A model generated the notes under the pieces. That model ran no database searches. It was given only the letters and a program-made list of their open reading frames with translations, and was not told the origin of the DNA. A stretch of 64,000 nt of DNA. Source: Burkholderiales bacterium. GTDB taxonomy: Bacteria; Pseudomonadota; Gammaproteobacteria; Burkholderiales; SG8-41. Position numbers and translations under genes: made by a program. Position 1 is the first letter of the stretch; the number at the start of each line of letters is the position of its first letter. Location: positions 216,868 to 280,867 of the forward strand of contig DATAJS010000001.1 in assembly GCA_036262035.1 (NCBI GenBank), in the 5' to 3' direction. Positions 1-64,000 of the stretch are shown in pieces.

Positions 1-155
1 AAATGGAAGAGGCCTATCAGGCCGAGCGCGAGCGCGCTCTGGGTGAGGTCGTAGGTCTGCCAGCCCACCGCGACGACGAGCATCTGGTAAGCCAGCACCG
101 TGGCGGTTTCGCCGATCCAGAAGCGCGTGAATGCGGGGCGCTTCAGTGAGGACAT
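1..155 (-). CDS. MFS transporter, N-terminal part only
   Basis: Only the first 51 codons lie in the window; the gene runs off the left edge. The start is the ATG whose complement is at 153-155. The visible peptide starts MSSLKRPAFTRFWIGE and continues into a hydrophobic segment (ATVLAYQMLVVAVGW) followed by YDLTQSALALGLIGL. This is typical of the first helix and first loop of major facilitator transporters of the EntS/MFS_3 type, which export small molecules across the inner membrane. The substrate cannot be told from this fragment. It is divergent from the ferritin-like gene at 230. Confidence 0.7.
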   Translation of the reverse strand, partial: MSSLKRPAFTRFWIGETATVLAYQMLVVAVGWQTYDLTQSALALGLIGLFH

Positions 156-229
156 CGCGGGGGCATGCCGGTTGCTGTTCGCATGTGTCGCCGGGTGTGT
201 TCCGGCATTGAAAGCGAACCGGAGTATAG

Positions 230-820
230 ATGGCCCCAGCGCAATTCAGGGAACTGCTGCTGCAATCGCTCGAGCACGAGCGCGGCGGCGTGATCGTCTA
301 CCAGACCGCGCTCGAGTGCGCGGTGAACGGCGATCTGCGCAAGGAATGGAAAAAATACCTGCAGCAGACCGAAAAACACGTCGAGCTGCTGACCGGCGCC
401 TGCGAAGCGCTCGGACTCGATCCGGACGAGATGACGCCGGGCCGCAAGATCGTGCAGCACAACGGCAAGTCGCTGGTCGTCGCGATGAAGATGGCGCTCG
501 CGGCGAACGATCCCCCCGCCGCCGAGCTCGTCGCGTGCGAGTGCGTCGTGCTGGCGGAGACCAAGGACCACTTCGACTGGGAGCTCATCGGCGAATGCGC
601 CAAAGCGCTCGACGGCGACCCGCGCGATGCGCTGATGCAGGCGTACGAGGCGGTCGAAGACGAAGAGGACGAACACCTGTACCACACCAAAGGCTGGTGC
701 CGCGAGCTATGGCTGAAGGCGCTCGGGCTCGAAGCGGTGCTGCCGCCGCCCGAGGAGAAGAAGGACGTGAAGACGGCGGTGGAAGCGGCGCAGGAAGAGA
801 AGAAACGGAAGAAGGCGTGA
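230..820 (+). CDS. Ferritin-like domain protein
   Basis: A 196-residue mostly helical, acidic protein. Glu/His pairs fall where a four-helix diiron bundle would place them: an E-H-E cluster near residues 15-17, E48 and H50 in helix two, a CECVVLAETKDHFDWE stretch in the middle, and EDEEDEH around 150. The last 30 residues are Lys/Glu rich and probably disordered. The start ATG has GGAG a few bases upstream. It stands alone, with repeats downstream. Family assignment rests on the helical Glu/His pattern. Whether it binds iron or only keeps the fold is not visible. A rubrerythrin-like or bacterioferritin-associated role near the catalase gene is plausible but inferred. Confidence 0.6.
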   Translation: MAPAQFRELLLQSLEHERGGVIVYQTALECAVNGDLRKEWKKYLQQTEKHVELLTGACEALGLDPDEMTPGRKIVQHNGKSLVVAMKMALAANDPPAAELVACECVVLAETKDHFDWELIGECAKALDGDPRDALMQAYEAVEDEEDEHLYHTKGWCRELWLKALGLEAVLPPPEEKKDVKTAVEAAQEEKKRKKA

Positions 821-844
821 ACGGGTGAACGGGTGAAAAAGGTC

Positions 845-922
845 GTCGTCCCCGCGTAGGCGGGGACCCATGTTGACCCTCAACTGCAAAAAATGGATTC
901 CCGCCTTCGCGGGAATGACGAC
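845..922. repeat. Pair of dRS3-like palindromic repeats
   Basis: Two short imperfect palindromes occur in tandem. One is of the type GTCCCCGCG-N-GGCGGGGACCCA (about 845-870). The other is TGGATTCCCGCCTTCGCGGGAATGACG-like (about 894-922). They lie in opposite orientation and close the gap between the convergent ferritin-like and catalase genes. The core ATTCCC-N8-GGGAAT is that of the Neisseria dRS3 element. A transcription-termination role is possible. Confidence 0.7.
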
Positions 923-926
923 TCCC

Positions 927-3350
927 TTAAACAACCGGCGGATCGGTCTCCCGCTCGAACACCCGATGCCGCGTCAGCACATCGACGAACTGCTTCAACG
1001 CCGCGTCGGTATTCGCGCCGTCCGAGTGGATCACCCCCGGGTCCTTGCCGCCGTTCGGGAGCATCAAAGGCACCCGCGCCTCTTCCAGTAACGTCGTCGC
1101 GCTCGCGCCGAAGAACAGCATCGGCTTGCAGTGCCGATACTGGTCCTTGATGAACTCGATCGCATGCCCGCTCTCCACGAGCATCTCGGTCGCGGCGTCG
1201 CCGCCGGGGACGATCATCGCGTCCCACAGCACCGAAGGCGCGGCTTCCATGCTCACCTCGATCTCGATGGGATCGCCGGACTCGCTGGCGGCCTGGCCGA
1301 GCGTGATTCCGACATAGCGCGGCACCGCACCCTGTGCGACGAGGCTCGCGTGCGTCGCGCGCGCGACTGCGCCGTCGACGCCGTCGGCGACCAGGATCGC
1401 GATGCGCCGCGTGCGGATGCCGGTCTGCCCCGGGCGTGAAAGCAGCGACAGCGCGCCGGACGTCGTCACTTCCGCCTTCGGATCGCGCTTGAGCACTTTC
1501 GGCAAAGGATCGGGCAGCGCCGCCATCCCCAGACCTTCGGCCACGGCCTGTGCGAACGCCTCGTCGACGTTGCGTAAGCCCGCCACCATGCGCTCGCGCA
1601 CCGCGCTCACCTGTACCTTGGTCAGCTCGAAGCGGAATGCGCGGACGATGTGCTGCTTCTCGACGTCGGTCTGGCTGTTGTAAAACAGCTTGGCCTGGTT
1701 GTAGTGCTCGGCGAAGCGCTCCGGCTTGCCGCGCACCTTGTTCTCCTCCATGGGCTCGGGGAACGAGCGGAAACCCGTCATGCCCGCCTGATACGGACAA
1801 CCGCCGCCGAGCGAGTTCGGCTCGTAGGCGACGCGGCCGCGATTGATCTCCTGGCGGTGCATGCCGTCGCGCTGGTTATTGTGCGCCTGCGCCACCGGCG
1901 CGTTGATCGGGATCTCGTGGAAGTTCGGGCCGCCGAGCCGCGAGATCTGCGTGTCCACGTACGAATGGATGCGGCCCGCCAGCAGCGGATCGTTGCTGAA
2001 GTCGATCCCGGGCACGATGTGCGCGGTGCAGAACGCGACCTGCTCGGTCTCCGCGAAGAAATTATCGGGGTTGCGGTTCAGCACCATGCGCCCGATCGGC
2101 CGCAGCGGAACGAGCTCCTCGGGGACGATCTTGGTCGAATCGAGGACGTCGAAGCTGAAGCGCTCGGCATCCTCCTCGGTGAAGATCTGAACGCCGAGCT
2201 CCCACTCGGGATACTCGCCCGCCTCGATCGCTTCCCACAGATCGCGGCGGTGGAAATCGGGATCGGCGCCCGAGATCTTCACGGCTTCGTCCCAGATCAC
2301 CGAATGCGTCCCGGCGAGCGGGTTCCAGTGGAACTTCACGAAGCGCGACTCGCCGGCTTCGTTGACGAAGCGGAACGTGTGTACCCCGAAGCCCTGCATC
2401 ATGCGGTAGGAGCGCGGGATCGCGCGGTCGGACATCACCCACATCAGCATGTGGGTGATCTCGGGCATGAGCGAGGCGAAATCCCAGAACGTGTCGTGCG
2501 CCGAGGCCGCCTGCGGCATCGCGTGGTGCGGCTCGGGCTTCACCGCGTGCACGAGGTCGGGAAACTTCATCGCGTCCTGGATGAAGAACACCGGGATGTT
2601 GTTGCCGACGAGGTCCCAGTTGCCTTCGTCGGTATAGAACTTGACCGCGAACCCGCGCACGTCGCGAGCAAGGTCGGTGGACCCGCGCTCGCCCGCGACG
2701 GTCGAGAAGCGCACGAACACCGGCGTGCGCTTGCCCGCTTCGGCGAAGATCGACGCGCGGGTGAGGTCCGTCAGCGGCTCGTAGCATTCGAAGTACCCAT
2801 GCGCGCCGGAGCCGCGCGCATGCACGACGCGCTCGGGAATGCGCTCGTGGTCGAAGTGCGTGATCTTCTCGCGCAGGATGAAATCTTCGAGGAGCGTCGG
2901 TCCGCGCAGGCCCGCTTTCAGCGAGTTCTGGTTGTCCGCGACCGGAACGCCCTGATTGGTCGTGAGCACGCGCCCGCCCGAGTCCACGCGCACGCGGTCG
3001 AGCGGACCGCTGGTCGGATTGAAGCTCGCCTGTGGATTGCCCTTCCCGACTTTCTCCGAGGCGTTCGTCTCGGTGAGCGTGCTGCCGCTCACCAGCGGGT
3101 GCGGCGGTTCCACACTCTGGCCGGTCGCAGGCTGCATCGCCGCGGCGTCGCCGAATTCGGAAGGTTTTGCAGCGTTGTGCGGAATGGATGCCGAAACCTG
3201 TTCGGTGCCGGCGATCTTCGCCGTCGCGGCATCGGTGATCGCGTCGGCACCGCCTTTGCGTGCCGGGCCGCTAACTGTCGCGCGCGAAGAAGTTTTCGCG
3301 GCATCGGCGGCGGCGTTGGAATCGGCGGGCGTTTTCTTGCGTGCGGCCAT
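927..3350 (-). CDS. katE: Large-subunit monofunctional catalase (HPII type)
   Basis: Haem catalase that dismutates hydrogen peroxide to water and oxygen in the cytoplasm. It has 807 residues, slightly longer than E. coli HPII (753), because of an Ala/Lys-rich N-terminal extension of about 110 residues. The catalytic His is H177 in [15 protein letters not shown], the catalytic Asn is in WDLVGNNIP (about 250), and the proximal haem Tyr is about Y464 in [18 protein letters not shown]. The C-terminal part from about 655 ([13 protein letters not shown], then [13 protein letters not shown] and [10 protein letters not shown]) is the flavodoxin/DJ-1-like domain that defines large-subunit catalases. 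It diverges from the phospholipase D gene across only 76 bp, which must hold both promoters. Confidence 0.97.
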
Positions 3351-3426
3351 CGGGGTCCCTTCCTTGAGAACGAGCCCGTCGGCAGCAACCCGTATGCCCG
3401 TGCGCGCCCGCTACAATCCCAGCCCC

Positions 3427-4722
3427 ATGAAGAAACCAAAGAGCAATCGCAAGCGGTGGCCGCTCAACATCGCGATGGCAGTGATCGCCACGCTGTCGGT
3501 GACGCTCATCGCGATGAACTTCGTGGCGACCGAGAAGAAGATCAAGGAGCAGGTCCGTCACGAGTACTCGGTCGACGATCCGCAGTTCACGCGCACGATC
3601 GGGGTCCTGCTCGGTCCTGCGCTGGTCGGCGGCAACAAGGTGGAGACGCTGCTCAACGGCGAAGGGATATTCCCGCCGATGCTGGAAGCGATCCGCTCGG
3701 CGAAAAAGACCATCACCTTCGAGACTTACATCTACTGGTCGGGCGACGTAGGGAAAGCGTTCGCCGACGCGCTGTCGGAGCGCGCGAAGAGCGGCGTGAA
3801 AGTCCACGTCATCCTCGACTGGATCGGCAGCAACAAGATGGACGACGCGCAGCTCGAAGCGATGCGGCGCGCAGGCGTGGAAGTCGAGCGCTATCACAAA
3901 CCGAAGTGGTACACGATCAACCGCCTCAACAACCGCACGCACCGGAAGCTGCTCGTGGTCGACGGTCGCATCGGTTTCACCGGCGGCGTCGGCATCGCCG
4001 ACAAGTGGTCGGGCGACGCGCAGGACGCCGATCACTGGCGCGACACGCACTACCGCATCGAAGGCCCTGCCGTCGCTCAGATGCAGGCGGCGTTCATGGA
4101 CAACTGGACCAAGATCACCGGCAAGGTGCTGCACACGCCCGATTATTTCCCCGAGCTCCCGCCGGCCGGCACCCAGCGGGCGCAGGTGTTCCAGAGCTCG
4201 ATCGAAGGCGGCGCCGAGAGCATGCACCTCATGTATCTGCTCTCGATCGCCGCCGCGACGAAGACGATCCACCTCTCGATGGCGTATTTCGCGCCCGACG
4301 AGCCGGCGATGGAGACCCTGAAGGCCGCCATCAGGCGCGGCGTCAAAGTGCGGATGATCCTGCCCGGCCCGATCACTGATGCGCAGCTCGTGCAGGATGC
4401 GTCACGGGCGAAATGGGGAGAGCTTCTGGAGCTGGGCGCGGAGATCTGGCGCTACCAGCCGACGATGTTCCATTGCAAGGTGCTGGTCGTCGACGGGGTG
4501 TGGTCTTCGGTCGGCTCGACGAACTTCGATCCGCGGTCGTTCAGGCTGAACGACGAGGCGAACCTCAACGTCTACGACCGCGAGGTGGCGGCGAGGCAGA
4601 TCGCGGATTTCGAGAAGGACGTGGCGAAGTCGAAGCGGGTGACGCTCGAAGAATGGCGGGAGCGGCCGTGGACCGAGAAGCTGAAAGAGAAAGCGGCGTT
4701 ATTGGTGGGTCCGCAGCTCTAG
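3427..4722 (+). CDS. Phospholipase D-family protein, cardiolipin synthase-like
   Basis: A 431-residue protein with two HKD motifs of the PLD superfamily: HRKLLVVDGRIGFTGG near residue 172 and HCKVLVVDGVWSSVGSTN near residue 349. The two sites form one active centre, which in cardiolipin synthases joins two phosphatidylglycerols. A single transmembrane segment (about residues 14-35, WPLNIAMAVIATLSVTLIAM) anchors it in the inner membrane. An in-frame reading continues far upstream, inside the catalase antisense, but the ATG at 3427 is chosen because the membrane anchor begins there and the catalase promoter region lies before it. ClsB/ClsC-like is the closest description. A general phosphatidyltransferase cannot be excluded. 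Confidence 0.88.
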   Translation: MKKPKSNRKRWPLNIAMAVIATLSVTLIAMNFVATEKKIKEQVRHEYSVDDPQFTRTIGVLLGPALVGGNKVETLLNGEGIFPPMLEAIRSAKKTITFETYIYWSGDVGKAFADALSERAKSGVKVHVILDWIGSNKMDDAQLEAMRRAGVEVERYHKPKWYTINRLNNRTHRKLLVVDGRIGFTGGVGIADKWSGDAQDADHWRDTHYRIEGPAVAQMQAAFMDNWTKITGKVLHTPDYFPELPPAGTQRAQVFQSSIEGGAESMHLMYLLSIAAATKTIHLSMAYFAPDEPAMETLKAAIRRGVKVRMILPGPITDAQLVQDASRAKWGELLELGAEIWRYQPTMFHCKVLVVDGVWSSVGSTNFDPRSFRLNDEANLNVYDREVAARQIADFEKDVAKSKRVTLEEWRERPWTEKLKEKAALLVGPQL

Positions 4723-4728
4723 GCTACC

Positions 4729-4757
4729 CGTCGTCCTGGCGAAGGCCAGCACCCATT
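4729..4757. repeat. dRS3-like palindrome
   Basis: Imperfect palindrome of the GTCGTCCTGGCGAAGGCCAG-CACCCAT type, directly after the phospholipase D stop codon. It is a diverged relative of the repeats at 845 and 33060-33140. Confidence 0.55.
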
Positions 4758-4841
4758 TTGAGCAAGCCCCGGTTCAAAGCAGGGAAGAACAAGGTCGCCA
4801 AGCGGCCTCTATCGCCGGTCGCACTTTCGCAATGAGCGGCT

Positions 4842-4874
4842 GGGTCTGACCCCGGCTCTATCGGGGTCAGACCC
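4842..4874. terminator. Perfect 13-bp hairpin between convergent genes
   Basis: GGGTCTGACCCCG (4842-4854) and its exact complement CGGGGTCAGACCC (4862-4874) are separated by 7 nt. The hairpin lies between the converging phospholipase D and pirin genes and can fold in both transcripts. There is no strong U tract, so it may be a repeat element with a secondary termination role. The same element recurs at 38853-38926 and 53981-54013. Confidence 0.6.
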
Positions 4875-4881
4875 TGGTTCT

Positions 4882-5745
4882 TCACGCCTTTTCGAACGCG
4901 CTCGCCAGCGCCCCCGACTGATAGTCCCGCAGCGCCTGCTCGATCTCCTCGCGCGTGTTCATCACGAACGGACCGTACTGCACGACCGGCTCGTGCAGCG
5001 GCTTCGCGGCGAGCACGAGCGCGCGCGCGCCTTCGGCGCCCGCTTCGAGCTCGAGAGCGTCGCCATCCGAGAGCATGCCGCCGTGGCCGCGGGGCAGCGT
5101 GCGATCGCCGATGACGACCGAGCCTTCGTACGGATACACGTACGCGTTGTAGCCCTGCTTCACCGGCAGCGACACCGTCCCGTTCGCCGGCAGCGCGACG
5201 TCGAGGTACAGCGGGTCGGTCGTCACACCCTGGATCGGTCCCGCGGCGTCCCTGCCGTCGATCGCGATCGTGCCGGCGATCACTTTCACCGCGCCGCCGT
5301 TCCTCAGCGCCACGCTCAAGATCTCCGAAGCGTCGATGTCGCGATACCCCGCCGTCTTCATCTTCTCGGCCGCCGGCAGGTTGATCCAGAGCTGGAAGCC
5401 GCGCATGCGCCCTTCCTCCTGCTGCGGCATCTCGGAATGGATGATGCCGCGGCCCGCGGTCATCCACTGCACGCCGCCGCTCTTGAGATCGCCGCGATTG
5501 CCGAGATGGTCCTCGTGCAGCATGTGGCCGTCGAGCAGATACGTGACCGTCTCGAAGCCGCGGTGCGGATGCGCCGGGAAGCCCGCGATGTAATCGCCGG
5601 GGTTCTCGGACGAGAACTCGTCGAGCATCAGGAACGGGTCGTGATACAGCCCGCGCTGCGAGCCGAGGCTGCGGCGCAGCTTCACGCCCGCCCCATCGCT
5701 GGTGGCAACCGACTGGATCACGCTCTTAACGGTTCTGGTGGTCAT
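4882..5745 (-). CDS. Pirin family protein
   Basis: A 287-residue bicupin. The N-terminal cupin carries the metal-binding signature HPHRGFETVTYLLDG (about residues 58-73) and SGGVQWMTAGRGIIHSEMP (about 89-107), with the expected three His and one Glu. Bacterial pirins bind Fe or Cu and often show quercetin 2,3-dioxygenase activity; some act as redox-sensing partners of metabolic enzymes. Length is normal for the family. The start ATG has GAAGGAG five bases upstream. It is followed, after a repeat, by the azoreductase on the same strand, suggesting a shared stress role, though the repeat between them argues against tight operon coupling. Confidence 0.92.
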   Translation of the reverse strand: MTTRTVKSVIQSVATSDGAGVKLRRSLGSQRGLYHDPFLMLDEFSSENPGDYIAGFPAHPHRGFETVTYLLDGHMLHEDHLGNRGDLKSGGVQWMTAGRGIIHSEMPQQEEGRMRGFQLWINLPAAEKMKTAGYRDIDASEILSVALRNGGAVKVIAGTIAIDGRDAAGPIQGVTTDPLYLDVALPANGTVSLPVKQGYNAYVYPYEGSVVIGDRTLPRGHGGMLSDGDALELEAGAEGARALVLAAKPLHEPVVQYGPFVMNTREEIEQALRDYQSGALASAFEKA

Positions 5746-5763
5746 CTCTACTCCTTCAAAAGC

Positions 5764-5882
5764 TATTTAACCGCCAAGGACGCAAAGGACGCAAAGGACG
5801 CCAAGGAAGGGCTAAGCATCGCGAACACATGACGACTCGGTGCTAATCAACCTTTGCGTCCTTTGCGTCCTTTGCGGTCAAT
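5764..5882. repeat. Long inverted repeat with tandem CGCAAAGGA units
   Basis: The left arm (about 5765-5806) reads AACCGCCAAGGACGCAAAGG and continues with further GACGCAAAG units about every 9 bp. The right arm (about 5849-5882) is the reverse complement (CCTTTGCGTCCTTTGCGTCC, then TTTGCGGTCAA). About 40 bp of unrelated sequence lies between. It fills the space between azoR and pirin. Further arms of this family occur at 14473, 17668, 18045, 18188 and 20020. Confidence 0.8.
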
Positions 5883-5889
5883 CATGCCT

Positions 5890-6519
5890 TTAAGCCGCCT
5901 GCTTCCATTCCGTCGCCGTCAGCGCTTCGATTTGCTCGCGCGCTTTGGTCAGCGCCGATTCGCGCGTCGCTTCGCCGATCGCGAGGCCTTCGGCGTACAC
6001 GAACTCGACGTCGGTGATGCCGAGGAATGCGAGGAAGCCGCGCACGTAGGCAGTCTGAGTATCTTGGGGCGTACCCGCGTAAATTCCACCCCGCGCCGCC
6101 AGCACGTATGCCTTCTTGCCCGTCAGCAAGCCCAAAGCGCCGCTCTCGGTGTAGCGGAACGTCACGCCGGCGCGCGCGATGTGGTCGAAGTACGCCTTGA
6201 GCGTCGACGGCACGCCGAAGTTGTAGAGCGGCAGGCCGAGCACGATCACGTCGGCCGCTTTGAGCTCGTCGATCAGGCCGTCCGAATACTCGAGGACCGC
6301 CCTCTGCTCGGCCGTGCGCTCTTCCGGCTTCGACAGGAACGCCCCGAAACGCTCGGCCGTCAGGTGCGGCACCGGATCGGCGGCGAGATCTCGCACCATC
6401 ACGTCGGCGCCGGGATTGGCGGCGCGCCAGTTGGCGACGAAGGCATCGGCGAGGCGGCTGGAATGGCCGGCGGTGGAATTGAGGCTCGAATTCAGTTGCA
6501 GCAGGGTCCTGGTTTTCAT
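5890..6519 (-). CDS. azoR: FMN-dependent NADH-azoreductase
   Basis: A 209-residue flavodoxin-like quinone/azo reductase of the AzoR family, which uses NADH and bound FMN for two-electron reduction of quinones and azo dyes in the cytosol. The phosphate-binding start is LLQLNSSLNSTAGHSSRL. The FMN contact is LPLYNFGVPSTLKAYFDHI (about 99-117), and AARGGIYAG (about 144) is the usual second FMN loop. Start with GAGGTGAGCC ahead of ATG. It is divergent from a LysR regulator across a short AT-rich region with a perfect inverted repeat, so induction by that regulator, as in other azoR-lysR pairs, is likely. Confidence 0.92.
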   Translation of the reverse strand: MKTRTLLQLNSSLNSTAGHSSRLADAFVANWRAANPGADVMVRDLAADPVPHLTAERFGAFLSKPEERTAEQRAVLEYSDGLIDELKAADVIVLGLPLYNFGVPSTLKAYFDHIARAGVTFRYTESGALGLLTGKKAYVLAARGGIYAGTPQDTQTAYVRGFLAFLGITDVEFVYAEGLAIGEATRESALTKAREQIEALTATEWKQAA

Positions 6520-6561
6520 GGCTCACCTCACGTTGGTGTGTGAAGTGATTAAAGCATTTAC

Positions 6562-6607
6562 GCTTTCGATAAAAAACATCAAAATTTGAGCGTTATCTAT
6601 CGAAAGC
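6562..6607. promoter_or_regulatory. Inverted repeat in azoR-lysR divergent promoter
   Basis: GCTTTCGATA (6562-6571) and TATCGAAAGC (6598-6607) form a perfect 10-bp inverted repeat with a 26-bp AT-rich centre. The centre is far lower in GC than the surroundings. The right half sits 7 bp before the regulator's start codon, a position that suits autorepression and activation of the divergent azoR. The operator function is inferred from position and symmetry. Confidence 0.65.
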
Positions 6608-6614
6608 ATCGATC

Positions 6615-7541
6615 ATGGCCCAAAGCCCGCGCATCACCCTGGAGCAGTGGGAAGCGCTCGTCGCGGTCGTCGAGGCAGGCAGCTACGCCAAGGCCGCCGA
6701 GCGCATGAACAAGACGCAGTCGACGGTCACCTACGGCGTGCAGAAGATCGAGTCGCTGCTCGACGTCAAGGCGTTCGACATCGTCGGCCGCAAGGCGGTG
6801 CTGACGCCGACGGGACAGCTGCTCTACCGCCGCGCGCGCGTGCTGCTGGAGGAAGCCGGCGGGCTCGAGACCGCCGCACGGCGGCTGTCGGCCGGATGGG
6901 AAGCAGAGATCCGCGTCGCGATGGAGCACATCTTTCCCAACGTCGTGATGTTCGAGTGCCTCCAGCGCTTCGGCGAGGAGAGTCCGCACACGCACATCGA
7001 GCTCATCGAATCGGTGATCAGCGGCACCTCGGAGGCGCTGATCCAGGGCGTCGCCGATCTCGCGCTGACGCCGCTCGTGCCGCCGGGATTCTTCGGCGAA
7101 TCGCTGCTGCGGATGCGCCTGTTACCGGTGGTGAATCCCGAGCATGCGCTGATCAAGCTCGGCCGCGCGGTGACGCACGACGACCTGCGCAAGCATCGCC
7201 AGCTCGTCGTCAGGGAATCGGGGACGGTGCGCGTCACGCGGCTTTCGGTCGAGGCCGCGCAGCGCTGGACCGTGAGCCACATGGCGACCTCGATCCAGGC
7301 GGCGCGCATGGGCTACGGCTACGCGTGGCTGCCGGAAGAGAAGATCCGCGAGGAGCTCGCTGCGGGCGCGCTCGTGCCCCTGCCCCTGCGCGACGGCCGC
7401 GACCGCTACGCCGAGCTCTATCTCGTCTACGCCGACCGCGACGCCGCGGGTCCGGGCGTGCTCAGGCTCGGCGAGATCATCCGCGAGACCACGAGCCGCG
7501 TGTGCGCGCGCGAGCAGGCAAAAGCCGCGACAAAGAAATAA
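6615..7541 (+). CDS. LysR family transcriptional regulator
   Basis: A 308-residue regulator. The N-terminal winged helix-turn-helix is ITLEQWEALVAVVEAGSYAKAAERMNKTQSTVTYGVQKIESLL (residues about 6-48 in pieces), followed by a linker helix and a periplasmic-binding-protein-like effector domain. In the usual bacterial LysR helix-turn-helix the SxVSxxI core is kept here as STVTYGVQKIE. It is divergent from azoR and probably controls it through the repeat at 6562-6607. The effector is unknown; quinones or electrophiles would fit the target gene. The stop codon touches the inverted repeat at 7540-7591. Confidence 0.93.
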   Translation: MAQSPRITLEQWEALVAVVEAGSYAKAAERMNKTQSTVTYGVQKIESLLDVKAFDIVGRKAVLTPTGQLLYRRARVLLEEAGGLETAARRLSAGWEAEIRVAMEHIFPNVVMFECLQRFGEESPHTHIELIESVISGTSEALIQGVADLALTPLVPPGFFGESLLRMRLLPVVNPEHALIKLGRAVTHDDLRKHRQLVVRESGTVRVTRLSVEAAQRWTVSHMATSIQAARMGYGYAWLPEEKIREELAAGALVPLPLRDGRDRYAELYLVYADRDAAGPGVLRLGEIIRETTSRVCAREQAKAATKK

Positions 7542-7591
7542 TCCGGGTCAGAGTCACATTTCTGGCAGTTAAACTGACTCTGACCCGGATT
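7540..7591. terminator. 17-bp inverted repeat between convergent genes
   Basis: AATCCGGGTCAGAGTCA (about 7540-7556) and its exact complement (about 7575-7591) flank an 18-nt centre. The element fills the entire space between the regulator stop and the globin stop. A second copy with 18-bp arms is at 26124-26171, where it is not between convergent genes, so it is a mobile-type repeat that may also terminate transcription here. Confidence 0.65.
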
Positions 7592-7595
7592 TCGG

Positions 7596-8021
7596 TCAGC
7601 GCATCACGATATCGGTCTTCATCGGCCCCAGCACGCCGAGCAGCTCGTTTTTCTCGCGCGCCGGCACCTTGAGCTTGTCGAGCGACTTCACGAGGTCCTC
7701 GACGAGCGCGGCGAAGTGCGGGTCCTGCACGCCCATGCCCATGTGCGTGGTCTTCATGTCGCGGCCGGTGTAGGTGCACGGCCCGCCCGAGCCGGCGCAG
7801 ATCTGCTCGACGAGCAGGCGCTTCAGACGCGGGATGTCGGTGTTCGCGAAAAAGCCGTTGATGCGGGTGTCCGCCGCGACGTTCGCGACGAAATCGTCGA
7901 CGACCGCCGGCTTGCCGCCGAGCCGGTCGTAGAGGCTTTTGTCTGCCGCGTACACGTTCGCGGCGCACAGCACCAGCGCACTCACCGCCACCGCCCGGAT
8001 GATTCTTTTCACTGCTCGCAT
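7596..8021 (-). CDS. Exported group 1 truncated haemoglobin
   Basis: A 141-residue protein with a signal peptide (residues 1-26, [23 protein letters not shown]) followed by a globin domain: [20 protein letters not shown], then [18 protein letters not shown], the [17 protein letters not shown] segment with the proximal haem His, and the G/H helices. Group 1 truncated globins bind O2 or NO; this one would act in the periplasm. The ATG at 8021 is chosen over the GTG 18 bp upstream because AAGGAG lies 7 bp before it. It is convergent with the LysR gene. Two Cys in the E-F region could form a disulfide after export. Confidence 0.85.
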
Positions 8022-8160
8022 GGTCTTCTCCTTGCCCACGTGGAAGAACCCTCGTCATGGAGGGGCCGCGACGTATACGGGCGGGAGCGGCGGTTGGATG
8101 AGAGAATGCCGGCGTGAGCAGCTGCCTCACGCGCTCCGGCAAAGGGAAACCTGACGACCG

Positions 8161-8562
8161 ATGGATGTCGACGACGGACCGATCGTTCGCTGCCGCATCG
8201 CCGCCTGCCGCGAGGCGCTGTCGGACGGCAACGAGTGGAGCTTCTACCTGATCAACGACAGCGACGATGCGCTGGATCTCGCGGTGCTTCACGAGGTCGC
8301 TTACGAATGGGGAGACACGGGAAGCAGCGACCCCGCCGATGTTCGCATCAGCAATCTCGCGCCGGGGGCGCACGCGCTCGTCTGGCGCGACGACGGCAGC
8401 GGCGCGGAGCTGCGCATGGAGCTGTCGCTGACCGTGCACGGGCGCGGGCGCGAGGCCGAGCTGCGGTTCGAGTTTCCGAAGCTCTACCGGATGAGCGGGC
8501 TGCCGGTCGTGGAAGGCCTGGGCAAACCCGGGTGGCAGGTCGCCGCCCAGGTGCGCCTGTAG
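8161..8562 (+). CDS. Conserved-type hypothetical protein
   Basis: A 133-residue acidic protein with no signal peptide or membrane segment. It has a beta-rich pattern (WSFYLINDSDDALDLAVLHEVAYEWGD, then RISNLAPGAHALVWRDDGSG, then RMELSLTV) that looks like an immunoglobulin-like or C2-like sandwich. I do not recognise a family. Codon use matches its neighbours (strong GC at third positions), which supports it as a real gene. Its stop codon is one base from the stop of the converging Bug receptor gene. Confidence 0.7.
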   Translation: MDVDDGPIVRCRIAACREALSDGNEWSFYLINDSDDALDLAVLHEVAYEWGDTGSSDPADVRISNLAPGAHALVWRDDGSGAELRMELSLTVHGRGREAELRFEFPKLYRMSGLPVVEGLGKPGWQVAAQVRL

Positions 8563-8563
8563 C

Positions 8564-9529
8564 TCACTGCTTCGCTATTCCCGCCGCCGCGATCACCTTC
8601 GCGTACTTGTCGATCTCGGCGCGCACGAAAGCCCTGAATGATTCCGGCGGACCGCCGATCACTTCGAGCGACTCGTTGCCGAAGCGCTCGACGAGATCCG
8701 GGCTGTGGATCACCTTGTCGATGTCGCCGTTGAGGCGCGCCACGATGTCGCGCGGCGTCTTCGCGGCGGTGAAGAGCCCGAACCAGTTCGTCGCTTCGTA
8801 GCCTTTCACGCCCGATTCGTCGAACGTCGCCACGTCGGGCAGCGCCGGCGCTCGCGTAAGAACGCTGATGGCGATCGCGCGCAGGCGGCCCGATTTCACC
8901 GGCGGCAGCAGCGACGGCACGCCCGCGAAGAGCATGTGCACGTGTCCGCCCATGGCGTCGGTCAGCGCCGGGTTGTTGCCTTTGTACGGGACGTGCTGGA
9001 TGTCGATCTTCGCCATGACCTTGAGCAGCTCGCCCGCCATGTGGTTGGAGCTGCCGAGCCCGCTCGACGCGTAGTTGAGCTTCGCCGGCTGTGCGCGCGC
9101 CAGGGCGATCAGCTCTTTCACGTTGCGCACCGGCAGCGACGGGTGCACCGCGAGCACGTTCGCGCCCTTGAGACACAGGATCACCGGCTCGAGATCGCGC
9201 AGCGTGTCGTACGGCACCTTCGCGAGATAGCTCATGTTGATCGCGTTCGACGCGCCGCCCATGAGCAGCGTGTAACCGTCGGGCGGCGCTTTCGCGACGT
9301 ACTCGGACGCGATGTTGGTCATCGCGCCCGGCCGGTTCTCCATGATGATCTGCTGCTTCAACACCGGCGCGAGCCGCTCGATGATCGCGCGGGTGATGAT
9401 GTCGGTGTTGCCGCCCGCCGCGAACGGGTTGACGATGCGCAGCGGCTTGGCGGGATAACCCTGTGCTGCGACGGCGCTCGACAAACAGGTGCACAGACAG
9501 AGCGCGGTCATGCGGAGCGATCGTTTCAT
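8564..9529 (-). CDS. TctC/Bug family solute receptor 1
   Basis: A 321-residue periplasmic binding protein of tripartite tricarboxylate transport systems, which capture small carboxylates such as citrate, propionate-type acids or aromatic acids. Signal peptide to about residue 22 (CLSSAVAAQGYP), then the family start YPAKPLRIVNPFAAGGNTD, the PPDGYTLLMG loop (about 90) and the HVPYKGNNPALTDAMGG region. The start chosen is the ATG at 9529, giving a proper signal peptide; a reading from further upstream has none. It lies 7 bp downstream of the enoyl-CoA hydratase-like gene, so the two are probably co-transcribed and act on the same substrate. No TctA/TctB membrane genes are nearby. Confidence 0.92.
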   Translation of the reverse strand: MKRSLRMTALCLCTCLSSAVAAQGYPAKPLRIVNPFAAGGNTDIITRAIIERLAPVLKQQIIMENRPGAMTNIASEYVAKAPPDGYTLLMGGASNAINMSYLAKVPYDTLRDLEPVILCLKGANVLAVHPSLPVRNVKELIALARAQPAKLNYASSGLGSSNHMAGELLKVMAKIDIQHVPYKGNNPALTDAMGGHVHMLFAGVPSLLPPVKSGRLRAIAISVLTRAPALPDVATFDESGVKGYEATNWFGLFTAAKTPRDIVARLNGDIDKVIHSPDLVERFGNESLEVIGGPPESFRAFVRAEIDKYAKVIAAAGIAKQ

Positions 9530-9536
9530 CGGATGC

Positions 9537-10313
9537 TCAGACTCCTTTGAAAACCGGCGGGCGGCGCTCGCGGAAAGCCGCCTTGCCTTCCCGCGCGTCC
9601 TCGGACGCATCGTTGAGCTCGGCCCATCGGGTCTCGAGCTCTCTCGCCTCCGGCGGCGACAGCCAGTACTGCGCGCGCACCGTCTCCTTGATCGCGCGAA
9701 AGCTGATCGGCGCACCCTGGGCCACGCGCGCCGCGACCCGCTCGATCTCCGCATCGAACGCGTCGTCGGGAACGACGCGCGTGACCAGGCCGAGATCGGC
9801 GGCGTGCTCGGCGGACAGGTCCTCGCCGAGGATCAGCATGTCCAGCGTGCGGTTGCGGCCGATGTAATGCACCAGGCGTGTGAGGCTCATGCCCCACGAC
9901 GGCACGACGCCGACGTATGCGTCGCCGGTGCGGAACTTCGCGGCGCTGGAAGCAATGCGCACGTCGCAGCCCATCGCCAGCGCGAAGCCGCCGCCGATGC
10001 ACCAGCCGCGCAGCGCGGCGATGACCGGCTTGGGATGCGTCTCGATGCGCTCGAGTGCGGTGCGGCCGAGCTCGCGGAAACGATCGTTGCCGTGCGCGCC
10101 GCGCGTATCCGCGAGATCGGCGCCTGCGGAGAACGCTTTCGTCCCGCCGCCGGCGAGCACGATGCATCGCGTCTCCGCGCGCGCTTCGAGCGCGTCGAGC
10201 GCATGGAGCAATTCCTCGAGGAGCTGCACGTTGATCGCGTTGACCGGCGGACGGTCCAGGGTCACGCGCGAAACGCCGCCGGCGTGCGCGACCTTCAGGG
10301 TTCGATAGTCCAT
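9537..10313 (-). CDS. Enoyl-CoA hydratase/isomerase family protein
   Basis: A 258-residue crotonase-fold protein. The oxyanion-hole loops are present (KAFSAGADL near 61-69 and RGWCIGGGFALAMGCD near 101-116). Compared with mitochondrial crotonase, the two catalytic glutamates are not kept: the IGGGCELAM-type Glu is Ala (IGGGFALAM), and the second Glu position reads TGDAYVG with Asp. It may therefore catalyse isomerisation, dehalogenation-type or hydrolysis chemistry on an acyl-CoA instead of classical hydration. First gene of a two-gene unit with a Bug receptor. Confidence 0.88.
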   Translation of the reverse strand: MDYRTLKVAHAGGVSRVTLDRPPVNAINVQLLEELLHALDALEARAETRCIVLAGGGTKAFSAGADLADTRGAHGNDRFRELGRTALERIETHPKPVIAALRGWCIGGGFALAMGCDVRIASSAAKFRTGDAYVGVVPSWGMSLTRLVHYIGRNRTLDMLILGEDLSAEHAADLGLVTRVVPDDAFDAEIERVAARVAQGAPISFRAIKETVRAQYWLSPPEARELETRWAELNDASEDAREGKAAFRERRPPVFKGV

Positions 10314-10421
10314 GCAGCCTCGGGGAGCGCGGCGTGGGCGCCGCTGTTGTCGATTCGAGTCCTGCGGAGTTTCGCTTGTTCGACACGCCGGCGCAACACG
10401 CTCTAATATCGAGGCATCGAT

Positions 10422-10691
10422 ATGCGGACGAGGGCGATGGCGGAACAGCCGGCCTGCTGCGCACGACCGTCGTGGAGTCCGCAGCTCGATCTCGGCCAGG
10501 CGGGCGGCTTCGATTACCTGCTGGGCCGATGCGCCGCGTGCGGCGCGTACTCGATGAACGTGTTCTGTGCCGCGTCGAGCGTGACGGCGTACGAAAGCGT
10601 CACGCCGGCGGACGTCGAGCGAATGAAATCGGTTCCGCCGGGACCCGAGCGCAAGGCTTTGATGCGTCGATGGGGCGACGTGAATCTTTAA
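10422..10691 (+). CDS. Small Cys-rich hypothetical protein
   Basis: An 89-residue protein with cysteines in pairs: CC near residue 12, then RCAACGAYSMNVFC (about 36-49). The CxxC plus CC pattern could bind zinc, but the spacing fits no family I recognise. A second possible start, five codons in (ATG at 10437), has GAGGG just ahead and may be the true one. It ends with GDVNL and its stop runs straight into a dRS3-like repeat. Orphan by context, between the divergent hydratase unit and the VOC gene. Confidence 0.55.
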   Translation: MRTRAMAEQPACCARPSWSPQLDLGQAGGFDYLLGRCAACGAYSMNVFCAASSVTAYESVTPADVERMKSVPPGPERKALMRRWGDVNL

Positions 10692-10692
10692 A

Positions 10693-10720
10693 TGGATTCC
10701 CGCTTACGCGGGAATGACGG
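10693..10720. repeat. dRS3-like palindrome
   Basis: TGGATTCCCG-CTTACG-CGGGAATGACGG, a canonical ATTCCC-N8-GGGAAT palindrome placed between two genes of the same direction. It ends just before the ribosome binding site of the VOC gene. Confidence 0.75.
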
Positions 10721-10737
10721 TTATCAAGGAGCGAGCA

Positions 10738-11166
10738 ATGACGTCCGTGAACACCCTCTTCCACTTCTCTTTCGCCGTCGACGATCTCGAGCGCGCGCGC
10801 CGCTTCTACGGCGGTCTGCTCGGCTGTCCGGAAGGCCGCAAGCTGCCGGGCCGCGCCGATTTCAACTTCTTCGGCCATCACATCGTCGCCCACGAGTCGC
10901 CCGACGACATCGTCGGCGACAAGGGCTCGAAGCTGCGCGAAGGCGGCGGCACGCCGATGCGCCATTTCGGGGTGGTGGTCCCGCTCGATCAGTTCGAAAC
11001 GATCGAGAAGAAGCTCACCGGCGCCGGCATCGATTTCATCATGAAGCCCGAAGTGCGCCAGGCCGGCACCATCCGGGAGCAGAAGCTCATGACGTGCAAG
11101 GACGGGTGCGGGAACGCGGTGGAGTTCAAGGGGCTGAAGAACATCACCGATGTCTACGCGACGTGA
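10738..11166 (+). CDS. VOC family (glyoxalase-like) protein
   Basis: A 142-residue vicinal-oxygen-chelate protein. Two beta-alpha-beta-beta-beta halves are visible: FHFSFAVDDLERARRFYGGLLG (about 7-28), then MRHFGVVVPLDQFETIEKKL (about 76-95) and DGCGNAVEFKGLKN at the end. VOC folds bind a divalent metal through His/Glu: here the early His (HFSF), H in MRHFG and the final Glu (VEFKG) are in place. The substrate is unknown. The start at 10738 has AAGGAG nearby; the upstream ATG at 10714 would begin inside the repeat. Confidence 0.85.
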   Translation: MTSVNTLFHFSFAVDDLERARRFYGGLLGCPEGRKLPGRADFNFFGHHIVAHESPDDIVGDKGSKLREGGGTPMRHFGVVVPLDQFETIEKKLTGAGIDFIMKPEVRQAGTIREQKLMTCKDGCGNAVEFKGLKNITDVYAT

Positions 11167-11185
11167 CGTCGCCGTGCGTTAAAAA

Positions 11186-11319
11186 TGGATTCCCGCCTTC
11201 GCGGGAATGACGGATGGGTCGCCTTCGCGGGAATGCCGATGGGCCGCAACGGATATCCACGTTCGCGGGAATGACGATACCGTCATTCCCGACCCGCGAT
11301 AGCGGGATCGGGAATCCAC
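11186..11319. repeat. Cluster of four dRS3-like palindromes
   Basis: Four repeat units or half-units in about 130 bp. There is one full ATTCCC-N8-GGGAAT copy at 11188, two shortened copies ending CGCGGGAATG, and an oppositely oriented larger palindrome TCATTCCCGACCCGCGAT-AGCGGG-ATCGGGAATCCA at 11283-11319. They fill the space between the VOC gene and the converging Bug receptor. Confidence 0.75.
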
Positions 11320-11329
11320 TTTCGAGTCC

Positions 11330-12289
11330 CTACTGCGGCTTGATCCCCGCCGCCTTGATCACCTTCGCCCAGCGCGCGAGCTCTTCCTTCGAGTAGCGCC
11401 CCAGCTCCTCGGGCTTCATCGTCGTCGGTTCCAGTCCCTGCGCCGCGAGCTTGTCGCGGCTCTCGGGATCGGCGAGCACTTTCCCGATCTCGCCGTTCAG
11501 GCGCGTCACGATCGCCTGCTTTGTTCCCGCGGGCGCGAAGATGCTGTACCACGTGATGAGCTCGAAGCCGGGCACGCTGTCGGCGATCGTCGGCGTGTCC
11601 GGGATGACCGCGCTGCGCTTCTTGCCGCCGGTGCCGAGGAGCTTGAGCTTTCCCGCTTTCACGTGCGCGAGCACCGTCGGCATGCTCGTGAACATGAGCT
11701 GCACCTGGCCGGCGATGAGGTCGGTCATCGCCGGCGCGGTGCCTTTGTAAGGCACGTGCACGAGCTTGATCCCCGCGAGCGACTGCAGCAGCTCGCCGCC
11801 GAGATGCGGCGACGTGCCGGTGCCGACCGACGCGAAGTTGAGCACGCCCGGTTTCGCTTTCGCGAGCGCGACGAGATCGGGAACGGTATTGGCCGGGACC
11901 GACGGATGCGCGACCAGCACCTGCGGGCTCATGACGAGCATCGCGACCGGCGTGAGGTCCTTGACCGGGTCGTACGGCACCTTGGCGAGCATGATCGGCG
12001 TGAGGAACGTGCCTCCGCCCGTCGCGAAGAGCAGCGTGTATCCGTCGGGGGCGGCACGCGTGACGAGCTCGGTGCCGATCACCGTTCCGGCGCCGGGACG
12101 GTTGTCGACGACGACCTGCTGCCCCACGAGCTGCGACAGCTTCTGTCCGACGATGCGCCCGGTGAAATCGGTCGGACCGCCCGCGGGATACGGCACGATC
12201 AGTCGTATCGGGCGCTGCGGATACTGTTGCGCGTGAACCGCGCCGGCGACGAACAATACGATCGCCGCAAAGCGGCTCGCCTTCCTCAT
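11330..12289 (-). CDS. TctC/Bug family solute receptor 2
   Basis: A 319-residue binding protein with a signal peptide (ASRFAAIVLFVAGAVHAQ) and the mature start QYPQRPIRLIVPYPAGGPTD. The ligand loop APDGYTLLFATGGG and the domain-two motif VHVPYKGTAPAMTDLIAG are conserved. The start has GAGGAGGAAGC ahead of it. It is the second gene of a tandem pair, 16 bp after receptor 3; the two share only family-level similarity, so they are old paralogues rather than a recent duplication. Confidence 0.93.
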   Translation of the reverse strand: MRKASRFAAIVLFVAGAVHAQQYPQRPIRLIVPYPAGGPTDFTGRIVGQKLSQLVGQQVVVDNRPGAGTVIGTELVTRAAPDGYTLLFATGGGTFLTPIMLAKVPYDPVKDLTPVAMLVMSPQVLVAHPSVPANTVPDLVALAKAKPGVLNFASVGTGTSPHLGGELLQSLAGIKLVHVPYKGTAPAMTDLIAGQVQLMFTSMPTVLAHVKAGKLKLLGTGGKKRSAVIPDTPTIADSVPGFELITWYSIFAPAGTKQAIVTRLNGEIGKVLADPESRDKLAAQGLEPTTMKPEELGRYSKEELARWAKVIKAAGIKPQ

Positions 12290-12305
12290 GCTTCCTCCTC
12301 GCTCG

Positions 12306-13268
12306 TTACAGGGGCTTCAGTCCGGCCGCCGCGACGACTTTCTGCCATTTCTTCAGGTCGCTCGCCATCGTCGACGCATACTGCTCCGGGCTCATGGTGC
12401 GCGGGTCCGCGCCCTGCATCGACAGCTGCTCGGCGGTTTCGGGCACGGTGAGTATCGCGTTGATCTCGCGGTTGATGCGCGCGACCAGCGCCTGCGGCAT
12501 GGCGGCGGGACCGATGACGCCGTACCACCCGCTCACTTCGTATCCGGGCACGCCCGCCTCGGCGATGGTCGGGATATCCGGCAAGGCAGTAGCACGCTGC
12601 GCCGTCGTCACGCCGAGCGCGCGGAGCCGCCCGCCGCGGATGTGCCCCACCGACGCGGGAATCGAGGGAAACGCGAAATGGATCTGGCCGCCGACGAGAT
12701 CGCTCACCGCGAGCGACTGTCCCTTGTACGGCACGTGGGTGTACTCGATCTGCGCGAGCACCTTGAGCAGCTCGCCCGACATGTTGCTCGGCGAGCCTAC
12801 GCCCGACGTGCCGTAGTTCATCTGCCCGGGACGCGAGCGCGCGAGCGCGATGAAGTCCTTCACGTTACGGACCGGCATCGAGGGATGCACCGTCAGCACG
12901 TTCGGCACAAGCGCGAGGATCGCGATCGCGGTGAAGTCGCGCAGCGGATCGAACGGCAGCTTCCTGTACATCGACGCGTTGATCACGAAGCCTTCGGGGA
13001 TCACCTGCATGGTGTAGCCGTCGGGCGGCGACTTCTGCGTGATCTGCCCGCCGAGGATGTGGTTCGCGCCCGGGCGGTTGTCGATGATGACCTGCTGCTT
13101 CAGATGCTCGGAGAGCTTCGTACCGAGCGCGCGCGCGAGGATGTCGGTGGCGCCGCCGGGCGCGACGCCGACGACGATGCGGATGGGTTTGGTGGGATAG
13201 TCCTGCTGCGCGAATGCGACGTGCGCGCAGCACGCCACGACACAGACCAGCGAAACGCCGAGCTTCAT
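12306..13268 (-). CDS. TctC/Bug family solute receptor 3
   Basis: A 320-residue receptor upstream of receptor 2 in the same probable transcript. Signal peptide MKLGVSLVCVVACCAHVAFA, mature start QQDYPTKPIRIVVGVAPGGATD. It has a NHILGGQITQKSPPDGYTM segment and the HVPYKGQSLAVSDLVGGQ motif. The ATG at 13268 with GGGGAGGAGCG ahead is chosen over an upstream in-frame ATG that would start inside a palindromic repeat. No enzyme gene accompanies the pair, so the substrate cannot be guessed. Confidence 0.92.
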   Translation of the reverse strand: MKLGVSLVCVVACCAHVAFAQQDYPTKPIRIVVGVAPGGATDILARALGTKLSEHLKQQVIIDNRPGANHILGGQITQKSPPDGYTMQVIPEGFVINASMYRKLPFDPLRDFTAIAILALVPNVLTVHPSMPVRNVKDFIALARSRPGQMNYGTSGVGSPSNMSGELLKVLAQIEYTHVPYKGQSLAVSDLVGGQIHFAFPSIPASVGHIRGGRLRALGVTTAQRATALPDIPTIAEAGVPGYEVSGWYGVIGPAAMPQALVARINREINAILTVPETAEQLSMQGADPRTMSPEQYASTMASDLKKWQKVVAAAGLKPL

Positions 13269-13288
13269 CGCTCCTCCCCGCCTGGACT

Positions 13289-13316
13289 CGTCATCCCCGC
13301 GCGGGCGGGGGTCCAT
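13289..13316. repeat. dRS3-like palindrome
   Basis: CGTCATCCCCGCG-CGGGCGGGGGTCCAT, directly upstream of the receptor 3 ribosome binding site. It belongs to the CCCC/GGGG subclass also seen at 33040-33145 and 38209. Confidence 0.65.
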
Positions 13317-13374
13317 TTGAGAAGGAGTTTAAAGCGAAACCGTCCGGGACGGTTCCGCGGGTCGATGTGCGTCC

Positions 13375-14163
13375 CTAGGCGTCGAGGCGCCGGCGGGCGA
13401 GGCCGAAGGCCAGGCAGCCGATCGCGAGCAGCGCGAGCGAGCCGGGTTCGGGCACCGCGCTGACGGATGCGTTCGCTACGACGTAGCCTTCGTTGCCAGA
13501 GACGTAGTTCGTCAGGCTGTCGCCGAAAATCCAGTTGACGCCGTAAGCGGCATTGCTACCGAACTCGCGCGGCGCACCGGTCCCCAGGCCAGCCCAGCCG
13601 AGGCCGAGTTCCGTCGACGTCGGCGCCTGGATCACGAAATTCGCAAAATCGCTGAACGTAAATGTCCCAACACCGCCGTTGGGAAGCCAGGTCTTGTCAC
13701 TGGTTTCGAAAATCTTGGCTGCCTTGTTCGCGAGATCGCCGAAAGACAGATCGTAGCCGTTGTTGTAGAGCGACTGGAAATTAGCATCGGACGGTTCGTT
13801 CGCGATCACGGCGTAGCGACCGGCCCCGTCGGTAATCCAGAAGTTCAGATAGGGCGCGACATACGGACCGCTTCCTATGCTAAACCGCGTGCGGTCGTCG
13901 AAGCGGTCGATAGAGACGCTGGCGATGCTGCCAAGCGTGCGGCCGTCGATGTCCGAAGAACCAAGACCGGCCTTCTGCCCGCCTTCGGCAATGATGAATT
14001 CCGTCGCACCCGGCTGATAGGTGTTGTTGACCTGAATCGTGGGCTGATTGCCGGAGACGGTGGCGTTCCGGATGACGAAGCTCTGGAAGCCGGCCGAAGC
14101 CGAACTGATGGACGCAACGGTAAGGACAGCCGCGGCCGCGGCTGACAGGAGATGACCCTTCAT
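13375..14163 (-). CDS. PEP-CTERM sorted exported protein
   Basis: A 262-residue protein. N-terminal signal peptide with an Ala-rich core (GHLLSAAAAAVLTVASISSASA), a mature part rich in Asn, Ser, Gly and Thr, and a C-terminal sorting signal: VPEPGSLALLAIGCLAFGLARRR (PEP motif, hydrophobic helix, Arg cluster) at about 237-259. Such proteins are processed by exosortase and usually end up in the extracellular matrix of betaproteobacteria. No exosortase gene is in the window. The mature region has no recognisable enzyme motif. Its upstream and downstream neighbours look unrelated. Confidence 0.9.
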   Translation of the reverse strand: MKGHLLSAAAAAVLTVASISSASAGFQSFVIRNATVSGNQPTIQVNNTYQPGATEFIIAEGGQKAGLGSSDIDGRTLGSIASVSIDRFDDRTRFSIGSGPYVAPYLNFWITDGAGRYAVIANEPSDANFQSLYNNGYDLSFGDLANKAAKIFETSDKTWLPNGGVGTFTFSDFANFVIQAPTSTELGLGWAGLGTGAPREFGSNAAYGVNWIFGDSLTNYVSGNEGYVVANASVSAVPEPGSLALLAIGCLAFGLARRRLDA

Positions 14164-14388
14164 TACTGATCCTCGTTATCTTGTGATTTTGCCGACCCGC
14201 GCGCCTGGAGCACGGATCGTACCAGCGGGCGCGATGCCGTTAGGGCTGCGGCGCCTATGTATCAGGCGGGTCGAGGAAATTTCAAACGCCGATGCTCGAT
14301 CTTTGAGCGGCGGGAGGATGGGGGAAGACCTCGACTGTAAAGCGCGCCGACACGCTGGCACACGGGCGTTGCGGGCGCGAAAGTCAAA

Positions 14389-14507
14389 TGGATTCCCGAT
14401 CGCTTCCGCTGCCGCGGGTCGGGAATGACGACGCTTTTCCTCTGCGTCCTCTGCTTTAAAAAAAGCCTTTGCCTTTCCTTTGCGTCCTTTGCGTCCTTTG
14501 CGGTTAA
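14389..14507. repeat. dRS3-like palindrome followed by a CGCAAAGGA arm
   Basis: This lies in the 356-bp space between the PEP-CTERM gene and pepN. First comes a long palindrome of the TGGATTCCCGATCGCTTCC-type (14389-14432), then a single arm of CCTTTGCGT tandem units (about 14473-14507) immediately downstream of the pepN stop codon. The opposite arm of this pair is not obvious nearby. The rest of the space (14164-14388) shows no gene or RNA I can support. Confidence 0.7.
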
Positions 14508-14519
14508 TTGGCTTTCGAT

Positions 14520-17162
14520 CTACTGCAAAGCCTTCGTGACGATCTCGGTCGTATCCTTCGAGAGCTTGCCGCTGTCGCGTATCCGCTCGAGCGCCGCGCG
14601 CGCCTTCGCCTGACGGCCCGCGTCGAGCTTCTTCCACCGGTCGAACGCGCGCGCGATGCGCGAGGCGATCTGCGGATTCAAGGGATCGAGCGCAATCACC
14701 TGGTCGGCGATGAAGTCGTAGCCGCTGCCGTCGGCGGCGTTGAAGCGCACGTGATTCGCGGTGAACGCGCCGATCAGAGCATAGACCTTGTTCGGGTTCT
14801 TGAGCTCGAACGCCGGATGCGAAGTGAGGCGCTTTACTTCGGACAACGTGCCGGGCAGCCGCGAGAACGCCTGCACGCGCAGCCACTTGTCGAGCACGAG
14901 CGGCTCGTTTTTCCACTGCGTGTAGAAAGCGTCCAGCGCCTTGTCGCGCTCGCCGCACGGAAAATCGGCCAGCACCGCGAGCGCCGCGACCGAGTCGGTC
15001 ATGTTGTCGGCGCCCTGGAAGTGTTGGTAGACGAGGTCGCACGCTTCGCTCGTGCCGGTCTCCATGAGATAGGCGAGCGAGAGGTTGCGCAGCGACCGCT
15101 TGCCCGCCGACACCGGATCGGGGCTGTAATGCCCTTCGACCGCGTTCGCGCGATAGGTCGCCAGCAACTCGTCCTTCAATAGCTCGGCGATCCGCTTCAC
15201 CAGGCCCGTGCGCACCGTATGGATCGCATCCGGGTCGACGACCTCCATCTGCTCGCCGAGGAAGCTCTCGCCGGGCAGGATCAGCGCTTCGGCGGCGAAC
15301 GCCGGATCGCGCGCCGAATCGGCGAGCACCGCGCGGAACGCATCGACGAACGACTCGGGCGCGATGAAAGGCCGTCCCGCCTGCACGTCCGCGACGCCTT
15401 TGAGCATCACCTGCTGCGCGAGGCGCTGGCCGGCTTCCCAGCGGTTGAACGGATCGGAGTCGTGCGCCATGAGATGGGTGAGGCTGCGCTCGTCGTAATC
15501 GTGCTTGACGATCACCGGCGCGGAGAAGTCGCGCGCGAGCGAAGGCACCGGCCGCGCGGGCACATCGACGAAGGTGTAGCGCTGCTCCGCTTCGGTGAGC
15601 GAGAGCACGCGCGTGCCGGCCTGAGCCGCCCCATCGCCTTCGAGCTTCAGCGGGACGTCGCGCCCGTCCGGGCCTACGAGCCCCATCGCGAAGGGAATGT
15701 GAAACGGTTTCTTGTCGGGCTGTCCCGGCGTGGCCGGACACGATTGGCGCAGCGTCACCGTGTAGCGCTTCGCGGCGGCGTCGTAGGCGTCGGTGACTTC
15801 CACGGTCGGCGTCCCCGCCTGGTCGTACCAGCGCCTGAACTGCGTGAGGTCGACGCCTGACGCATCCTGCATCGCCTGCACGAAATCGTCGGTCGTCACC
15901 GCCTGGCCGTCGTGGCGCTGGAAATACAGGTCCATCCCCTTGCGAAAATTCGCTGCGCCGATCAGCGTGTGGATCATGCGCACCACCTCGGCGCCCTTGT
16001 CGTACACCGTCGCCGTGTAGAAGTTGCTGATCTCCATGTAGCACTGCGGCCGGACCGGATGCGCCATCGGCCCCGCGTCCTCGGGAAACTGCCGCGCGCG
16101 CAAGGACCGCACTTCGCGGATGCGCTCCACCGAACGCGAGTACATGTCCGAGCCGTACTCCTGGTCGCGAAAGACGGTGAGACCTTCCTTGAGCGAAAGC
16201 TGGAACCAGTCGCGGCACGTCACGCGGTTGCCGGTCCAGTTGTGGAAGTACTCGTGCGCGACCACGCGGTCGATGTTCTGGTAATCGATGTCGGTCGCGG
16301 TGTCGGGGCGCGCCAGGATGTACTTGGTGTTGAAGACGTTGAGGCCCTTGTTCTCCATCGCACCCATGTTGAAGTCGCCGACCGCGACGATCATGTACTG
16401 GTCGAGATCGAGCTCGAGGCCGAAGACGTCCTCGTCCCACTTCATCGAGTTCTTCAGCGCCTGCATCGCGAACCCCGACTGGTCGAGCTTGCCGGGCTCG
16501 ACGTAGATCATGAGCTTCGCCTTCTTCCCGGACCGCGTGACGAAGGTGTCCTCGAGGAGGTCGAGCTTGGCGACCACCATCGCGAAGAGATACGAGGGCT
16601 TGGGGAACGGGTCGACCCACTTCGCGCGATGGCGGCCGTCGTCTTCATCGGCGGATTCGACGAGGTTGCCGTTCGACAACAGCACCGGGTAGCGCGACTT
16701 GTCCGCGTGCAGCGTCGTGGTGTAGCGCGCCATCACGTCGGGGCGGTCGATGAAATAGGTGATGCGCCTGAAGCCTTCGGCCTCGCACTGGGTGAAGTAA
16801 CCGTCCTTCGACGCGTAAAAGCCCGAGAGCGTGGTGTTCGCTTTGGGGTCGATGCGCACGATCGTGCGGAGCACGAACTGCTCGGGCACGTCGCGTATCG
16901 TCAGCCGCTCGGGCGCGAGCGTGTACTCGGCGGCGGTCAGCGTATTTCCGTTCAACGCGACCGATTCGAGCACGAGCGCCTCGCCGTGGAGCACGAGTGG
17001 CGCGCTGCTTTCGCGCGACGCCGGATTGCGGCGTGCCGAGAGCGTCGCCGTGACACGCGTGTGGTCGTCGAACACCGCCACGTCGAGGTCGACGTCGGAG
17101 ATGAGAAACGCGGACGGCGTGTAGTCCTTCAGGTATACAGTGTGGGGCGCGGAGTCGGGCAT
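14520..17162 (-). CDS. pepN: Aminopeptidase N
   Basis: An 880-residue M1-family zinc aminopeptidase of the bacterial PepN type (E. coli PepN has 870), a cytosolic enzyme that removes N-terminal residues from peptides. The substrate-binding motif GAMEN sits in FNMGAMENKGLNVFNTKY (about 260-277), and the zinc site is HEYFHNWTGNR with the third ligand Glu in LSLKEGLTVFRDQEY (about 300-330). The C-terminal helical domain is complete (ending with LSKDTTEIVTKALQ). The start ATG begins PDSAPHTVYLKDYTPSAFLI, which matches the normal N-terminus of the family. No operon partner; downstream are repeats. Confidence 0.97.
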   Translation of the reverse strand: MPDSAPHTVYLKDYTPSAFLISDVDLDVAVFDDHTRVTATLSARRNPASRESSAPLVLHGEALVLESVALNGNTLTAAEYTLAPERLTIRDVPEQFVLRTIVRIDPKANTTLSGFYASKDGYFTQCEAEGFRRITYFIDRPDVMARYTTTLHADKSRYPVLLSNGNLVESADEDDGRHRAKWVDPFPKPSYLFAMVVAKLDLLEDTFVTRSGKKAKLMIYVEPGKLDQSGFAMQALKNSMKWDEDVFGLELDLDQYMIVAVGDFNMGAMENKGLNVFNTKYILARPDTATDIDYQNIDRVVAHEYFHNWTGNRVTCRDWFQLSLKEGLTVFRDQEYGSDMYSRSVERIREVRSLRARQFPEDAGPMAHPVRPQCYMEISNFYTATVYDKGAEVVRMIHTLIGAANFRKGMDLYFQRHDGQAVTTDDFVQAMQDASGVDLTQFRRWYDQAGTPTVEVTDAYDAAAKRYTVTLRQSCPATPGQPDKKPFHIPFAMGLVGPDGRDVPLKLEGDGAAQAGTRVLSLTEAEQRYTFVDVPARPVPSLARDFSAPVIVKHDYDERSLTHLMAHDSDPFNRWEAGQRLAQQVMLKGVADVQAGRPFIAPESFVDAFRAVLADSARDPAFAAEALILPGESFLGEQMEVVDPDAIHTVRTGLVKRIAELLKDELLATYRANAVEGHYSPDPVSAGKRSLRNLSLAYLMETGTSEACDLVYQHFQGADNMTDSVAALAVLADFPCGERDKALDAFYTQWKNEPLVLDKWLRVQAFSRLPGTLSEVKRLTSHPAFELKNPNKVYALIGAFTANHVRFNAADGSGYDFIADQVIALDPLNPQIASRIARAFDRWKKLDAGRQAKARAALERIRDSGKLSKDTTEIVTKALQ

Positions 17163-17287
17163 CTCGATGGTCTCGAACAGTGGAAGCGCCGATTATCCGA
17201 CGGTTTGCACGGCGCTCTTGTCATAAAAGTCGGCACGATGATTGCACCGGGTTTGCCTGCTTCGGGGGTTTTGCGGGGGAATTACAG

Positions 17288-17491
17288 TTGGACAAGTGGC
17301 GCTTCTATCAGGGGCTGCGCAACGAGTGGCGCTGGTACCACTTCGACGAGAGCGGCCAGGTCATCGCAGCATCCGATCAGGGCTTCAACGAGCTTCCGGC
17401 GTGCATGGCGAACGCGGCCGAACAGGGCTTCGACCAGAATCACAGTTACGCCGTGCAACTCCGCGACAGTGGCTCCATCGCCGCGCAGTAG
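17288..17491 (+). CDS. Small hypothetical protein, DUF1508-like pattern
   Basis: A 67-residue protein with the pattern DKWRFYQGLRNEWRWYHFDESGQVIAASDQGF-type (start W-R-F-Y, then W-R-W, then D-x-x-G-x-V-I-A-x-S), followed by PACMANAAEQGF. The repeated short strands ending in a G-F/C-M-x-N-A helix recall the YegP/DUF1508 unit. TTG at 17288 with GGGGG nearby is my preferred start. An ATG-initiated longer reading from 17180 would overlap the pepN promoter and lacks coding character. Divergent from pepN; function unknown. Confidence 0.5.
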   Translation: MDKWRFYQGLRNEWRWYHFDESGQVIAASDQGFNELPACMANAAEQGFDQNHSYAVQLRDSGSIAAQ

Positions 17492-17603
17492 TAGTTACAA
17501 CCTCACGCTCCCCCAGCGCCTCCAGCACACCGCGCCGTCCCGGACGCGTCCGCGTATGCGCAGGCGATCAGGGACCCATTTTGGCGTTGAGACCGCCTGA
17601 AGG

Positions 17604-17714
17604 TGGATTCCCGCCTGCGCGGGAATGACGACCGGGGCGCCTCTGCGGTCGAAACGTCTTTCGCTTTCCTTTGCGTCCTTTGCGTCCTTTGCGTCCTTTG
17701 CGTCCTTGGCGGTT
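17604..17714. repeat. dRS3-like palindrome and CGCAAAGGA arm (left flank of pseudogene)
   Basis: A canonical palindrome (TGGATTCCCGCCTGCGCGGG-AATGACG, 17604-17631) is followed by an arm of five tandem TTTGCGTCC-like units (about 17668-17714) in the orientation opposite to the arm at 18045. The two arms bracket the gene remnant at 17751-18027. Confidence 0.75.
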
Positions 17715-17750
17715 GATGATGCCGCTCCGGGCACCAGGCTGGGGAGAGCC

Positions 17751-18027
17751 ATGAAGATCAAGAGCGTCAGGGCAATCCCGATGTCCGACCCGGTGCCTAA
17801 GGAGCGCCAGCACCGCACCGATCTAGGCACCAAGGTGAAGAGCGACGCGACGCTGATCGTGGTCGAGACCGACAGCGGGCTCAAAGGCATCGGCGCCGCG
17901 CTCGGCAGCCCACCCGCGCCCCGACGGCACCGTCCATGCCCCCGACCGGCCGGGCCTGGGTTTTACGTTGCGCCCCGATGCGCTCGAGCGCTTCCGCTAC
18001 GTCGAGGGACCGGAGTATCGCTTCTGA
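17751..18027 (+). pseudogene. Remnant of an enolase-superfamily (mandelate racemase/muconate lactonizing type) gene
   Basis: The first 53 codons read MKIKSVRAIPMSDPVPKE and continue to TLIVVETDSGLKGIGAALG, the typical N-terminal capping strand of mandelate racemase-like enzymes (normally about 370-400 residues). After a junction near 17910 the frame shifts by one, and the other frame reads HPRPDGTVHAPDRPGLGF, then LRPDALERFRYVEGPEYRF and a stop at 18025-18027, which is the usual C-terminus of the same family. The middle, with all catalytic Lys/His/metal ligands (about 900 bp), is missing. So the gene has lost its core by internal deletion and cannot make an active enzyme. Confidence 0.8.
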
Positions 18028-18044
18028 CGAACGTCAAAAGCGAT

Positions 18045-18222
18045 TGACCGCCAAGGACGCAAAGGACGCAAAGGACGATCAAAGATCGTCATTCCCGCGC
18101 AGGCGGGAATCCATGTTCGAAACGTCGAAGTCAAAATGGATCCCCGATCGCTTCCGCGATCGCGGGTCGGGAATGGCGATGCGATGTTCCTCTGCGCGCC
18201 TCTGCGTGCTCTGCGGTTGAAA
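18045..18222. repeat. CGCAAAGGA arm, two palindromes and a TCTGCG arm (right flank of pseudogene)
   Basis: In order: an arm GACCGCCAAGGACGCAAAGG plus one more unit (18045-18079), a dRS3-like palindrome (18088-18114), a long palindrome of the GGATCCCCGATCGCTTCCGC type (18136-18179), and an arm CCTCTGCG-CGCCTCTGCGTGC-TCTGCGGTT (18188-18222) just before the propeller-protein stop codon. Nothing coding is seen in these 200 bp. Confidence 0.75.
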
Positions 18223-18235
18223 CGCCGTTAGAGAC

Positions 18236-19894
18236 TTAGTCCTGCGGCTCGACGCGGATGATCGACGCGCCGTGGTTGCTGCCGACCCAGAACGACACCG
18301 GGTTGGTCGAATTGTCGACCCACACGCGGCGGATGTTGACCGACGTGCGCGGCAGCAGGTATTCGACCGCCTGGCCGGACTGGGTGTTGAGCCGCACGAT
18401 GCGGTCGTTCAGCATCGAGCCCGTCCACGCCTCGCCGTTGCGGTCGATCGCCACGTCGTAAGGCTGCGTCCACGGCGAGGGCACCGCCCACTCCTTGAAC
18501 TGCTCGGTCCGGGTGTCGAACATCGCGATGCGGTTGCCGCGGTACTGGGCGAACCAGATGCGATCCTGCGTATCCATCATCCCGCGCCGCGGACCCGACG
18601 ACTTCGTCGGCGTCGAATAGAGCTTCACTTCGCCGGTCTTCGCGTCGATGCGGCCGATGGTCTCGCGGCCGATGTCGGTGAACCAGCCGTTGTTCTTCGA
18701 ATCCGAGATGACGTCGTAGATGTTGTGCCCGACCGGCGCGGCCTTGTAGGGCTCCCACGTTTCCCATTGACCCGTCCTGAGGTCGATGCGGTGCACGCCT
18801 GCGAAGCCGTTGTTCTGCGCCCAGATCTTGCCGTCGACGCCCATGTTCATCGGGCTGGTCATGTTGATCTGGGTGTTCGGGCGGTTCCACTGCGGCGGCG
18901 CCACCCACGTTTCGAGCTTGCCCGACTTCAGGTCGTACTTGCCGATCGCCGCCTGGTACATCATGCCCAGCCAGATGTTGCCGTCGCGGTCGAAGCGCGC
19001 GGAGAGCGAGCCGTTCGGCGAGCCTTTCTTCAGCTCGGGCAACGCGATCTCTACGACTTTTCCAGTCTTGGGATCGAGCGTTCCGATCTTCTGGTCGCCG
19101 AAGTCGCAGTACCACGCGATGCCGTTCGCGTCCACGATGACGTCGTGCGGCTGTATCGTCGGACGCGGGAGGTCCCACTCGGTGATGACGACCCGCGTGC
19201 CTCGGCCGCTCGGGCGCGGCAGGGTCTTCAGCTCGTAAGTCCAGCCGTTGCCGCCTTTGGCGCTCTGGTTGATCGTCGAGAAGTATTCCGCCTGTGCGCG
19301 CTGCAGCTTCTCGCGGTCCTCGCCGACGAGATCGGTGTCGCGGCCGGTCAGCCGCTTCTGCGGCCGGATGTACGTGCTCTGGTTGGCATACGTGCCCATG
19401 CGCTTGATCGTGTCGACGAAGCCGTCGGCGTTGTGAGCGGACATGGTGATGCGGTTGAGGGTGTGGCAGCCGACGCACGACAGGAGCGGACGCTTCTGCT
19501 CGGCGGTGCCCGGCGCGCTGTACAGCCATTCGCCGTTCGAAAGCTGCGCGGCGAGGTTCCGGGTCTTGACCAGCTTGAGATCGGCCGACGCCGCGCTCTT
19601 GCCGGTCACGTCGGCCGTCGCTTGCGCCGGCAGGTCATAGCCGGCCGCGCGTATGCCGATGGTGTACTTGCCCGGCTCGAGATATTTCGCCGGAAACTCG
19701 TAACGGCCGCTGGCGTCGGTGACGACGGTCACCGTCCTGTTCGAGTCGGCCTTTTTCGCGTTGACGAGCACGCCCTCCATCGCGCCCTCTTCGGCGGACG
19801 AGACGGTGCCCGCGAGAGCGACAGGATCTTGGGCGGCGTAGGCGTGGGATGCGAGGAGCAGGGCGGCAGCGGGCAGCAGCGAACGCGCGAGCAT
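18236..19894 (-). CDS. Exported beta-propeller (streptogramin-lyase-like) protein with CnaB-type domain and haem c motif
   Basis: A 552-residue protein. Signal peptide to about residue 20, then a carboxypeptidase-regulatory/CnaB-like beta domain (LAGTVSSAEEGAMEGVLVNA to about 110). One CxxCH site follows (C140-V-G-C143-H144), with the downstream MSAHNADGF region. From about 235 come repeated propeller blades with signatures IQPHDVIVDANGIAWYCDFG, GKIWAQNNGFAGVHRIDL and NGEAWTGSMLNDRIVRL. The blades resemble virginiamycin B lyase, but the signal peptide and haem site point to a periplasmic sensor, scaffold or electron-transfer protein rather than an antibiotic lyase. A single gene with repeats on both sides. 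Confidence 0.85.
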   Translation of the reverse strand: MLARSLLPAAALLLASHAYAAQDPVALAGTVSSAEEGAMEGVLVNAKKADSNRTVTVVTDASGRYEFPAKYLEPGKYTIGIRAAGYDLPAQATADVTGKSAASADLKLVKTRNLAAQLSNGEWLYSAPGTAEQKRPLLSCVGCHTLNRITMSAHNADGFVDTIKRMGTYANQSTYIRPQKRLTGRDTDLVGEDREKLQRAQAEYFSTINQSAKGGNGWTYELKTLPRPSGRGTRVVITEWDLPRPTIQPHDVIVDANGIAWYCDFGDQKIGTLDPKTGKVVEIALPELKKGSPNGSLSARFDRDGNIWLGMMYQAAIGKYDLKSGKLETWVAPPQWNRPNTQINMTSPMNMGVDGKIWAQNNGFAGVHRIDLRTGQWETWEPYKAAPVGHNIYDVISDSKNNGWFTDIGRETIGRIDAKTGEVKLYSTPTKSSGPRRGMMDTQDRIWFAQYRGNRIAMFDTRTEQFKEWAVPSPWTQPYDVAIDRNGEAWTGSMLNDRIVRLNTQSGQAVEYLLPRTSVNIRRVWVDNSTNPVSFWVGSNHGASIIRVEPQD

Positions 19895-20019
19895 CGGGTT
19901 CCCTCCTTGTGTGTGCTGAGCTCCCGTGCTCCTGCTCTGCCGGCAGGTCGGTCACGCTCGCGGTAGGCTACACCTGGTCTGCGTGCAGCGGGAAGCCCTG
20001 AAAAACGTCAAAGGCGTTA

Positions 20020-20184
20020 TTTACCGCAGAGGACGCGGAGGAAAGGCAAAGATGTCATCGCGAGGCGCGAAGCGCCGTGGCGATCTCGTGACGCACGGGC
20101 TTCCGTTCGCAACGGGATTGCTTCGTCGCGTTGCTCCTCGCAATGACAAACGAGGGTTTCCTCTGCGTCCTCTGCGGTTCAATT
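20020..20184. repeat. Nested inverted repeats
   Basis: The 341-bp gap 19895-20236 holds no gene I can support. An outer pair (TTTACCGCAGAGGACGCGGA at about 20020 and CCTCTGCGTCCTCTGCGGTT at about 20159-20180) encloses an inner element of the GTCATCGCGAGG ... CCTCGCAATGAC kind (about 20054-20147), itself an inverted repeat with the sequence GTGACGCACGGGC in the middle. The inner kind recurs at 35278, 43304, 55787 and 62167. Confidence 0.75.
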
Positions 20185-20190
20185 CGCCTT

Positions 20191-20218
20191 AAAAAAACCC
20201 CGCCTAAGCGGGGCTTTT
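20191..20218. terminator. Rho-independent terminator
   Basis: CCCCGC, a CTAA loop and GCGGGG, with seven A before and four T after. Read on the minus strand it ends in a seven-U run, just 19 bp after the stop of the gene at 20237, so it is that gene's terminator. It could work weakly the other way for the propeller gene region. Confidence 0.85.
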
Positions 20219-20236
20219 CGTCACTTCATCACCGCG

Positions 20237-20743
20237 TCACTTCCCGTCCTTGTCCCAATCGCCGGGCATCGCGCGCTCGACGCGGTCCCACGCTGCGCGC
20301 GCGGCGTGCTTGCCGTGCTCCCAGCCCAGGCGCGACTTGCCGCGCACGCCTTCCCAGCGCTTGCCCATGTCGGACTCGACGTCTTCCCAGCGGCGGCCCT
20401 TGTGCTCCACGCGCGATTCCCAGCCCATGCGATACGCCGGCCCGTAGTCGTCGTAGCTCATGCCGCTCTGGTAATACGGCTGGGTCTGGAAGTTGTCCCG
20501 CCAATACGTATCTTCGATCGTCGGGTCGAAATGCTCCGCGACCGCCTTGCCGGCGAGGCCGCCGGCGATCGCACCGGCAGCGCTGCCGACGAGCGTGCCG
20601 ACGGGGCCGGCAGCCACCGTGCCTGCGGCCGCGCCCGCGGCCATGCCGCCGACCGCCGCGCCTACACCGGTGCCGACGGGGTGCGCGCCCGGCGCGCCGG
20701 TGATCGGATCGCGATTCGCATCGGGTTGTCTGGTCTTGGCCAT
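20237..20743 (-). CDS. Glycine-zipper hypothetical protein
   Basis: A 168-residue protein with a long Gly/Ala zipper (VGTGVGAAVGGMAAGAAAGT, then VAAGPVGTLVGSAAGAIAGG, about 23-65) that could insert into or associate with a membrane. A polar, aromatic-rich C-terminal part follows, with repeated W (DTYWRDNFQ, YRMGWESR, RRWEDVE, KRWEGVRG, LGWEHGK). No signal peptide. Proteins of this layout are often called stress-response or outer-membrane-associated in betaproteobacteria, but no function is established. Well-formed terminator downstream. Confidence 0.75.
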   Translation of the reverse strand: MAKTRQPDANRDPITGAPGAHPVGTGVGAAVGGMAAGAAAGTVAAGPVGTLVGSAAGAIAGGLAGKAVAEHFDPTIEDTYWRDNFQTQPYYQSGMSYDDYGPAYRMGWESRVEHKGRRWEDVESDMGKRWEGVRGKSRLGWEHGKHAARAAWDRVERAMPGDWDKDGK

Positions 20744-20828
20744 CTGGTTCTCTCCTGGAGTTGAACGACCTAGAATTCAGGCAACGCACGTGCCGCTGCG
20801 CGAACGCTTTTTGCACGGGTCACCGGAC

Positions 20829-21269
20829 ATGCTGCGAACCTTTCTCATCGTCGTGGTGTCGGCGCTGACCACGTGCGGCGCCGCGCAAGCGCAAAGCGGG
20901 CGCCGCGAGCTTCAGTTGCGCCAGCAGCAGGACGCGCTCAACCTGAATCTCCAGCAGAGCATGCGTTCGCGCCGCTACGATCTGCCGCCTTCCGACCAGC
21001 GCCGGCTCGATCAGCTCGACCTCGATCAGCGCCTGCGGCAGCAGCAGCTCGAGCAGCACCAGATCAATCGCGACGAGCGCCTGCGCCGTGAGGCGGAAGC
21101 GCTGCCGCCGGGCGTGGGAGACGCGCACCTGCGCGCGCAGCGCGAGGTCTTCAACCAGGAGCGCGCGCTGCAACTCCAGCAGTTCGAGATGGAGCGCCAG
21201 CGCGCCGCTCAGTCCATTCCCCGCGAGCCGCTGCAGACGCCCGCGGGCGGCACGCTGCGGCTGCCGTGA
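20829..21269 (+). CDS. Secreted Gln/Arg-rich coiled-coil protein
   Basis: A 146-residue protein with a signal peptide (LRTFLIVVVSALTTCGAAQA, cut near residue 22) followed by a highly charged helical region with many Gln, Arg and Leu (QLRQQQDALNLNLQQSM, then LDLDQRLRQQQLEQHQINRD), which should form a coiled coil. I do not recognise a family; small periplasmic chaperone-like or structural roles are possible. Its stop overlaps the GTG start of the next gene by the sequence GTGA, so the two are translationally coupled. Confidence 0.7.
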   Translation: MLRTFLIVVVSALTTCGAAQAQSGRRELQLRQQQDALNLNLQQSMRSRRYDLPPSDQRRLDQLDLDQRLRQQQLEQHQINRDERLRREAEALPPGVGDAHLRAQREVFNQERALQLQQFEMERQRAAQSIPREPLQTPAGGTLRLP

Positions 21270-21991
21270 ATCCCGGAGGCATCGTGGTCGACTTCTTCGC
21301 GTTCCTCGCCTCGATCGCGATGCTCGTCGCGTATCAGCTCTATCTCCGCAAGCGGCAGCAGCGCGACCCGCTCTACACCGTGCACGCGGTCAACGTCGTC
21401 GCGCGCAATTCGTGGGTCGACATGGTGATGTCGAGCGAGAAGCCCGACGTGCTCGCGGTGCAGACGCTGCGCAACTCGGTGATGGCCTCGAGCTTCATGG
21501 CCTCGACGGCGATCCTGCTGCTCGTGGGCGCGCTTACGCTCTCCGGCTCGGCGGAGAACAACTCGGGGATACTCCACGCGCTCAACGTCGGCGGCGCGAC
21601 CGGCGCCGAGATCACCGCGGTCAAAGTCGTTGCGCTGCTGCTCGACTTCTTCGTCGCGTTCTTCTGCTTCTCGATGGCGGTGCGCTTCTACAACCACGTC
21701 GGCTACATGATCAGCATTCCCCCGGGCCGTGCGGTCAACGCCGCGTCGCCCGGACTCGTCGCCGCGTATCTGAACCGCGCCGGGTTCTTCTATCTCGTCG
21801 GCCTGCGCTCGTTCTTCTACTCGGTGCCGCTCGTCTTCTGGATGTTCGGCCCGCATTTCATGCTGCTCGCGACGCTCGCGCTCATCGCGGCGCTCTTCCC
21901 GCTCGACCGCGCGCCGCGCTCGTCGGTGCGCCAGGGCGAGCCGCTGCGGCAGGTGGTGGCGGCTACGCGGATCGAGCCCAAGGACCGCTGA
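21266..21991 (+). CDS. DUF599 family membrane protein
   Basis: A 241-residue inner-membrane protein with four clear hydrophobic segments (near 8-24, 73-93, 115-140 and 180-205). The DUF599 features are seen in the N-terminal DFFAFLASIAMLVAYQLY region, the RNSVMASSFMASTAILLLVG helix and the RFYNHVGYMISIP loop. Family function is unknown. The GTG start overlaps the upstream stop, so it is expressed together with the secreted coiled-coil protein. No motif for transport or catalysis is visible. Confidence 0.82.
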   Translation: MNPGGIVVDFFAFLASIAMLVAYQLYLRKRQQRDPLYTVHAVNVVARNSWVDMVMSSEKPDVLAVQTLRNSVMASSFMASTAILLLVGALTLSGSAENNSGILHALNVGGATGAEITAVKVVALLLDFFVAFFCFSMAVRFYNHVGYMISIPPGRAVNAASPGLVAAYLNRAGFFYLVGLRSFFYSVPLVFWMFGPHFMLLATLALIAALFPLDRAPRSSVRQGEPLRQVVAATRIEPKDR

Positions 21992-22175
21992 GGCTCGTTA
22001 CCGGACACACCATCTGGTGCTCGTCGTGGAGCTCGCCTGCGACGAGAAGAAATCCCCGCTCGGTGCCGTAGGTTCGGAACTCCATGCTCTCGTAGAGCGC
22101 GATCGCCTGCAGAAGCGCTCTTACCTGCATGGGCAACATGCTACCCTCGCGCCGTCCACCGCACCGGAGCTTTCG

Positions 22176-22997
22176 ATGACTTCCCGCCGCATCGACCTCG
22201 ATGACATGCGCATCCATTACCTCGAATGGGGCGATGCGGGCGCCCCGCCGCTCGTGCTGCTGCACGGCATCGCGCGCTGCGCACACGCGTTCGATCATCT
22301 CGCGCCGCATTTCGCGGACCGCTACCGCGTGCTTTCGATCGATCTGCGCGGCCACGGCGATTCGGGCCGGGACGCGGGCGGCAACTACCTGGTCGAGGAT
22401 TACGTCCGCGACGTCGAAGGATTGATCGACAGGCTCGGTCTGAAAGACGTGGTGCTGTGGGGCACCTCGACCGGCGGGCGCGTCGCGCAGATGATCGCCG
22501 GGCGCCGTCCAGAGCTCGTGCGCGCGGTCATCGTCGAGGACGTCGGCCCGGAGCGGCCGAAGGAGATCTCCAACCGCCGCGCCAACCGCATGGGCCTCGA
22601 AGAGAACGGCTGGGCCTCGCGCGAAGAGCTGCTCGCGAAAGTGCGTACCGACAATCCGCGCTGGCTGGAGTCGGTCGCGCGCAATCTCGTCGAGCACGCG
22701 GCGCGCGAGCGCGAGGACGGCCGCGTGGTGTGGAAGCGCGACCCGGCGATCCTCAAAGGCTTCGTGCCGACCGAGCTCTGGGACACGGTGAAGAAGATCC
22801 GCGCGCCGATCGTCTACATCCTCGGCGGCGCGAGCACCATCGTGCCGCAACACACGCAGGACGAGCTGAAGGCGGCGCTGCCGCAGGTCGAGATCGTGAC
22901 GATGCCGGGGCTCGGCCATTACCCCAGCGACGAGGACCCGGCGGGCTTTCTCGAGATCGTCGACGAGTTTCTCGCGCGTCAAAATCAAAAGCATTAA
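22176..22997 (+). CDS. Alpha/beta hydrolase
   Basis: A 273-residue hydrolase. The oxyanion region is VLLHGIARCAHAFDHL, the strand-turn LSIDLRGHGDSG follows, the nucleophile elbow is LWGTSTGGRVAQMI (Ser about 103), and the catalytic His is in MPGLGHYPSDEDPAGF. The acid is probably the Asp/Glu of the cap-following strand. Many such enzymes hydrolyse esters or carbon-carbon bonds (meta-cleavage products), but the substrate is not told by context. The ATG at 22176 is used because the hydrolase fold starts there; upstream in-frame sequence is antisense-like. Two genes on it is followed by a drug exporter. Confidence 0.88.
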   Translation: MTSRRIDLDDMRIHYLEWGDAGAPPLVLLHGIARCAHAFDHLAPHFADRYRVLSIDLRGHGDSGRDAGGNYLVEDYVRDVEGLIDRLGLKDVVLWGTSTGGRVAQMIAGRRPELVRAVIVEDVGPERPKEISNRRANRMGLEENGWASREELLAKVRTDNPRWLESVARNLVEHAAREREDGRVVWKRDPAILKGFVPTELWDTVKKIRAPIVYILGGASTIVPQHTQDELKAALPQVEIVTMPGLGHYPSDEDPAGFLEIVDEFLARQNQKH

Positions 22998-23145
22998 CAC
23001 GGAGGGCACGGAGGAACACGGAGGGCACGGAGGGAAGCAACGGGTTGTCGAGCACGACGGCGCGATGCGTAGCGACCGACTTGCCTCGGTTTTCCTCCGT
23101 GTTCCTCCGTGCCCTCCGTGTCCTCCGTGTCGAAGCTTTTGATCT
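22995..23145. repeat. Long inverted repeat with tandem ACGGAGG units
   Basis: The left arm (22997-23037) has AACACGGAGGGCACGGAGG repeated twice. The right arm (about 23093-23140) is the complement (CCTCCGTGTTCCTCCGTGCC, then CTCCGTG twice). A spacer of about 55 bp contains GCGATGCGTAGCGACCGAC. It sits between the hydrolase and the MFS gene. A near-copy, with a related spacer, is at 24673-24817. Confidence 0.8.
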
Positions 23146-23191
23146 TGCAGGCTGCGTTACCGGCACGGGGCTTGTATCCTTCGCCTTCCTT

Positions 23192-24664
23192 ATGAACAAG
23201 CCCGAGCCCGTAGCCGCCGCCTCGACGCGCAAACGCGCGCCCGGCGGCGTCACGCGCGAGGAATTCCTCAACATCTTCGTCGCGGTCTTCCTGCCGATGC
23301 TGATGGCGGCGGTCGACCAGACGCTGCTCGCGACCGCGACGCCGGCGATCGCGGCGAGCCTCGGCGGCTTGCGCGACAGCTCGTGGATCGCGGTGGCGTA
23401 CCTGCTTGCCGCGGCGACGATCGTGCCGGTGTACGGACGGCTCGGCGACCAGCTCGGCAAGCGCGAGATGCTGCTGTGGGCGCTCGGCGTCTTCGCGCTG
23501 GGGTCGATCGCGTGCGCGTCGGCGCAGACCATGCCGCAGCTCGTCGCGGCGCGCGTGGTGCAGGGACTCGGCGGCGGCGGGCTGATGATGCTGTCGCACG
23601 CGCTGATCGGCGAGCTGATCCCGCCGGTGGAGCGCGTGAAGTTCCAGGGTTACTTCGCGCTCATGTTCGCGACCGCGAGCATGGGCGGCCCGGTCATCGG
23701 CGGCGTCGTGGTGAGCCACGTGAGCTGGCGATGGCTCTTCGTCGCGAACATCCCGCTCGCCGCGTTCGCCGCGTGGCGCCTGAGCAAGCTGCCGCCGGGC
23801 GAGAAGCATCCGCGCAAGGCCGGCGGCACCGACATCCCCGGACACATCTTCTTCGCGGTCGGCTGCGTGAGCCTGCTGTTCTGGCTCACCTCCGGCGGTC
23901 ATCGCTTCGCGTGGTCGTCGGCGCCGAGCTTCGGCCTCGCGGCGACCGCGATCGCGTCCCTCGCAGCGCTCGTCCGGCACGAGCGCCGCCATCCGGCGCC
24001 GTTCTTTCCGGTCGAGCTCTTCCGGATCAGGACGATCAGGCTGTCGGCTATCCTCGTGACGATCTTCGCCGCGTGCATGTTCTCGGTGATCTTCTTCCTG
24101 CCGATCTACCTTCAGCTCGGCCACCGCATGAGCGCTCAGGCTTCCGGCCTTCTGCTCTTGCCGGTGACGGCCGGGCAGGTGACCGCCGCGATGCTTGCGG
24201 CGCGCGTCATGCGCCGCAGCGGCAAAGGTCATGCGATACCCGTCGCGGGGATGTCGTGCACGAGCATGGGACTGCTGCTGCTCGGACTGCTGCCGCCGAG
24301 CGTGCCGCTGATCGTCGTGCTGGGTTTCATCACGGGGCTGGGGCTCGGCAGCGTGATGCCGGTGAACCAGGTGGTGGTGCAGACGGTCGCGGGCCGCGAC
24401 AAGCTCGCCGCGGCGTCGGCGACGTCGTCGCTCTCGCGCTCGACCGGAGGCGCCGCGGGCGCGGCGCTATTCGGCGCGCTGGTGTTCGCGATGATCCCGA
24501 ACGTCGACCGCCATTCGCTGCTCCAGCAGGCGGACGCGCTCGACATGCATCAGGTGATCACCGCGTTCCACCGCGCGTTCCTCGTCGCGTCGGTGGTCGC
24601 AGCGCTCGGCGCATTCACCGCGTGGCGGATTCCCAAGATGACGCTTTGGGAAACTAAAAGCTAA
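23192..24664 (+). CDS. DHA2 family (EmrB/QacA-type) multidrug MFS transporter
   Basis: A 490-residue, 14-helix proton-driven exporter of the drug:H+ antiporter 2 family in the inner membrane. Family signatures: VAVFLPMLMAAVDQTLLATATP in helix 1 (written in part as AAVDQTLLATATPAI), motif A as VYGRLGDQLGKRE (about 85-97), motif C as GLGGGGLMML and MGGPVIGG near helix 5. The C-terminal cytosolic tail is short. No EmrA-like partner lies next to it. The ATG at 23192 is the first plausible start; further upstream the frame runs through the repeat and the hydrolase gene. Confidence 0.9.
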   Translation: MNKPEPVAAASTRKRAPGGVTREEFLNIFVAVFLPMLMAAVDQTLLATATPAIAASLGGLRDSSWIAVAYLLAAATIVPVYGRLGDQLGKREMLLWALGVFALGSIACASAQTMPQLVAARVVQGLGGGGLMMLSHALIGELIPPVERVKFQGYFALMFATASMGGPVIGGVVVSHVSWRWLFVANIPLAAFAAWRLSKLPPGEKHPRKAGGTDIPGHIFFAVGCVSLLFWLTSGGHRFAWSSAPSFGLAATAIASLAALVRHERRHPAPFFPVELFRIRTIRLSAILVTIFAACMFSVIFFLPIYLQLGHRMSAQASGLLLLPVTAGQVTAAMLAARVMRRSGKGHAIPVAGMSCTSMGLLLLGLLPPSVPLIVVLGFITGLGLGSVMPVNQVVVQTVAGRDKLAAASATSSLSRSTGGAAGAALFGALVFAMIPNVDRHSLLQQADALDMHQVITAFHRAFLVASVVAALGAFTAWRIPKMTLWETKS

Positions 24665-24672
24665 AGGTCCAA

Positions 24673-24817
24673 AGCTTTAACACGGAGGGCACGGAGGAAC
24701 ACGGAGGACACGGAGGAATGCAGCGGGTGGACAGCATGAGAGGACAAGGCATGGCGACCGATGCGTCTTCCTCCGTGCCCTCCGTGGACCACCGTGTCCT
24801 CCGTGTTGATGCTTCTT
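24673..24817. repeat. Long inverted repeat with tandem ACGGAGG units, second copy
   Basis: TTAACACGGAGGGCACGGAG with one further unit (24676-24717) and CCTCCGTGCCCTCCGTGG with ACCGTGTCCTCCGTGTTGA (24770-24806) form the arms. The middle has GGCGACCGATGCGT, similar to the middle of the copy at 22995. It lies between the convergent exporter and hydroxyacid oxidase genes. Confidence 0.8.
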
Positions 24818-24828
24818 GCTTTTGGTTT

Positions 24829-26091
24829 TTACAAAAGCTCGCCTCTGCTGGGAACGAGCAGGTCTTTCGTCATCTGATCGAGCGACGAGATGCCCAGCAT
24901 CGCCATGTTCCGGTCGATCTCCTCGCGCAGGAGCTTGACCGCGTGGCGCACGCCGGGCTCGCCGGCGATCGACGCGGCATAGAGGAACGGACGGCCGACG
25001 AAGACGAAGTCGGCGCCCAGCGCGAGCGCTTTCAAGACGTCGGTGCCGCGGCGCACGCCGCTGTCCAGCATGATCGACATGTTGCCCTTCTCCGCGACCG
25101 CGCCGGGCAGCGCGCGCAGCGGCGCGATCGCGCCGTCGAGCTGACGTCCGCCGTGGTTGGAGATCATGATGCCGTCGGCGCCGCTCTCGCGCGCGATTCT
25201 GACGTCCTGCCGCGCCAGCACGCCCTTGATCACGAGCTTGCCCTTCCACATCTTGCGCATGAGCTCGAGGTGCTCCCACGCGAGGCCGTCGCGCAGGTGG
25301 CGGCGGCGCTCGGCGGTGCGCGACATGATCGGCACGCGCTGGTCGCCCATGTTCTCGAGGTGCGGCATGCCGCGCTTCATGATCGTGCGCAGGAACGTGC
25401 CGAAGAGCCAGCGCGGCCGGATCGAGCAGTCCCAGATCATGCGCGGCGTGGGACGCAGCGGCGTGCTGTAGCCGTTCCTCACGTTGTTCTCGCGGTTCGC
25501 CATGACCGGCACGTCGACGGTCAGCACCAGCGTCTCGAAACCCGCGTTCTGCGCACGCTCGACGAGCGGGACGATGATCTCGGCCTCGCCCGGCAGATAA
25601 GCCTGGAACCACGCGGTGCGGCCTTTCTCTTTCACTTCTTCCAGACGGGTGAGCGAAGCGCCGCTCTGGATCATCGGGATGTTGAGGTCCGCCGCGACGC
25701 TCGCCAGGAGATTGTCGCCATCGTAAGCGGCGAGCGAGGTGCCGCCCATCGGCGGGAAGCCGAACGGCAGGTCGTAGGTGCGGCCGAGGACGCTGCGCTT
25801 CTGATTGCGGCCGCGCGTGCTGACGAGCACCCGCGGCATGAAGCCGTAGTCCGCGAAAGCCTCACGGTTGCCGCGCAGGCTGGCGTTGGTCTCCGAGCCG
25901 CCCGAGATGTAGCCGAAGATCGGCCGCGGCAGGAACCCGCGCGCCTCGGCCTCGAAGTCCTCGAGCGAGAGCATGCGCTGGAGCACCCGCGGCCCCGCCG
26001 CCTGCGGCTGACCGCCCGCCGCCACGGTTCGTATGGTGAGCTGATCGCCCTGCGCAACCGCGTCCGCTTCCTGCTTTGTTGTCGTATTCAC
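24829..26091 (-). CDS. FMN-dependent alpha-hydroxy acid oxidizing protein
   Basis: A 420-residue enzyme of the LldD/glycolate oxidase family, which uses FMN to oxidise L-2-hydroxy acids such as lactate, mandelate or glycolate. An N-terminal segment leads into FEAEARGFLPRPIFGYISGG (the family start). FMN-binding and active-site pieces follow: PFGFPPMGGTSLAAYDGDN, WFQAYLPG, VLTVDVPV, and the catalytic-His motif SNHGGRQLDG with the preceding VIKGVL. GVRRGTDVLKALALGAD and FVGRPFLYA complete the barrel. A GTG at 26091 preceded by AGGGAGGACG is the start. No membrane-binding loop like that of LldD is obvious. Confidence 0.92.
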   Translation of the reverse strand: MNTTTKQEADAVAQGDQLTIRTVAAGGQPQAAGPRVLQRMLSLEDFEAEARGFLPRPIFGYISGGSETNASLRGNREAFADYGFMPRVLVSTRGRNQKRSVLGRTYDLPFGFPPMGGTSLAAYDGDNLLASVAADLNIPMIQSGASLTRLEEVKEKGRTAWFQAYLPGEAEIIVPLVERAQNAGFETLVLTVDVPVMANRENNVRNGYSTPLRPTPRMIWDCSIRPRWLFGTFLRTIMKRGMPHLENMGDQRVPIMSRTAERRRHLRDGLAWEHLELMRKMWKGKLVIKGVLARQDVRIARESGADGIMISNHGGRQLDGAIAPLRALPGAVAEKGNMSIMLDSGVRRGTDVLKALALGADFVFVGRPFLYAASIAGEPGVRHAVKLLREEIDRNMAMLGISSLDQMTKDLLVPSRGELL

Positions 26092-26123
26092 AATCGTCCT
26101 CCCTGACCCCCGGAGGGTAGAAG

Positions 26124-26171
26124 AAATCCGGGTCAGAGTCACATTCCCGAATCTGACTCTGACCCGGATTT
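26124..26171. repeat. 18-bp inverted repeat
   Basis: AAATCCGGGTCAGAGTCA and its exact complement with a 12-nt centre. It is the same family as 7540-7591, placed here in the divergent promoter region between the hydroxyacid oxidase and the MBL hydrolase. Confidence 0.75.
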
Positions 26172-26271
26172 TCGATTCAGTCCATGTTGCGGAATACAGG
26201 GGCCGGGAATACCGTTCTCCCACAACAACGAGAACCGTCCGCCCACGCGTGTCCACAAGGAAGGAGATGCC

Positions 26272-27153
26272 ATGAAGATACGAACCATCGCGGCACTCGC
26301 AGCGACCCTGGCCGCCGTCACGCTTGCCGCTTCCGCACAGGCGCCCGCTCCTTACGAGACGAAGCAGGTCGAAGGCACCGACAACGTCTACATCTTCCGT
26401 TACGGCAACGCACAGTCGATGTTCGTGGTGACGAAAGACGGCGTCATCGCGACCGATCCCATCAGCTACGCCAACCGCAACGCATCGCAGGTGTACGTGG
26501 ACGAGATCAGGAAGGTCACCAGCGCGCCGATCAAGTACCTCATCTACAGCCATCATCACTTCGATCACATCGCCGGGGGCAAGCCGTTCAAGGACGCCGG
26601 GGCGACGATCATCGCGCACCAGCGCGCGAAAGAGCGCCTCGCGGTGCTGCAGGATCCGTACACGCCGCTGCCCGACCGCACGATCTCGAAGACGACGTCG
26701 ATCAAGCTCGGCGGCACCGAGCTCGAGCTGCACTATCTCGGCCCGAACCACTCGGACTCGACGCTGATCATGCGATTGCCCAAGGAACGGGTTATCTTCG
26801 CGGTGGACCTGATCCCGGTCGGCTCGGTGCCGGGACGCGCGATGATCGACTCGTATCCCATCGAATGGGAGGACACGTTGAAGAAAGTGCTGGTCATGGA
26901 CTGGGACAGGCTGATTCCCGGTCATCCCGGCGCGCCCGGCGGGCGCCTCGGGACGAAGCAGGACGTCGCGACGACGCTGAGCTTCCTCCAGGAAGCTTCG
27001 GCGACGATCAAGGAGCAGGCGCGCAACGGCAAGTGCTGGGAGCCGGTCGAAAAAGAGTTTTCGATGGCGAAGTGGGAGGGCTGGCCCGGCTATGCCGCGG
27101 CCATCCCGATGGTCGCGCGCCGCTACTGCGGCCTCTGGGGACGGGGGACCTGA
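26272..27153 (+). CDS. Exported MBL-fold metallo-hydrolase
   Basis: A 293-residue periplasmic protein. Signal peptide to about residue 23 (IRTIAALAATLAAVTLAASAQ). The binuclear zinc motif is SHHHFDHIAGG (about 99-109, HxHxDH), with further ligands at GPNHSDST (about 159), AVDLIPVG (about 180) and PGHPGAPGG (about 219). It lacks a second helical domain typical of glyoxalase II. Such exported MBL proteins include beta-lactonases, quorum-quenching lactonases and metallo-hydrolases of alkaloids; here the substrate is unknown. GGAAGGAG precedes the ATG. Four bases separate it from the Bug receptor that follows. Confidence 0.9.
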   Translation: MKIRTIAALAATLAAVTLAASAQAPAPYETKQVEGTDNVYIFRYGNAQSMFVVTKDGVIATDPISYANRNASQVYVDEIRKVTSAPIKYLIYSHHHFDHIAGGKPFKDAGATIIAHQRAKERLAVLQDPYTPLPDRTISKTTSIKLGGTELELHYLGPNHSDSTLIMRLPKERVIFAVDLIPVGSVPGRAMIDSYPIEWEDTLKKVLVMDWDRLIPGHPGAPGGRLGTKQDVATTLSFLQEASATIKEQARNGKCWEPVEKEFSMAKWEGWPGYAAAIPMVARRYCGLWGRGT

Positions 27154-27157
27154 TCGC

Positions 27158-28123
27158 ATGAAGCCCGAAGCATCGACCCTGGCCGCCGCGGCATTCGCGT
27201 TCGCCGCGGCGGCGTCCGCCCAGCAGTACCCCACCAAACCCATCCGTCTCGTCGTGCCGCTGGCTCCCGGAGGGCCGAGCGACATCCTCGCACGCACCAT
27301 GGCGCAGGCGATGTCGCCTTCGCTGGGGCAATCGGTCGTCGTCGACAACCGCACCGGCGCAGGCGGCACGATCGGTCTGGACATCGTCGCCAAGTCGCCG
27401 CCCGACGGTCACACGATGGTGCTCGTCGCGCTTGCGACTTACACGATCACCGCGAACCTGTACGCGAAGCTGCCGTACGACCCGCGCAAGGATTTGACGC
27501 CGGTGTCGATCCTCGCGGGCGCGCCGTACCTGCTCGTGGTGCACCCGTCGCTGCCGGCGAAGACCGCGAAGGATCTCGTGACGCTGGCCAAAGCGCGGCC
27601 GAACCAGCTCAACTACGGCTCGGGCGGTCTGGGAACGGGACCGCAGCTCGCGATGGAGCTGTGGAAGCTCAAGACCGGCGCGCCGATCGTGCACATCCCG
27701 TACAAGGGCACGGGGCCCGCGCTGACCGACCTCATGGCCGGACACGTGCAGACCGGGCTGTTCAACATGATCGCGGTGCTGCCGCCGGTGCAGTCGGGCA
27801 AGATGCGCGCGGTCGCGGTGAGCGGCCCCAGGCGCTCCCCGCTCCTGCCGAACGTCGAGACCGTCACCGAGAGCGGGGTCGCCGGCTTCGAGGACGTCGG
27901 CGGCCACATGTTCATGGTGCCCGGCGCGACGCCGAAAGACATCGTCGCGCGCCTCAACCGCGAATCGCTGAAGGCTCTGCAGAGCCCCGACGTCCTCGCC
28001 CGCCTCAAGGGCGAAGGCGCAGAGATCGTCGCGAGCTCACCGGAAGACGCCGCGGCCGCGGTGCGGCGCGATCTGGAGAAGTGGCGGGACGTGATTCAGA
28101 AGGCGGGAATCAAGGGCGAGTGA
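27158..28123 (+). CDS. TctC/Bug family solute receptor 4
   Basis: A 321-residue receptor translated 4 bp after the MBL hydrolase stop, so the pair forms an operon in which the hydrolase may act on a molecule before or after capture. The signal peptide (LAAAAFAFAAAASAQ) gives the mature start QYPTKPIRLVVPLAPGGPSD. SPPDGHTMVLVAL is an unusual His in the usual PDGYT loop. HIPYKGTGPALTDLMAGH and the C-terminal AAAAVRRDLEKWRDVIQKAG are normal. Confidence 0.93.
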   Translation: MKPEASTLAAAAFAFAAAASAQQYPTKPIRLVVPLAPGGPSDILARTMAQAMSPSLGQSVVVDNRTGAGGTIGLDIVAKSPPDGHTMVLVALATYTITANLYAKLPYDPRKDLTPVSILAGAPYLLVVHPSLPAKTAKDLVTLAKARPNQLNYGSGGLGTGPQLAMELWKLKTGAPIVHIPYKGTGPALTDLMAGHVQTGLFNMIAVLPPVQSGKMRAVAVSGPRRSPLLPNVETVTESGVAGFEDVGGHMFMVPGATPKDIVARLNRESLKALQSPDVLARLKGEGAEIVASSPEDAAAAVRRDLEKWRDVIQKAGIKGE

Positions 28124-28131
28124 CGGCTTGA

Positions 28132-28187
28132 CCGTAGGGTGCGCGCGAGCGCACCGCGCTTTTTGCGGTGCGTTACCACGCATCCCA
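28132..28187. repeat. GTAGGGTGCG / CGCATCCCAC repeat
   Basis: GTAGGGTGCGCGCGAGCGCA and TGCGGTGCGTTACCACGCAT-CCCACG form an imperfect palindromic element between the convergent receptor 4 and dehydrogenase genes. Copies at 48722-48777 and 50737-50797. Confidence 0.75.
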
Positions 28188-28191
28188 CGAG

Positions 28192-29208
28192 TTACTTCCG
28201 CGGGTTCTTCAAATACTCCGCATTCACGCAATTCCCCAACACCCCGTCGCGCAGGTAGAACAGCGCCGTCTCCAGCGCCTTCCTCCGCAGGTCGCGGTTC
28301 GAGTCGGGGCTGTAGAACGCCGCATGCGGGCCGAGCAGCGCGCGGCCGCGGATCCAGGGCTCGTTGGCCTGCCATGCGGCGACGAAAGGATCGCCGGTCG
28401 TGCCGGGCTCCTTGGGCAGCACGTCGAGGCCGACCGCGCCGAGCTTGCCGCTCTTCAGGCCTTCGACGACCGCAGCGGTATCGCAGATCTCGCCGCGCGC
28501 GGTGCTGATGAGATAGGCGCCCTGCTTCATCGCCGCGACCGCTTTCGCATCGATCAGGCGCCGCGTCCCTTCATGCAGCGGCGTGTGGATGCTCACCACG
28601 TCGGACATGCCGAGCAGTTCCTCCAGCGTTCGCGCGCGATGGAAGCCGAACGACAGCTCCGCGCCGTTCGGAAGCTGCGGATCGTAGAACGCGACGTTCA
28701 TCCCGAATGCGCGCGCACGCAACGCCGCTGCCGTGCCGATGCGTCCGAGACCGATCACGCCGAAGGTCGCACCGCGCAGACGCTTGGCAGTGACGTTGTG
28801 CATGTGCGTCCACGCCGTCAGGTCGGCGCGCAGCGCCTCGTTGAACGCGACCGTGCCGCGCGCGAACGCGAGCATCATCGCGATCGCGCTGTCGGCGACC
28901 TCGGTGGTGCCATAGTCGGGGACGTTGCACGCGGGAATGCCGGCTTCGCCCGTCGCCTTCAGGTCGATGACGTCGAAGCCCACGCCGTTGCGCACGACGA
29001 TCTTCGCTTTCTTCATCGCCGCGATCACTTTCGCGTCGATCGGCATGAAGCGCACGATCACCGCGTCCGCGCGCTCCCAGTCCTGGGGGTCGATGTCCTC
29101 GAACTTCGCCTTGCGCGCGTTGATCAGCTCGACGTCCGGCCCCGCGACCTCGCGTTCGATGTCGAGCGGGTCGGAGCGGCTGTCGGGGTAGAGGATGGTC
29201 AGGGGCAT
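28192..29208 (-). CDS. D-2-hydroxyacid dehydrogenase, C-terminal-binding-protein-like
   Basis: A 338-residue NAD-dependent dehydrogenase. The Rossmann motif GLGRIG is at 153-158 (FGVIGLGRIGTAAAL). The catalytic residues are Arg in STARGEI (about 235), the Glu/Asp of the next segment and His in LLGPHAAFYS (about 303). Unlike glycerate dehydrogenases it has the C-terminal-binding-protein style N-term (IVVRNGVGFDVIDL, then NVPDYGTTEVADSAIAMML). Such enzymes reduce 2-keto acids or oxidise D-hydroxy acids. With the FMN hydroxyacid oxidase and Bug receptors nearby, hydroxyacid metabolism is a theme of this area. Confidence 0.9.
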   Translation of the reverse strand: MPLTILYPDSRSDPLDIEREVAGPDVELINARKAKFEDIDPQDWERADAVIVRFMPIDAKVIAAMKKAKIVVRNGVGFDVIDLKATGEAGIPACNVPDYGTTEVADSAIAMMLAFARGTVAFNEALRADLTAWTHMHNVTAKRLRGATFGVIGLGRIGTAAALRARAFGMNVAFYDPQLPNGAELSFGFHRARTLEELLGMSDVVSIHTPLHEGTRRLIDAKAVAAMKQGAYLISTARGEICDTAAVVEGLKSGKLGAVGLDVLPKEPGTTGDPFVAAWQANEPWIRGRALLGPHAAFYSPDSNRDLRRKALETALFYLRDGVLGNCVNAEYLKNPRK

Positions 29209-29232
29209 GGTGATTTACTCGTTATTGATAAA

Positions 29233-29340
29233 AAGTGACGGGTGAAGCGGTGACGGATGAGGCGGTGAGGACACAGCGGCAACGGCACTCGTCACCGTTC
29301 TATCCGTCACTGCTTTATCCGTCATCTTTTCTCGTCACTT
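29233..29340. repeat. Long inverted repeat with GTGACGG units
   Basis: The left arm (29233-29269) has AAAAGTGACGGGTGAAGCGG with a second unit GTGACGGATGAGGCGGTGA. The right arm (29293-29340) is the complementary GTCACCG/TCCGTCACTG/TATCCGTCAT/CGTCACTTTT. The unit length is about 15 bp. Built on the same plan as the CGCAAAGGA and ACGGAGG families but with another sequence. It separates the dehydrogenase from the upstream receptor gene on the same strand. Confidence 0.75.
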
Positions 29341-30327
29341 TTACTCACTCTCCAGCTTCGCCGCCGCCACCACCTTCGTCCACTTCTCGATCTCGGCTTT
29401 GACGTGCGCCTGGAACTGCTCCGGCGTGGTCGGGGTCACCTCGACGCCCTGGTCTTCGAGCTTCGCCTTGAGCGGGCCCGCGAGGATCTTGTGGAGATCG
29501 GCGGTCAGCTTGGCCTGGATCGCCTGCGGCACCCTGGACTGGGTACAGATGCCGTACCAGCCGGTGACATCGTAGCCGGTGACGCCCGATTCGGCGAACG
29601 TCGGCACGTCCGGAAGCTGCTTGTTGCGCTTCGCCGACGTGATGCCGAGCGCGCGCACCCGGCCGTTCTTCGCCGCCGCGAGCGGGGCGCCGGCGAGGTT
29701 GCCGACCGACGCCTCGATGTGGCCGCTCATGACGTCGGTCAGCGCGGCCGCCGCGCCCTTGTACGGCACGTGGACGATGTTGATCCCGGTCATCAGGCGC
29801 AGGAGCTCGATCGAGAGGTGCGGCGAGGCGCCCACCCCCGACGAGCCGTAGTTCACCTTGCCCGGGTTGGCCTTGGCATAGGCGATGAACTGTTTGAGCG
29901 TCTTGGTCGGCATCGACGGATGGACCATGAAGATGTTGGGCACGCCGCCGATCATCGAGGGAAACGCGAAATCGCGGATCGGGTCGTAAGTGAGCCGCCT
30001 GGCGAAGCGCGCGGGCGTGACCGCGTGCGAGCCGATGTTGCAGAGGACGAGGGTATAGCCGTCGGGCGGCGCTTTCGCGGTGACTTCCGTGGCGACGTTA
30101 CCCGCCGCGCCCGGCCGGTTCTCGATGACCACCGGGCTGCCCCAGAGCTCCCCCAGCGCCTGCCCCACCATGCGCGCGGTCGTGTCCACGCCGCCGCCGG
30201 GCGTGTAGCCGACCATGATGCGCACCGGTTTCGTCGGGTAGCTCTGCGCGTGGGCCGCCCCTGCTGCGATCGTCGCCAGCGCGAGCGCGGCCGCTTTCGT
30301 GAAACGCTTCAAATCCATCCTCCTCAT
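29341..30327 (-). CDS. TctC/Bug family solute receptor 5
   Basis: A 328-residue receptor with signal peptide (FTKAAALALATIAAGAAHA) and mature start QSYPTKPVRIMVGYTPGGGVD. The start is uncertain: the only good ribosome binding site, AGGAGG, lies inside the first codons (ATG-AGG-AGG-ATG). The TTG at 30312, six bases after AGGAGG, or ATG 30318 may be the real start; all give the same signal peptide. APPDGYTLVLCNIGS and HVPYKGAAAALTDVMSGH are typical. Downstream is a long inverted repeat, then the dehydrogenase. Confidence 0.92.
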   Translation of the reverse strand: MRRMDLKRFTKAAALALATIAAGAAHAQSYPTKPVRIMVGYTPGGGVDTTARMVGQALGELWGSPVVIENRPGAAGNVATEVTAKAPPDGYTLVLCNIGSHAVTPARFARRLTYDPIRDFAFPSMIGGVPNIFMVHPSMPTKTLKQFIAYAKANPGKVNYGSSGVGASPHLSIELLRLMTGINIVHVPYKGAAAALTDVMSGHIEASVGNLAGAPLAAAKNGRVRALGITSAKRNKQLPDVPTFAESGVTGYDVTGWYGICTQSRVPQAIQAKLTADLHKILAGPLKAKLEDQGVEVTPTTPEQFQAHVKAEIEKWTKVVAAAKLESE

Positions 30328-30497
30328 TGTTTGTATCGACGCGTGCGTTTAGGCACATCCATGCGGCTGGCGCAACCGTATAGTGAGTGCAAATCACCCA
30401 CACGGCCTATCGCGACTGTGGAATGGTAACGATGGTCAGCCGACGTTAACTTGCATACTTCGCCCGTCAACATCAACAACACGTCGCAACGAGAGAA

Positions 30498-30656
30498 ATG
30501 AAAACCGCCGCCGCCTACCTCAACCGCGCAATGACCGCCGCCGCCGCGCCCCGTGGGGCCCTCACGCTGCTGCTGATCGCGGTGGTGCCGGGCGGCCTGG
30601 TCGTCCCGGTCTGCTACGCCGTCTACCACGCCTTCCGCCAGACGCTCCGCAAGTAA
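30498..30656 (+). CDS. Small single-pass membrane protein
   Basis: A 52-residue reading frame starting ATG at 30498, with GAGAG about 4 bp upstream. MKTAAAYLNRAMTAAAAPRG is followed by a clear hydrophobic helix (ALTLLLIAVVPGGLVVPV-CYAVYH) and a basic tail FRQTLRK. A Pro-Gly-Gly kink splits the helix. It lies in a region without other genes, between the divergent receptor 5 and the converging FecR-domain lipoprotein. Codon use is typical of the genome. I know no family. Small membrane peptides of this form can be regulators or toxins, but nothing here shows which. Confidence 0.5.
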   Translation: MKTAAAYLNRAMTAAAAPRGALTLLLIAVVPGGLVVPVCYAVYHAFRQTLRK

Positions 30657-30693
30657 CCTCCGAGGCGCCTGCCGCAAGCCGCAGAGTATACGG

Positions 30694-32028
30694 TCAGCGC
30701 TTCCCCTCCTCGCCTTTCCGCTGTTGCCTCTCGTTCTGTCTCGCTTCCGGCCGCTGTGGCTGCGGCCGCTGCGGCTGCTGAGCCTCGCGCTGGGGTTGCG
30801 GCCGCTGCGGCTGGCCCTCGCGCTGAGGACGCTGCTGCGCTTGTTGCCGTTGCGCTGACGGCCGCTCGGGCTGGGCGCTCCGCGGCTGTGCGGGCTGCTG
30901 GGCGCGCTGGGGTCCCGTCTGCTGCGATTTCTGCGCGGGCTGCGCCTCGCGCCGGCCGGGCTCGGCCGGTGTCGCCTTGTCGCCGCGCTGCATGTTCCTG
31001 ATCCGGTCGGCGACGCCGGGCGGCAGCGACGCCTTGTCGGCCTGCCTGGCCTTGCGGTCGTCGGCCTTCTTCTCAGCCGCCTTCTTCTCGGGCGCCCGTC
31101 TCGGCTCGGCTTTCCTCTCGTCGGCCTTCCTCTGCTGATCCGACTTGCGGGCCTCGGCTTTCTTCTGCTGCTCGGCGCGCTTCTGCTGCTCCTGGTCGTA
31201 CTGGCGGTGGAACTGCTCGCGCCTCAACACGACCCGGCGGTCGACCTCGGCCTGGCGCTGATAGAACGCCGGCGGCCGTGCCAGGATCTGCGGCTTCGCT
31301 TTCGCGTCGGCGTTGGCGAAAGCGGTCTGTCCCCGCCGCACCGGCACGTTGCCGCGCGGCGAGCGGATGACCGATTCGCCCGAGTTCACCTTGTCGTACG
31401 TGCCCGGCGGGTGCTCCGCCCGCTCGCCCGGTGCGGGCGGCGGGTAGTACGCGGGCTCGTGATCGGTGCCGCGGATGCCGATCGTCGCGGTCGGCGTGAC
31501 GACCGAATAACCGGCCGGGTTGCGCTTGCCGACGAGGCCGGTGATCGAGCGCAGCGCGCCTTTGACGAGCGACCAGGTGGCGGTGTTCTCCGCGGGCGGT
31601 CCGTCGGGGGCGTAGCGATAAGCGTCGATCTTCATGCGGGTGGCGGGCCGGATCGTGACGCTCGCGCCGTCGGCCATCGCGAGCAGCGCCCACGACTGCA
31701 CGCCGGTCTGCAGCGCATCGCCGGGCTCGAGGGCCATGCCCGCCTGCGCGGCGCGCGCGGTGCCGGCGCGAGTGAGCCTCACTTCGCCTTCGAGCGAATC
31801 GATGGTGCCGATCGGCGGCGGCGCGGCGGCTGCGGGTGCGGGCGGAGGCGCGGGCGGCTTGGCCTCGGCGGGCTTGTCGGCCGGGGGCGGCGGAGGCGTC
31901 GACGGCGGCGCTTGCTTGGCGGCGGGCGGCGGCGCGGGCACGGAAGCCGGCTCGTGCTTACCGCACGCCGCGATCGCGCAGGCCGCGACGAGCATCGCGA
32001 AGACGGCACTCCTCACGCGCGACAGCAT
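30694..32028 (-). CDS. FecR-domain lipoprotein with Gln/Arg/Pro-rich tail
   Basis: A 444-residue lipoprotein: the signal ends in a lipobox (LVAACAIAAC-GKHEP, Cys about 20). A Pro/Ala-rich spacer follows, then a FecR-like domain (GTIDSLEGEVRLTRAGTARAA, then GDALQTGVQSWALLAMADGA-SVTIRP and GIRGTDHE, about 88-225). From about residue 260 to the end the sequence is low complexity: Lys/Ala-rich charged helix, then repeats of Gln, Arg, Pro and Glu (QRPQREGQPQRPQPQREAQQ). FecR domains bind periplasmic signals or polymers. No FecI/FecA system or sigma factor is adjacent, so it is probably a structural or envelope protein. Confidence 0.82.
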   Translation of the reverse strand: MLSRVRSAVFAMLVAACAIAACGKHEPASVPAPPPAAKQAPPSTPPPPPADKPAEAKPPAPPPAPAAAAPPPIGTIDSLEGEVRLTRAGTARAAQAGMALEPGDALQTGVQSWALLAMADGASVTIRPATRMKIDAYRYAPDGPPAENTATWSLVKGALRSITGLVGKRNPAGYSVVTPTATIGIRGTDHEPAYYPPPAPGERAEHPPGTYDKVNSGESVIRSPRGNVPVRRGQTAFANADAKAKPQILARPPAFYQRQAEVDRRVVLRREQFHRQYDQEQQKRAEQQKKAEARKSDQQRKADERKAEPRRAPEKKAAEKKADDRKARQADKASLPPGVADRIRNMQRGDKATPAEPGRREAQPAQKSQQTGPQRAQQPAQPRSAQPERPSAQRQQAQQRPQREGQPQRPQPQREAQQPQRPQPQRPEARQNERQQRKGEEGKR

Positions 32029-32137
32029 CCGGCCCCCTGGGAAATATTCCGGCGTGCTACGCGACGAGTATATGCGAGCGCTTGACCGCGTTGCGTCCCG
32101 CGGCGAAGCTTGCGCCTGGACCGACGAGGAGAATGCG

Positions 32138-32914
32138 ATGAGCGCCGAAGTGCTGAAGCTTGCGCCCGCGGTGAAGGATCGCGTGAGCGCGGAGGAATGG
32201 GAAACGCGCGTCAATCTCGCCGCATGCTATCGGCTCGCCGCGCACTTTCGCATGACCGACCTCATCTACACGCACATCTCGGCGCGCGTGCCGGGTCCCG
32301 AGCATCACTTCCTCATCAACGCCTTCGGCCTCTTGTGGGACGAGATCGGCGCGTCGACGCTGGTGAAAGTCACGCTCGACGGCGATATCGTCGACGACCC
32401 GACGGGCAACGGCATCAACCGCGCGGGCTACGTGATCCACAGCGCCGTGCATCGCGCGCGCGCCGACGTCGAGTGCGTCATGCACACGCACACCCAGGCC
32501 GGCATCGCGGTGTCGGCGCAGCAAGCCGGGCTGCTGCCCCTGTCGCAGCACGCGATGCGCTTCACCGGCCGCCTCGGCTATCACGACTACGAGGGCTTGG
32601 CATTGGAGCTCGACGAGCAGGCGCGGCTCGTCCGCGATCTCGGCGAGCACAAGGCGATGATCCTGCGCAACCACGGGCTCCTCACGTGCGGCGCGTCGAT
32701 CGCCGAAGCGTTCGATTACATGTATTACCTCGAGCGCGCGTGCCAGGCGCAGGTCGCGGCGATGGGCGGCTGCGCCAAGCTCAACGTCCCGCCCGATGAG
32801 GTCGCGCAGAAGACCGCGGCGCAGTTCGCGAAGCTGTCCTACAAGCCGCAGAAGGTGGAGTGGAAGGCGATGCTGCGGATGCTCGACAAGCAGGACGCGT
32901 CGTACAAGACCTAA
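32138..32914 (+). CDS. Class II aldolase/adducin family protein
   Basis: A 258-residue protein with the zinc-binding site VECVMHTHTQAGIAVS (H116, H118) and a third His at RNHGLLTCG (H179). These match fuculose-phosphate aldolase-like enzymes, which cleave aldol bonds through a Zn enolate. A canonical catalytic Glu before the site is not clearly recognised, so adducin-like decarboxylase or other activity is possible. GAGGAGAATGCG lies before the ATG at 32138. A longer in-frame reading starts inside the antisense of the lipoprotein gene and is not used. No sugar kinase or transporter is adjacent. Confidence 0.88.
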   Translation: MSAEVLKLAPAVKDRVSAEEWETRVNLAACYRLAAHFRMTDLIYTHISARVPGPEHHFLINAFGLLWDEIGASTLVKVTLDGDIVDDPTGNGINRAGYVIHSAVHRARADVECVMHTHTQAGIAVSAQQAGLLPLSQHAMRFTGRLGYHDYEGLALELDEQARLVRDLGEHKAMILRNHGLLTCGASIAEAFDYMYYLERACQAQVAAMGGCAKLNVPPDEVAQKTAAQFAKLSYKPQKVEWKAMLRMLDKQDASYKT

Positions 32915-32921
32915 ACGTCAG

Positions 32922-33148
32922 AATGGATTCCCGATCGCTTCGCGCTGCCGCGCGGTCGGGAATGACGAAGTGGCGTCATCCGCGTCGGGAATGGCGAAGC
33001 AGGCGTCATCCGCGTCGGCTATGGCGAAGAGGCGTCACCCCCGCGCAGGCGGGGATCCATTCGACGCGAAAGCGTCATCCTGGCGAAGGCCAGGATCCAT
33101 TCGACGCGACAGCGTCGTCCCCGCGAAGGCGGGGATCCATCTTGACTT
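32922..33148. repeat. Cluster of dRS3-like palindromes
   Basis: In 227 bp there are at least five repeat units: TGGATTCCCGATCGCTTCGC-type long palindrome, two shortened CATCCGCGTCGGGAATGGCG-like units, CACCCCCGCGCAGGCGGGGAT, CATCCTGGCGAAGGCCAGGAT and CGTCCCCGCGAAGGCGGGGAT. The stretches ATTCGACGCGA-AGCGTC recur between units. It fills the gap between the convergent aldolase and receptor 6; no gene is seen. Confidence 0.8.
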
Positions 33149-33149
33149 T

Positions 33150-34109
33150 CTAGTCCGCCCTCGCTCCCGACTCTTTCACGATCTTCGCGAACCTCGCCTG
33201 CTCTTCGCGGATGAACTTCGCGAACTCTTCGACCGTGCTGCTCGTCGGCGAGGTGCCCTGCGTCGCCATCATCGAGATCAGCTCCTGGGACTTCGCGGCT
33301 TTCACGATGTCGGCATTGAGACGCTTCACCACCGGCGCGGGCGTGCGCGCCGGCGCGAGGATGCCGTTCCATAGCCACATCTGAACGTCGGGCGCGCCCG
33401 CTTCCTTGAGCGTCGGCGTGCCTTCGAACACGTCGACGTGCTTCGAGCCGGTCACCGCCAGCGCGCGCAGGCGCCCCGCCTTGACGTGCGCCGCGACCGT
33501 GCCCACGCCGCTGAACGCCATGTGCACCTGGCGCGCGAGCAAGTCCACCGTCGCCGGCGCGGCGCCTTTGTACGGCACGTGCACGATCCGGATGCCCGCT
33601 TCCTTCGAGAAGACGTGGCCCGCGAGGTGCTGGATGCTCCCGCTGCCCAAAGAAGCATACGAAATCTCGTTCGGCTTCTGCTTCGCGTACGCGATCAGCT
33701 CCTTCACCGTCTTCACCGGCACCCCGGGATGCACGACGAGCACCAGCGGATTCAACGTCGTGATCGACACCGGCGCGAAATCGCGCATCGCGTCGTACGG
33801 CAGCTTGGAATAGATGAACGGGTTGATCGAAACGGTCGAGATGTTCGTCTGAATCAGCGTGTAGCCGTCGGGCGCGGCCTTCGCCACCGCTTCCATCGCG
33901 ATGATGCCGGCGGCGCCGCCGCGGTTGTCGACGACGACCTGCTGCCCGAGCGATTGGGTCAACAGCTGTGCGTAACCGCGCGCGACGAAATCCGCGCCTC
34001 CGCCCGGCGGCACCGGCACGATGAGCCGCAAGGGCCTGATCGGGAAGTTGTCGGCCGCTCCTGCACATGTCGCGAACGCGCACGCCGCCATCGTTGCAAC
34101 GAGACGCAT
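33150..34109 (-). CDS. TctC/Bug family solute receptor 6
   Basis: A 319-residue receptor: signal peptide RLVATMAACAFATCAGAADN, then FPIRPLRLIVPVPPGGGADF. The ligand loop APDGYTLIQTNIST and HVPYKGAAPATVDLLARQ are typical. The ATG at 34109 has AGGAGCC a few bases ahead; earlier in-frame ATGs would start in the promoter region. Divergent across 79 bp from an alpha/beta hydrolase, so they may share a regulator and substrate. Its end overlaps the last dRS3-like unit by almost nothing (1 bp away). Confidence 0.93.
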   Translation of the reverse strand: MRLVATMAACAFATCAGAADNFPIRPLRLIVPVPPGGGADFVARGYAQLLTQSLGQQVVVDNRGGAAGIIAMEAVAKAAPDGYTLIQTNISTVSINPFIYSKLPYDAMRDFAPVSITTLNPLVLVVHPGVPVKTVKELIAYAKQKPNEISYASLGSGSIQHLAGHVFSKEAGIRIVHVPYKGAAPATVDLLARQVHMAFSGVGTVAAHVKAGRLRALAVTGSKHVDVFEGTPTLKEAGAPDVQMWLWNGILAPARTPAPVVKRLNADIVKAAKSQELISMMATQGTSPTSSTVEEFAKFIREEQARFAKIVKESGARAD

Positions 34110-34188
34110 GTGTGGCTCCTCCGTCGTTCTTCGGCCGTTATAGTATCGGCGTTCCCGCCGAGCAACGACCAACATACGGACGACCTTC

Positions 34189-35271
34189 ATGAGCGACCTC
34201 GTCACCACCGACCGCTTCATCCCGCACGTCTCCACCGTGCCCGCCACGCGAGGGCAGACGGTCGCCCTGTTCATCCGCGAGCGCGCATTGGCGGCGACGA
34301 TCGCGCCGGGCGGCAAGCCTCACGTCGTGCTGATGGTGCACGGCGGCTTCGCGCCCTCGACCGTCGCCTACGACCTCCAGTATCGCGACTACAGCTTCAT
34401 GGCGGCGATGGCGCGCGCGGGCTTCGACGTCTTCGCGATGTCGCACACCGGTTACGGCCCGAGCCCGCGGCCGCTCATGGACGATCCGTGCAACGTCGAT
34501 CCGGAGTTCCAGCCCGAGCTCATCCCGCACGTGCTGAAGGAGCGCTCGCCTGCCCGCTTTCCGTACAAGCTGGTGTCGAGCAGGAGCGAATGGGACGAGC
34601 TCGAGACCGCGATCGATTTCGTCATGAAGCTGCGCGGCGTCGACAAGGTGAGCCTCGTCGGCTGGTCGACCGGCGCGCCGCGCGCGGGCGGCATCGCGGC
34701 GCTGCACCCCGACAAGGTCGACAAGCTCGTGCTGTTCGGTCCCGCGCCGTTCTTCCCGACCGACGAACCGCCGAAAGAGATGCCCGAGCCCGGCGCGCCG
34801 TCGATCCTGCAAACGCGCGAGTTCCTGCTGCACCGCCGCTGGCAGGACCACGTCAAATGCGAAGGCCAGCTCGAAGATCCCGAGGTGCCGAACGCGATGT
34901 GGCGCGAGCTCATGCAACTGGACGAGATCGGCGCGCGCTGGGCCGCCGACGGCCGCGGCATCATGCGCGCGCCCAACCGCATGAACTTCGGCTGGAAGCG
35001 CAATCTCGCAGCGATCCGCGCACCGACGCTGATGCTGCTCGGCGAATACGACAACTACGCGAAACGCATCGAGGCCTGGCACGGCCTCGGCGCGCCGCAG
35101 AAGCTCTTCATCCGTGTCGCGTGCGCGTCGCACTTCATGCAGCTCGAGCGCGGCCGGCACCTGCTCTATCGCGCGACCGAGAGCTGGCTTAAGAGCGGAG
35201 AGGTCGAAGGCGCAGCCAGCGGCGAGTTCGCGGCCGATGCCGCCGGAAAGCTGACAGCCGCTACGGTGTAG
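34189..35271 (+). CDS. Alpha/beta hydrolase, Ser nucleophile
   Basis: A 360-residue hydrolase. HVVLMVHGGFAPSTVAYDLQ carries the oxyanion loop, DVFAMSHTGYGPSPRP follows strand 4, the nucleophile elbow is LVGWSTGAPRAGGIA (Ser about 157), and a late CASHFMQLER gives the catalytic His (about 312). It is large for the family because of a cap segment (about 185-265). The role is likely ester or lactone hydrolysis. Context: divergent from a Bug receptor and followed by convergent genes of the same catabolic region. Start ATG 34189, with no strong Shine-Dalgarno. Confidence 0.85.
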   Translation: MSDLVTTDRFIPHVSTVPATRGQTVALFIRERALAATIAPGGKPHVVLMVHGGFAPSTVAYDLQYRDYSFMAAMARAGFDVFAMSHTGYGPSPRPLMDDPCNVDPEFQPELIPHVLKERSPARFPYKLVSSRSEWDELETAIDFVMKLRGVDKVSLVGWSTGAPRAGGIAALHPDKVDKLVLFGPAPFFPTDEPPKEMPEPGAPSILQTREFLLHRRWQDHVKCEGQLEDPEVPNAMWRELMQLDEIGARWAADGRGIMRAPNRMNFGWKRNLAAIRAPTLMLLGEYDNYAKRIEAWHGLGAPQKLFIRVACASHFMQLERGRHLLYRATESWLKSGEVEGAASGEFAADAAGKLTAATV

Positions 35272-35277
35272 CGGCTG

Positions 35278-35370
35278 TCATCGCGAGGAGCCTAGCGACG
35301 CGGCTGCCTTCGGCAGCCTGCCGGCCGGAGAACGAACGCAGGCTACGCCTGCGTAGGCGTGACGCACGGG
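35278..35370. repeat. GTCATCGCGAGG-type element with nested hairpin
   Basis: Starts GTCATCGCGAGGAGCCTAGC and ends near GTGACGCACGGGC, with internal short palindromes (GGCTGCCTTCGGCAGCC, CAGGCTACGCCTGCGTAGGC-type). It lies between two convergent hydrolase genes, ending at the stop of the one on the minus strand. Confidence 0.65.
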
Positions 35371-35372
35371 CG

Positions 35373-36116
35373 TCAGCCCGCCGGACAATTCGCCCGCAGG
35401 AAGGTGCGCACGTGCCGCACCGCCAGCGCGATGTTCTCCTTCGAGTCCTTCCACGGAAACAGGCTCACCTGCGAGTTCGGCGCGAGGTGCACCATCTCCA
35501 TGGCGGTCTTGTACGGGTGAGCCGGAACGTTGTCGGGCAGGCAGAGTAACGGCGTCCGGCAATTGCGCACGAAGTCGCGTGACACCGTGAGCACGAAATC
35601 GACGCCCTTGTACATCGCGTTCAGATAGCGCTGGACCATCTCCATGCTGATGTCCGGCCGGCTGGCGAGCAGACCCGGCGCCCACTTCGCGAGATTGTTC
35701 TTGATGAAGAAGTCCGGAAGCTCGGGATCGACCCCGCTCGGCTGCGCCGGCACCGCGGCGACGATGCGTCCCGGCGCGCGCTTCATGATGTTCCAGATCA
35801 GCGGATTGCCGATGCAGAATCCCATCACGAGAAACTTGTCGACCCCGAGGTGATCGAGCAGCCCGAGCTGATCGTCGGTGTGCGCGTCCCAGGGGTGCTC
35901 GAAATCGAGCGGTCCGGTGGACTGGCCGCCGTTCGCGTTGCGCAGGTCCATGGTGATGCAGCGGTATTCGGACTTGAACTCGGCCACCGCGTCGAACGGA
36001 CCGTTGGGATAGGAGACTCTGGAATTCAGTCCCCCGCCGTAGATGATGAACAGGGGAAAACCGGATCCGGCTTCTTCGTAATAAATTCGGGCGTCGCCTC
36101 TCGTGTAGAACGGCAC
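35373..36116 (-). CDS. Alpha/beta hydrolase-like protein with Cys at the nucleophile position
   Basis: A 247-residue hydrolase fold. LFIIYGGGLNSRVSYPNGPF is the oxyanion strand, CITMDLRNANGGQST follows. The nucleophile elbow reads LVMGFCIGNPLIWNI, with Cys101 instead of Ser (G-F-C-I-G). The usual late GH catalytic His is not evident; the last strand ends SLFPWKDSKEN. Cys in place of Ser occurs in dienelactone hydrolases, so a thiol hydrolase acting on lactones or enol esters is possible, or a non-catalytic binding role if His is really lost. Start with GGAGGTGAGCC. It is divergent from the dioxygenase at 36252. Confidence 0.8.
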   Translation of the reverse strand: MPFYTRGDARIYYEEAGSGFPLFIIYGGGLNSRVSYPNGPFDAVAEFKSEYRCITMDLRNANGGQSTGPLDFEHPWDAHTDDQLGLLDHLGVDKFLVMGFCIGNPLIWNIMKRAPGRIVAAVPAQPSGVDPELPDFFIKNNLAKWAPGLLASRPDISMEMVQRYLNAMYKGVDFVLTVSRDFVRNCRTPLLCLPDNVPAHPYKTAMEMVHLAPNSQVSLFPWKDSKENIALAVRHVRTFLRANCPAG

Positions 36117-36251
36117 GGCTCACCTCCATCCTTGTCTTTTCCGCGGGCAAGCGATGCTAGCCCGCCCCGCAGCCGTCGATCAATCGCCGCGCGCCTCGCG
36201 ACGGCCGCTGCTCTGTGCTACTTTCGATCTTTCGACGCAGGAGGAGTCCAC

Positions 36252-37151
36252 ATGTCGATAACCTTCAAAAAGCTCCACCCGCTCTTCGCGGCCGAGGTCG
36301 GTCCGATCGACCTGCGCGAGGTGCGCGACCGCGACACGCTCGCTGCGATCCGCGCGGGCATGGACGAGCACGCCGTGCTGGTGTTCCGCGACCAGAAGTT
36401 CACCATGCAGGAGCAGGTGGACTTCGTGAAGCGCCTCGACGGTCACATGCACACCAAGACCGGCATCTCGGCGCTGATGAAGAACCGCCTCGGCGACGTT
36501 CCGCTCGGCGACATCTCGAACGTCGATTCCGACGGCAAGATCCTGCCGCGCGAGGACCGCAAGCGCCAGTACTCGCTCGCCAACCGCCTGTGGCACACCG
36601 ACGGCTCGTTCCAGGATCCGGCCGGCCGCTACTCGGCGCTGTTCGCCGTCAACATCCCGCCGGTGCGCAACGACACCCAGTTCGCCGACATGCGTGCGGC
36701 GTACGACGCGCTCGACCACGCGATGAAGAAGACGATCGAAGCGCTGCACGCGCACCACTCGATCGCGTATTCGCGCCAGACCCTGGGCTTCGAGTTCTCG
36801 GCGGCGGAGCAGGAAGCATTGAAAGGCGCGATCCACCCGATCGTCCGCGTCAACCCGCGCACCGGACGCAAGTCGGTGTACGTCGCCTCGCACGCATTCA
36901 AGGTGATCGACTGGCCGGTACCCGAAGGCCGTCTCCTCATCTGGGAGCTGATGGCGCTCGCGACGCAGCCCCACCTCGTCTACAGCCACGACTGGCGCCC
37001 TGGCGACCTCGTGATCTGGGACAACCTCGCGACGATGCATCGCGGCGTCGCTTTCGACGATTCGCAGCATCCGCGCGAGCTTCGCCGCGCGACGAGCATC
37101 GACGTCCCGTACGAATTCGAGAACGCCACCGGCGAAGCACAGGCCGCATAG
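36252..37151 (+). CDS. TauD/TfdA family Fe(II)/2-oxoglutarate dioxygenase
   Basis: A 299-residue enzyme with the iron facial triad HxD (H115, D117 in LWHTDGSF) and the distal His in DNLATMHRGVAFDD (about 263), plus the 2-oxoglutarate Arg in the HPRELRRATSID tail. Relatives oxidise taurine, 2,4-D and alkyl sulfates. Substrate is unknown here. AGGAGG lies 8 bp before the ATG. The next gene starts 9 bp after its stop, so this enzyme is the first gene of the unit that contains the UGSC pair, divergent from the Cys-nucleophile hydrolase. Confidence 0.93.
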   Translation: MSITFKKLHPLFAAEVGPIDLREVRDRDTLAAIRAGMDEHAVLVFRDQKFTMQEQVDFVKRLDGHMHTKTGISALMKNRLGDVPLGDISNVDSDGKILPREDRKRQYSLANRLWHTDGSFQDPAGRYSALFAVNIPPVRNDTQFADMRAAYDALDHAMKKTIEALHAHHSIAYSRQTLGFEFSAAEQEALKGAIHPIVRVNPRTGRKSVYVASHAFKVIDWPVPEGRLLIWELMALATQPHLVYSHDWRPGDLVIWDNLATMHRGVAFDDSQHPRELRRATSIDVPYEFENATGEAQAA

Positions 37152-37160
37152 GGGGAAGCA

Positions 37161-38204
37161 ATGGCAACGGAGCTGAAGTCACGCAAGCACACCGCGCAGG
37201 ACATCGCAGGCGCGATGGAGCTCTGCTACACCAACGGCTGGACCGACGGCCTGCCGGTCGTGCCGCCCACGCCGGGCCTCGTCAGCGCGATGCTCGAAGC
37301 CGCGGGACTGGAGCCGGACAAGCAGCTTGCGTTCATCGAGAACCGCCAGGTCTCGGTGACTGCCGAGAAAGTCGCGATCAACGCAGTGATGGCCGGCTGC
37401 AAGGCCGAATACATGCCGGTCGTCGCCGCCGCGATCGAAGCGATCGGCGATCCGCTCTACGGCTACCACGGTCCCGCGACCAGCACCGGCGGCTCGGCGG
37501 TGTTCATGGTGGTGAACGGACCCATCGCGAAGAAGCTCGAGATCAACTCGGGTGACAACCTCTTCGGTCCGGGCTGGCGCGCGAACGCGACGATCGGCCG
37601 CGCGATCCGCCTCACGATGCGCAATGTCATCGGGACCCTGCCGGGCACGCTCGATCGCAGCTCGCTCGGGCACGGCGGCAAGTACTCGTTCTGCATCGCC
37701 GAAAACGAGACCGACAGCAGCCCGTGGCCGCCGTTCCACACCACGCGCGGCTTCAAGGCCGATCAGAGCGCGGTGACCGTCTTCGCCGCGCTCGCGCCGC
37801 ACCAGTATTCGAACCAGTTGAGCGCGAAGCCCGAAGGACTGCTCGACACCGCGTGCGCGCACATGAAAGTGTCCGCGGGCTCGGGCCGGCAGCCGCAGTA
37901 CGCGATGGTCTTCCCGGCCGAGCACCAGGCCATCATGAAGAAAGCCGGCTGGGCGCGCGAGGACGTGCAGCGCTACGTCTTCGAGCACGCCAAGATCTCG
38001 GTCGCGGAGCTGAAGCGCCTGCACATGAAAGCCGGCGAGCCGGCGGCCGACGACGAGAAGAACATGATGGCGATCGTGGAAACACCGCAGGACCTGCTCG
38101 TGTTCGCCGCCGGCGGCATGGCGGGCGTGCAGTCCGCGTTCATCCCCGGCTGGGGCGGGAAAGCGGGGTCGCAGAGTGTGACCAAAGAGATTCGAGTTCC
38201 TTGA
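37161..38204 (+). CDS. UGSC-partner protein of unknown function
   Basis: A 347-residue protein I recognise by its conserved blocks rather than by a known activity: ELCYTNGWTDGLPVVPPTPG near the start, then VAINAVMAGCKAEYMPVV (with one conserved Cys about 78), then INSGDNLFGPGWRANATIGR, then YSFCIAENE, then HQAIMKKAGWAREDVQRYV. As I recall, proteins of this kind are usually encoded next to, or fused with, UGSC-family proteins; here the UGSC gene follows about 105 bp downstream. No membrane segment or signal. It is tightly linked to the upstream dioxygenase (9 bp). Confidence 0.8.
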   Translation: MATELKSRKHTAQDIAGAMELCYTNGWTDGLPVVPPTPGLVSAMLEAAGLEPDKQLAFIENRQVSVTAEKVAINAVMAGCKAEYMPVVAAAIEAIGDPLYGYHGPATSTGGSAVFMVVNGPIAKKLEINSGDNLFGPGWRANATIGRAIRLTMRNVIGTLPGTLDRSSLGHGGKYSFCIAENETDSSPWPPFHTTRGFKADQSAVTVFAALAPHQYSNQLSAKPEGLLDTACAHMKVSAGSGRQPQYAMVFPAEHQAIMKKAGWAREDVQRYVFEHAKISVAELKRLHMKAGEPAADDEKNMMAIVETPQDLLVFAAGGMAGVQSAFIPGWGGKAGSQSVTKEIRVP

Positions 38205-38207
38205 CCA

Positions 38208-38292
38208 CCGTCAGCCCCGCGCAGGCGGGGATCCATTTTTCGAACGTCAAGATGGATTCCCGACCGCGCTGACGCGCGTCGGGAATGACGAT
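38208..38292. repeat. Two dRS3-like palindromes in the leader of the selenoprotein gene
   Basis: CAGCCCCGCGCAGGCGGGGA at about 38210-38232 and TGGATTCCCGACCGCGCTGA-CGCGCGTCGGGAATGACG at about 38252-38290, in opposite orientations. They lie between the partner gene and the Shine-Dalgarno AAAGGAGGTC of the UGSC gene. Confidence 0.75.
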
Positions 38293-38310
38293 CAACGAAA
38301 GGAGGTCAGC

Positions 38311-38847
38311 ATGGCAGTCCAGATCCTCGACCCAACCACCGAAGTGAACCCACGGCGCATCGCGTATGCACCGCGCCCGGGAACGCTCGAAGGCCTGACC
38401 ATCGGCCTCGTCGACAACACCAAGCACAACTCGGACGCGATCCTGCTGCGCATCGCGAACATCCTCGAAGAGAAGCACGGCGCGAAAGCGCACCTGATCA
38501 AGAGGAAGAAGAGCTCGGGCGCGGCGCCTCACACCGAGATCGTCGACGAGTACAAGGCGTCGTGCGACATCATCGTCGCCGGCGTCGGCGACTGAGGGTC
38601 GTGCTCGTCGGGGAGTGTCCTCGACAGCATCGTGTTCGAACAACACGGCATTCCGTCGGCTTCGATCATCACCGACGTGTTCAAGGCGACCGGCGCGGCC
38701 ATGGCTAAATCCTGGGGCCTGCCGGATTTCCGTTTCATCGCGATGCCGCACCCGATCGCGAACCTGACGGACGAGCAGCTCGACGCGGCCGCGGAAGCGG
38801 TCACGCCGCAGGTCGTGCAGCTGTTGCTCGAAGGCCAGAAGGAATAA
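38311..38847 (+). CDS. UGSC-family selenoprotein (in-frame TGA read as selenocysteine 95)
   Basis: A 178-residue protein if the TGA at 38593-38595 is decoded as selenocysteine. The first 94 residues end IIVAGVGD; the next codons read Sec-G-S-C-S-S-G-S-V-L-D, then VFEQHGIPSASIITDVFK and continue in the same frame to a normal TAA at 38845-38847. The UxxC motif is thioredoxin-like in spacing and probably redox active. AAAGGAGGTC sits 4 bp before the ATG, an unusually perfect site. The parts before and after the TGA have equal coding character, which argues against a pseudogene. The UGSC family is known from environmental selenoprotein surveys; its biochemical function is, to my knowledge, not established. 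Confidence 0.9.
38593..38630 (+). promoter_or_regulatory. Putative bacterial SECIS element
   Basis: Directly after the Sec codon a hairpin can form: TGCT (38602-38605), one bulged C, GTCGGGG (38607-38613), loop AGTGT (38614-38618), then CCTCGAC and AGCA (38619-38629). All 11 pairs are canonical or G-U. The loop begins 18 nt after the TGA and has G as its second base, in line with the bacterial SECIS pattern I recall (apical loop roughly 16-37 nt downstream, G in the first two loop positions). The hairpin lies in the coding region, as in E. coli fdhF. Confidence 0.82.
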
Positions 38848-38852
38848 CGTGG

Positions 38853-38926
38853 GGGTCTGACCGGTTTCATCGGTCAGACCCGATCATTCTCGGGGTCTGA
38901 CCCCAGGTTCACCGGGGTCAGACCCC
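38853..38926. terminator. Two perfect hairpins after the selenoprotein gene
   Basis: GGGTCTGACCG/CGGTCAGACCC (38853-38881, 7-nt loop) and GGGGTCTGACCCC/GGGGTCAGACCCC (38892-38926, 9-nt loop), followed by GGTTTATTTT. They belong to the repeat family at 4842 and 53981 and may attenuate transcription into the amidohydrolase gene. Confidence 0.6.
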
Positions 38927-38950
38927 GGTTTATTTTGAGAGAAGAGAAAC

Positions 38951-39802
38951 ATGCCCATCATCGACTCCCAAGTCCACGCCTACGAGGCGAACACGCCGCA
39001 ACGCCCCTGGGCCTCGACGCCGAACTGGCCGGCCCACGTCACCGGCGACGAGATGATCGCGGAGATGGACAAGCTCGGCATCGACGGCGCGATCTTCATC
39101 TCGGCGTTCGCGATGTACCGCTACGACGGCAGCTATGCGGTCGAAGTGCAGAAGAAGCACGGCGACCGCTTCGCGATCATCAAGCCGGTGGATCCGGCGG
39201 ACCCCGCGGTGGCGGACGTCATCGCCGACTGGAAGAAGACGCCCGGCACGGTCGCCATCCGCATCATGCTGGCCAGGGACGGCAAGCATCAGCCCGGCGA
39301 TCCCGGACTCGACCGCATCTGCAAGGAAGCGGTGCGCCACGATTTCCCGCTCAACATGCTGTGCTGGGGCAACATCGACGCGGGCATCGCACTCGTCGAC
39401 CGCCATCCCGACACGCGCTTCATCATCGACCACCTCGGGCTCATGCAGCCGCGCACGCCGCCGGCCCCGGCCGAGCCGTGGGCCGACCTGCCGAAGGTGC
39501 TCGACCTCGCGAAGCGGCAGAACGCGGTGATCAAGGTGAGCGGCGCGTGCACGCTGTCCAAAGAGCCGTATCCCTACCCGGACATCTGGGACCCGCTGCA
39601 GCGCGTGTTCGACGCGTGGGGTTTCGAGCGCTGCCTGTGGGGCTCCGACTGGACGCGCGCGTTCGCGGTGTGCAATTACGAGCAGGCCACGAAGCCTTTC
39701 CTGGAGACCAACCGCCTGAGCGACAGCGAGCGCGCCATGCTGATGGGCGGCGCGTGCGAAAAGGCTTACCGCTGGTCGCCCAAAGGACGCGCCAAGAAGT
39801 AA
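38951..39802 (+). CDS. Amidohydrolase family protein (amidohydrolase 2 type)
   Basis: A 283-residue TIM-barrel metal-dependent hydrolase. The short metal motif MPIIDSQVHAYEA (D5, H9-type HxA/HxH variant) opens the barrel. RFIIDHLGLMQPR (about 158-170) gives another His ligand, and LWGSDWTRAFAV (about 229-240) gives the metal Asp. Such enzymes decarboxylate or hydrolyse cyclic acids (aminocarboxymuconate decarboxylase-like, or lactonases such as 2-pyrone-4,6-dicarboxylate lactonase). The last is an attractive but unproved idea for a catabolic cluster. GAGAGAAGAG precedes the start. Same direction as the UGSC unit, beyond two hairpins. Confidence 0.87.
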   Translation: MPIIDSQVHAYEANTPQRPWASTPNWPAHVTGDEMIAEMDKLGIDGAIFISAFAMYRYDGSYAVEVQKKHGDRFAIIKPVDPADPAVADVIADWKKTPGTVAIRIMLARDGKHQPGDPGLDRICKEAVRHDFPLNMLCWGNIDAGIALVDRHPDTRFIIDHLGLMQPRTPPAPAEPWADLPKVLDLAKRQNAVIKVSGACTLSKEPYPYPDIWDPLQRVFDAWGFERCLWGSDWTRAFAVCNYEQATKPFLETNRLSDSERAMLMGGACEKAYRWSPKGRAKK

Positions 39803-39803
39803 C

Positions 39804-40016
39804 TCACCTCACCCGCGTCTCGGGATAGTTCTCCGCGATCTTGTCCTCGTAGAAGCTCACCGGCGACGGCGCATTCACGAACTGCCGGTGAACTTCCGCG
39901 GAGACGCCGCGGTAGCTCACGATCCTGCCGTCGCCGAACTCGATCTCCAGCACCTGTTTCTGAGCGTCGTATCCGGCCGAGCGGATGCGGCTCGAGTTGA
40001 CGCGTTTGCGTTCCAT
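39804..40016 (-). CDS. KTSC domain protein
   Basis: A 70-residue protein beginning MERKRVNSSRIRSAGYDA and continuing LEIEFGDGRIVSYRGVSAEVH, RQFVNAPSPVSFYEDKI. This is the KTSC domain, first seen fused to the C-terminus of some lysyl-tRNA synthetases and also found as free small proteins of unknown function. AGGAGGAGAC precedes the ATG at 40016. It converges on the amidohydrolase with 1 bp between stops and diverges from the CoA-transferase gene. Confidence 0.88.
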   Translation of the reverse strand: MERKRVNSSRIRSAGYDAQKQVLEIEFGDGRIVSYRGVSAEVHRQFVNAPSPVSFYEDKIAENYPETRVR

Positions 40017-40067
40017 GTCTCCTCCTTGTGCGATCATTCGCACGAGTCCTTCACGAAAGCATAGACC

Positions 40068-41252
40068 ATGACCACCCGCCTCCCCCTCACCGGTTTCAAA
40101 GTCATCGACCTCACCGCGCATCGCGCGGGCCCGACCGCGGTGCGCCAGCTCGCCGACTGGGGCGCGGACGTGATCAAGATCGAGCCGCCCGGCGGCGCCG
40201 CCGGCGACGCCACCGGCAGCAAGCGCAGCGGCCCCGATTTCCAGAACCTCCATCGCAACAAGCGCAGCCTCACGCTCAACCTCAAGTCGCAAGAAGGCCT
40301 GAAGATCTTCTTCGATCTGGTGAAGACCGCCGACGTCGTCGTCGAGAACTTCAAGTCGACCGTGAAGTTCAAGCTCGGCATCGATTACGAGTCGGTGAAG
40401 AAAGTGAATCCGCGCATCGTCTACGGCAGCATCTCGGGCTTCGGGCAGGACGGCCCGTACGAAGGCCGGCCGGGCGTCGACCAGATCGCGCAAGGCATGG
40501 GCGGGCTGATGTCGATCACCGGTCATCCCGGACAGGGTCCGGTGCGCGTGGGCATTGCGATCAACGACACCTCCGCCGGCCTGCTGCTTGCCAACGGCCT
40601 CGTGCTCGCGCTGCTCGAGCGCGAGCGCAGCGGCGAAGGCCAGTGGGTCTCGACCTCGCTCATCGAAGCGCAGATCTACATGCTCGACTTCCAGGCCGCG
40701 CGCTATCTCATCGCGGGCGAAGTCGCGGGACAGGAAGGCAACAGCCACCCCACCGCTTCGGGCACCGGCATGTTCCAGACGTCCGACGGCTACATCAACG
40801 TCGCGGCGACCGGCGACAACCTGTGGGCGCAGTTCTGCAAGGCGGCGAAAGCCGAAGACCTCCTCACCAATCCGAAGTACGCGACCACCGCCGACCGCGG
40901 CAAGCACCGCAAGGAGATTCTCGCGAAGATCGGAGAGATCATCCGCGGCAACACCAACGCGCACTGGGTGGAGACGCTCAACAAGGTCGGCGTGCCGTGC
41001 GGCCCGATCAACACGATCGACAAGACGTTCGCCGATCCGCAGGTGCAGCACCTGAAGATCGCGACGCCCATCGACCATCCGGTGTACGGGCCGCAGAAAG
41101 TGGTCGGCCAGCCGATCCACCTCTCGCGCTACCCGCAGCCCGAAAAGCTCAAGCACACGCCCGAGCCGGGGGAGCACACCGACGAGATCCTCAAGGACCT
41201 CGGCTACGACGCCGCCGCGATCGCGGCGTTGAAGGAGAAGCGCGCGGTCTGA
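40068..41252 (+). CDS. Family III (CaiB/BaiF) CoA-transferase
   Basis: A 394-residue acyl-CoA:carboxylate CoA-transferase. The conserved start TGFKVIDLTAHRAGPTAVRQLADWGADVIKIE is kept in parts. SISGFGQDGPYEGRPGVDQIAQGMGGLM is the CoA-binding region. The catalytic Asp is D167 in VGIAINDTSAG. VPCGPINTIDKTFADPQV and the C-terminal lid follow. It forms covalent aspartyl-CoA during transfer, normally activating carboxylic acids for breakdown. It stands beside the dioxygenase/amidohydrolase genes and directly abuts (0 bp) the convergent flavoenzyme gene. Confidence 0.95.
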   Translation: MTTRLPLTGFKVIDLTAHRAGPTAVRQLADWGADVIKIEPPGGAAGDATGSKRSGPDFQNLHRNKRSLTLNLKSQEGLKIFFDLVKTADVVVENFKSTVKFKLGIDYESVKKVNPRIVYGSISGFGQDGPYEGRPGVDQIAQGMGGLMSITGHPGQGPVRVGIAINDTSAGLLLANGLVLALLERERSGEGQWVSTSLIEAQIYMLDFQAARYLIAGEVAGQEGNSHPTASGTGMFQTSDGYINVAATGDNLWAQFCKAAKAEDLLTNPKYATTADRGKHRKEILAKIGEIIRGNTNAHWVETLNKVGVPCGPINTIDKTFADPQVQHLKIATPIDHPVYGPQKVVGQPIHLSRYPQPEKLKHTPEPGEHTDEILKDLGYDAAAIAALKEKRAV

Positions 41253-42383
41253 TCAGGCGAAGCGCGCGAGCCTGAACAGGGCGATGTCGTGCTTCGTCGC
41301 GCCGTCGACGGCGAGGTCGGCCATGATCTCGCCGACGACGCTGCAGAACTTGAAGCCGTGTCCCGAGAATCCGGCCGCGACCGCGACGTTCGGGTGATCG
41401 GGCAGCACGTCGAGGATGAAGTGCTCGTCGGGCGAGTTGGTGAAGATGCACGGCTTCATCGCGAGCGCCGGGCCGTCGGCGTCGGGGAAGTAGCGGCGTA
41501 TCCCTTCGCGTAGCGTCTCTTCATCTTCGGTGCCGACCGCGCGGTCCATCCGCTCGAGATCGCCGATGCGCTCGCGCCGATGGTGGTACTTGCCGATCTT
41601 GAATCCCGGGATGGCGCCGTAGATCGGATAGCCGTAGAAGCGCCCTTCGGGTGCTTCCATGTTGAACACCGGGAACGCGCTGCACCCGAAGTATTCCGGT
41701 TTCAACGGCTTGGTCCACAGCATCACTTGCCGCTCGGGAACGGCGAGCTTGTCGAGTGTCGGCACCAGCGTGCGCGCCCACGGTCCTGCGGAGATCACGA
41801 GTTTCTTAGCACGATAGCGGCCCTGCTCGGTCTCGACCTCTACACCGGCGTCGACCGCGTGCCAGCGCAGCACGCGCTCGCGAGTGCGCAGCGTCGCGCG
41901 GAGCCTCTGCGCCGCGGCTGCATGCGCAGCGACGCAGCGCTCGGGATTGAGGAAGCCGCCGTCGGGCTGGTAAACCGCGACCCTGTCACCGGGCAGGCGA
42001 TAGCCCGGAAAGCGCCGCGCAAGCTCGGCGGCATCGAGAAGCTCGTGCGGAAGATCGTGCAGCGCGCAGGAGGCGAGCGAGCCGCGCACCGTCGCGCTGT
42101 CTTCCGACCCCGCGTCGACGCCGCCGGTGATGATCAGGAGCTGCTCTCCCGTCTCGGCCTCGAGCTCGCGCCATAGCGTGTAGGAGCTGCGCAGCAGCGG
42201 TACATAGCGAGGATCTTCGGAATACGCGAGCCGGATGATGCGGCTCTCGCCGTGCGACGAGCCGAGCTCGTGCGGCACGTCGAAGCGCTCGATGCCGAGC
42301 ACGCGCAAGCCGCGCCGTGCGAGGTGGTACAACGCGGCGCTGCCCATGCCGCCGATGCCGACGACGATGGCATCGTACGTCAT
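41253..42383 (-). CDS. Sarcosine oxidase/N-methyltryptophan oxidase-like flavoenzyme
   Basis: A 376-residue FAD enzyme of the monomeric sarcosine oxidase family (SolA-like). The Rossmann motif is AIVVGIGGMGSAALYHLARRG (in pieces), and ERFDVPHELGSSHGESRIIR is the characteristic second block. The covalent-FAD Cys is in MKPCIFTNSPDEHFILDVLP (Cys about 313). FSGHGFKFCSVVGEIMADL closes the fold. It oxidises N-methyl amino acids, giving formaldehyde, H2O2 and the amine. The ATG overlaps the stop of the DapA-family gene by one base, so the pair is a compact operon. Confidence 0.93.
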   Translation of the reverse strand: MTYDAIVVGIGGMGSAALYHLARRGLRVLGIERFDVPHELGSSHGESRIIRLAYSEDPRYVPLLRSSYTLWRELEAETGEQLLIITGGVDAGSEDSATVRGSLASCALHDLPHELLDAAELARRFPGYRLPGDRVAVYQPDGGFLNPERCVAAHAAAAQRLRATLRTRERVLRWHAVDAGVEVETEQGRYRAKKLVISAGPWARTLVPTLDKLAVPERQVMLWTKPLKPEYFGCSAFPVFNMEAPEGRFYGYPIYGAIPGFKIGKYHHRRERIGDLERMDRAVGTEDEETLREGIRRYFPDADGPALAMKPCIFTNSPDEHFILDVLPDHPNVAVAAGFSGHGFKFCSVVGEIMADLAVDGATKHDIALFRLARFA

Positions 42384-43291
42384 CAGCGCCGCGCGAGCCT
42401 CGCCAGCAGGTAGTCGACTTCCGCGCGCGCGGTCTCGCTCAGCGGCGACGCCGGTGCGCGCTGCGCATCGGAGGCGAGCGCCCCGCGCTTTTTGAGGATG
42501 TATTTACGCACCGCGAGGCCCACGCCCGGCTGCTGCTCGTAGCGGATCAGCGGCAGGTGCGCGTCGAAGAGATCGTGCGCGCGGTCGCGCTCGCCGGCTT
42601 TGGAGAGCTTCACCAGCTCGACGAGCATCTCCGGGAAGGCATAGCCGCACATCGCGCCGTCGGCTCCGCGCTCGAGCTCGTAGTTCACGAACACGCCGCC
42701 ATTGCCGGTAAGGATCGACACCCTGCGCATGCCTTCGCGTTCCAGCTTGCGGATCGCGCTGAGCTTTTCGAGGCTGGGCCAGTCCTCGATCTTGAGCATC
42801 TTGCACGACGGAATCTCGGTGACGATGCGCTTTAGCACCGCGGGCGTCATCACCACGCTGAACGCCAGCGGATAGTCCTGCAGCGCGAAAGGCACGTCCG
42901 CGCCGATCGCTTCGGCCGCCTGTTTGTAATAGGCCACGATCGAATCGTCGGTCCGCAGCGTCGACGGGGGCGCGATCATCACGCCCTGCGCGCCCGCCTC
43001 CATCGCGTCGCGCGCGAGCTTGCGCATGCCCGCGAAACCGGGCGAGGTCACGCCGACGATTACGGCCAAGTTCCCGGCGCGCTTGACGTACCGCTTCACG
43101 AGCTCGATCGACTCGTCCGCGTCGAGCTTGGGCGCCTCGCCCATCACGCCGAGCACGGTCATGCCGGTGACGCCGCGTTCGACATAGAAATCGGTGAGCC
43201 GATCGACCGATTCGAGATCGAGCCTGCCGTCCGCATGGAACGGTGTGGCGGCGATGGTATAGACGCCCGAGGCGTGTTCGTCGAATGGCAT
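42383..43291 (-). CDS. DapA family aldolase/lyase
   Basis: A 302-residue class I aldolase of the dihydrodipicolinate synthase/N-acetylneuraminate lyase superfamily. VTGMTVLGVMGEAPKLDADE is the GxxGE region; LQDYPLAF has the proton-shuttle Tyr; MLKIEDWPSL carries the Schiff-base Lys (about 168). It is not the biosynthetic DapA: the substrate-specific arginine of that enzyme is not seen, and the neighbour is a flavoenzyme. Pyruvate- or 2-keto acid-linked cleavage of a catabolic intermediate is likely. AGGGAAG lies before the ATG. First gene of the pair with the sarcosine-oxidase-like gene. Confidence 0.92.
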   Translation of the reverse strand: MPFDEHASGVYTIAATPFHADGRLDLESVDRLTDFYVERGVTGMTVLGVMGEAPKLDADESIELVKRYVKRAGNLAVIVGVTSPGFAGMRKLARDAMEAGAQGVMIAPPSTLRTDDSIVAYYKQAAEAIGADVPFALQDYPLAFSVVMTPAVLKRIVTEIPSCKMLKIEDWPSLEKLSAIRKLEREGMRRVSILTGNGGVFVNYELERGADGAMCGYAFPEMLVELVKLSKAGERDRAHDLFDAHLPLIRYEQQPGVGLAVRKYILKKRGALASDAQRAPASPLSETARAEVDYLLARLARR

Positions 43292-43303
43292 GTTCTTCCC
43301 TGG

Positions 43304-43385
43304 TCATTGCGAGGAGCGACAGCGACGAAGCAATCCCGTTGCGAACGACGAGATCGCGAGGTCGCGCTGACGCGCGCCTCGCGAC
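43304..43385. repeat. GTCATTGCGAGG-type element
   Basis: GTCATTGCGAGGAGCGACAG, CGACGAAGCAATCC and the return part GAGATCGCGAGGTCGCGC, ending CGCGCCTCGCGACGAC. It lies upstream of the DapA-family gene, in a 602-bp gap with no coding sequence I can support (43292-43893). The gap also holds the long inverted repeat at 43523. Confidence 0.65.
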
Positions 43386-43522
43386 GACGTTCTCTCCCTA
43401 CCGCGCGGATATCGTCGCGTCCTCCAAGATCCTGAGTATCGCATTCATCTCGCCTTAGCCTGGCGCTGATATCGAGCGCCGTCTTTGCCGGCGCCGAAAC
43501 CGCCGCCCAACGACGGCGCCTG

Positions 43523-43838
43523 ATCATCACACCGTGCGCCGCATCACCCACGGCCTTCCCGCCCGACTCGTCGCCGCTGCTCCCCTGCGTCTGCATGCGC
43601 AGCCGCAGCGAGCAGCGGTTCCCCCGCGACGCTCGTCAAGGGCGGCGACTGCGGAACTCGCGCACCGGCTCGACTTCGATCAACCGCCCCTTAACTCGGC
43701 AAGAGCATCGTGCTTGTAACCACCGGGGAAGCTCGACAGTCCTCGTCGAAACCCCGCCCTTGACGAGCGTCGCGGAGGCGTACTTCGTCTGATTGGGCGG
43801 GAAGGCCATGGGCGATACGGCGGTTGCGCTGCGGTAAG
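43523..43838. repeat. About 300-bp inverted-repeat element, copy A
   Basis: The left arm (43523-43660) reads ATCATCACACCGTGCGCCGC onward to GACGCTCGTCAAGGGCGGCG. The right arm (43755-43838) is a related sequence in inverse orientation (from CGCCCTTGACGAGCGTCGCG to GGCCATGGGCGATACGGCGG). The centre is about 95 bp. Copy B at 47221 is the same element turned round: its left arm is the complement of this right arm, its right arm the complement of this left arm. Both arms have reading frames (MAFPPNQTKYASATL-like), which recur but end quickly; I do not call genes. Confidence 0.75.
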
Positions 43839-43893
43839 ACACGGGACGTTGAAGTTCCGCAAGCGACCCAAAGCCGTCCTCGGAGATTCCTCG

Positions 43894-44400
43894 TCAGCTC
43901 AGCGGTTCGCGCGTGATTTCCGCGGCGCGCACGTAGATCCGATAGTCAGCCGATGGATGCTCTGAGGAGATGACGATGAACCACTCTGGAAGATGCTCAC
44001 GGAGAAGCTCTTGCAGTGCTCCTAACAGCTTCTCGGTCGCCTGGGCGAAGTCCGCCACGATGACGCCATGCGCCTTCTCTTCACCTATCTCGTCGATAAC
44101 CCAGAAGTGGCCGGTCGGTATATCGCCGCGCTCGCGACACTCGCTGATCGCGGACGTAATTAGCTGATAACCTTTCTCCCAGACATCCGTAGGCGGATAG
44201 TCGAATAGGTCGTGCATCGACAACCCGAAGTCGCGTAGCCTCGTCTCGATCTCATGGTAGGCCTGTTCGGAAGTGCAACGCCCCTCCGCCACATCGGCCT
44301 TGCTTGATTCGATAACATTCCGCAGCATCGATTCAGTCTGTCTCGCTGCATCCGCAGTCATACCCTGCTCCAACAAACGGGTTGCGATAGCCTTGGTCAT
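43894..44400 (-). CDS. Hypothetical protein in repeat-flanked segment
   Basis: A 168-residue protein, all polar, no signal or membrane segment. N-terminal helices (TKAIATRLLEQGMTADAARQ, then MLRNVIESSKADVAEGRC), then HEIETRLRDFGLSMHDLFDY and a C-terminal part ending PEWFIVISSEHPSADYRIYV. Base composition is visibly lower in GC than the neighbours outside the repeats, suggesting acquisition. I do not recognise a family. Weak Shine-Dalgarno (AAGG close to the ATG). The 174 bp upstream (44401-44574) hold no other feature. Confidence 0.6.
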   Translation of the reverse strand: MTKAIATRLLEQGMTADAARQTESMLRNVIESSKADVAEGRCTSEQAYHEIETRLRDFGLSMHDLFDYPPTDVWEKGYQLITSAISECRERGDIPTGHFWVIDEIGEEKAHGVIVADFAQATEKLLGALQELLREHLPEWFIVISSEHPSADYRIYVRAAEITREPLS

Positions 44401-44574
44401 ACCTTATCCCTGATGCGCTCGGACGAAGCTAATGCTTTCAGGTTACGCCATGGATGTCCGGTCGCGAAGGACCAGTGCCATACGTTTGAATAGCCGCTCT
44501 TGGCCGATTGCAGCGGCTCAGCAATAGTCCCAAACTGAATCAAGAACCTCTTGTGTCGCCGGCTACGGAGCCCG

Positions 44575-45165
44575 CTACGTCGATGTCCTGACGGCGACGT
44601 ATTCGCCTTTGCCTATCGGTATCAGGCAACCTGCAAAGTCACCGTCGGCCATCATCAGTTCGCGCAAGGGAGCAAGTTCCTCCACGTGAGACGTGGCGTT
44701 ATCGACCACGAGTAAGCCGCCTGGGCGCAGAACGCGACGCAGCTTATGCCACCAGCGCGTGTACTCTGAGCGTTCCGAGTCCAGAAAGACCAGGTCGTAT
44801 GCGCCTTCCTCGCTTGCGTTCAGGAAACGGCCGGCATCTTCGTGGACTTGGGTGATGAACGATGCAAGCCCGGATCGCGCGAAATTGGTGGACGCGAGCT
44901 TTATCTTGTAAGCGTCGACCTCCACGGTCGTCACCGATCCCTCGATTGCCTTTGCGGCCTCTGCAAGCCAGAGTGTGGAGTAGCCGTTCGACGTGCCGAT
45001 TTCCAGAACGCGCCGTGCGGCCGTCGCGCGCACGAGTATCGCCAGCAATTGGCCGGTATCACGCGTGATGTTGAACATGCGCCGGTTCCGCGCGGCTGTC
45101 GCGGCGTCGTGCGCTTCGCCGAAGCTCTCCAGATCGGCCTTCAAAGTTTCAAGCCTGTCGCTCAT
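44575..45165 (-). CDS. SAM-dependent O-methyltransferase-like protein
   Basis: A 196-residue methyltransferase of the catechol/caffeoyl-CoA O-methyltransferase type. AARRVLEIGTSNGYSTLWLAEA (in parts) is the SAM glycine-rich loop, TTVEVDAYKI gives the acidic ribose ligand, YDLVFLDSERSEY carries the metal Asp, and GGLLVVDNATSHVEEL follows. It would methylate a small aromatic or hydroxylated acid. GGGAGC precedes the ATG, which is 12 bp after the end of the receptor gene, so the two are co-transcribed; the receptor could import its substrate. Confidence 0.88.
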   Translation of the reverse strand: MSDRLETLKADLESFGEAHDAATAARNRRMFNITRDTGQLLAILVRATAARRVLEIGTSNGYSTLWLAEAAKAIEGSVTTVEVDAYKIKLASTNFARSGLASFITQVHEDAGRFLNASEEGAYDLVFLDSERSEYTRWWHKLRRVLRPGGLLVVDNATSHVEELAPLRELMMADGDFAGCLIPIGKGEYVAVRTST

Positions 45166-45177
45166 GTCATGCTCCCG

Positions 45178-46152
45178 TTACTCAGCGCGCATGCCGGTGC
45201 GATCGATGAGCCGCTTCATCTTTTCCGATTCAGTGGCGATGTAAGCCGCAAACTCGCCGGGCGCCGCGGGCGCAGCTCTCGCGCCCTGCGTCAGCAGCGT
45301 CGTGTGCATCGCGGGCGTCCGCAGGACTTCTGTGATGTCGTGATTCAGTCTCGCTACCAGAGCCGGCGGCGTACGGGCGGGGGCGAGCAGGCCGATCCAG
45401 AACTCGAGCTCGAACCCCCGCAGGCCCGATTCCGCTGCGGTCGGAATGTCGGGCACCCCCGGGAACCGCTCGCTGCCGGTGACGGCGTATGCTTTGACTC
45501 GCCCCGCCTTCACGTGAGGCAGCATGCTGGGCAAGGCGCCGAAACCCATCTTCACCTCGCCGCTCACGATCGCGTGCGTCGATGCACCACCGCCTTTGTA
45601 ATGAATCGGCGCGGCGTTTACGCCGGCCGCTTGCTTCAGCAACTCCATTGCGATGTGATTGTTGGTACCCGGACCGGCTGTAGCGAAATGGATCTCACGC
45701 GGCTCAGCTTTCGCAAATGCGAGGAATTCGTGGAGCGTGGCGGCCGGCACGGAAGGGTGCGCGACCAGCAACGTGGGCGTCAGTGCCGCGAGCGTTATCG
45801 GCGAGAAGTCGCGGACGGGGTGATAGGGAATGCTCCTGTAAAGGTGGGGCGCAACGGCGAGCGCGGAACGGTCGGACATGACTAGCGTATAGCCGTCGGG
45901 CGTCGCTCTCGCCGCCATGCCGGTGCCGACGGTCAAAGCGGCCGCACCCTGATTCTCGACCACCACCGGTTGGCCCCAGCGCTCGGTCAGACGCTGGCCG
46001 AGTTGTCTCGTCACGATGTCGTGGAAAGTGCCGCTTCCGCCGGTGATGATGCGCACCGGTTTTGCCGGGTAAGTCTGCGCGGCGGCGCAAGCGGCCGCCA
46101 ACGGCATGGCCGCAAGCAGCAACACTGGTGCAGCATGCCTCATCGGGCGCAT
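45178..46152 (-). CDS. TctC/Bug family solute receptor 7
   Basis: A 324-residue receptor: signal peptide MRPMRHAAPVLLLAAMPLAA with CAAAQ, then TYPAKPVRIITGGSGTFHDI, a less typical start in which the usual PGG is TGGSGT. ATPDGYTLVMSDRSAL and IHYKGGGASTHAIVSGEV also differ from the norm, so its ligand may be unusual. The start at 46152 has AGGGA about 9 bp upstream; longer readings to 46191 or 46218 run into the divergent promoter. Operon with the O-methyltransferase; divergent LysR gene at 46262. Confidence 0.9.
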   Translation of the reverse strand: MRPMRHAAPVLLLAAMPLAAACAAAQTYPAKPVRIITGGSGTFHDIVTRQLGQRLTERWGQPVVVENQGAAALTVGTGMAARATPDGYTLVMSDRSALAVAPHLYRSIPYHPVRDFSPITLAALTPTLLVAHPSVPAATLHEFLAFAKAEPREIHFATAGPGTNNHIAMELLKQAAGVNAAPIHYKGGGASTHAIVSGEVKMGFGALPSMLPHVKAGRVKAYAVTGSERFPGVPDIPTAAESGLRGFELEFWIGLLAPARTPPALVARLNHDITEVLRTPAMHTTLLTQGARAAPAAPGEFAAYIATESEKMKRLIDRTGMRAE

Positions 46153-46243
46153 GGCTTTGGTCCCTATCGCTCGTGGTTGAAAGTTGCGCATCGATGGTGA
46201 GCGCTCAACACGATTCACGCAATTGTGTGAGAATTAAATCTCC

Positions 46244-46258
46244 ATCAATACCGTTGAT
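46244..46258. promoter_or_regulatory. Short palindrome before LysR start
   Basis: ATCAA-TACCG-TTGAT, a perfect 5-bp dyad with a 5-bp centre, inside an AT-richer divergent promoter (46153-46261) between receptor 7 and the regulator. The position, just before the regulator's start codon, suits autoregulation. A second weaker dyad, CACGC-AATT-GTGTG, is at about 46216-46230. Confidence 0.5.
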
Positions 46259-46261
46259 AGT

Positions 46262-47176
46262 ATGGACCTGCGAGACATCGAGTATTTCACCGTGGTGGCG
46301 CAGCACGGGCATCTCGGACGCGCCGCGGAGGCCTTGGGACTCGGCCAACCTGCATTGAGCATGAGCCTGCGCCGTCTCGAGAAATCCGCTCAGGCCAAGC
46401 TGGTGAGACGCACACCTAAAGGCGTCGAGCTCACGGCAGTAGGCGCCGCGCTCCTTTCGCATGCGGGCAAGCTACGTCTCGCGCGCGATGATCTCGCTCG
46501 TGAGGTGGCCGATCTCGCGCACGGACGCGCGGGGCACCTTCGCATCGGCGCGAGCCCCTCGAACGCTGACGTGGGCCTGCCGGAAGCCTGCAGCCAACTT
46601 TTAATGGAAGGGCCCAAGATTACGGTCAACGTCGCCGTGTTCGACAATGACGCCCTGTTGCCGGCCTTGCGCGCGGGCGAGCTGGACATCGCAATTACGC
46701 ACACTCGCAAGCTCTCACAAGCGGACGTCGCGATGGAGTGGTTTCGGGAGGACGAATTCGTCGTCTACTGCGCCGCCAATCACCGGCTGACCAAGCGCAA
46801 CTCGATCACGCTGCAGGATCTCGCGCACGAGCGGTGGGCAGCAGCGGCCTCGGCATCGGGCGCCTTCGGACCGTTGCAGGTGTTGCGCGACGCGTTTGCC
46901 GAACGCGGCTTACCTGCGCCCCGTATTTCGCTCGTTTCCGACCTCGTGATGTCGAGACTCCGAACAGTGGCGCGGTCCGATCTGCTCGGGATCGCCGTCA
47001 AGCCGAACGTTCAGGAAGTCGCAACGCGACTACGTCTTAAGATCTTGCCGATCAAACACAGCGACTGGGTTCGCCGCGTCGCTGTCGCTTATCGGCAGGA
47101 CAGCTACCTCTCGCCGGCGGCCCGGCGTTTCATTGAGATTCTCAAGGCGACGGGGGCAAGTCTGCGCGCGGACTGA
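46262..47176 (+). CDS. LysR family transcriptional regulator
   Basis: A 304-residue regulator. The helix-turn-helix is IEYFTVVAQHGHLGRAAEAL, then GLGQPALSMSLRRLEKS (residues about 5-42), with the effector-binding domain after it (HGRAGHLRIGASPSNADVGL and further). It is divergent from the receptor 7/O-methyltransferase operon and almost certainly controls it. The inducer is likely the acid that the receptor binds. No good Shine-Dalgarno precedes the ATG; a GATAGT stretch is closest. Downstream is element copy B. Confidence 0.93.
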   Translation: MDLRDIEYFTVVAQHGHLGRAAEALGLGQPALSMSLRRLEKSAQAKLVRRTPKGVELTAVGAALLSHAGKLRLARDDLAREVADLAHGRAGHLRIGASPSNADVGLPEACSQLLMEGPKITVNVAVFDNDALLPALRAGELDIAITHTRKLSQADVAMEWFREDEFVVYCAANHRLTKRNSITLQDLAHERWAAAASASGAFGPLQVLRDAFAERGLPAPRISLVSDLVMSRLRTVARSDLLGIAVKPNVQEVATRLRLKILPIKHSDWVRRVAVAYRQDSYLSPAARRFIEILKATGASLRAD

Positions 47177-47220
47177 CCGCTCCTCGCCGACAACGGGACT
47201 ACGACGACACTGCCCTCACT

Positions 47221-47516
47221 TCTTGCCAGCGCAACCGCCGTATCGCCCATGGCCTTCCCGCCCAATCAGACGAAGTACGCCTCCGCGACGCTCGGCAAGG
47301 ACGAAGCTTTGAGGTCTCGAAAGTCAAGATGGATCCCGGATCGCGCGCGCTATCGCGCACGCGTCCGGGACGACGCGACTTTGCGTCGCGTCTGTTCCGC
47401 AGTCGCCGCCCTTGACGAGCGTCGCGGGAGAACCGCTGCGCAGCTCAAGCGCTAGCAGCGGCGACGAGTCGGGCGGGAAGGCCGAGGGTGATGCGGCGCA
47501 CGGCGTGATGATTGGC
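47221..47516. repeat. About 300-bp inverted-repeat element, copy B
   Basis: The left arm (47227-47300) from GCGCAACCGCCGTATCGCCC to CCGCGACGCTCGGCAAGG is the reverse complement of the right arm of copy A. The right arm (47395-47516) from CGCAGTCGCCGCCCTTGACG to GCACGGCGTGATGATTGG is the reverse complement of copy A's left arm. The centre differs from copy A and has received a dRS3-like palindrome (GGATCCCGGATCGCGCGCGC-type, 47330-47371). No transposase is encoded. The gap 47177-47647 has no gene. Confidence 0.75.
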
Positions 47517-47546
47517 CAAGCGCATTAGAGCGGCGTAAAGCAGGAC

Positions 47547-47583
47547 CACCCCCACCCTAGCCCTCCCCCTGAAGGGGAGGGGA
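47547..47583. repeat. CCCTCCCCCTGAAGGGGAGGG repeat
   Basis: CCACCCCCACCCTAGCCCTC followed by CCCCTGAAGGGGAGGGG forms a short C/G-rich hairpin, a widespread intergenic motif, about 60 bp ahead of the dehydrogenase gene. Confidence 0.55.
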
Positions 47584-47647
47584 ATCCGCTCGTCGACCAG
47601 CCGCGGTTTGCGGGTACCATCGGCGTCCCGACTCGCAAGGATCACCG

Positions 47648-48724
47648 GTGGCAAACGACAGCTCTTTTCCCGCCCAGCGCTTCGACGCCGAAGCGCTCAC
47701 CACCTACGCAGAGAATCTCCTCATAGCCGCCAAGATGCCGCGCGATCGTGCGACCGACGTGGCCAGCGTACTTGTCGAAGCCGACCTCCTCGGTCACGAC
47801 ACCCACGGGCTCGAGCTGCTGCCCGGCTATCTCGCGCACATCGAGCAGGGCCTCATGACGCTGGAAGGCGAGCCGACGGTCCTCAACGACCGCCCCGCGG
47901 TGCTCGCGTGGGACGGCCATCGCCTGCCCGGTCCGTGGCTCGTGCTGCGAGCGATCGAGGAAGCCGGGAAGCGCGCGAAGCTCTACGGCACCGGCAGCGT
48001 CAGCATCCGCAAGAGCTATCACATCGCATGCCTCGCGGTATACGCGCGCCGCGTCGCCGAACAGGGGCTCGCGCTGCTCCTCTACACCTCCGCGCCCGCG
48101 GGCTCGAGCGTCGCGCCGTTCGGCGGCACGCGCGCGCTGTTCTCGCCGAGCCCGGTCGCGATGGGCATACCGACCGGAGGCGATCCGATCCTGATCGACG
48201 TCTCGACCTCGCTGACGACCAACAGCCTCACCGGCCGTCTTCAGAAGGAAGGGAAGAAGCTGCACGCCCAATGGCTCATGGACGAGACCGGCGAGCCGAC
48301 CGACGACCCCACGGTGCTCGCTGCGCCGCGCACCGGGACGATCCTGCCGGTCGGCGGCAAGGACGCGGGCCACAAGGGTTACGGCCTGTCGCTGATCGTC
48401 GAAGCGCTCACCGCCGGTCTCGCGGGGCACGGCCGCTCCGATCCGGGCCCGCGCATGGGCGGCACGATCTTCGTCCAGGTGCTCGATCCCGAGGCTTTCA
48501 GCGGCCTTCCCGCGTTCCAGGAGCAGATGGACTGGATCGCCGCAGCGTGCCGCTCCAACCCGCCCGCGAAAGGCGTGGAGCGCGTGCGCCTGCCCGGCGA
48601 GCGCGGGCTGGAGCTTCGGCGGAAACAGCTCCAAGAAGGTGTCGTCCTCAAGCCGCAGATCATCGCGGCGCTGCGGCCTTATTCCGAAAAGCTCGGCGTC
48701 CCGCTGCCAACCCGCTATTCGTAG
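47648..48724 (+). CDS. Ldh2-family malate/lactate (ureidoglycolate-type) dehydrogenase
   Basis: A 358-residue NAD(P)-dependent dehydrogenase of the family unrelated to classical LDH. The substrate and catalytic region is VLVEADLLGHDTHGLELLPG (His in GHDTHG about 51). FGGTRALFSPSPVAMGIPTG, VGGKDAGHKGYGLSLIVEAL and PRMGGTIFVQVLDPEAF follow. It oxidises 2-hydroxy acids such as L-lactate, malate, sulfolactate or ureidoglycolate. The GTG start at 47648 has AAGGATC ahead. Its TAG stop is the first three bases of the palindromic repeat that follows. Confidence 0.92.
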   Translation: MANDSSFPAQRFDAEALTTYAENLLIAAKMPRDRATDVASVLVEADLLGHDTHGLELLPGYLAHIEQGLMTLEGEPTVLNDRPAVLAWDGHRLPGPWLVLRAIEEAGKRAKLYGTGSVSIRKSYHIACLAVYARRVAEQGLALLLYTSAPAGSSVAPFGGTRALFSPSPVAMGIPTGGDPILIDVSTSLTTNSLTGRLQKEGKKLHAQWLMDETGEPTDDPTVLAAPRTGTILPVGGKDAGHKGYGLSLIVEALTAGLAGHGRSDPGPRMGGTIFVQVLDPEAFSGLPAFQEQMDWIAAACRSNPPAKGVERVRLPGERGLELRRKQLQEGVVLKPQIIAALRPYSEKLGVPLPTRYS

Positions 48725-48777
48725 GGTGTGCGCAAGCGCACCTCGCCGTTTTGCGGTGCGTTAGCACGCACCCTACG
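48722..48777. repeat. GTAGGGTGTGCG / CGCACCCTAC palindrome supplying two stop codons
   Basis: TAGGGTGTGCGCAAGCGCAC and TGCGGTGCGTTAGCACGCACCCTAC fill the whole space between the convergent dehydrogenase and ABC exporter genes. The TAG stop of the first (48722-48724) and the TAG stop of the second (complement of CTA, 48773-48775) are both part of the element's ends. It probably works as a bidirectional terminator. Confidence 0.75.
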
Positions 48778-50722
48778 CTTTCGTCACCACCGGCGCATCG
48801 TCGGTCCCCGCCTCGGCCATCGGCTCGGCGTGCGCTTCGTCGGGTTTGGATTCATCCGGCAGCTCGGTTTCGGTCTCCTCGACCGTGATGTCCGGCGCGA
48901 GGAAGCCGCCCGACTGGTGCCGCCACAGCCGCGCGTAATGCCCGCCCGCACCGAGCAGGTCTTCGTGCGAGCCTTCCTCGACGATGCGTCCCTGCTCGAG
49001 CACGATGAGGCGATCCATGCGCGCGATCGTCGACAGGCGGTGCGCGATCGCGATCACGGTCTTGCCTTCCATCAAGTCCTTGAGCTGCTCCTGGATCGCG
49101 AGCTCGGCCTCGCTGTCGAGCGCGGAGGTCGCTTCGTCGAGCACGAGGATCGGCGCGTTCTTGAGCACGACGCGCGCGATCGCGATGCGCTGGCGCTGCC
49201 CGCCCGAGAGCTTCACGCCGCGCTCGCCGACGTGCGCGTCGTACCCGGTGCGGTCCCTCCAGTCGCGCAGGCCGGTGACGAACTCGTGCGCATGCGCGCG
49301 CTTCGCCGCCATTTCCACTTCCGCGTCGGTCGCATCAGGGCGGCCGTAACGGATGTTCGCTGCGATCGAGCGGTGCAACAGCGAGGTGTCCTGGGTCACC
49401 ATGCCGATCGCGGCGCGCAGGCTCTCCTGCGTCACGCCCGCGAGGTCCTGGCCGTCGATCGTGATGCGGCCGCGCTCGGGCTCGTAGAAGCGCAGCAGCA
49501 GGTTGACCAGCGTCGACTTGCCCGCGCCCGAGCGTCCGACGAGCCCGACACGCTCACCCGGCCTGATGGTGATGTTCAGGTCGTCGAGCACCGCCTGCTG
49601 GTCGCTGCGCCCGTAGCTGAAGAACACGTCCTCGAAGCGCACTTCGCCCCGGGTGACGTTCAGGTCGACTGCGTCGGCGCGGTCGACGCCGGTGAGCGGC
49701 ACCGCGATGGTCTGCATCCCTTCCTGCACCACGCCGATGTTCTCGAAGATGCCGGTCACTTCCCAGCTCACCCAGCCCGCGACGTTGGCGATCTGCCACG
49801 CGAGCGGCAGCGCGGTCGCGACCACGCCCGCGCTCACCGCCCCGGTCGCCCACAGCCAGATGCCGATCGCCGCGGTCGACGTGAGCAATCCCGCGTTCAT
49901 CAGAGCGAGCCAGAACATGAACTGCGAGATGACGCGCATGTGCGCGCCCATCGCGTCCTGGTGCTCGTCGATCACCTCGCGCACGTACGCGTCTTCGTCC
50001 GCCAGGCGCGCGAAGAGCTTGACCGTGTGGATGTTGGTGTAGCTGTCGACGATGCGGCCGAGCACGTGCGAGCGCGCTTCCGAGCTCGTCTTGGCGAGGT
50101 CGCGCATCCGTGGCACGAAATAGCGCAGGAAGAAGCCGTAACCGATGAACCACAGCAGCGTCGGCACCGCGAGACGCCAGTCGGACACCGCCATCAGCGC
50201 GAGCGCCGACACGCCGTACGCGGCGATGTAGAACACGCCGCGGATGCTCGACATCACCGATTCGCGCAGCGCGTTCGCGGTCTGCATGACGCGGCTGGCG
50301 ATGCGCCCGGCGAAATCGTTCTGGAAGAACGGCAGGTTCTGGCGCACCACGTGCCAGTGGCTCTGCCAGCGGATCATGCTCGTCACGCCCGGCAGCAGCG
50401 CGTTCTGGCGGATCGCGACGTCGGTCAGCACGATGAGCGGCCGCACGAAGAGGATGAGCACGACCATGCCGCCGAGGATGAACGCGTTCTCGTGCAGCGC
50501 GCCCATGCGGTCGGGCGCTTCCATCAGCGACACGAGCTTGCCGATGAAGAGCGGTATGACGGTGTCGACCAGCGCGACCGCGAGGCTCGTGACGAACATG
50601 AGCCCGTACCACTGCTTCGTCTGGAGCGCGAAGTGCCGGTAGAACGCGACCAGCCCCGGCGGCGGCGTGCCCGGGCCGGTGCTGGCGGTGCCGCGGATGC
50701 GGGATTGTAAATACCGGAACAT
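48773..50722 (-). CDS. ABC exporter, fused membrane and ATPase domains
   Basis: A 649-residue half-transporter of the MsbA/multidrug type. The N-terminal membrane domain has six predicted helices (for example LMFVTSLAVALVDTVIPLFI, ILGGMVVLILFVRPLIVL, GVFYIAAYGVSALALM). The ATPase carries Walker A GLVGRSGAGKSTLVN, Q-loop MVTQDTSLLHRS, signature LSGGQRQRIAIAR and Walker B LVLDEATSALDSE. An acidic tail of about 50 residues (VEETETELPDESKPDEAH) ends the protein. It should act as a dimer in lipid or drug export. The start is the ATG at 50722; longer readings pass through the upstream repeat. Confidence 0.92.
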   Translation of the reverse strand: MFRYLQSRIRGTASTGPGTPPPGLVAFYRHFALQTKQWYGLMFVTSLAVALVDTVIPLFIGKLVSLMEAPDRMGALHENAFILGGMVVLILFVRPLIVLTDVAIRQNALLPGVTSMIRWQSHWHVVRQNLPFFQNDFAGRIASRVMQTANALRESVMSSIRGVFYIAAYGVSALALMAVSDWRLAVPTLLWFIGYGFFLRYFVPRMRDLAKTSSEARSHVLGRIVDSYTNIHTVKLFARLADEDAYVREVIDEHQDAMGAHMRVISQFMFWLALMNAGLLTSTAAIGIWLWATGAVSAGVVATALPLAWQIANVAGWVSWEVTGIFENIGVVQEGMQTIAVPLTGVDRADAVDLNVTRGEVRFEDVFFSYGRSDQQAVLDDLNITIRPGERVGLVGRSGAGKSTLVNLLLRFYEPERGRITIDGQDLAGVTQESLRAAIGMVTQDTSLLHRSIAANIRYGRPDATDAEVEMAAKRAHAHEFVTGLRDWRDRTGYDAHVGERGVKLSGGQRQRIAIARVVLKNAPILVLDEATSALDSEAELAIQEQLKDLMEGKTVIAIAHRLSTIARMDRLIVLEQGRIVEEGSHEDLLGAGGHYARLWRHQSGGFLAPDITVEETETELPDESKPDEAHAEPMAEAGTDDAPVVTKA

Positions 50723-50736
50723 TCGCTGATGTTTAT

Positions 50737-50797
50737 CCCGTAGCGTGCGCGCGAGCGCACCGCGCCTTTTGCGGTGCGTTACCACGCACCCTACGAG
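50737..50797. repeat. GTAGCGTGCG / CGCACCCTAC palindrome
   Basis: Third copy of the family (28132, 48722), lying here in the divergent promoter region between the ABC exporter and receptor 8, so it is not always a terminator. Confidence 0.75.
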
Positions 50798-50844
50798 CAT
50801 ACCCCCTACAATCGAAGACAACGATAACGAACCGAGGAGTAGTG

Positions 50845-51819
50845 ATGCACCCGTTGCAAAAGTCGTTGTGCGTTTCGGTCGGGCTGGCGCTCGCGAGCCT
50901 GGCTGCTCATGCACAGGACAAGCCCGCCAACTACCCGCTGCGCCCCATCCGCCTGATCTGCCCCGTCGCGCCGGGTGCGGGCAACGACACGATCACGCGC
51001 GCCGCGGGACAGATGATCGCCGACAGGCTCGGACAGACCGTCGTCGTCGACAATCGTTCCGGCGGCGGCACCGTCATCGCGACCGAGCTCGGCGCGCAGG
51101 CGCCGCCCGACGGCTACACCCTCCTGTCGGCGACCGACACGATCATGCTCCTGGGCGCGATGAAGCGCGTCACGTTCGACATCCGCAAGGCGTTCGAGCC
51201 GATCGTGATCATGACTTCGCAGCCCTACATCCTCGTGGTCAACCCGTCGCTGCCCGCGAAGAACGTGAAAGAGCTCGTCGCGCTGTCGAAGCAGAAGCCG
51301 CTCTCCTACGGCAGCTCGGGCGTGGGCACGATGGTGCACATCGGCATGGAGCGCATGGCGATGCTCACCGGCGCGAACTTCGTTCACGTGCCGTACAAGG
51401 GGACCGCGCCGGCGCTGGTCGGCACCATGGGCGGCGAAGTGCACATGGTGCCCGCGAGCGCGATCTCGGCGACCGCCGCGATGAAGACCGGCAAGGTGAG
51501 AGCGCTCGGCGTCATGGGCCTCACGCGCGTGGCCGCCCTGCCCGACGTGCCGACGATCGCCGAGCAGGGCCTGCCCGGGTTCAAGATCGTCAACAGCTAC
51601 AACCTCTTCGCCCCCGCGGGCACGCCCAGGCCGATCGTCAACGCGATCAACAAGGTGGTCAGCGAAGGCATGCGCTCGCCGCAGATGGTGCAGAAGCTCA
51701 CGGCCGAAGGCGCCCAGCCCGGCGAGAAGCTCACGCCCGATGAGTTCAGGGCGCAGCTCGCGAAGGAATACGTCGAGGTCGAGCAGCAGGTGAAATCGAT
51801 GAAGGTGAAGCTATTCTGA
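50845..51819 (+). CDS. TctC/Bug family solute receptor 8
   Basis: A 324-residue receptor: signal peptide HPLQKSLCVSVGLALASLAA-HAQ, mature start NYPLRPIRLICPVAPGAGND. The loop APPDGYTLLSATDT, HVPYKGTAPALVGTMGGEV and the C-terminal Lys-rich VEQQVKSMKVKLF are normal. The ATG at 50845 has GGAG five bases ahead; a GTG one codon earlier is possible. Isolated: no enzyme gene is co-transcribed. Its last 9 bp overlap the end of the convergent secreted-protein gene. Confidence 0.92.
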   Translation: MHPLQKSLCVSVGLALASLAAHAQDKPANYPLRPIRLICPVAPGAGNDTITRAAGQMIADRLGQTVVVDNRSGGGTVIATELGAQAPPDGYTLLSATDTIMLLGAMKRVTFDIRKAFEPIVIMTSQPYILVVNPSLPAKNVKELVALSKQKPLSYGSSGVGTMVHIGMERMAMLTGANFVHVPYKGTAPALVGTMGGEVHMVPASAISATAAMKTGKVRALGVMGLTRVAALPDVPTIAEQGLPGFKIVNSYNLFAPAGTPRPIVNAINKVVSEGMRSPQMVQKLTAEGAQPGEKLTPDEFRAQLAKEYVEVEQQVKSMKVKLF

Positions 51820-52251
51820 GACGCGGCTGTCCTGCGCGGGCCACGCCGGAACCGGAGGCAACAGGCCGGGGGCGGCGTCGTTCAACGCTCCGAGGGCGAG
51901 GACCTCGCCGTATCTCGGTCCGACCGTGAAGGTGTAGCTCCCCGGGCGCAGGCTGCGCAGCGGGATGCGGAACGTGAAAGCGCCGGAGGGCGGCGCTTCG
52001 GCGGTGTCGTAGTACACGATCTCGTAGGTCGCGGCGTGGTACACCTTGAGGTCCAGCATGCGCCCCGCGTGGGCCGGCGCCCGGACGGCCACCTCCACCG
52101 CGGTCGACCCGTTCGCACCGCTCATCGCGCACTTGGCGCCGCGGCAGGCGTCGATGCGAACGGTATCGAGCCCGGCACCGCTCGTACGCGGCAACGCCAC
52201 GAGCGCGCACGTCAACACGGCGATGCACGGATAGGTAACGCGGCTCAACAT
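51811..52251 (-). CDS. Secreted hypothetical protein
   Basis: A 146-residue protein with a signal peptide (LSRVTYPCIAVLTCALVALP, cut near residue 26). The mature part is beta-rich: VEVAVRAPAHAGRMLDLKVY, then AATYEIVYYDTAE, then AFTFRIPLRSLRPGSYTFTV, a pattern like a bacterial Ig-like or C2 domain. Two Cys (DACRGAKC) may form a disulfide. Family not recognised. Convergent with receptor 8 with a 9-bp overlap of the ends. Confidence 0.7.
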   Translation of the reverse strand: MLSRVTYPCIAVLTCALVALPRTSGAGLDTVRIDACRGAKCAMSGANGSTAVEVAVRAPAHAGRMLDLKVYHAATYEIVYYDTAEAPPSGAFTFRIPLRSLRPGSYTFTVGPRYGEVLALGALNDAAPGLLPPVPAWPAQDSRVSE

Positions 52252-52308
52252 GCGGAATAGTGGCCGGCAGGCGGTGTTCGTAGCATACCTCTACAATCGT
52301 GCCGCGCG

Positions 52309-53988
52309 ATGAACGACGCCACATCCTCCGGCCCGTGGGACCCCGGGATCGAGTCACCGGTGCCGCGCCGGCTGCGCCATCTGTGCACGGTGTTCCGGCG
52401 CGAAAGCTCGTACACGCGCTACGAGGAGGCGCACGAGCTGCGCGGCTTCACGGGACTCGACTACATCGAGCTCGTCGCGTTCCGCCCCGAGCGCCTCGCG
52501 CTGCACGAGCTCCTGATCCGCGTCAGCGCGGACCTCACCGTGCCCGACGGCGAGAAGATCGAAGACCTCGGCATCAACTTCCGCGCGATCGTGCGCGACG
52601 TGCTCGCCGGATACATCGAGCCGCGCCTGGACGAGGTCACGGCGGTCTACGCCGCGTGCCGCGGGAAGCTGGCGGCGATCGTCACCGCCGAGCTCGGCGC
52701 CGCCTTCGAGTCGACGCAGCCGCGCGAAGCCATCGCGAGATGGGAGCGCGAAGCACACGCCGCCGACGGCGTGCGCCGCGCGGCGCTGCGCGCGGTCGCG
52801 CGCACCGTCTCGGCGGTGATCGCGAAGCACGGCCGGTTGTGGGGAACGCCCGACCTGCTCGCCGCGGTCGCGCTCACCCTCGCGCTGAACGAGCACGCCG
52901 CCGAAGAGATCGGACGCACGCTCGATCCCTGGCTCGCCGATGCGGTCCGCGAGCGCGCTTTACGCGTGCTGCCGCGCCAGGAGCGCCCCGTCGTCATGAA
53001 CACCAAGGGCGCGTCGGCGTCGGGCAAGAGCACGATACGGCCGCTGCAGCGGCGCCTCGCCGGCGAGATCGGCACCGACTGGCAGGACTTCGCGCTGATC
53101 AGCCCCGACATCTGGAGGAAGCAGCTCCTCGATTACGCGAGCCTCGGCGTGCACTACAAGTACGCCGGCGCGTTCACCGGCGACGAGCTCCAGGTGATCG
53201 ACCGCAAGCTGGACCACTACATGGCGCGCAAGGCGACGCGCGGCGGCATGTCGCACCTGCTGATCGACCGCTTCCGCTTCGACAGCTTCGCGCCCGATTC
53301 GGACGTCGCGGGCAGCAACCTGCTCACGCGCTTCGGGCAGATCGTCTATCTCTTCTTCATGATCACGCCGCCCGCTTCGCTGGTGGAGCGCGCGTGGAAC
53401 CGCGGGCTCGAAGTCGGCCGTTACAAGGCGGTCGACGACACGCTCGCGCACGGGGTCGAAGCGTACTCGGGCATGCCCGAGCTCTTCTTCACGTGGATCG
53501 AGCGCACCGACAAGCGCGTGCACTTCGAATTCCTCGACAACACCGTGCCGCTCGGCGAGCCTCCGCGCACGGTGGCTTTCGGCTGGAACGACCGGCTCAC
53601 GATCTTCAGCGTGCAATGCCTGCTCGACGTCGAGCGTTACCGGCGCGTCGACATCAACGCGAGGGCGCCGGACGATCTCTTCAGGGACGAGTCCCTGCTC
53701 GCGCCGGAGAACAATCTCGCGTTCCTGCGCGAATGCGTCGCGCGCTTCCGGCGCGTGAGCTTCGCCGATGCGGCCAGCGGCCGCGTCTATCTCGCGCTCG
53801 AAGCGGGATCGGCCATCGCGGCGGATGCCGGGCGCCTGCGCGGCGCGGCGGAGGATGCCGATACGCGCGCGGGACTCGCCGCCGTCGCGCCGGGCGTCAT
53901 CGAACGTGCGTCATCTCTGCCCATGCCCGACGATCGTCTGCAGGACGAGCGCGTCCATACGCTCGGCAGCTGGCAAACCAGGGTCTGA
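52309..53988 (+). CDS. P-loop NTPase/kinase-like protein of unknown function
   Basis: A 559-residue protein. The N-terminal half (1-225) is helical with no known motif (RRESSYTRYEEAHELRGFTG, then INFRAIVRDVLAGYIEPRLD). A Walker A motif GASASGKST follows at about 235-243 (VMNTKGASASGKSTIRPLQR). After it come FALISPDIWRKQLLDYASLG, MARKATRGGMSHLLIDRFRF and MITPPASLVERAWNRGLEVG, which look like a zeta-toxin/uridine kinase-type phosphotransferase core. No Walker B of the AAA kind. I know of no named family. The TGA stop is inside a repeat. Neighbours do not reveal a partner. Confidence 0.75.
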   Translation: MNDATSSGPWDPGIESPVPRRLRHLCTVFRRESSYTRYEEAHELRGFTGLDYIELVAFRPERLALHELLIRVSADLTVPDGEKIEDLGINFRAIVRDVLAGYIEPRLDEVTAVYAACRGKLAAIVTAELGAAFESTQPREAIARWEREAHAADGVRRAALRAVARTVSAVIAKHGRLWGTPDLLAAVALTLALNEHAAEEIGRTLDPWLADAVRERALRVLPRQERPVVMNTKGASASGKSTIRPLQRRLAGEIGTDWQDFALISPDIWRKQLLDYASLGVHYKYAGAFTGDELQVIDRKLDHYMARKATRGGMSHLLIDRFRFDSFAPDSDVAGSNLLTRFGQIVYLFFMITPPASLVERAWNRGLEVGRYKAVDDTLAHGVEAYSGMPELFFTWIERTDKRVHFEFLDNTVPLGEPPRTVAFGWNDRLTIFSVQCLLDVERYRRVDINARAPDDLFRDESLLAPENNLAFLRECVARFRRVSFADAASGRVYLALEAGSAIAADAGRLRGAAEDADTRAGLAAVAPGVIERASSLPMPDDRLQDERVHTLGSWQTRV

Positions 53989-54013
53989 CCCCGATAAAGC
54001 CGGAGTCGGACCC
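53981..54013. terminator. GGGTCTGACC hairpin after P-loop gene
   Basis: GGGTCTGACCCCG (53981-53993) and CGGAGTCGGACCC (54001-54013), an imperfect copy of the 4842 hairpin. It overlaps the stop codon of the P-loop gene (53986-53988) and could end its transcript. Confidence 0.6.
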
Positions 54014-54196
54014 TGCGTGAGTGCACGAGTCCGTCTCGCTCGCGTCTCGTCGGTGGTAAGGTTCGCGTCTTTTACAATCCATTACAAAAAACCGACGCGC
54101 CGTGCGAGGCCGGATGTGGATAATTGCACGTCATTCGCGGCACGCCTCGTGCTACTTGCGCCGGACCGTTTGAGCGTCGAATAAGACCACCCACGC

Positions 54197-55783
54197 ATGG
54201 CCGACAATCCCGATTCCCAGCATCGAACGCTCGACGACGCGGTCGAGAGCGCGCGGCGCGACGAGCCGCTCGACGCGCTGCTTCAACCGACACGACGCGA
54301 CCGCAGGGTCACCTGGATCATCGTCGCGGTCCTCGTCCTGATCACCGCCGGCGCGTCGTACTGGTATTTCTACCTGCGAACGCCGCCACCGCCCGAAGCC
54401 GCGACAGAAGGAAAAGGCAAAGGCAAAGGTAAAGGCAAAGGCAAAGGCCAGAGCAACCGTCCCGTGCCCATCCTCGCAGCGCCCGCGCGCACCGCCGACA
54501 TCCCCGTGTATCTCACCGGCCTCGGCACCGTGACGCCGCTCGCGACGGTCACCGTGAGGAGCCGCGTCGACGGCCAGCTCATCCGGGTGCTGTTCCAGGA
54601 AGGCCAGTCGGTGAGGGCGGGACAGCTCCTCGCCGAGATCGACCCTCGGCCGTTCCAGGTCCAGCTCACGCAGGCCGAAGGCCAGCTCGCCAAGGACCAG
54701 GCGCTGCTCAAGAACGCGATGACCGACCTCGAGCGCTACAAGACGCTGTTCGCGCAGGACTCGATCGCCAAGCAGCAGCTCGATACGCAGGCGTCGCTGG
54801 TGCGGCAGTACGAAGCGCAGATCAAGGCCGACCAGGGCGCGGTCGAGAGCGCGAAGCTCCAGCTCACCTACTCGCGCGTCACCGCGCCGATCGCCGGCCG
54901 CATCGGCCTGCGCCAGGTCGACCCGGGCAACATCGTGCGCGCGAGCGACACCAACGGCCTCGTCGTCATCACCCAGCTCCAGCCGATCAGCGTGATGTTC
55001 ACGCTGCCGGAAGACGTGGTGTCCAGCGTGATGCGCCGCTTGAAGTCCGGCGAGAAGCTGCCGGTCGAAGGCTGGGACCGCGCCGACAAGACGAAGCTCG
55101 CGCAAGGCCAGTTGATGACGATCGACAACCAGATCGACACCGCGACCGGCACGGTCAAGCTGCGCGCGCGCTTCGCGAACGACGACTTCGCGCTCTTCCC
55201 CAACCAGTTCGTCAACGCGCGCATGCTCGTCGACACGATGCAGGGCACGACGGTCATACCGGGCGCGGCGGTGCAGCGCGGCAACCAGGGCACGTTCGTC
55301 TACGTCATCAAGCCCGACAACACCGCGACCGTGCGTCCGGTGAAGCTCGGCCCGACCTCCGGCGAGCTCGTCGCGATCGAATCGGGCGTCGAGGTCGGCG
55401 AGAGCGTCGTCACCGACGGCGCCGACCGCCTGCGCGAAGGCGCGCGCGTCGAGATCGCGGACCGCACGCCACGTCCGGAGCGAGGCAAAGGTAAGGGCAA
55501 AGGCAAGGGTAAAGGCGAAGCCCAGCCGAGCGGCGAAGCCGCACCGCCCGCGAAGAGCGCCGAAGGCGCGAAAGGCGAAGCCGCCGCCCCGGCGCCGAAA
55601 CCGCCCGCGGCAGCGCCCGCCGCGGAAGGCGACGGCGCGCGCAAGGGCGAAGGCCGCAGAAGACGCGAAGGCGAAACCGACGAGGAACGCGAGCGGCGCA
55701 GGGCCGAGTGGGCGAAGAAATCGGACGCGGAGAAGGCCGAGTTCCGCAGGAAGCGGCAGGAGGAGCGGGAGCGCCAGCAGTGA
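54197..55783 (+). CDS. mdtA: RND efflux periplasmic adaptor (MdtA-like)
   Basis: A 528-residue membrane-fusion protein linking RND pumps to the outer-membrane channel. One transmembrane anchor (about 35-55, VTWIIVAVLVLITAGASYWY), lipoyl and coiled-coil hairpin (LLAEIDPRPFQVQLTQAEGQ, then KTLFAQDSIAKQQLDTQAS), beta barrel and membrane-proximal domain (AGRIGLRQVDPGNIV, then FPNQFVNARMLVD) as in MdtA. It is longer than the usual about 415 residues because of two Gly-Lys tracts (about 72-85 and 430-440) and a charged Ala/Glu/Arg tail. First gene of the efflux operon. The upstream 200 bp (54014-54196) carry only promoter-like AT-richer sequence. Confidence 0.93.
   Translation: MADNPDSQHRTLDDAVESARRDEPLDALLQPTRRDRRVTWIIVAVLVLITAGASYWYFYLRTPPPPEAATEGKGKGKGKGKGKGQSNRPVPILAAPARTADIPVYLTGLGTVTPLATVTVRSRVDGQLIRVLFQEGQSVRAGQLLAEIDPRPFQVQLTQAEGQLAKDQALLKNAMTDLERYKTLFAQDSIAKQQLDTQASLVRQYEAQIKADQGAVESAKLQLTYSRVTAPIAGRIGLRQVDPGNIVRASDTNGLVVITQLQPISVMFTLPEDVVSSVMRRLKSGEKLPVEGWDRADKTKLAQGQLMTIDNQIDTATGTVKLRARFANDDFALFPNQFVNARMLVDTMQGTTVIPGAAVQRGNQGTFVYVIKPDNTATVRPVKLGPTSGELVAIESGVEVGESVVTDGADRLREGARVEIADRTPRPERGKGKGKGKGKGEAQPSGEAAPPAKSAEGAKGEAAAPAPKPPAAAPAAEGDGARKGEGRRRREGETDEERERRRAEWAKKSDAEKAEFRRKRQEERERQQ
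54411..54448 (+). repeat. AAAGGC hexanucleotide tract in mdtA
   Basis: About six tandem AAAGGC/AAAGGT units coding for alternating Gly and Lys just after the membrane anchor. A second, less regular tract of the same kind lies at about 55481-55519. Unit size keeps the frame, so copy-number change would only alter length. Confidence 0.75.
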
Positions 55784-55786
55784 CCG

Positions 55787-55880
55787 ACCGTGTCGAGATT
55801 GCTTCGTCGCTGGCGCTCCTCGCAATGACGTCATCGCGAGGCGGCTCCGGCAGGAACGCCGAAGCGATCCCGTGACGCAC
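55787..55880. repeat. GTCATCGCGAGG-type element inside the efflux operon
   Basis: ATTGCTTCGTCGCTGGCGCTCCTCGCAATGAC and the following GTCATCGCGAGGCGGCTCCG ... GATCCCGTGACGCACGG form two linked hairpins, filling the 102-bp gap between mdtA and mdtB. The element may set different transcript levels or stability for the adaptor and the pump genes. Confidence 0.7.
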
Positions 55881-55885
55881 GGTCG

Positions 55886-58800
55886 ATGAACCCTTCCCGC
55901 ATCTTCATCCTGCGGCCGGTCGCGACGTCGCTGTTCATGCTCGCGATCCTGCTCGCGGGCCTCGTCGCGTATCGCGTGCTGCCGCTGTCCGCGCTGCCCG
56001 AGGTCGATTACCCGACGATACAGGTCGTGACGCTCTACCCCGGCGCGAGCCCCGACGTGGTCACGTCCACCATCACCGCGCCGCTCGAGCGCCAGTTCGG
56101 GCAGATGCCGGGCCTGCAGCAGATGTCCTCGACGAGCTCCGGCGGCGCGTCGGTGATCACGCTGCAGTTCAGCCTGTCGATGAAGCTCGACGTCGCCGAG
56201 CAGCAGGTGCAGGCGGCGATCAACGCGGGATCGAACCTGCTGCCGACCGATCTGCCGACGCCGCCGACCTACAGCAAGGTCAACCCGGCCGACACGCCGA
56301 TCCTCACGCTGGCGGTGACGTCGCGCTCGATGCCGATGACGCAGCTCCAGAACCTCGTCGACACGCGCATCGCGCAGAAGATCGCCCAGCTGCCGGGCGT
56401 GGGCCTCGTGTCGCTCTCGGGCGGGCAGCGCCCCGCGGTGCGCGTGCGCGTCAACCCGCGCGCCCTCGCCGCGTACAACCTCGGGCTCGAAGAGCTGCGC
56501 ACCGCGGTGAGCAACGCCAACGTCAACCAGGCGAAAGGCAGCTTCGACGGGCCGGCGCGCGCCTCCACCATCGACGCCAACGATCAGCTCCGCTCGCCGG
56601 AGGAATACAGGTCGCTGGTCATCGCGTACCGCAACGGCGCGCCGATCCGCCTCTCCGACGTCGCGGAGGTGATCGAGGGACCGGAAAACGCGCACCTCGC
56701 GGCGTGGGCGAACGCCACCCCCGGCCTCGTCGTGAACGTGCAGCGCCAGCCCGGCGCCAACGTGATCCAGGTGGTCGAGCGCATCAAGGAGCTGCTGCCC
56801 CAGCTCCAGTCCACGCTGCCCGCGGCCGCCGAGCTCACGCTGCTCACCGATCGCACGGTGACCATCCGCGCCTCGGTGCACGACGTGCAGTTCGAGCTGA
56901 TGCTCGCCATCGCGCTGGTCGTGCTGGTGATCTTCCTCTTCCTGCGCACGGTGTCGGGCACGATCATCCCGAGCATCGCGGTGCCGGTGTCGCTGGTCGG
57001 CACCTTCGCGGTGATGTATCTCGCCGACTTCTCGATCAACAACCTCACGCTGATGGCGCTCGTCATCGCGACCGGCTTCGTGGTCGACGACGCGATCGTG
57101 ATGATCGAGAACATCTCGCGCTACGTCGAGGAAGGCGATACGCCGCTCGAAGCGGCGCTCAAGGGCTCGGCGCAGATCGGCTTCACCATCATCTCGCTGA
57201 CGATCTCGCTGATCGCGGTGCTGATCCCGCTGCTCTTCATGGGCGACGTGGTCGGGCGGCTGTTCCGCGAGTTCTCGATCACGCTCGCGGTGTCGATCCT
57301 CATCTCGGCGCTGGTGTCGCTCACGCTGACGCCGATGATGTCGGCCCGGCTCCTCAAGCACACGCCGCCCGACAAGCAGAGCCGCTTCTATCACAAGAGC
57401 CAGGAATGGTTCGACCGCGTGATCGCGCGCTACGGGCAGATGCTGGAGTGGGTGCTCGACCGGCAGGCGGCGACGTTGCTCGTCTGGGTCGTGACCCTGG
57501 CGGCGACGGTGCTCCTCTACATCTTCGTGCCCAAGGGGTTCTTCCCGGTGCAGGACACCGGCGTCATCCAGGGCATCACCGAAGCCGAGCAGTCGATCTC
57601 GTTCGCCGCGATGTCGCAGCGCCAGCAGGCGGTCGCGCAAGCCGTGCTAGAAGACCCGGCGGTCGAGAGCGTCTCGTCGTTCATCGGCGTCGACGGCACC
57701 AACGTGACGCTCAACAGCGGCCGCATGCTGATCAACCTGAAGCCGCACGAAAACCGCAAGGACCATGCGACCGACGTCATCCGGAGGCTCCAGACGCGGC
57801 TCGCCAGGCTCGAAGGCATCACGCTGTACATGCAGCCGGTGCAGGACCTCACGATCGAGAGCCGCGTGTCGCGCACCCAGTACCAGTTCACCGTGGAGTC
57901 CGCCAATCCCGACGAGCTCTCGACGTGGGTGCCGCGCATCGTGGAGAAGCTGCACACGCTCCCCCAGCTCGCCGACGTCGCGAGCGACCTCATGGACCAG
58001 GGGCTGCAGGCGTACGTCGACATCGACCGCGCCACCGCGAGCCGGCTGGGCGTGACCACCGCCGCGATCGACAACGCGCTGTACAACGCGTTCGGCCAGC
58101 GCCTGATCTCGACCATCTACACCGCGTCGAACCAGTATCGCGTGGTGCTCGAAGTGCAGCCGCAGTTCCGCGCGAGCCCCGACGCGCTCAATCACATCTA
58201 CGTGGTGCCGAGCGGCTCGTCGAGCACGACCCAGACCGGCGCGGGCTCGACCACGGTCACCTCGCAACCGCCCGAGCCGGTGCGGCTGTCCTCGATCGCA
58301 CGCATCACCGAGCGCGCCGCGCCGCTCGTGATCAACCATCTCGGCCAGTTCCCGTCGGCGACGATCTCGTTCAATCTCGCGAAAGGCGTCTCGCTCGGGG
58401 AAGCGACCAAGGCGATCCGCGAAGCCGAAGCCTCGCTCGGCGCACCGCCGAGCGTGCGCACGCGTTTCCAGGGTGCCGCCGCGGCGTTCCAGAGCTCGCT
58501 CACCAACACCCTGCTCCTCATCCTCGCGGCGATCGTGACGATGTACATCGTGCTGGGCGTGCTGTACGAGAGCTACATCCACCCGATCACGATCCTGTCG
58601 ACCCTGCCGACCGCAGGCGTCGGCGCGCTGCTCGCCCTGCTGCTGTCGGGCAACGATCTGGGCATCGTCGCGGTGATCGGCATCATTCTCCTGATCGGCA
58701 TCGTCAAGAAGAACGCGATCATGATGATCGACTTCGCGCTCGACGCCGAGCGCCACGAGGGCAAGAGCCCGCGCGAGGCGATCTTCCAGGCGTGCCTGCT

Positions 58801-59056
58801 GCGCTTCCGTCCGATCCTGATGACCACCATGGCGGCGCTGCTCGCCGCCCTGCCGCTCATGCTCGGCACCGGCGTCGGCTCGGAGCTTCGCCATCCGCTC
58901 GGTCTCACCATGGTCGGGGGCCTGCTCGTGAGCCAGGTGCTCACGCTCTTCACCACGCCGGTGATCTATCTCTATTTCGACCGGCTGTCGCGGCGCACGC
59001 GCGCGAAGCTGGCGGCGCACGGGATCGGCGGCGCGGCTGAGGAGGCGCGGCCGTGA
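55886..59056 (+). CDS. mdtB: RND efflux pump subunit (MdtB-like)
   Basis: A 1056-residue inner-membrane RND transporter. Twelve helices with two large periplasmic loops. The proton-relay Asp pair is in helix 4, [15 protein letters not shown] (about 404-418), with the Lys in helix 10, [36 protein letters not shown] is the family start, and [10 protein letters not shown] and [16 protein letters not shown] are RND landmarks. In MdtBC-type pumps B and C form a heterotrimer that exports bile salts, novobiocin-like drugs and metals. The last 4 bp overlap the start of mdtC (GTGA). Confidence 0.96.
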
Positions 59057-62000
59057 ACATCAGCCGGCCTTTTATCGAGCGCCCGGTCGCGACGACGCTG
59101 CTGACCATCGGCATCGCGCTCGCCGGCATCATCGGCTTCAACCTGCTGCCGGTCTCGCCGCTGCCGCAGGTGGACCTGCCGACGATCTCGGTCACCGCCA
59201 ACCTCCCCGGCGCGAGCCCGGAAACGATGGCCGCGACCGTCGCCACGCCGCTCGAGCGCGCGCTCGGACGCATCGCCGGCGTCAACGAGATCACCTCGTC
59301 GAGCTCGCTCGGCTCCTCGCGCGTCGTGCTTCAGTTCGATCTGAACCGCGACATCAACGGCGCCGCGCGCGACGTGCAGGCGGCGATCAACGCGTCGCGC
59401 GCGCTGCTGCCGACGAGCCTTCCGAACAACCCGACCTACCGCAAGGTCAACCCCGCCGACCAGCCCATCCTGATCCTGGCGCTCACGTCGAAGACGATGA
59501 CGCAGGGGCAGATGTACGACGTCGCGGCGACCGTGCTCGCGCAGAAGCTCGCACAGATCGAAGGGATCGGGCAGGTCTCGGTCGGCGGCAGCTCGCTGCC
59601 CGCGGTGCGCGTCGAGCTCAATCCGCTCGCGCTCCAGAAGTACGGCATCGCCTTCGAGGACGTGCGCACCGCGATCACCGCGACCAACGTCAACCGCCCG
59701 AAAGGCTTCCTGGAGAACGACCAGGAGCGCTGGTGGATCGGCGCCAACGACCAGGCGAAGAAAGCGGCCGACTACATCCCGCTCATCATCAGCTACCGCA
59801 ACGGCTCGCCGGTGCGCATGAGCGACATCGCCGAGGTCGTCGACTCGGTGCAGGACCTGCGCAACGCCGGCTCGTTCAACGGGCGGCCGTCGGTGCTCAT
59901 CACGCTCTCGCGCCAGCCGAACGCCAACATCATCGAGACGGTCGACCGGGTGCGCGCGCTGCTGCCCGAGCTGCGCTCGTCGATCCCGAATGCGATCGAC
60001 CTTCAGGTCGCGCTCGACCGCACGCCGACGATCCGCGGCTCGGTGCACGAGGTCGAGCGCACCCTGGTGATCTCGATCGGCCTGGTCATCCTCGTGGTGT
60101 TCCTGTTCCTGAGGAACGTGCGCGCGACCCTGATCCCGAGCGTGGCGGTGCCGGTGTCGCTGCTCGGAACCTTCGGGGTGATGTACCTCTGCGGCTACAG
60201 CCTCAACAACCTCTCGCTGATGGCGCTCACCGTGGCGACGGGCTTCGTCGTCGACGACGCGATCGTCGTGCTCGAGAACGTCTCGCGCAAGCTCGAAGCC
60301 GGCGTGCCGAAGTGGCGGGCCGCGCTCGAAGGCACGCGCGAGGTGGGCTTCACCGTGATCTCGATGAGCCTCTCGCTCATCGCGGTCTTCATCCCCATCC
60401 TGCTGATGGGCGGCGTCGTCGGCCGCTATTTCCGCGAGTTCGCGATGGTGCTGTCGGGCGCGATCCTGATCTCGCTGCTCGTCTCGCTCACCACGACGCC
60501 GATGATGTGCGCGCAGCTCCTGCGCCCGAAGCAGGAGAAGGCGCGCGGGCGCTTCGACCGCGGCGCGGAGCGCGTCTTCAACTGGTTCCTGCGCGGATAC
60601 GAAAAGTCGCTCGCGTGGTCGCTGCGGCACTCGCTGCTGATCCTGATCACGCTCTTCGTCACGATCGGCCTGAACGTCTGGCTCTACACCATCGTGCCCA
60701 AGGGCTTCTTCCCGCAGCAGGATACCGGAAGGCTCTTCGGCTTCATCCGCGGCGACCAGAGCATCTCGTTCCAGGCGATGCGCGAGAAGCTCAACCGCTT
60801 CGTCGAAGTGGTGCGCGCCGATCCCGCGGTCGAGCTCGTGGGCGCGTCGACCGGCGGCGGCGGCGGCTTCGGCGGCGCGCGCAACAGCGGCAGCATGTTC
60901 GTGACGCTGAAATCCCGCGCCGATCGCGACTACGTCACCGCGGACCAGGTGATCGCAAGGCTGCGCCGCCAGCTCGAGCGCGAGCCGGGCGCGAACCTCT
61001 TTCTCACCGCCGCGCAGGATTTCCGCATCGGCGGCCGTCAGGGCCAGGCGCAGTGGCAGTTCACCATGCTCGCCGACGATCTCGAGGAGCTGAGGCGCTG
61101 GGAGCCTCGCGTGCGCCGCGCGCTCGCGGGCCTGCCCGAGCTCGCCGACGTCTCGACCGACCAGCAGGACAAGGGTCTGCAGACGAGCCTCGTCATCGAC
61201 CGCGACACCGCGTCGCGGCTCGGCATCACGCCGCGCATGATCGATGCGGCGCTCAACAACGCTTTCGGGCAGCGGCAGGTGTCGACGATTTACAACCCGC
61301 TGAACCAGTACCGCGTCGTCATGGAGGCAGCGCCCGAGTACTGGCAGAGCCCCGAGGCGCTGAAAAGCATCTACATCGTGCTGCCGAACGGCGGGCAGGT
61401 GCCGCTGTCGGCGATCAGCCATTACGAGATGACCAACACGCCGCTGTCGGTGCCGCACCAGGGCCTGTTCCCCGCGACCACGGTGTCGTTCAACCTGACC
61501 GAAGGCGTTTCGCTCTCGCAGGCGCGCGAGGCGGTGATGCAGGAGCTCGCCCGCATCGGCGTGCCGACGACGATCCATGCGAACTTCCAGGGGACGGCGC
61601 GCGTCTTCGAGCAGTCGCTGAAGAACCAGCCGATCCTCATCCTGCTCGCGCTGGTGACGATCTATCTGGTGCTCGGCATCCTGTACGAGAGCCTCATACA
61701 CCCGATCACCATCCTCTCGACGCTGCCGTCGGCGGGCGTGGGCGCCCTGCTCGCGCTGCTGCTCTTCAACACCGAGTTCACGATCATCGCGATGATCGGC
61801 GTCATCCTGCTGATCGGCATCGTCAAGAAGAACGCGATCATGATGATCGACTTCGCGCTGGAGCTCGAGCGCACCGAAGGCATCTCCTCGCGCGAATCGA
61901 TCTATCGCGCGGCGGTCATGCGCTTCCGCCCGATCATGATGACCACGATGGCCGCGGCGCTCGGCGCGCTGCCGCTGGCGATCGGCTTCGGCGAAGGCTC

Positions 62001-62166
62001 GGAGCTGCGCCGTCCGCTCGGCATCGCCATCGTCGGCGGCCTCGCGCTGTCGCAGCTCCTCACGCTGTACACGACGCCGGTCGTCTACCTCTACCTCGAC
62101 CGCGCGCGGCTGTGGGCCAAGCGCCGCGGCGACCGCCGCGCGCTCACGCCCGCGCACGCCACCTGA
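59053..62166 (+). CDS. mdtC: RND efflux pump subunit (MdtC-like)
   Basis: A 1037-residue second RND subunit, starting at a GTG overlapping the mdtB stop. Family start [20 protein letters not shown], helix-4 pair [15 protein letters not shown] (about 403-417), periplasmic landmark [15 protein letters not shown], glycine-rich stretch [18 protein letters not shown] (about 597-614). Helix 10 [18 protein letters not shown] is complete, so both subunits can take part in proton flow, unlike some heteromeric pumps in which one lacks it. About 45% similar to MdtB by eye in conserved blocks. Confidence 0.96.
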
Positions 62167-62205
62167 CGTCATTGCGAGGCGCAATGCGACGAAGCAACCC
62201 CGAGA
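62167..62205. repeat. GTCATTGCGAGG half-element
   Basis: GTCATTGCGAGGCGCAATGCGACGAAGCAA, a single unpaired unit between mdtC and the outer-membrane factor gene. It could still form a small hairpin (GCGAGGCGCAATGCG). Confidence 0.6.
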
Positions 62206-62218
62206 CGCTCGAAATCAG

Positions 62219-63781
62219 ATGAACCGTTTTGTCATTGCACTCAGCGCGAGCGCGCTCGTCCTCATCCCCGGATGCAAGCTCCTCGGCCCCGACTTCGCGC
62301 GCCCGAAAGCGCCGGTGTCCGCCGAGTACAAGGAAGCGCCGCCCGGCTGGAAGAGCGCCCAGCCGCAGGACCAGGCGCTGCGCGGCAACTGGTGGGAGAC
62401 CTACCGCGATCCGGTGCTGAACGACCTGGTGTCGCAGGTGAGCGTATCGAACCAGACGCTCGCGCAGGCCGAGGCGCGCTATCGCCAGGCGCGCGCGCTC
62501 GTCGCGCAGGCGCGCTCGGAATACTTCCCGCTCTTCGATCTCAACGCGACGAGCACGCGCGCCAAAGCCGGACAAGGCGGCAGCGGCGAGATCGGCTCGC
62601 GCGGCGCGCAGAACGCGCACCGCATCGGCGTGAACGCGTCGTGGGAGCCCGACCTGTGGGGCCGCATCGCCCGCAGCGTCGAAGCGCAGGCGGCCGGCGC
62701 ACAGGCTTCGGCCGCGGACATCGAAGCGACGAGGCTTTCGCTCCAGGCCGACCTCGCGCAGTCGTATTTCGCGCTGCGCGCGGTCGACTCGCAGCAGCGC
62801 CTGCTCCAGGCGAGCGTGAAAGCGTTCGAAGACTCGCTCAAGCTCACGCAGAACCGCTACGACGCGGGCGTGGTCGCGCGCGTCGACGTGGTGCAGGCGG
62901 AGACGCAGGTGCGCCAGACCCAGGCGCAGGCGATCGACGTCGGCGTGCAGCGCGCGCAGCTCGAGCATGCGATCGCGGTGCTGGTCGGCAAGCCCCCGGC
63001 CGAGCTCAACCTCCCGCGCGCGCCGCTCGACGGCATCGCGCCGCCGCGCGTGCCGCTGGGCCTGCCGTCGGAGCTGCTCGAGCGCCGTCCCGACATCTCC
63101 GCCGCGGAGAGACGCGTCGCGGCGGCGAACGCGCAGATCGGCGTCGCGCAGGCGGCGTACTTCCCGACGATCACGCTGTCGGGCTCCGCGGGCTTCGCGA
63201 GCTCGACGATCGGGGATCTCTTCTCCACGCCCGCGCGCTTCTGGTCGCTCGGCGCCGCGCTCGCGCAAACGCTCTTCGACGGCGGCGCGCGCCGCGCGCG
63301 CGTGCAGCAGCAGGTCGCGCTGTACGACGAGACCGTCGCCGCATATCGCCAGACCGTGCTCACGAGCTTCCAGGAAGTCGAGGACAACCTCGCGAGCTTG
63401 CGCATCCTGGAAGAAGAATCGACCGTGCAGAACGAAGCGCTCGCCGGCGCGCGGCGCTCGGTGGAGCTCGCGCTCAACCAGTACAAGTCGGGCATCGTGA
63501 GCTATCTCAATGTGCTCACGGCGCAGACGACAGCGCTCACGAGCGAGCGCACCGCGGTCGACCTGCAGAGCCGCCGGCTCGCGGCGAGCGTTCAGCTCGT
63601 GCGGGCGCTCGGCGGAGGCTGGGATCCTTCGACGATGCCCACGCCGCAGCAGGTGGAGGCTAAGCCTTCCGAAAGCCCGGTGCCGAAGAACGGCGCCGCA
63701 AGCGAAGGCGAAGCGGCGGAGAGCGGCTTCATGGGCGGCATGAAGCGCGCGTGGTGCTCCGTGTTCGCGTGCAAGGATTAG
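62219..63781 (+). CDS. NodT/OprM-type outer-membrane factor lipoprotein
   Basis: A 520-residue TolC-like channel protein. Signal sequence NRFVIALSASALVLIPGC with lipobox (Cys about 19), then LLGPDFARPKAPVSAEYKEA, the usual NodT start. Two repeats of the outer-membrane efflux domain: QTLAQAEARYRQARALVAQA and NASWEPDLWGRIARSVEAQA in the first, RRPDISAAERRVAAANAQIG and DGGARRARVQQQVALYDETV in the second. It forms the trimeric exit duct of the MdtABC pump. A C-terminal stretch of about 60 residues beyond the usual end (KPSESPVPKNGAASEGEAAE) includes an odd Cys pair (WCSVFACKD). The stop is followed by repeats. Confidence 0.94.
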   Translation: MNRFVIALSASALVLIPGCKLLGPDFARPKAPVSAEYKEAPPGWKSAQPQDQALRGNWWETYRDPVLNDLVSQVSVSNQTLAQAEARYRQARALVAQARSEYFPLFDLNATSTRAKAGQGGSGEIGSRGAQNAHRIGVNASWEPDLWGRIARSVEAQAAGAQASAADIEATRLSLQADLAQSYFALRAVDSQQRLLQASVKAFEDSLKLTQNRYDAGVVARVDVVQAETQVRQTQAQAIDVGVQRAQLEHAIAVLVGKPPAELNLPRAPLDGIAPPRVPLGLPSELLERRPDISAAERRVAAANAQIGVAQAAYFPTITLSGSAGFASSTIGDLFSTPARFWSLGAALAQTLFDGGARRARVQQQVALYDETVAAYRQTVLTSFQEVEDNLASLRILEEESTVQNEALAGARRSVELALNQYKSGIVSYLNVLTAQTTALTSERTAVDLQSRRLAASVQLVRALGGGWDPSTMPTPQQVEAKPSESPVPKNGAASEGEAAESGFMGGMKRAWCSVFACKD

Positions 63782-63844
63782 TCGGCCGACCGATCGGGTG
63801 CGGGCGGATCACTGACGCCGCCCTTTAGTTTCGCTTCATCCCCA

Positions 63845-64000
63845 CACCTGTCGCCGCATCCCCACACCCTTCCCGCCCTCCTCGCGCCGCTGCCTGCGCT
63901 GCCGCTGCGGCATCGGAACCCTGCGACGCCCGACAAGGACGGCGCTGCGAACTCGCCGCACCAGCTCGACTCGTTCAACCGCCCGTCACTTGCAAGCAGC
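63845..64000. repeat. Diverged third copy of the long inverted-repeat element, cut by the window edge
   Basis: GCCGCATCCCCACACCCTTC then CCGCCCTCCTCGCGCCGCTG, and further GAACTCGCCGCACCAGCTCG, TTCAACCGCCC, CTTGCAAGCAGC. This follows copy A's left arm and centre (GCCGCATCACCCACGGCCTT, CCGCCCGACTCGTCGCCGCT, GAACTCGCGCACCGGCTCGA, ATCAACCGCCCCTTAACTCG) with many changes. The element probably continues beyond 64000. The 63 bp before it hold nothing else I can name. Confidence 0.6.

Follow-up and report, generated by a model that had tools for sequence, protein, structure and literature searches.

The open reading frame at positions 38311–38847 (+ strand) of the window, that is, of the whole 64,000-nucleotide stretch of DNA that was analysed, raises the question of how a coding sequence containing a TGA is decoded and what its product does. 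The frame was found to consist of 94 codons, a TGA at codon 95 (38593–38595, + strand), 83 further codons and a TAA, with only one TGA, in the context G-D-TGA-G-S-C-S-S, so the two same-frame stretches reported in a preliminary description of this DNA were borne out by the sequence. The Shine-Dalgarno-like sequence described there, AAAGGAGGTC, was present upstream of the ATG (38298–38307, + strand), and the second half was rightly said to have no good start of its own, since all that the downstream part provides by itself is a frame of 71 aa beginning at the GTG at 38632, which would lack the motif. With the TGA read as selenocysteine (Sec), the product has 178 residues and carries Sec95 and Cys98 in the UxxC motif UGSC. 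The joined protein matched Pfam PF24696 over residues 4–173 (193.5 bits, cut-off 25, E 4.2e-57), an alignment that spans the TGA, as well as NCBIfam NF041046 (UGSC_fam; 144.9 bits, cut-off 125). This family match across the TGA is more than chance, and with both curated cut-offs passed, the UGSC motif with its in-frame TGA present and Cys found in homologues, the protein belongs to the same UGSC family (PF24696/NF041046) to which it had been assigned.

Decoding of the in-frame TGA

The source genome (7.14 Mb, 32 contigs) was searched for selA, selB, selD and tRNA-Sec, as had been proposed, and all four were found: tRNA-Sec with 75.8 bits (gathering score 47), SelB with 462.7 bits, SelA with 603.8 bits, directly before SelB, and SelD with 417.7 bits. 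The SelD gene (locus L045, contig C23, 21953–22882) has its own in-frame TGA, and because of it this SelD is probably a selenoprotein too. Cys homologues, the other suggested check, were also recovered: among 52 aligned relatives, taken from the first 53 UGSC relatives among the matches listed (P0122–P0174, with P0123 omitted), position 95 is Cys in 49 and G, W and R, respectively, in P0145, P0150 and P0153. A motif scan gave C-G-x-C/S in 50 of the first 53 database relatives listed. The motif of P0150, GDWGSC, has Trp instead of Sec or Cys, which could reflect either a genuine substitution or translation of a TGA as Trp.

SelB was above cut-off in 19 of the 20 genomes of Sec loci tested, with SelB pieces across several contigs in the twentieth (L054), and in 2 of 14 named control genomes. 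It was also above cut-off in three of the six genomes of TGC loci (L094, L112, L117, L125, L133 and L136) and in the Cys-type genome L107. Of 67 shorter UGSC database entries among those listed, 62 end in SGM[GA]C, the same residues that stand before the TGA in two of the fused source-genome copies; because these entries end where the TGA follows in the fused copies, the family is, by this evidence, often stored cut short in databases. The UGSC case illustrates how gene callers conceal TGA-containing genes.

A hairpin right after the TGA had been claimed as well, and a SECIS-like hairpin was located at 38607–38625 (+ strand), starting 11 nt after the TGA and with AGTGT in its apical part. The 48 nt from the window TGA fold at −21.2 kcal/mol (z −3.31 versus 200 dinucleotide shuffles). 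An Rfam search gave no match at this hairpin, and z was below −1.5 in only 10 of the 19 TGA copies of the source genome, the other nine not reaching this value. Counting from 0 at the T of the TGA, the helix 16–20:26–30 had mean pair probabilities of 0.83–0.86 in the 72 Sec (TGA) rows of the fetched loci, whereas the 7 Cys rows gave 0.22–0.37 and every pair in control windows shifted by −120, −60, +60 and +120 nt stayed at or below 0.16. The mean folding energy was equal in Sec and Cys rows (−15.9 in both), and the mean z separated the two weakly (−1.14 vs −0.47). Of 69 distinct sequences, which come from many phyla, 61 form a 5-bp helix at a fixed distance from the TGA, compared with 23 at the best position outside that hairpin. 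Covariation of two helix pairs amounted to 66/69 and 69/69 (maxima in 500 shuffles of 56 and 59, respectively) and was not above shuffles for the other seven pairs examined; it is not a pure test, because protein coding also constrains the same bases. The window fold and the recurring helix together correspond to the SECIS-type hairpin of a bacterial selenoprotein. The gaps flanking the gene (38205–38310 and 38848–38947) show, by eye, inverted sequences that look like repeats, and several arms of the GGGGTCTGACC type lie in the second gap.

Paralogous copies and a constant partner gene

PF24696 gave 21 matches in the source genome, of which 20 were above cut-off. The motif codon is TGA in 19 of these copies; in the remaining two the motif reads GDCGTS, with Cys, and ADMGVS, with neither Sec nor Cys. 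Cys98 is kept in 18 of the 21; among the three copies without it one has TGA, and one copy lacks both residues. UGSC was detected in 5 of 398 genomes drawn from the phylum, source genome included, the other four having one or two matches each (at most 8 candidates scored per genome), in 39 of 60 relatives, again counting the source genome, and in 36/36 genomes of the same taxonomic family. The richest genome of this family (G689; 5.7 Mb, 98% complete, 2% contamination) had 58 UGSC matches, of which 54 contain TGA, this being the sole stop codon in 51, strain mixing being possible because the assembly is in about 330 contigs. Larger selenoproteomes, of 57 and 63, have already been published (PMC13188914). 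On a tree built from 104 UGSC rows, 10 changes are required to account for the 21 own copies, and well-supported branches contribute at least 5 of these; for this reason the copies are, on this tree, old and diverse and not a single recent burst.

Upstream of the UGSC gene lies a gene for a protein of 347 aa (37161–38204, + strand), predicted to supply the second enzyme part, which matched no Pfam or NCBIfam family. By tblastn, each of the 21 own UGSC copies has a domain of this partner, and the regions retrieved contain 23 partners in total; the domain is fused to UGSC in 10 copies, lies within 130 nt in 10 and about 1 kb downstream in one (L030). No Pfam or NCBIfam family was common to the 23 paralogous partner domains, which gave six stray single Pfam hits at E ≤ 1, and the conserved partner Cys in MAGC is absent in two paralogues. 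The fused open frames measure 531–623 codons, with a TGA between the halves in 8 of 10; the frame continues up to 477 codons past the TGA in these eight copies, and the partner half would need read-through of the TGA, because the TGA precedes it. The partner was also present in all five regions around UGSC matches from the four other genomes of the phylum. The partner profile had 7,999 matches among 7,999 database candidates scored, and the names given among 120 matches listed were 'hypothetical protein'.

The pairing was also tested in reverse, with loci gathered through the partner alone (the best 80 of 582) from Pseudomonadota, Chloroflexota, Rokubacteria, Methylomirabilota, Binatota, Poribacteria, Acidobacteriota, Nitrospinota, Actinomycetota, a haloarchaeon and others. 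A UGSC domain was found in 73 of the 80, on the same strand in 73/73, with a median partner–UGSC gap of 92 nt (≤200 nt in 60/73, >1 kb in three). The seven loci without UGSC comprise three that stop at or near a contig end (L058, L061 and L065) and four from Poribacteria (L082, L087, L089 and L093), in which no recognisable UGSC was seen near the partner; SelB was found in the three of these Poribacteria genomes tested (L082, L089 and L093). The 73 loci hold 76 UGSC motif rows, with TGA in 70, TGC in 5 and, by the motif rule, GCG in one (L107), whose motif, GDCAGCC, has the Cys one residue earlier. When the five phylum regions are included (n = 81), there are 73 TGA, 7 TGC and 1 other. In the haloarchaeon Natrialba asiatica (L125) a Cys-type UGSC adjoins the partner. 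Other named strains with the family include Sheuella amnicola NBD-18 (L098), whose copy has TGA, as well as Candidimonas nitroreducens SC-089 and Parapusillimonas granuli LMG 24012, whose copies are of the Cys type.

These counts bear on the alternative that the TGA is a genuine stop codon or arose by mutation, leaving two truncated proteins or a pseudogene. Standard translation does terminate at the TGA, but the codon stands at the motif in 19/21 own copies and 73/81 motif rows elsewhere, long frames follow it in the eight fused copies and the Sec machinery of the genome is complete, which leaves this alternative barely credible; an isolated sequencing error is not credible either, because the TGA recurs in the own copies. 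The TGA of 38311–38847 is very likely read as selenocysteine, and the selenoprotein claim of the preliminary description is supported by the machinery, the Cys relatives, the TGA copies and the recurring hairpin. Since the partner is near or fused with 21/21 own copies, UGSC and partner likely form a selenium enzyme, and that they make up a two-part enzyme is considered highly probable.

A fusion of UGSC to a conserved domain, Unknown_1, was noted in a 2008 paper (PMC2398784), and this domain may be the same as the partner. In that publication one fusion is noted and the role is given as unknown, whereas a constant partner, a flavodoxin-like predicted fold and 21 copies were found here. In the portions available of the UGSC literature, mostly open-access, no description of the partner pairing or of a relation to GrdB was found. 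The partner, the predicted fold, the GRDB link and the copy numbers are additions to the preliminary description.

Predicted fold and comparison with GRDB/PrdB-like proteins

The AlphaFold2 model of the UGSC protein (pLDDT 93.5, pTM 0.88) alternates strand and helix five times, and residue 95 precedes a helix. Foldseek and VIA-align retrieved, at generic scores, flavodoxin-like and receiver chains as well as further Rossmann-like ones, and no thioredoxin was among the 50 structural-neighbour rows listed. The fold is predicted by the model to be flavodoxin-like rather than a thioredoxin fold. The published view (PMC2398784) is that the family has no known role and probably a Trx-like fold, a suggestion that the predicted structure does not support but that may still hold. 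An ordinary thioredoxin-fold thiol oxidoreductase acting in antioxidant defence, which comes close to that suggestion, would agree with the UxxC motif; the five strand/helix alternations and the structural neighbours of the confident model argue against it, and a constant partner and many copies near catabolic genes are unlike a housekeeping redox protein, so this function is judged unlikely. A natural Cys-type fused UGSC–partner copy was modelled with pLDDT 92.9 and pTM 0.92, which predicts a defined packing of the UGSC and partner halves against each other. A search for a sequence-related solved structure found none for either the UGSC or the partner family.

The predicted alpha/beta fold, with the nucleophile at the start of a helix, would also suit a non-redox enzyme of the Asp/Glu-racemase type, be it a racemase, an isomerase or a lyase, in which Sec or Cys acts as base or nucleophile. 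One relative touches Asp_Glu_race (E 0.026), and the absence of Cys98 from 3/21 own copies is in line with such an enzyme. This match is nevertheless weak and confined to 1 of 72 rows, and the UxxC pair, which is more typical of redox turnover, is kept in 18/21 own copies; a non-redox function is accordingly considered improbable.

A different relationship emerged from profile comparison by hhalign with GRDB/PrdB-like proteins. The GRDB-side profile was built from 35 GRDB/PrdB-like Cys-type proteins, not characterised GrdB/PrdB enzymes, and this set was found from one protein above the PF07355 cut-off. The probability was 50.6% (46.9% from the own paralogues alone), rising to 71.3% with trimmed profiles and 77.6% with the C-terminal part alone, over 62–94 aligned columns, and Sec95-Gly-Ser-Cys98 of UGSC aligned onto the C-P-V-C of the GRDB-like proteins, with the motif in register. 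Controls gave at most 1.4% for 60 column shuffles, 0.1% for the reversed profile and 0.4% for the partner, and at most 20.8% (next 2.2%) for 36 real control families, which remained of 38 protein clusters from the fetched loci after removal of two UGSC clusters. The window protein had no match to Pfam GRDB (PF07355, cut-off 22 bits) at E ≤ 10, and the 72 aligned UGSC rows gave a single match, below cut-off (E 0.23). A GRDB gene was not found in the source genome by a search that matched no control genome either. Remote homology of UGSC to GRDB/PrdB-type proteins is regarded, on these profile alignments, as probable but unproven.

By this remote profile alignment UGSC would share with GrdB/PrdB (PF07355) a UxxC motif with Sec at the same place, and it resembles them in its proposed two-part architecture; they differ in that UGSC lies below the Pfam GRDB cut-off and the partner members share no Pfam match. 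The GrdE/PrdA family (Pfam Gly_reductase) was not matched by the window partner or the 23 members at E ≤ 1, although a more distant relation may exist.

Proposed reaction and genomic surroundings

The genes around UGSC–partner pairs differ from locus to locus. In the window, a TauD/TfdA-family dioxygenase-like gene (36243–37151, start approximate, + strand; PF02668, 190 bits) lies just upstream of the partner and may share an operon with partner and UGSC. An amidohydrolase family 2 gene (38951–39802, + strand; PF04909, 94 bits) and a CoA-transferase family III gene (40068–41252, + strand; PF02515, 383.7 bits) are same-strand neighbours of UGSC.

The preferred reading, to which a probability of about 0.55 is given, is that UGSC, with Sec95, and the upstream partner constitute a two-part enzyme, likely a reductase, that would serve the surrounding catabolic genes. 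According to PMC10298544, a substrate carbon is believed to be the target of the Sec subunit in glycine and D-proline reductase, after which the selenium–carbon bond is broken. By analogy with GrdB/PrdB, a small substrate would be held between the UGSC and partner parts, and the Sec95 selenolate would react with an activated carbon of this substrate or with a leaving-group bond; in copies that have it, Cys98 would then turn the intermediate into a Se–S bond, and a thiol or a thioredoxin-reductase-like donor would regenerate UGSC. The resolving step cannot be universal, because Cys98 is missing in 3/21 own copies. Paralogous pairs may differ in substrate, the substrates being presumably small molecules of the catabolic clusters where the pairs seem to be located. 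For GrdB-like chemistry of the pair as such, the odds are put slightly short of even.

Comparable proposals exist for other systems. A GrdB/GrdE-like pair has been proposed to cleave the C–F bond of fluoroacetate, and GrdB/PrdB-like proteins, like UGSC, occur in many copies that may differ in substrate (both PMC10838667). FarB/FarE of fluoroacetate degradation in Synergistota resemble the present pair in combining a Sec subunit with a second subunit and in the non-amine substrate proposed (PMC10838667), but they are GrdB and GrdE homologues in anaerobes, whereas UGSC and its partner are different families. Binding or detoxification of metals or metalloids through Sec could also be imagined for UGSC, given that other selenoprotein operons (the SAO system) have been proposed for organometal chemistry (PMC13188914); the neighbours identified by family are of other kinds, and no metal resistance gene was recognised in the partly annotated ORF lists of the loci, which makes such a role very unlikely.

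The partner, the fusions, the predicted fold and the remote GrdB/PrdB link turn a 'role unknown' into a testable two-subunit enzyme. If the reductase reading is true, the uncharacterised partner family, with its 7,999 matches, would gain a role, and a betaproteobacterial family about which little is known would rely strongly on selenium for its catabolism. The broadest form of this reading, held to be rather less likely than not, is that UGSC and partner represent a new superfamily of two-part, glycine-reductase-type, Sec-driven bond-cleaving catabolic selenoenzymes, which have spread across many bacterial phyla and, within a single betaproteobacterial family, diversified until one genome holds dozens of copies, each specific for its substrate; in that case the Cys form would have reached a haloarchaeon, and one protein family would supply most of the selenoproteome of the betaproteobacterial family.

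A gene for a thioredoxin-reductase-like flavoprotein with a CxxC was observed between selB and the tRNA-Sec gene (L040:8673–9743, contig C31), and a homologue (46% identical) adjoins a fused UGSC copy (L026:9206–10156). The flavoprotein encoded next to selB is a candidate electron donor; a reductase-like flavoprotein gene was present in only 5 of 85 outside loci. Neighbours of the TctC type are too common in the source genome to count as evidence: 150 of its 607 first-look candidates were scored, which gave at least 150 TctC/Bug receptor genes, and these proteins for the uptake of carboxylates are extremely expanded there.
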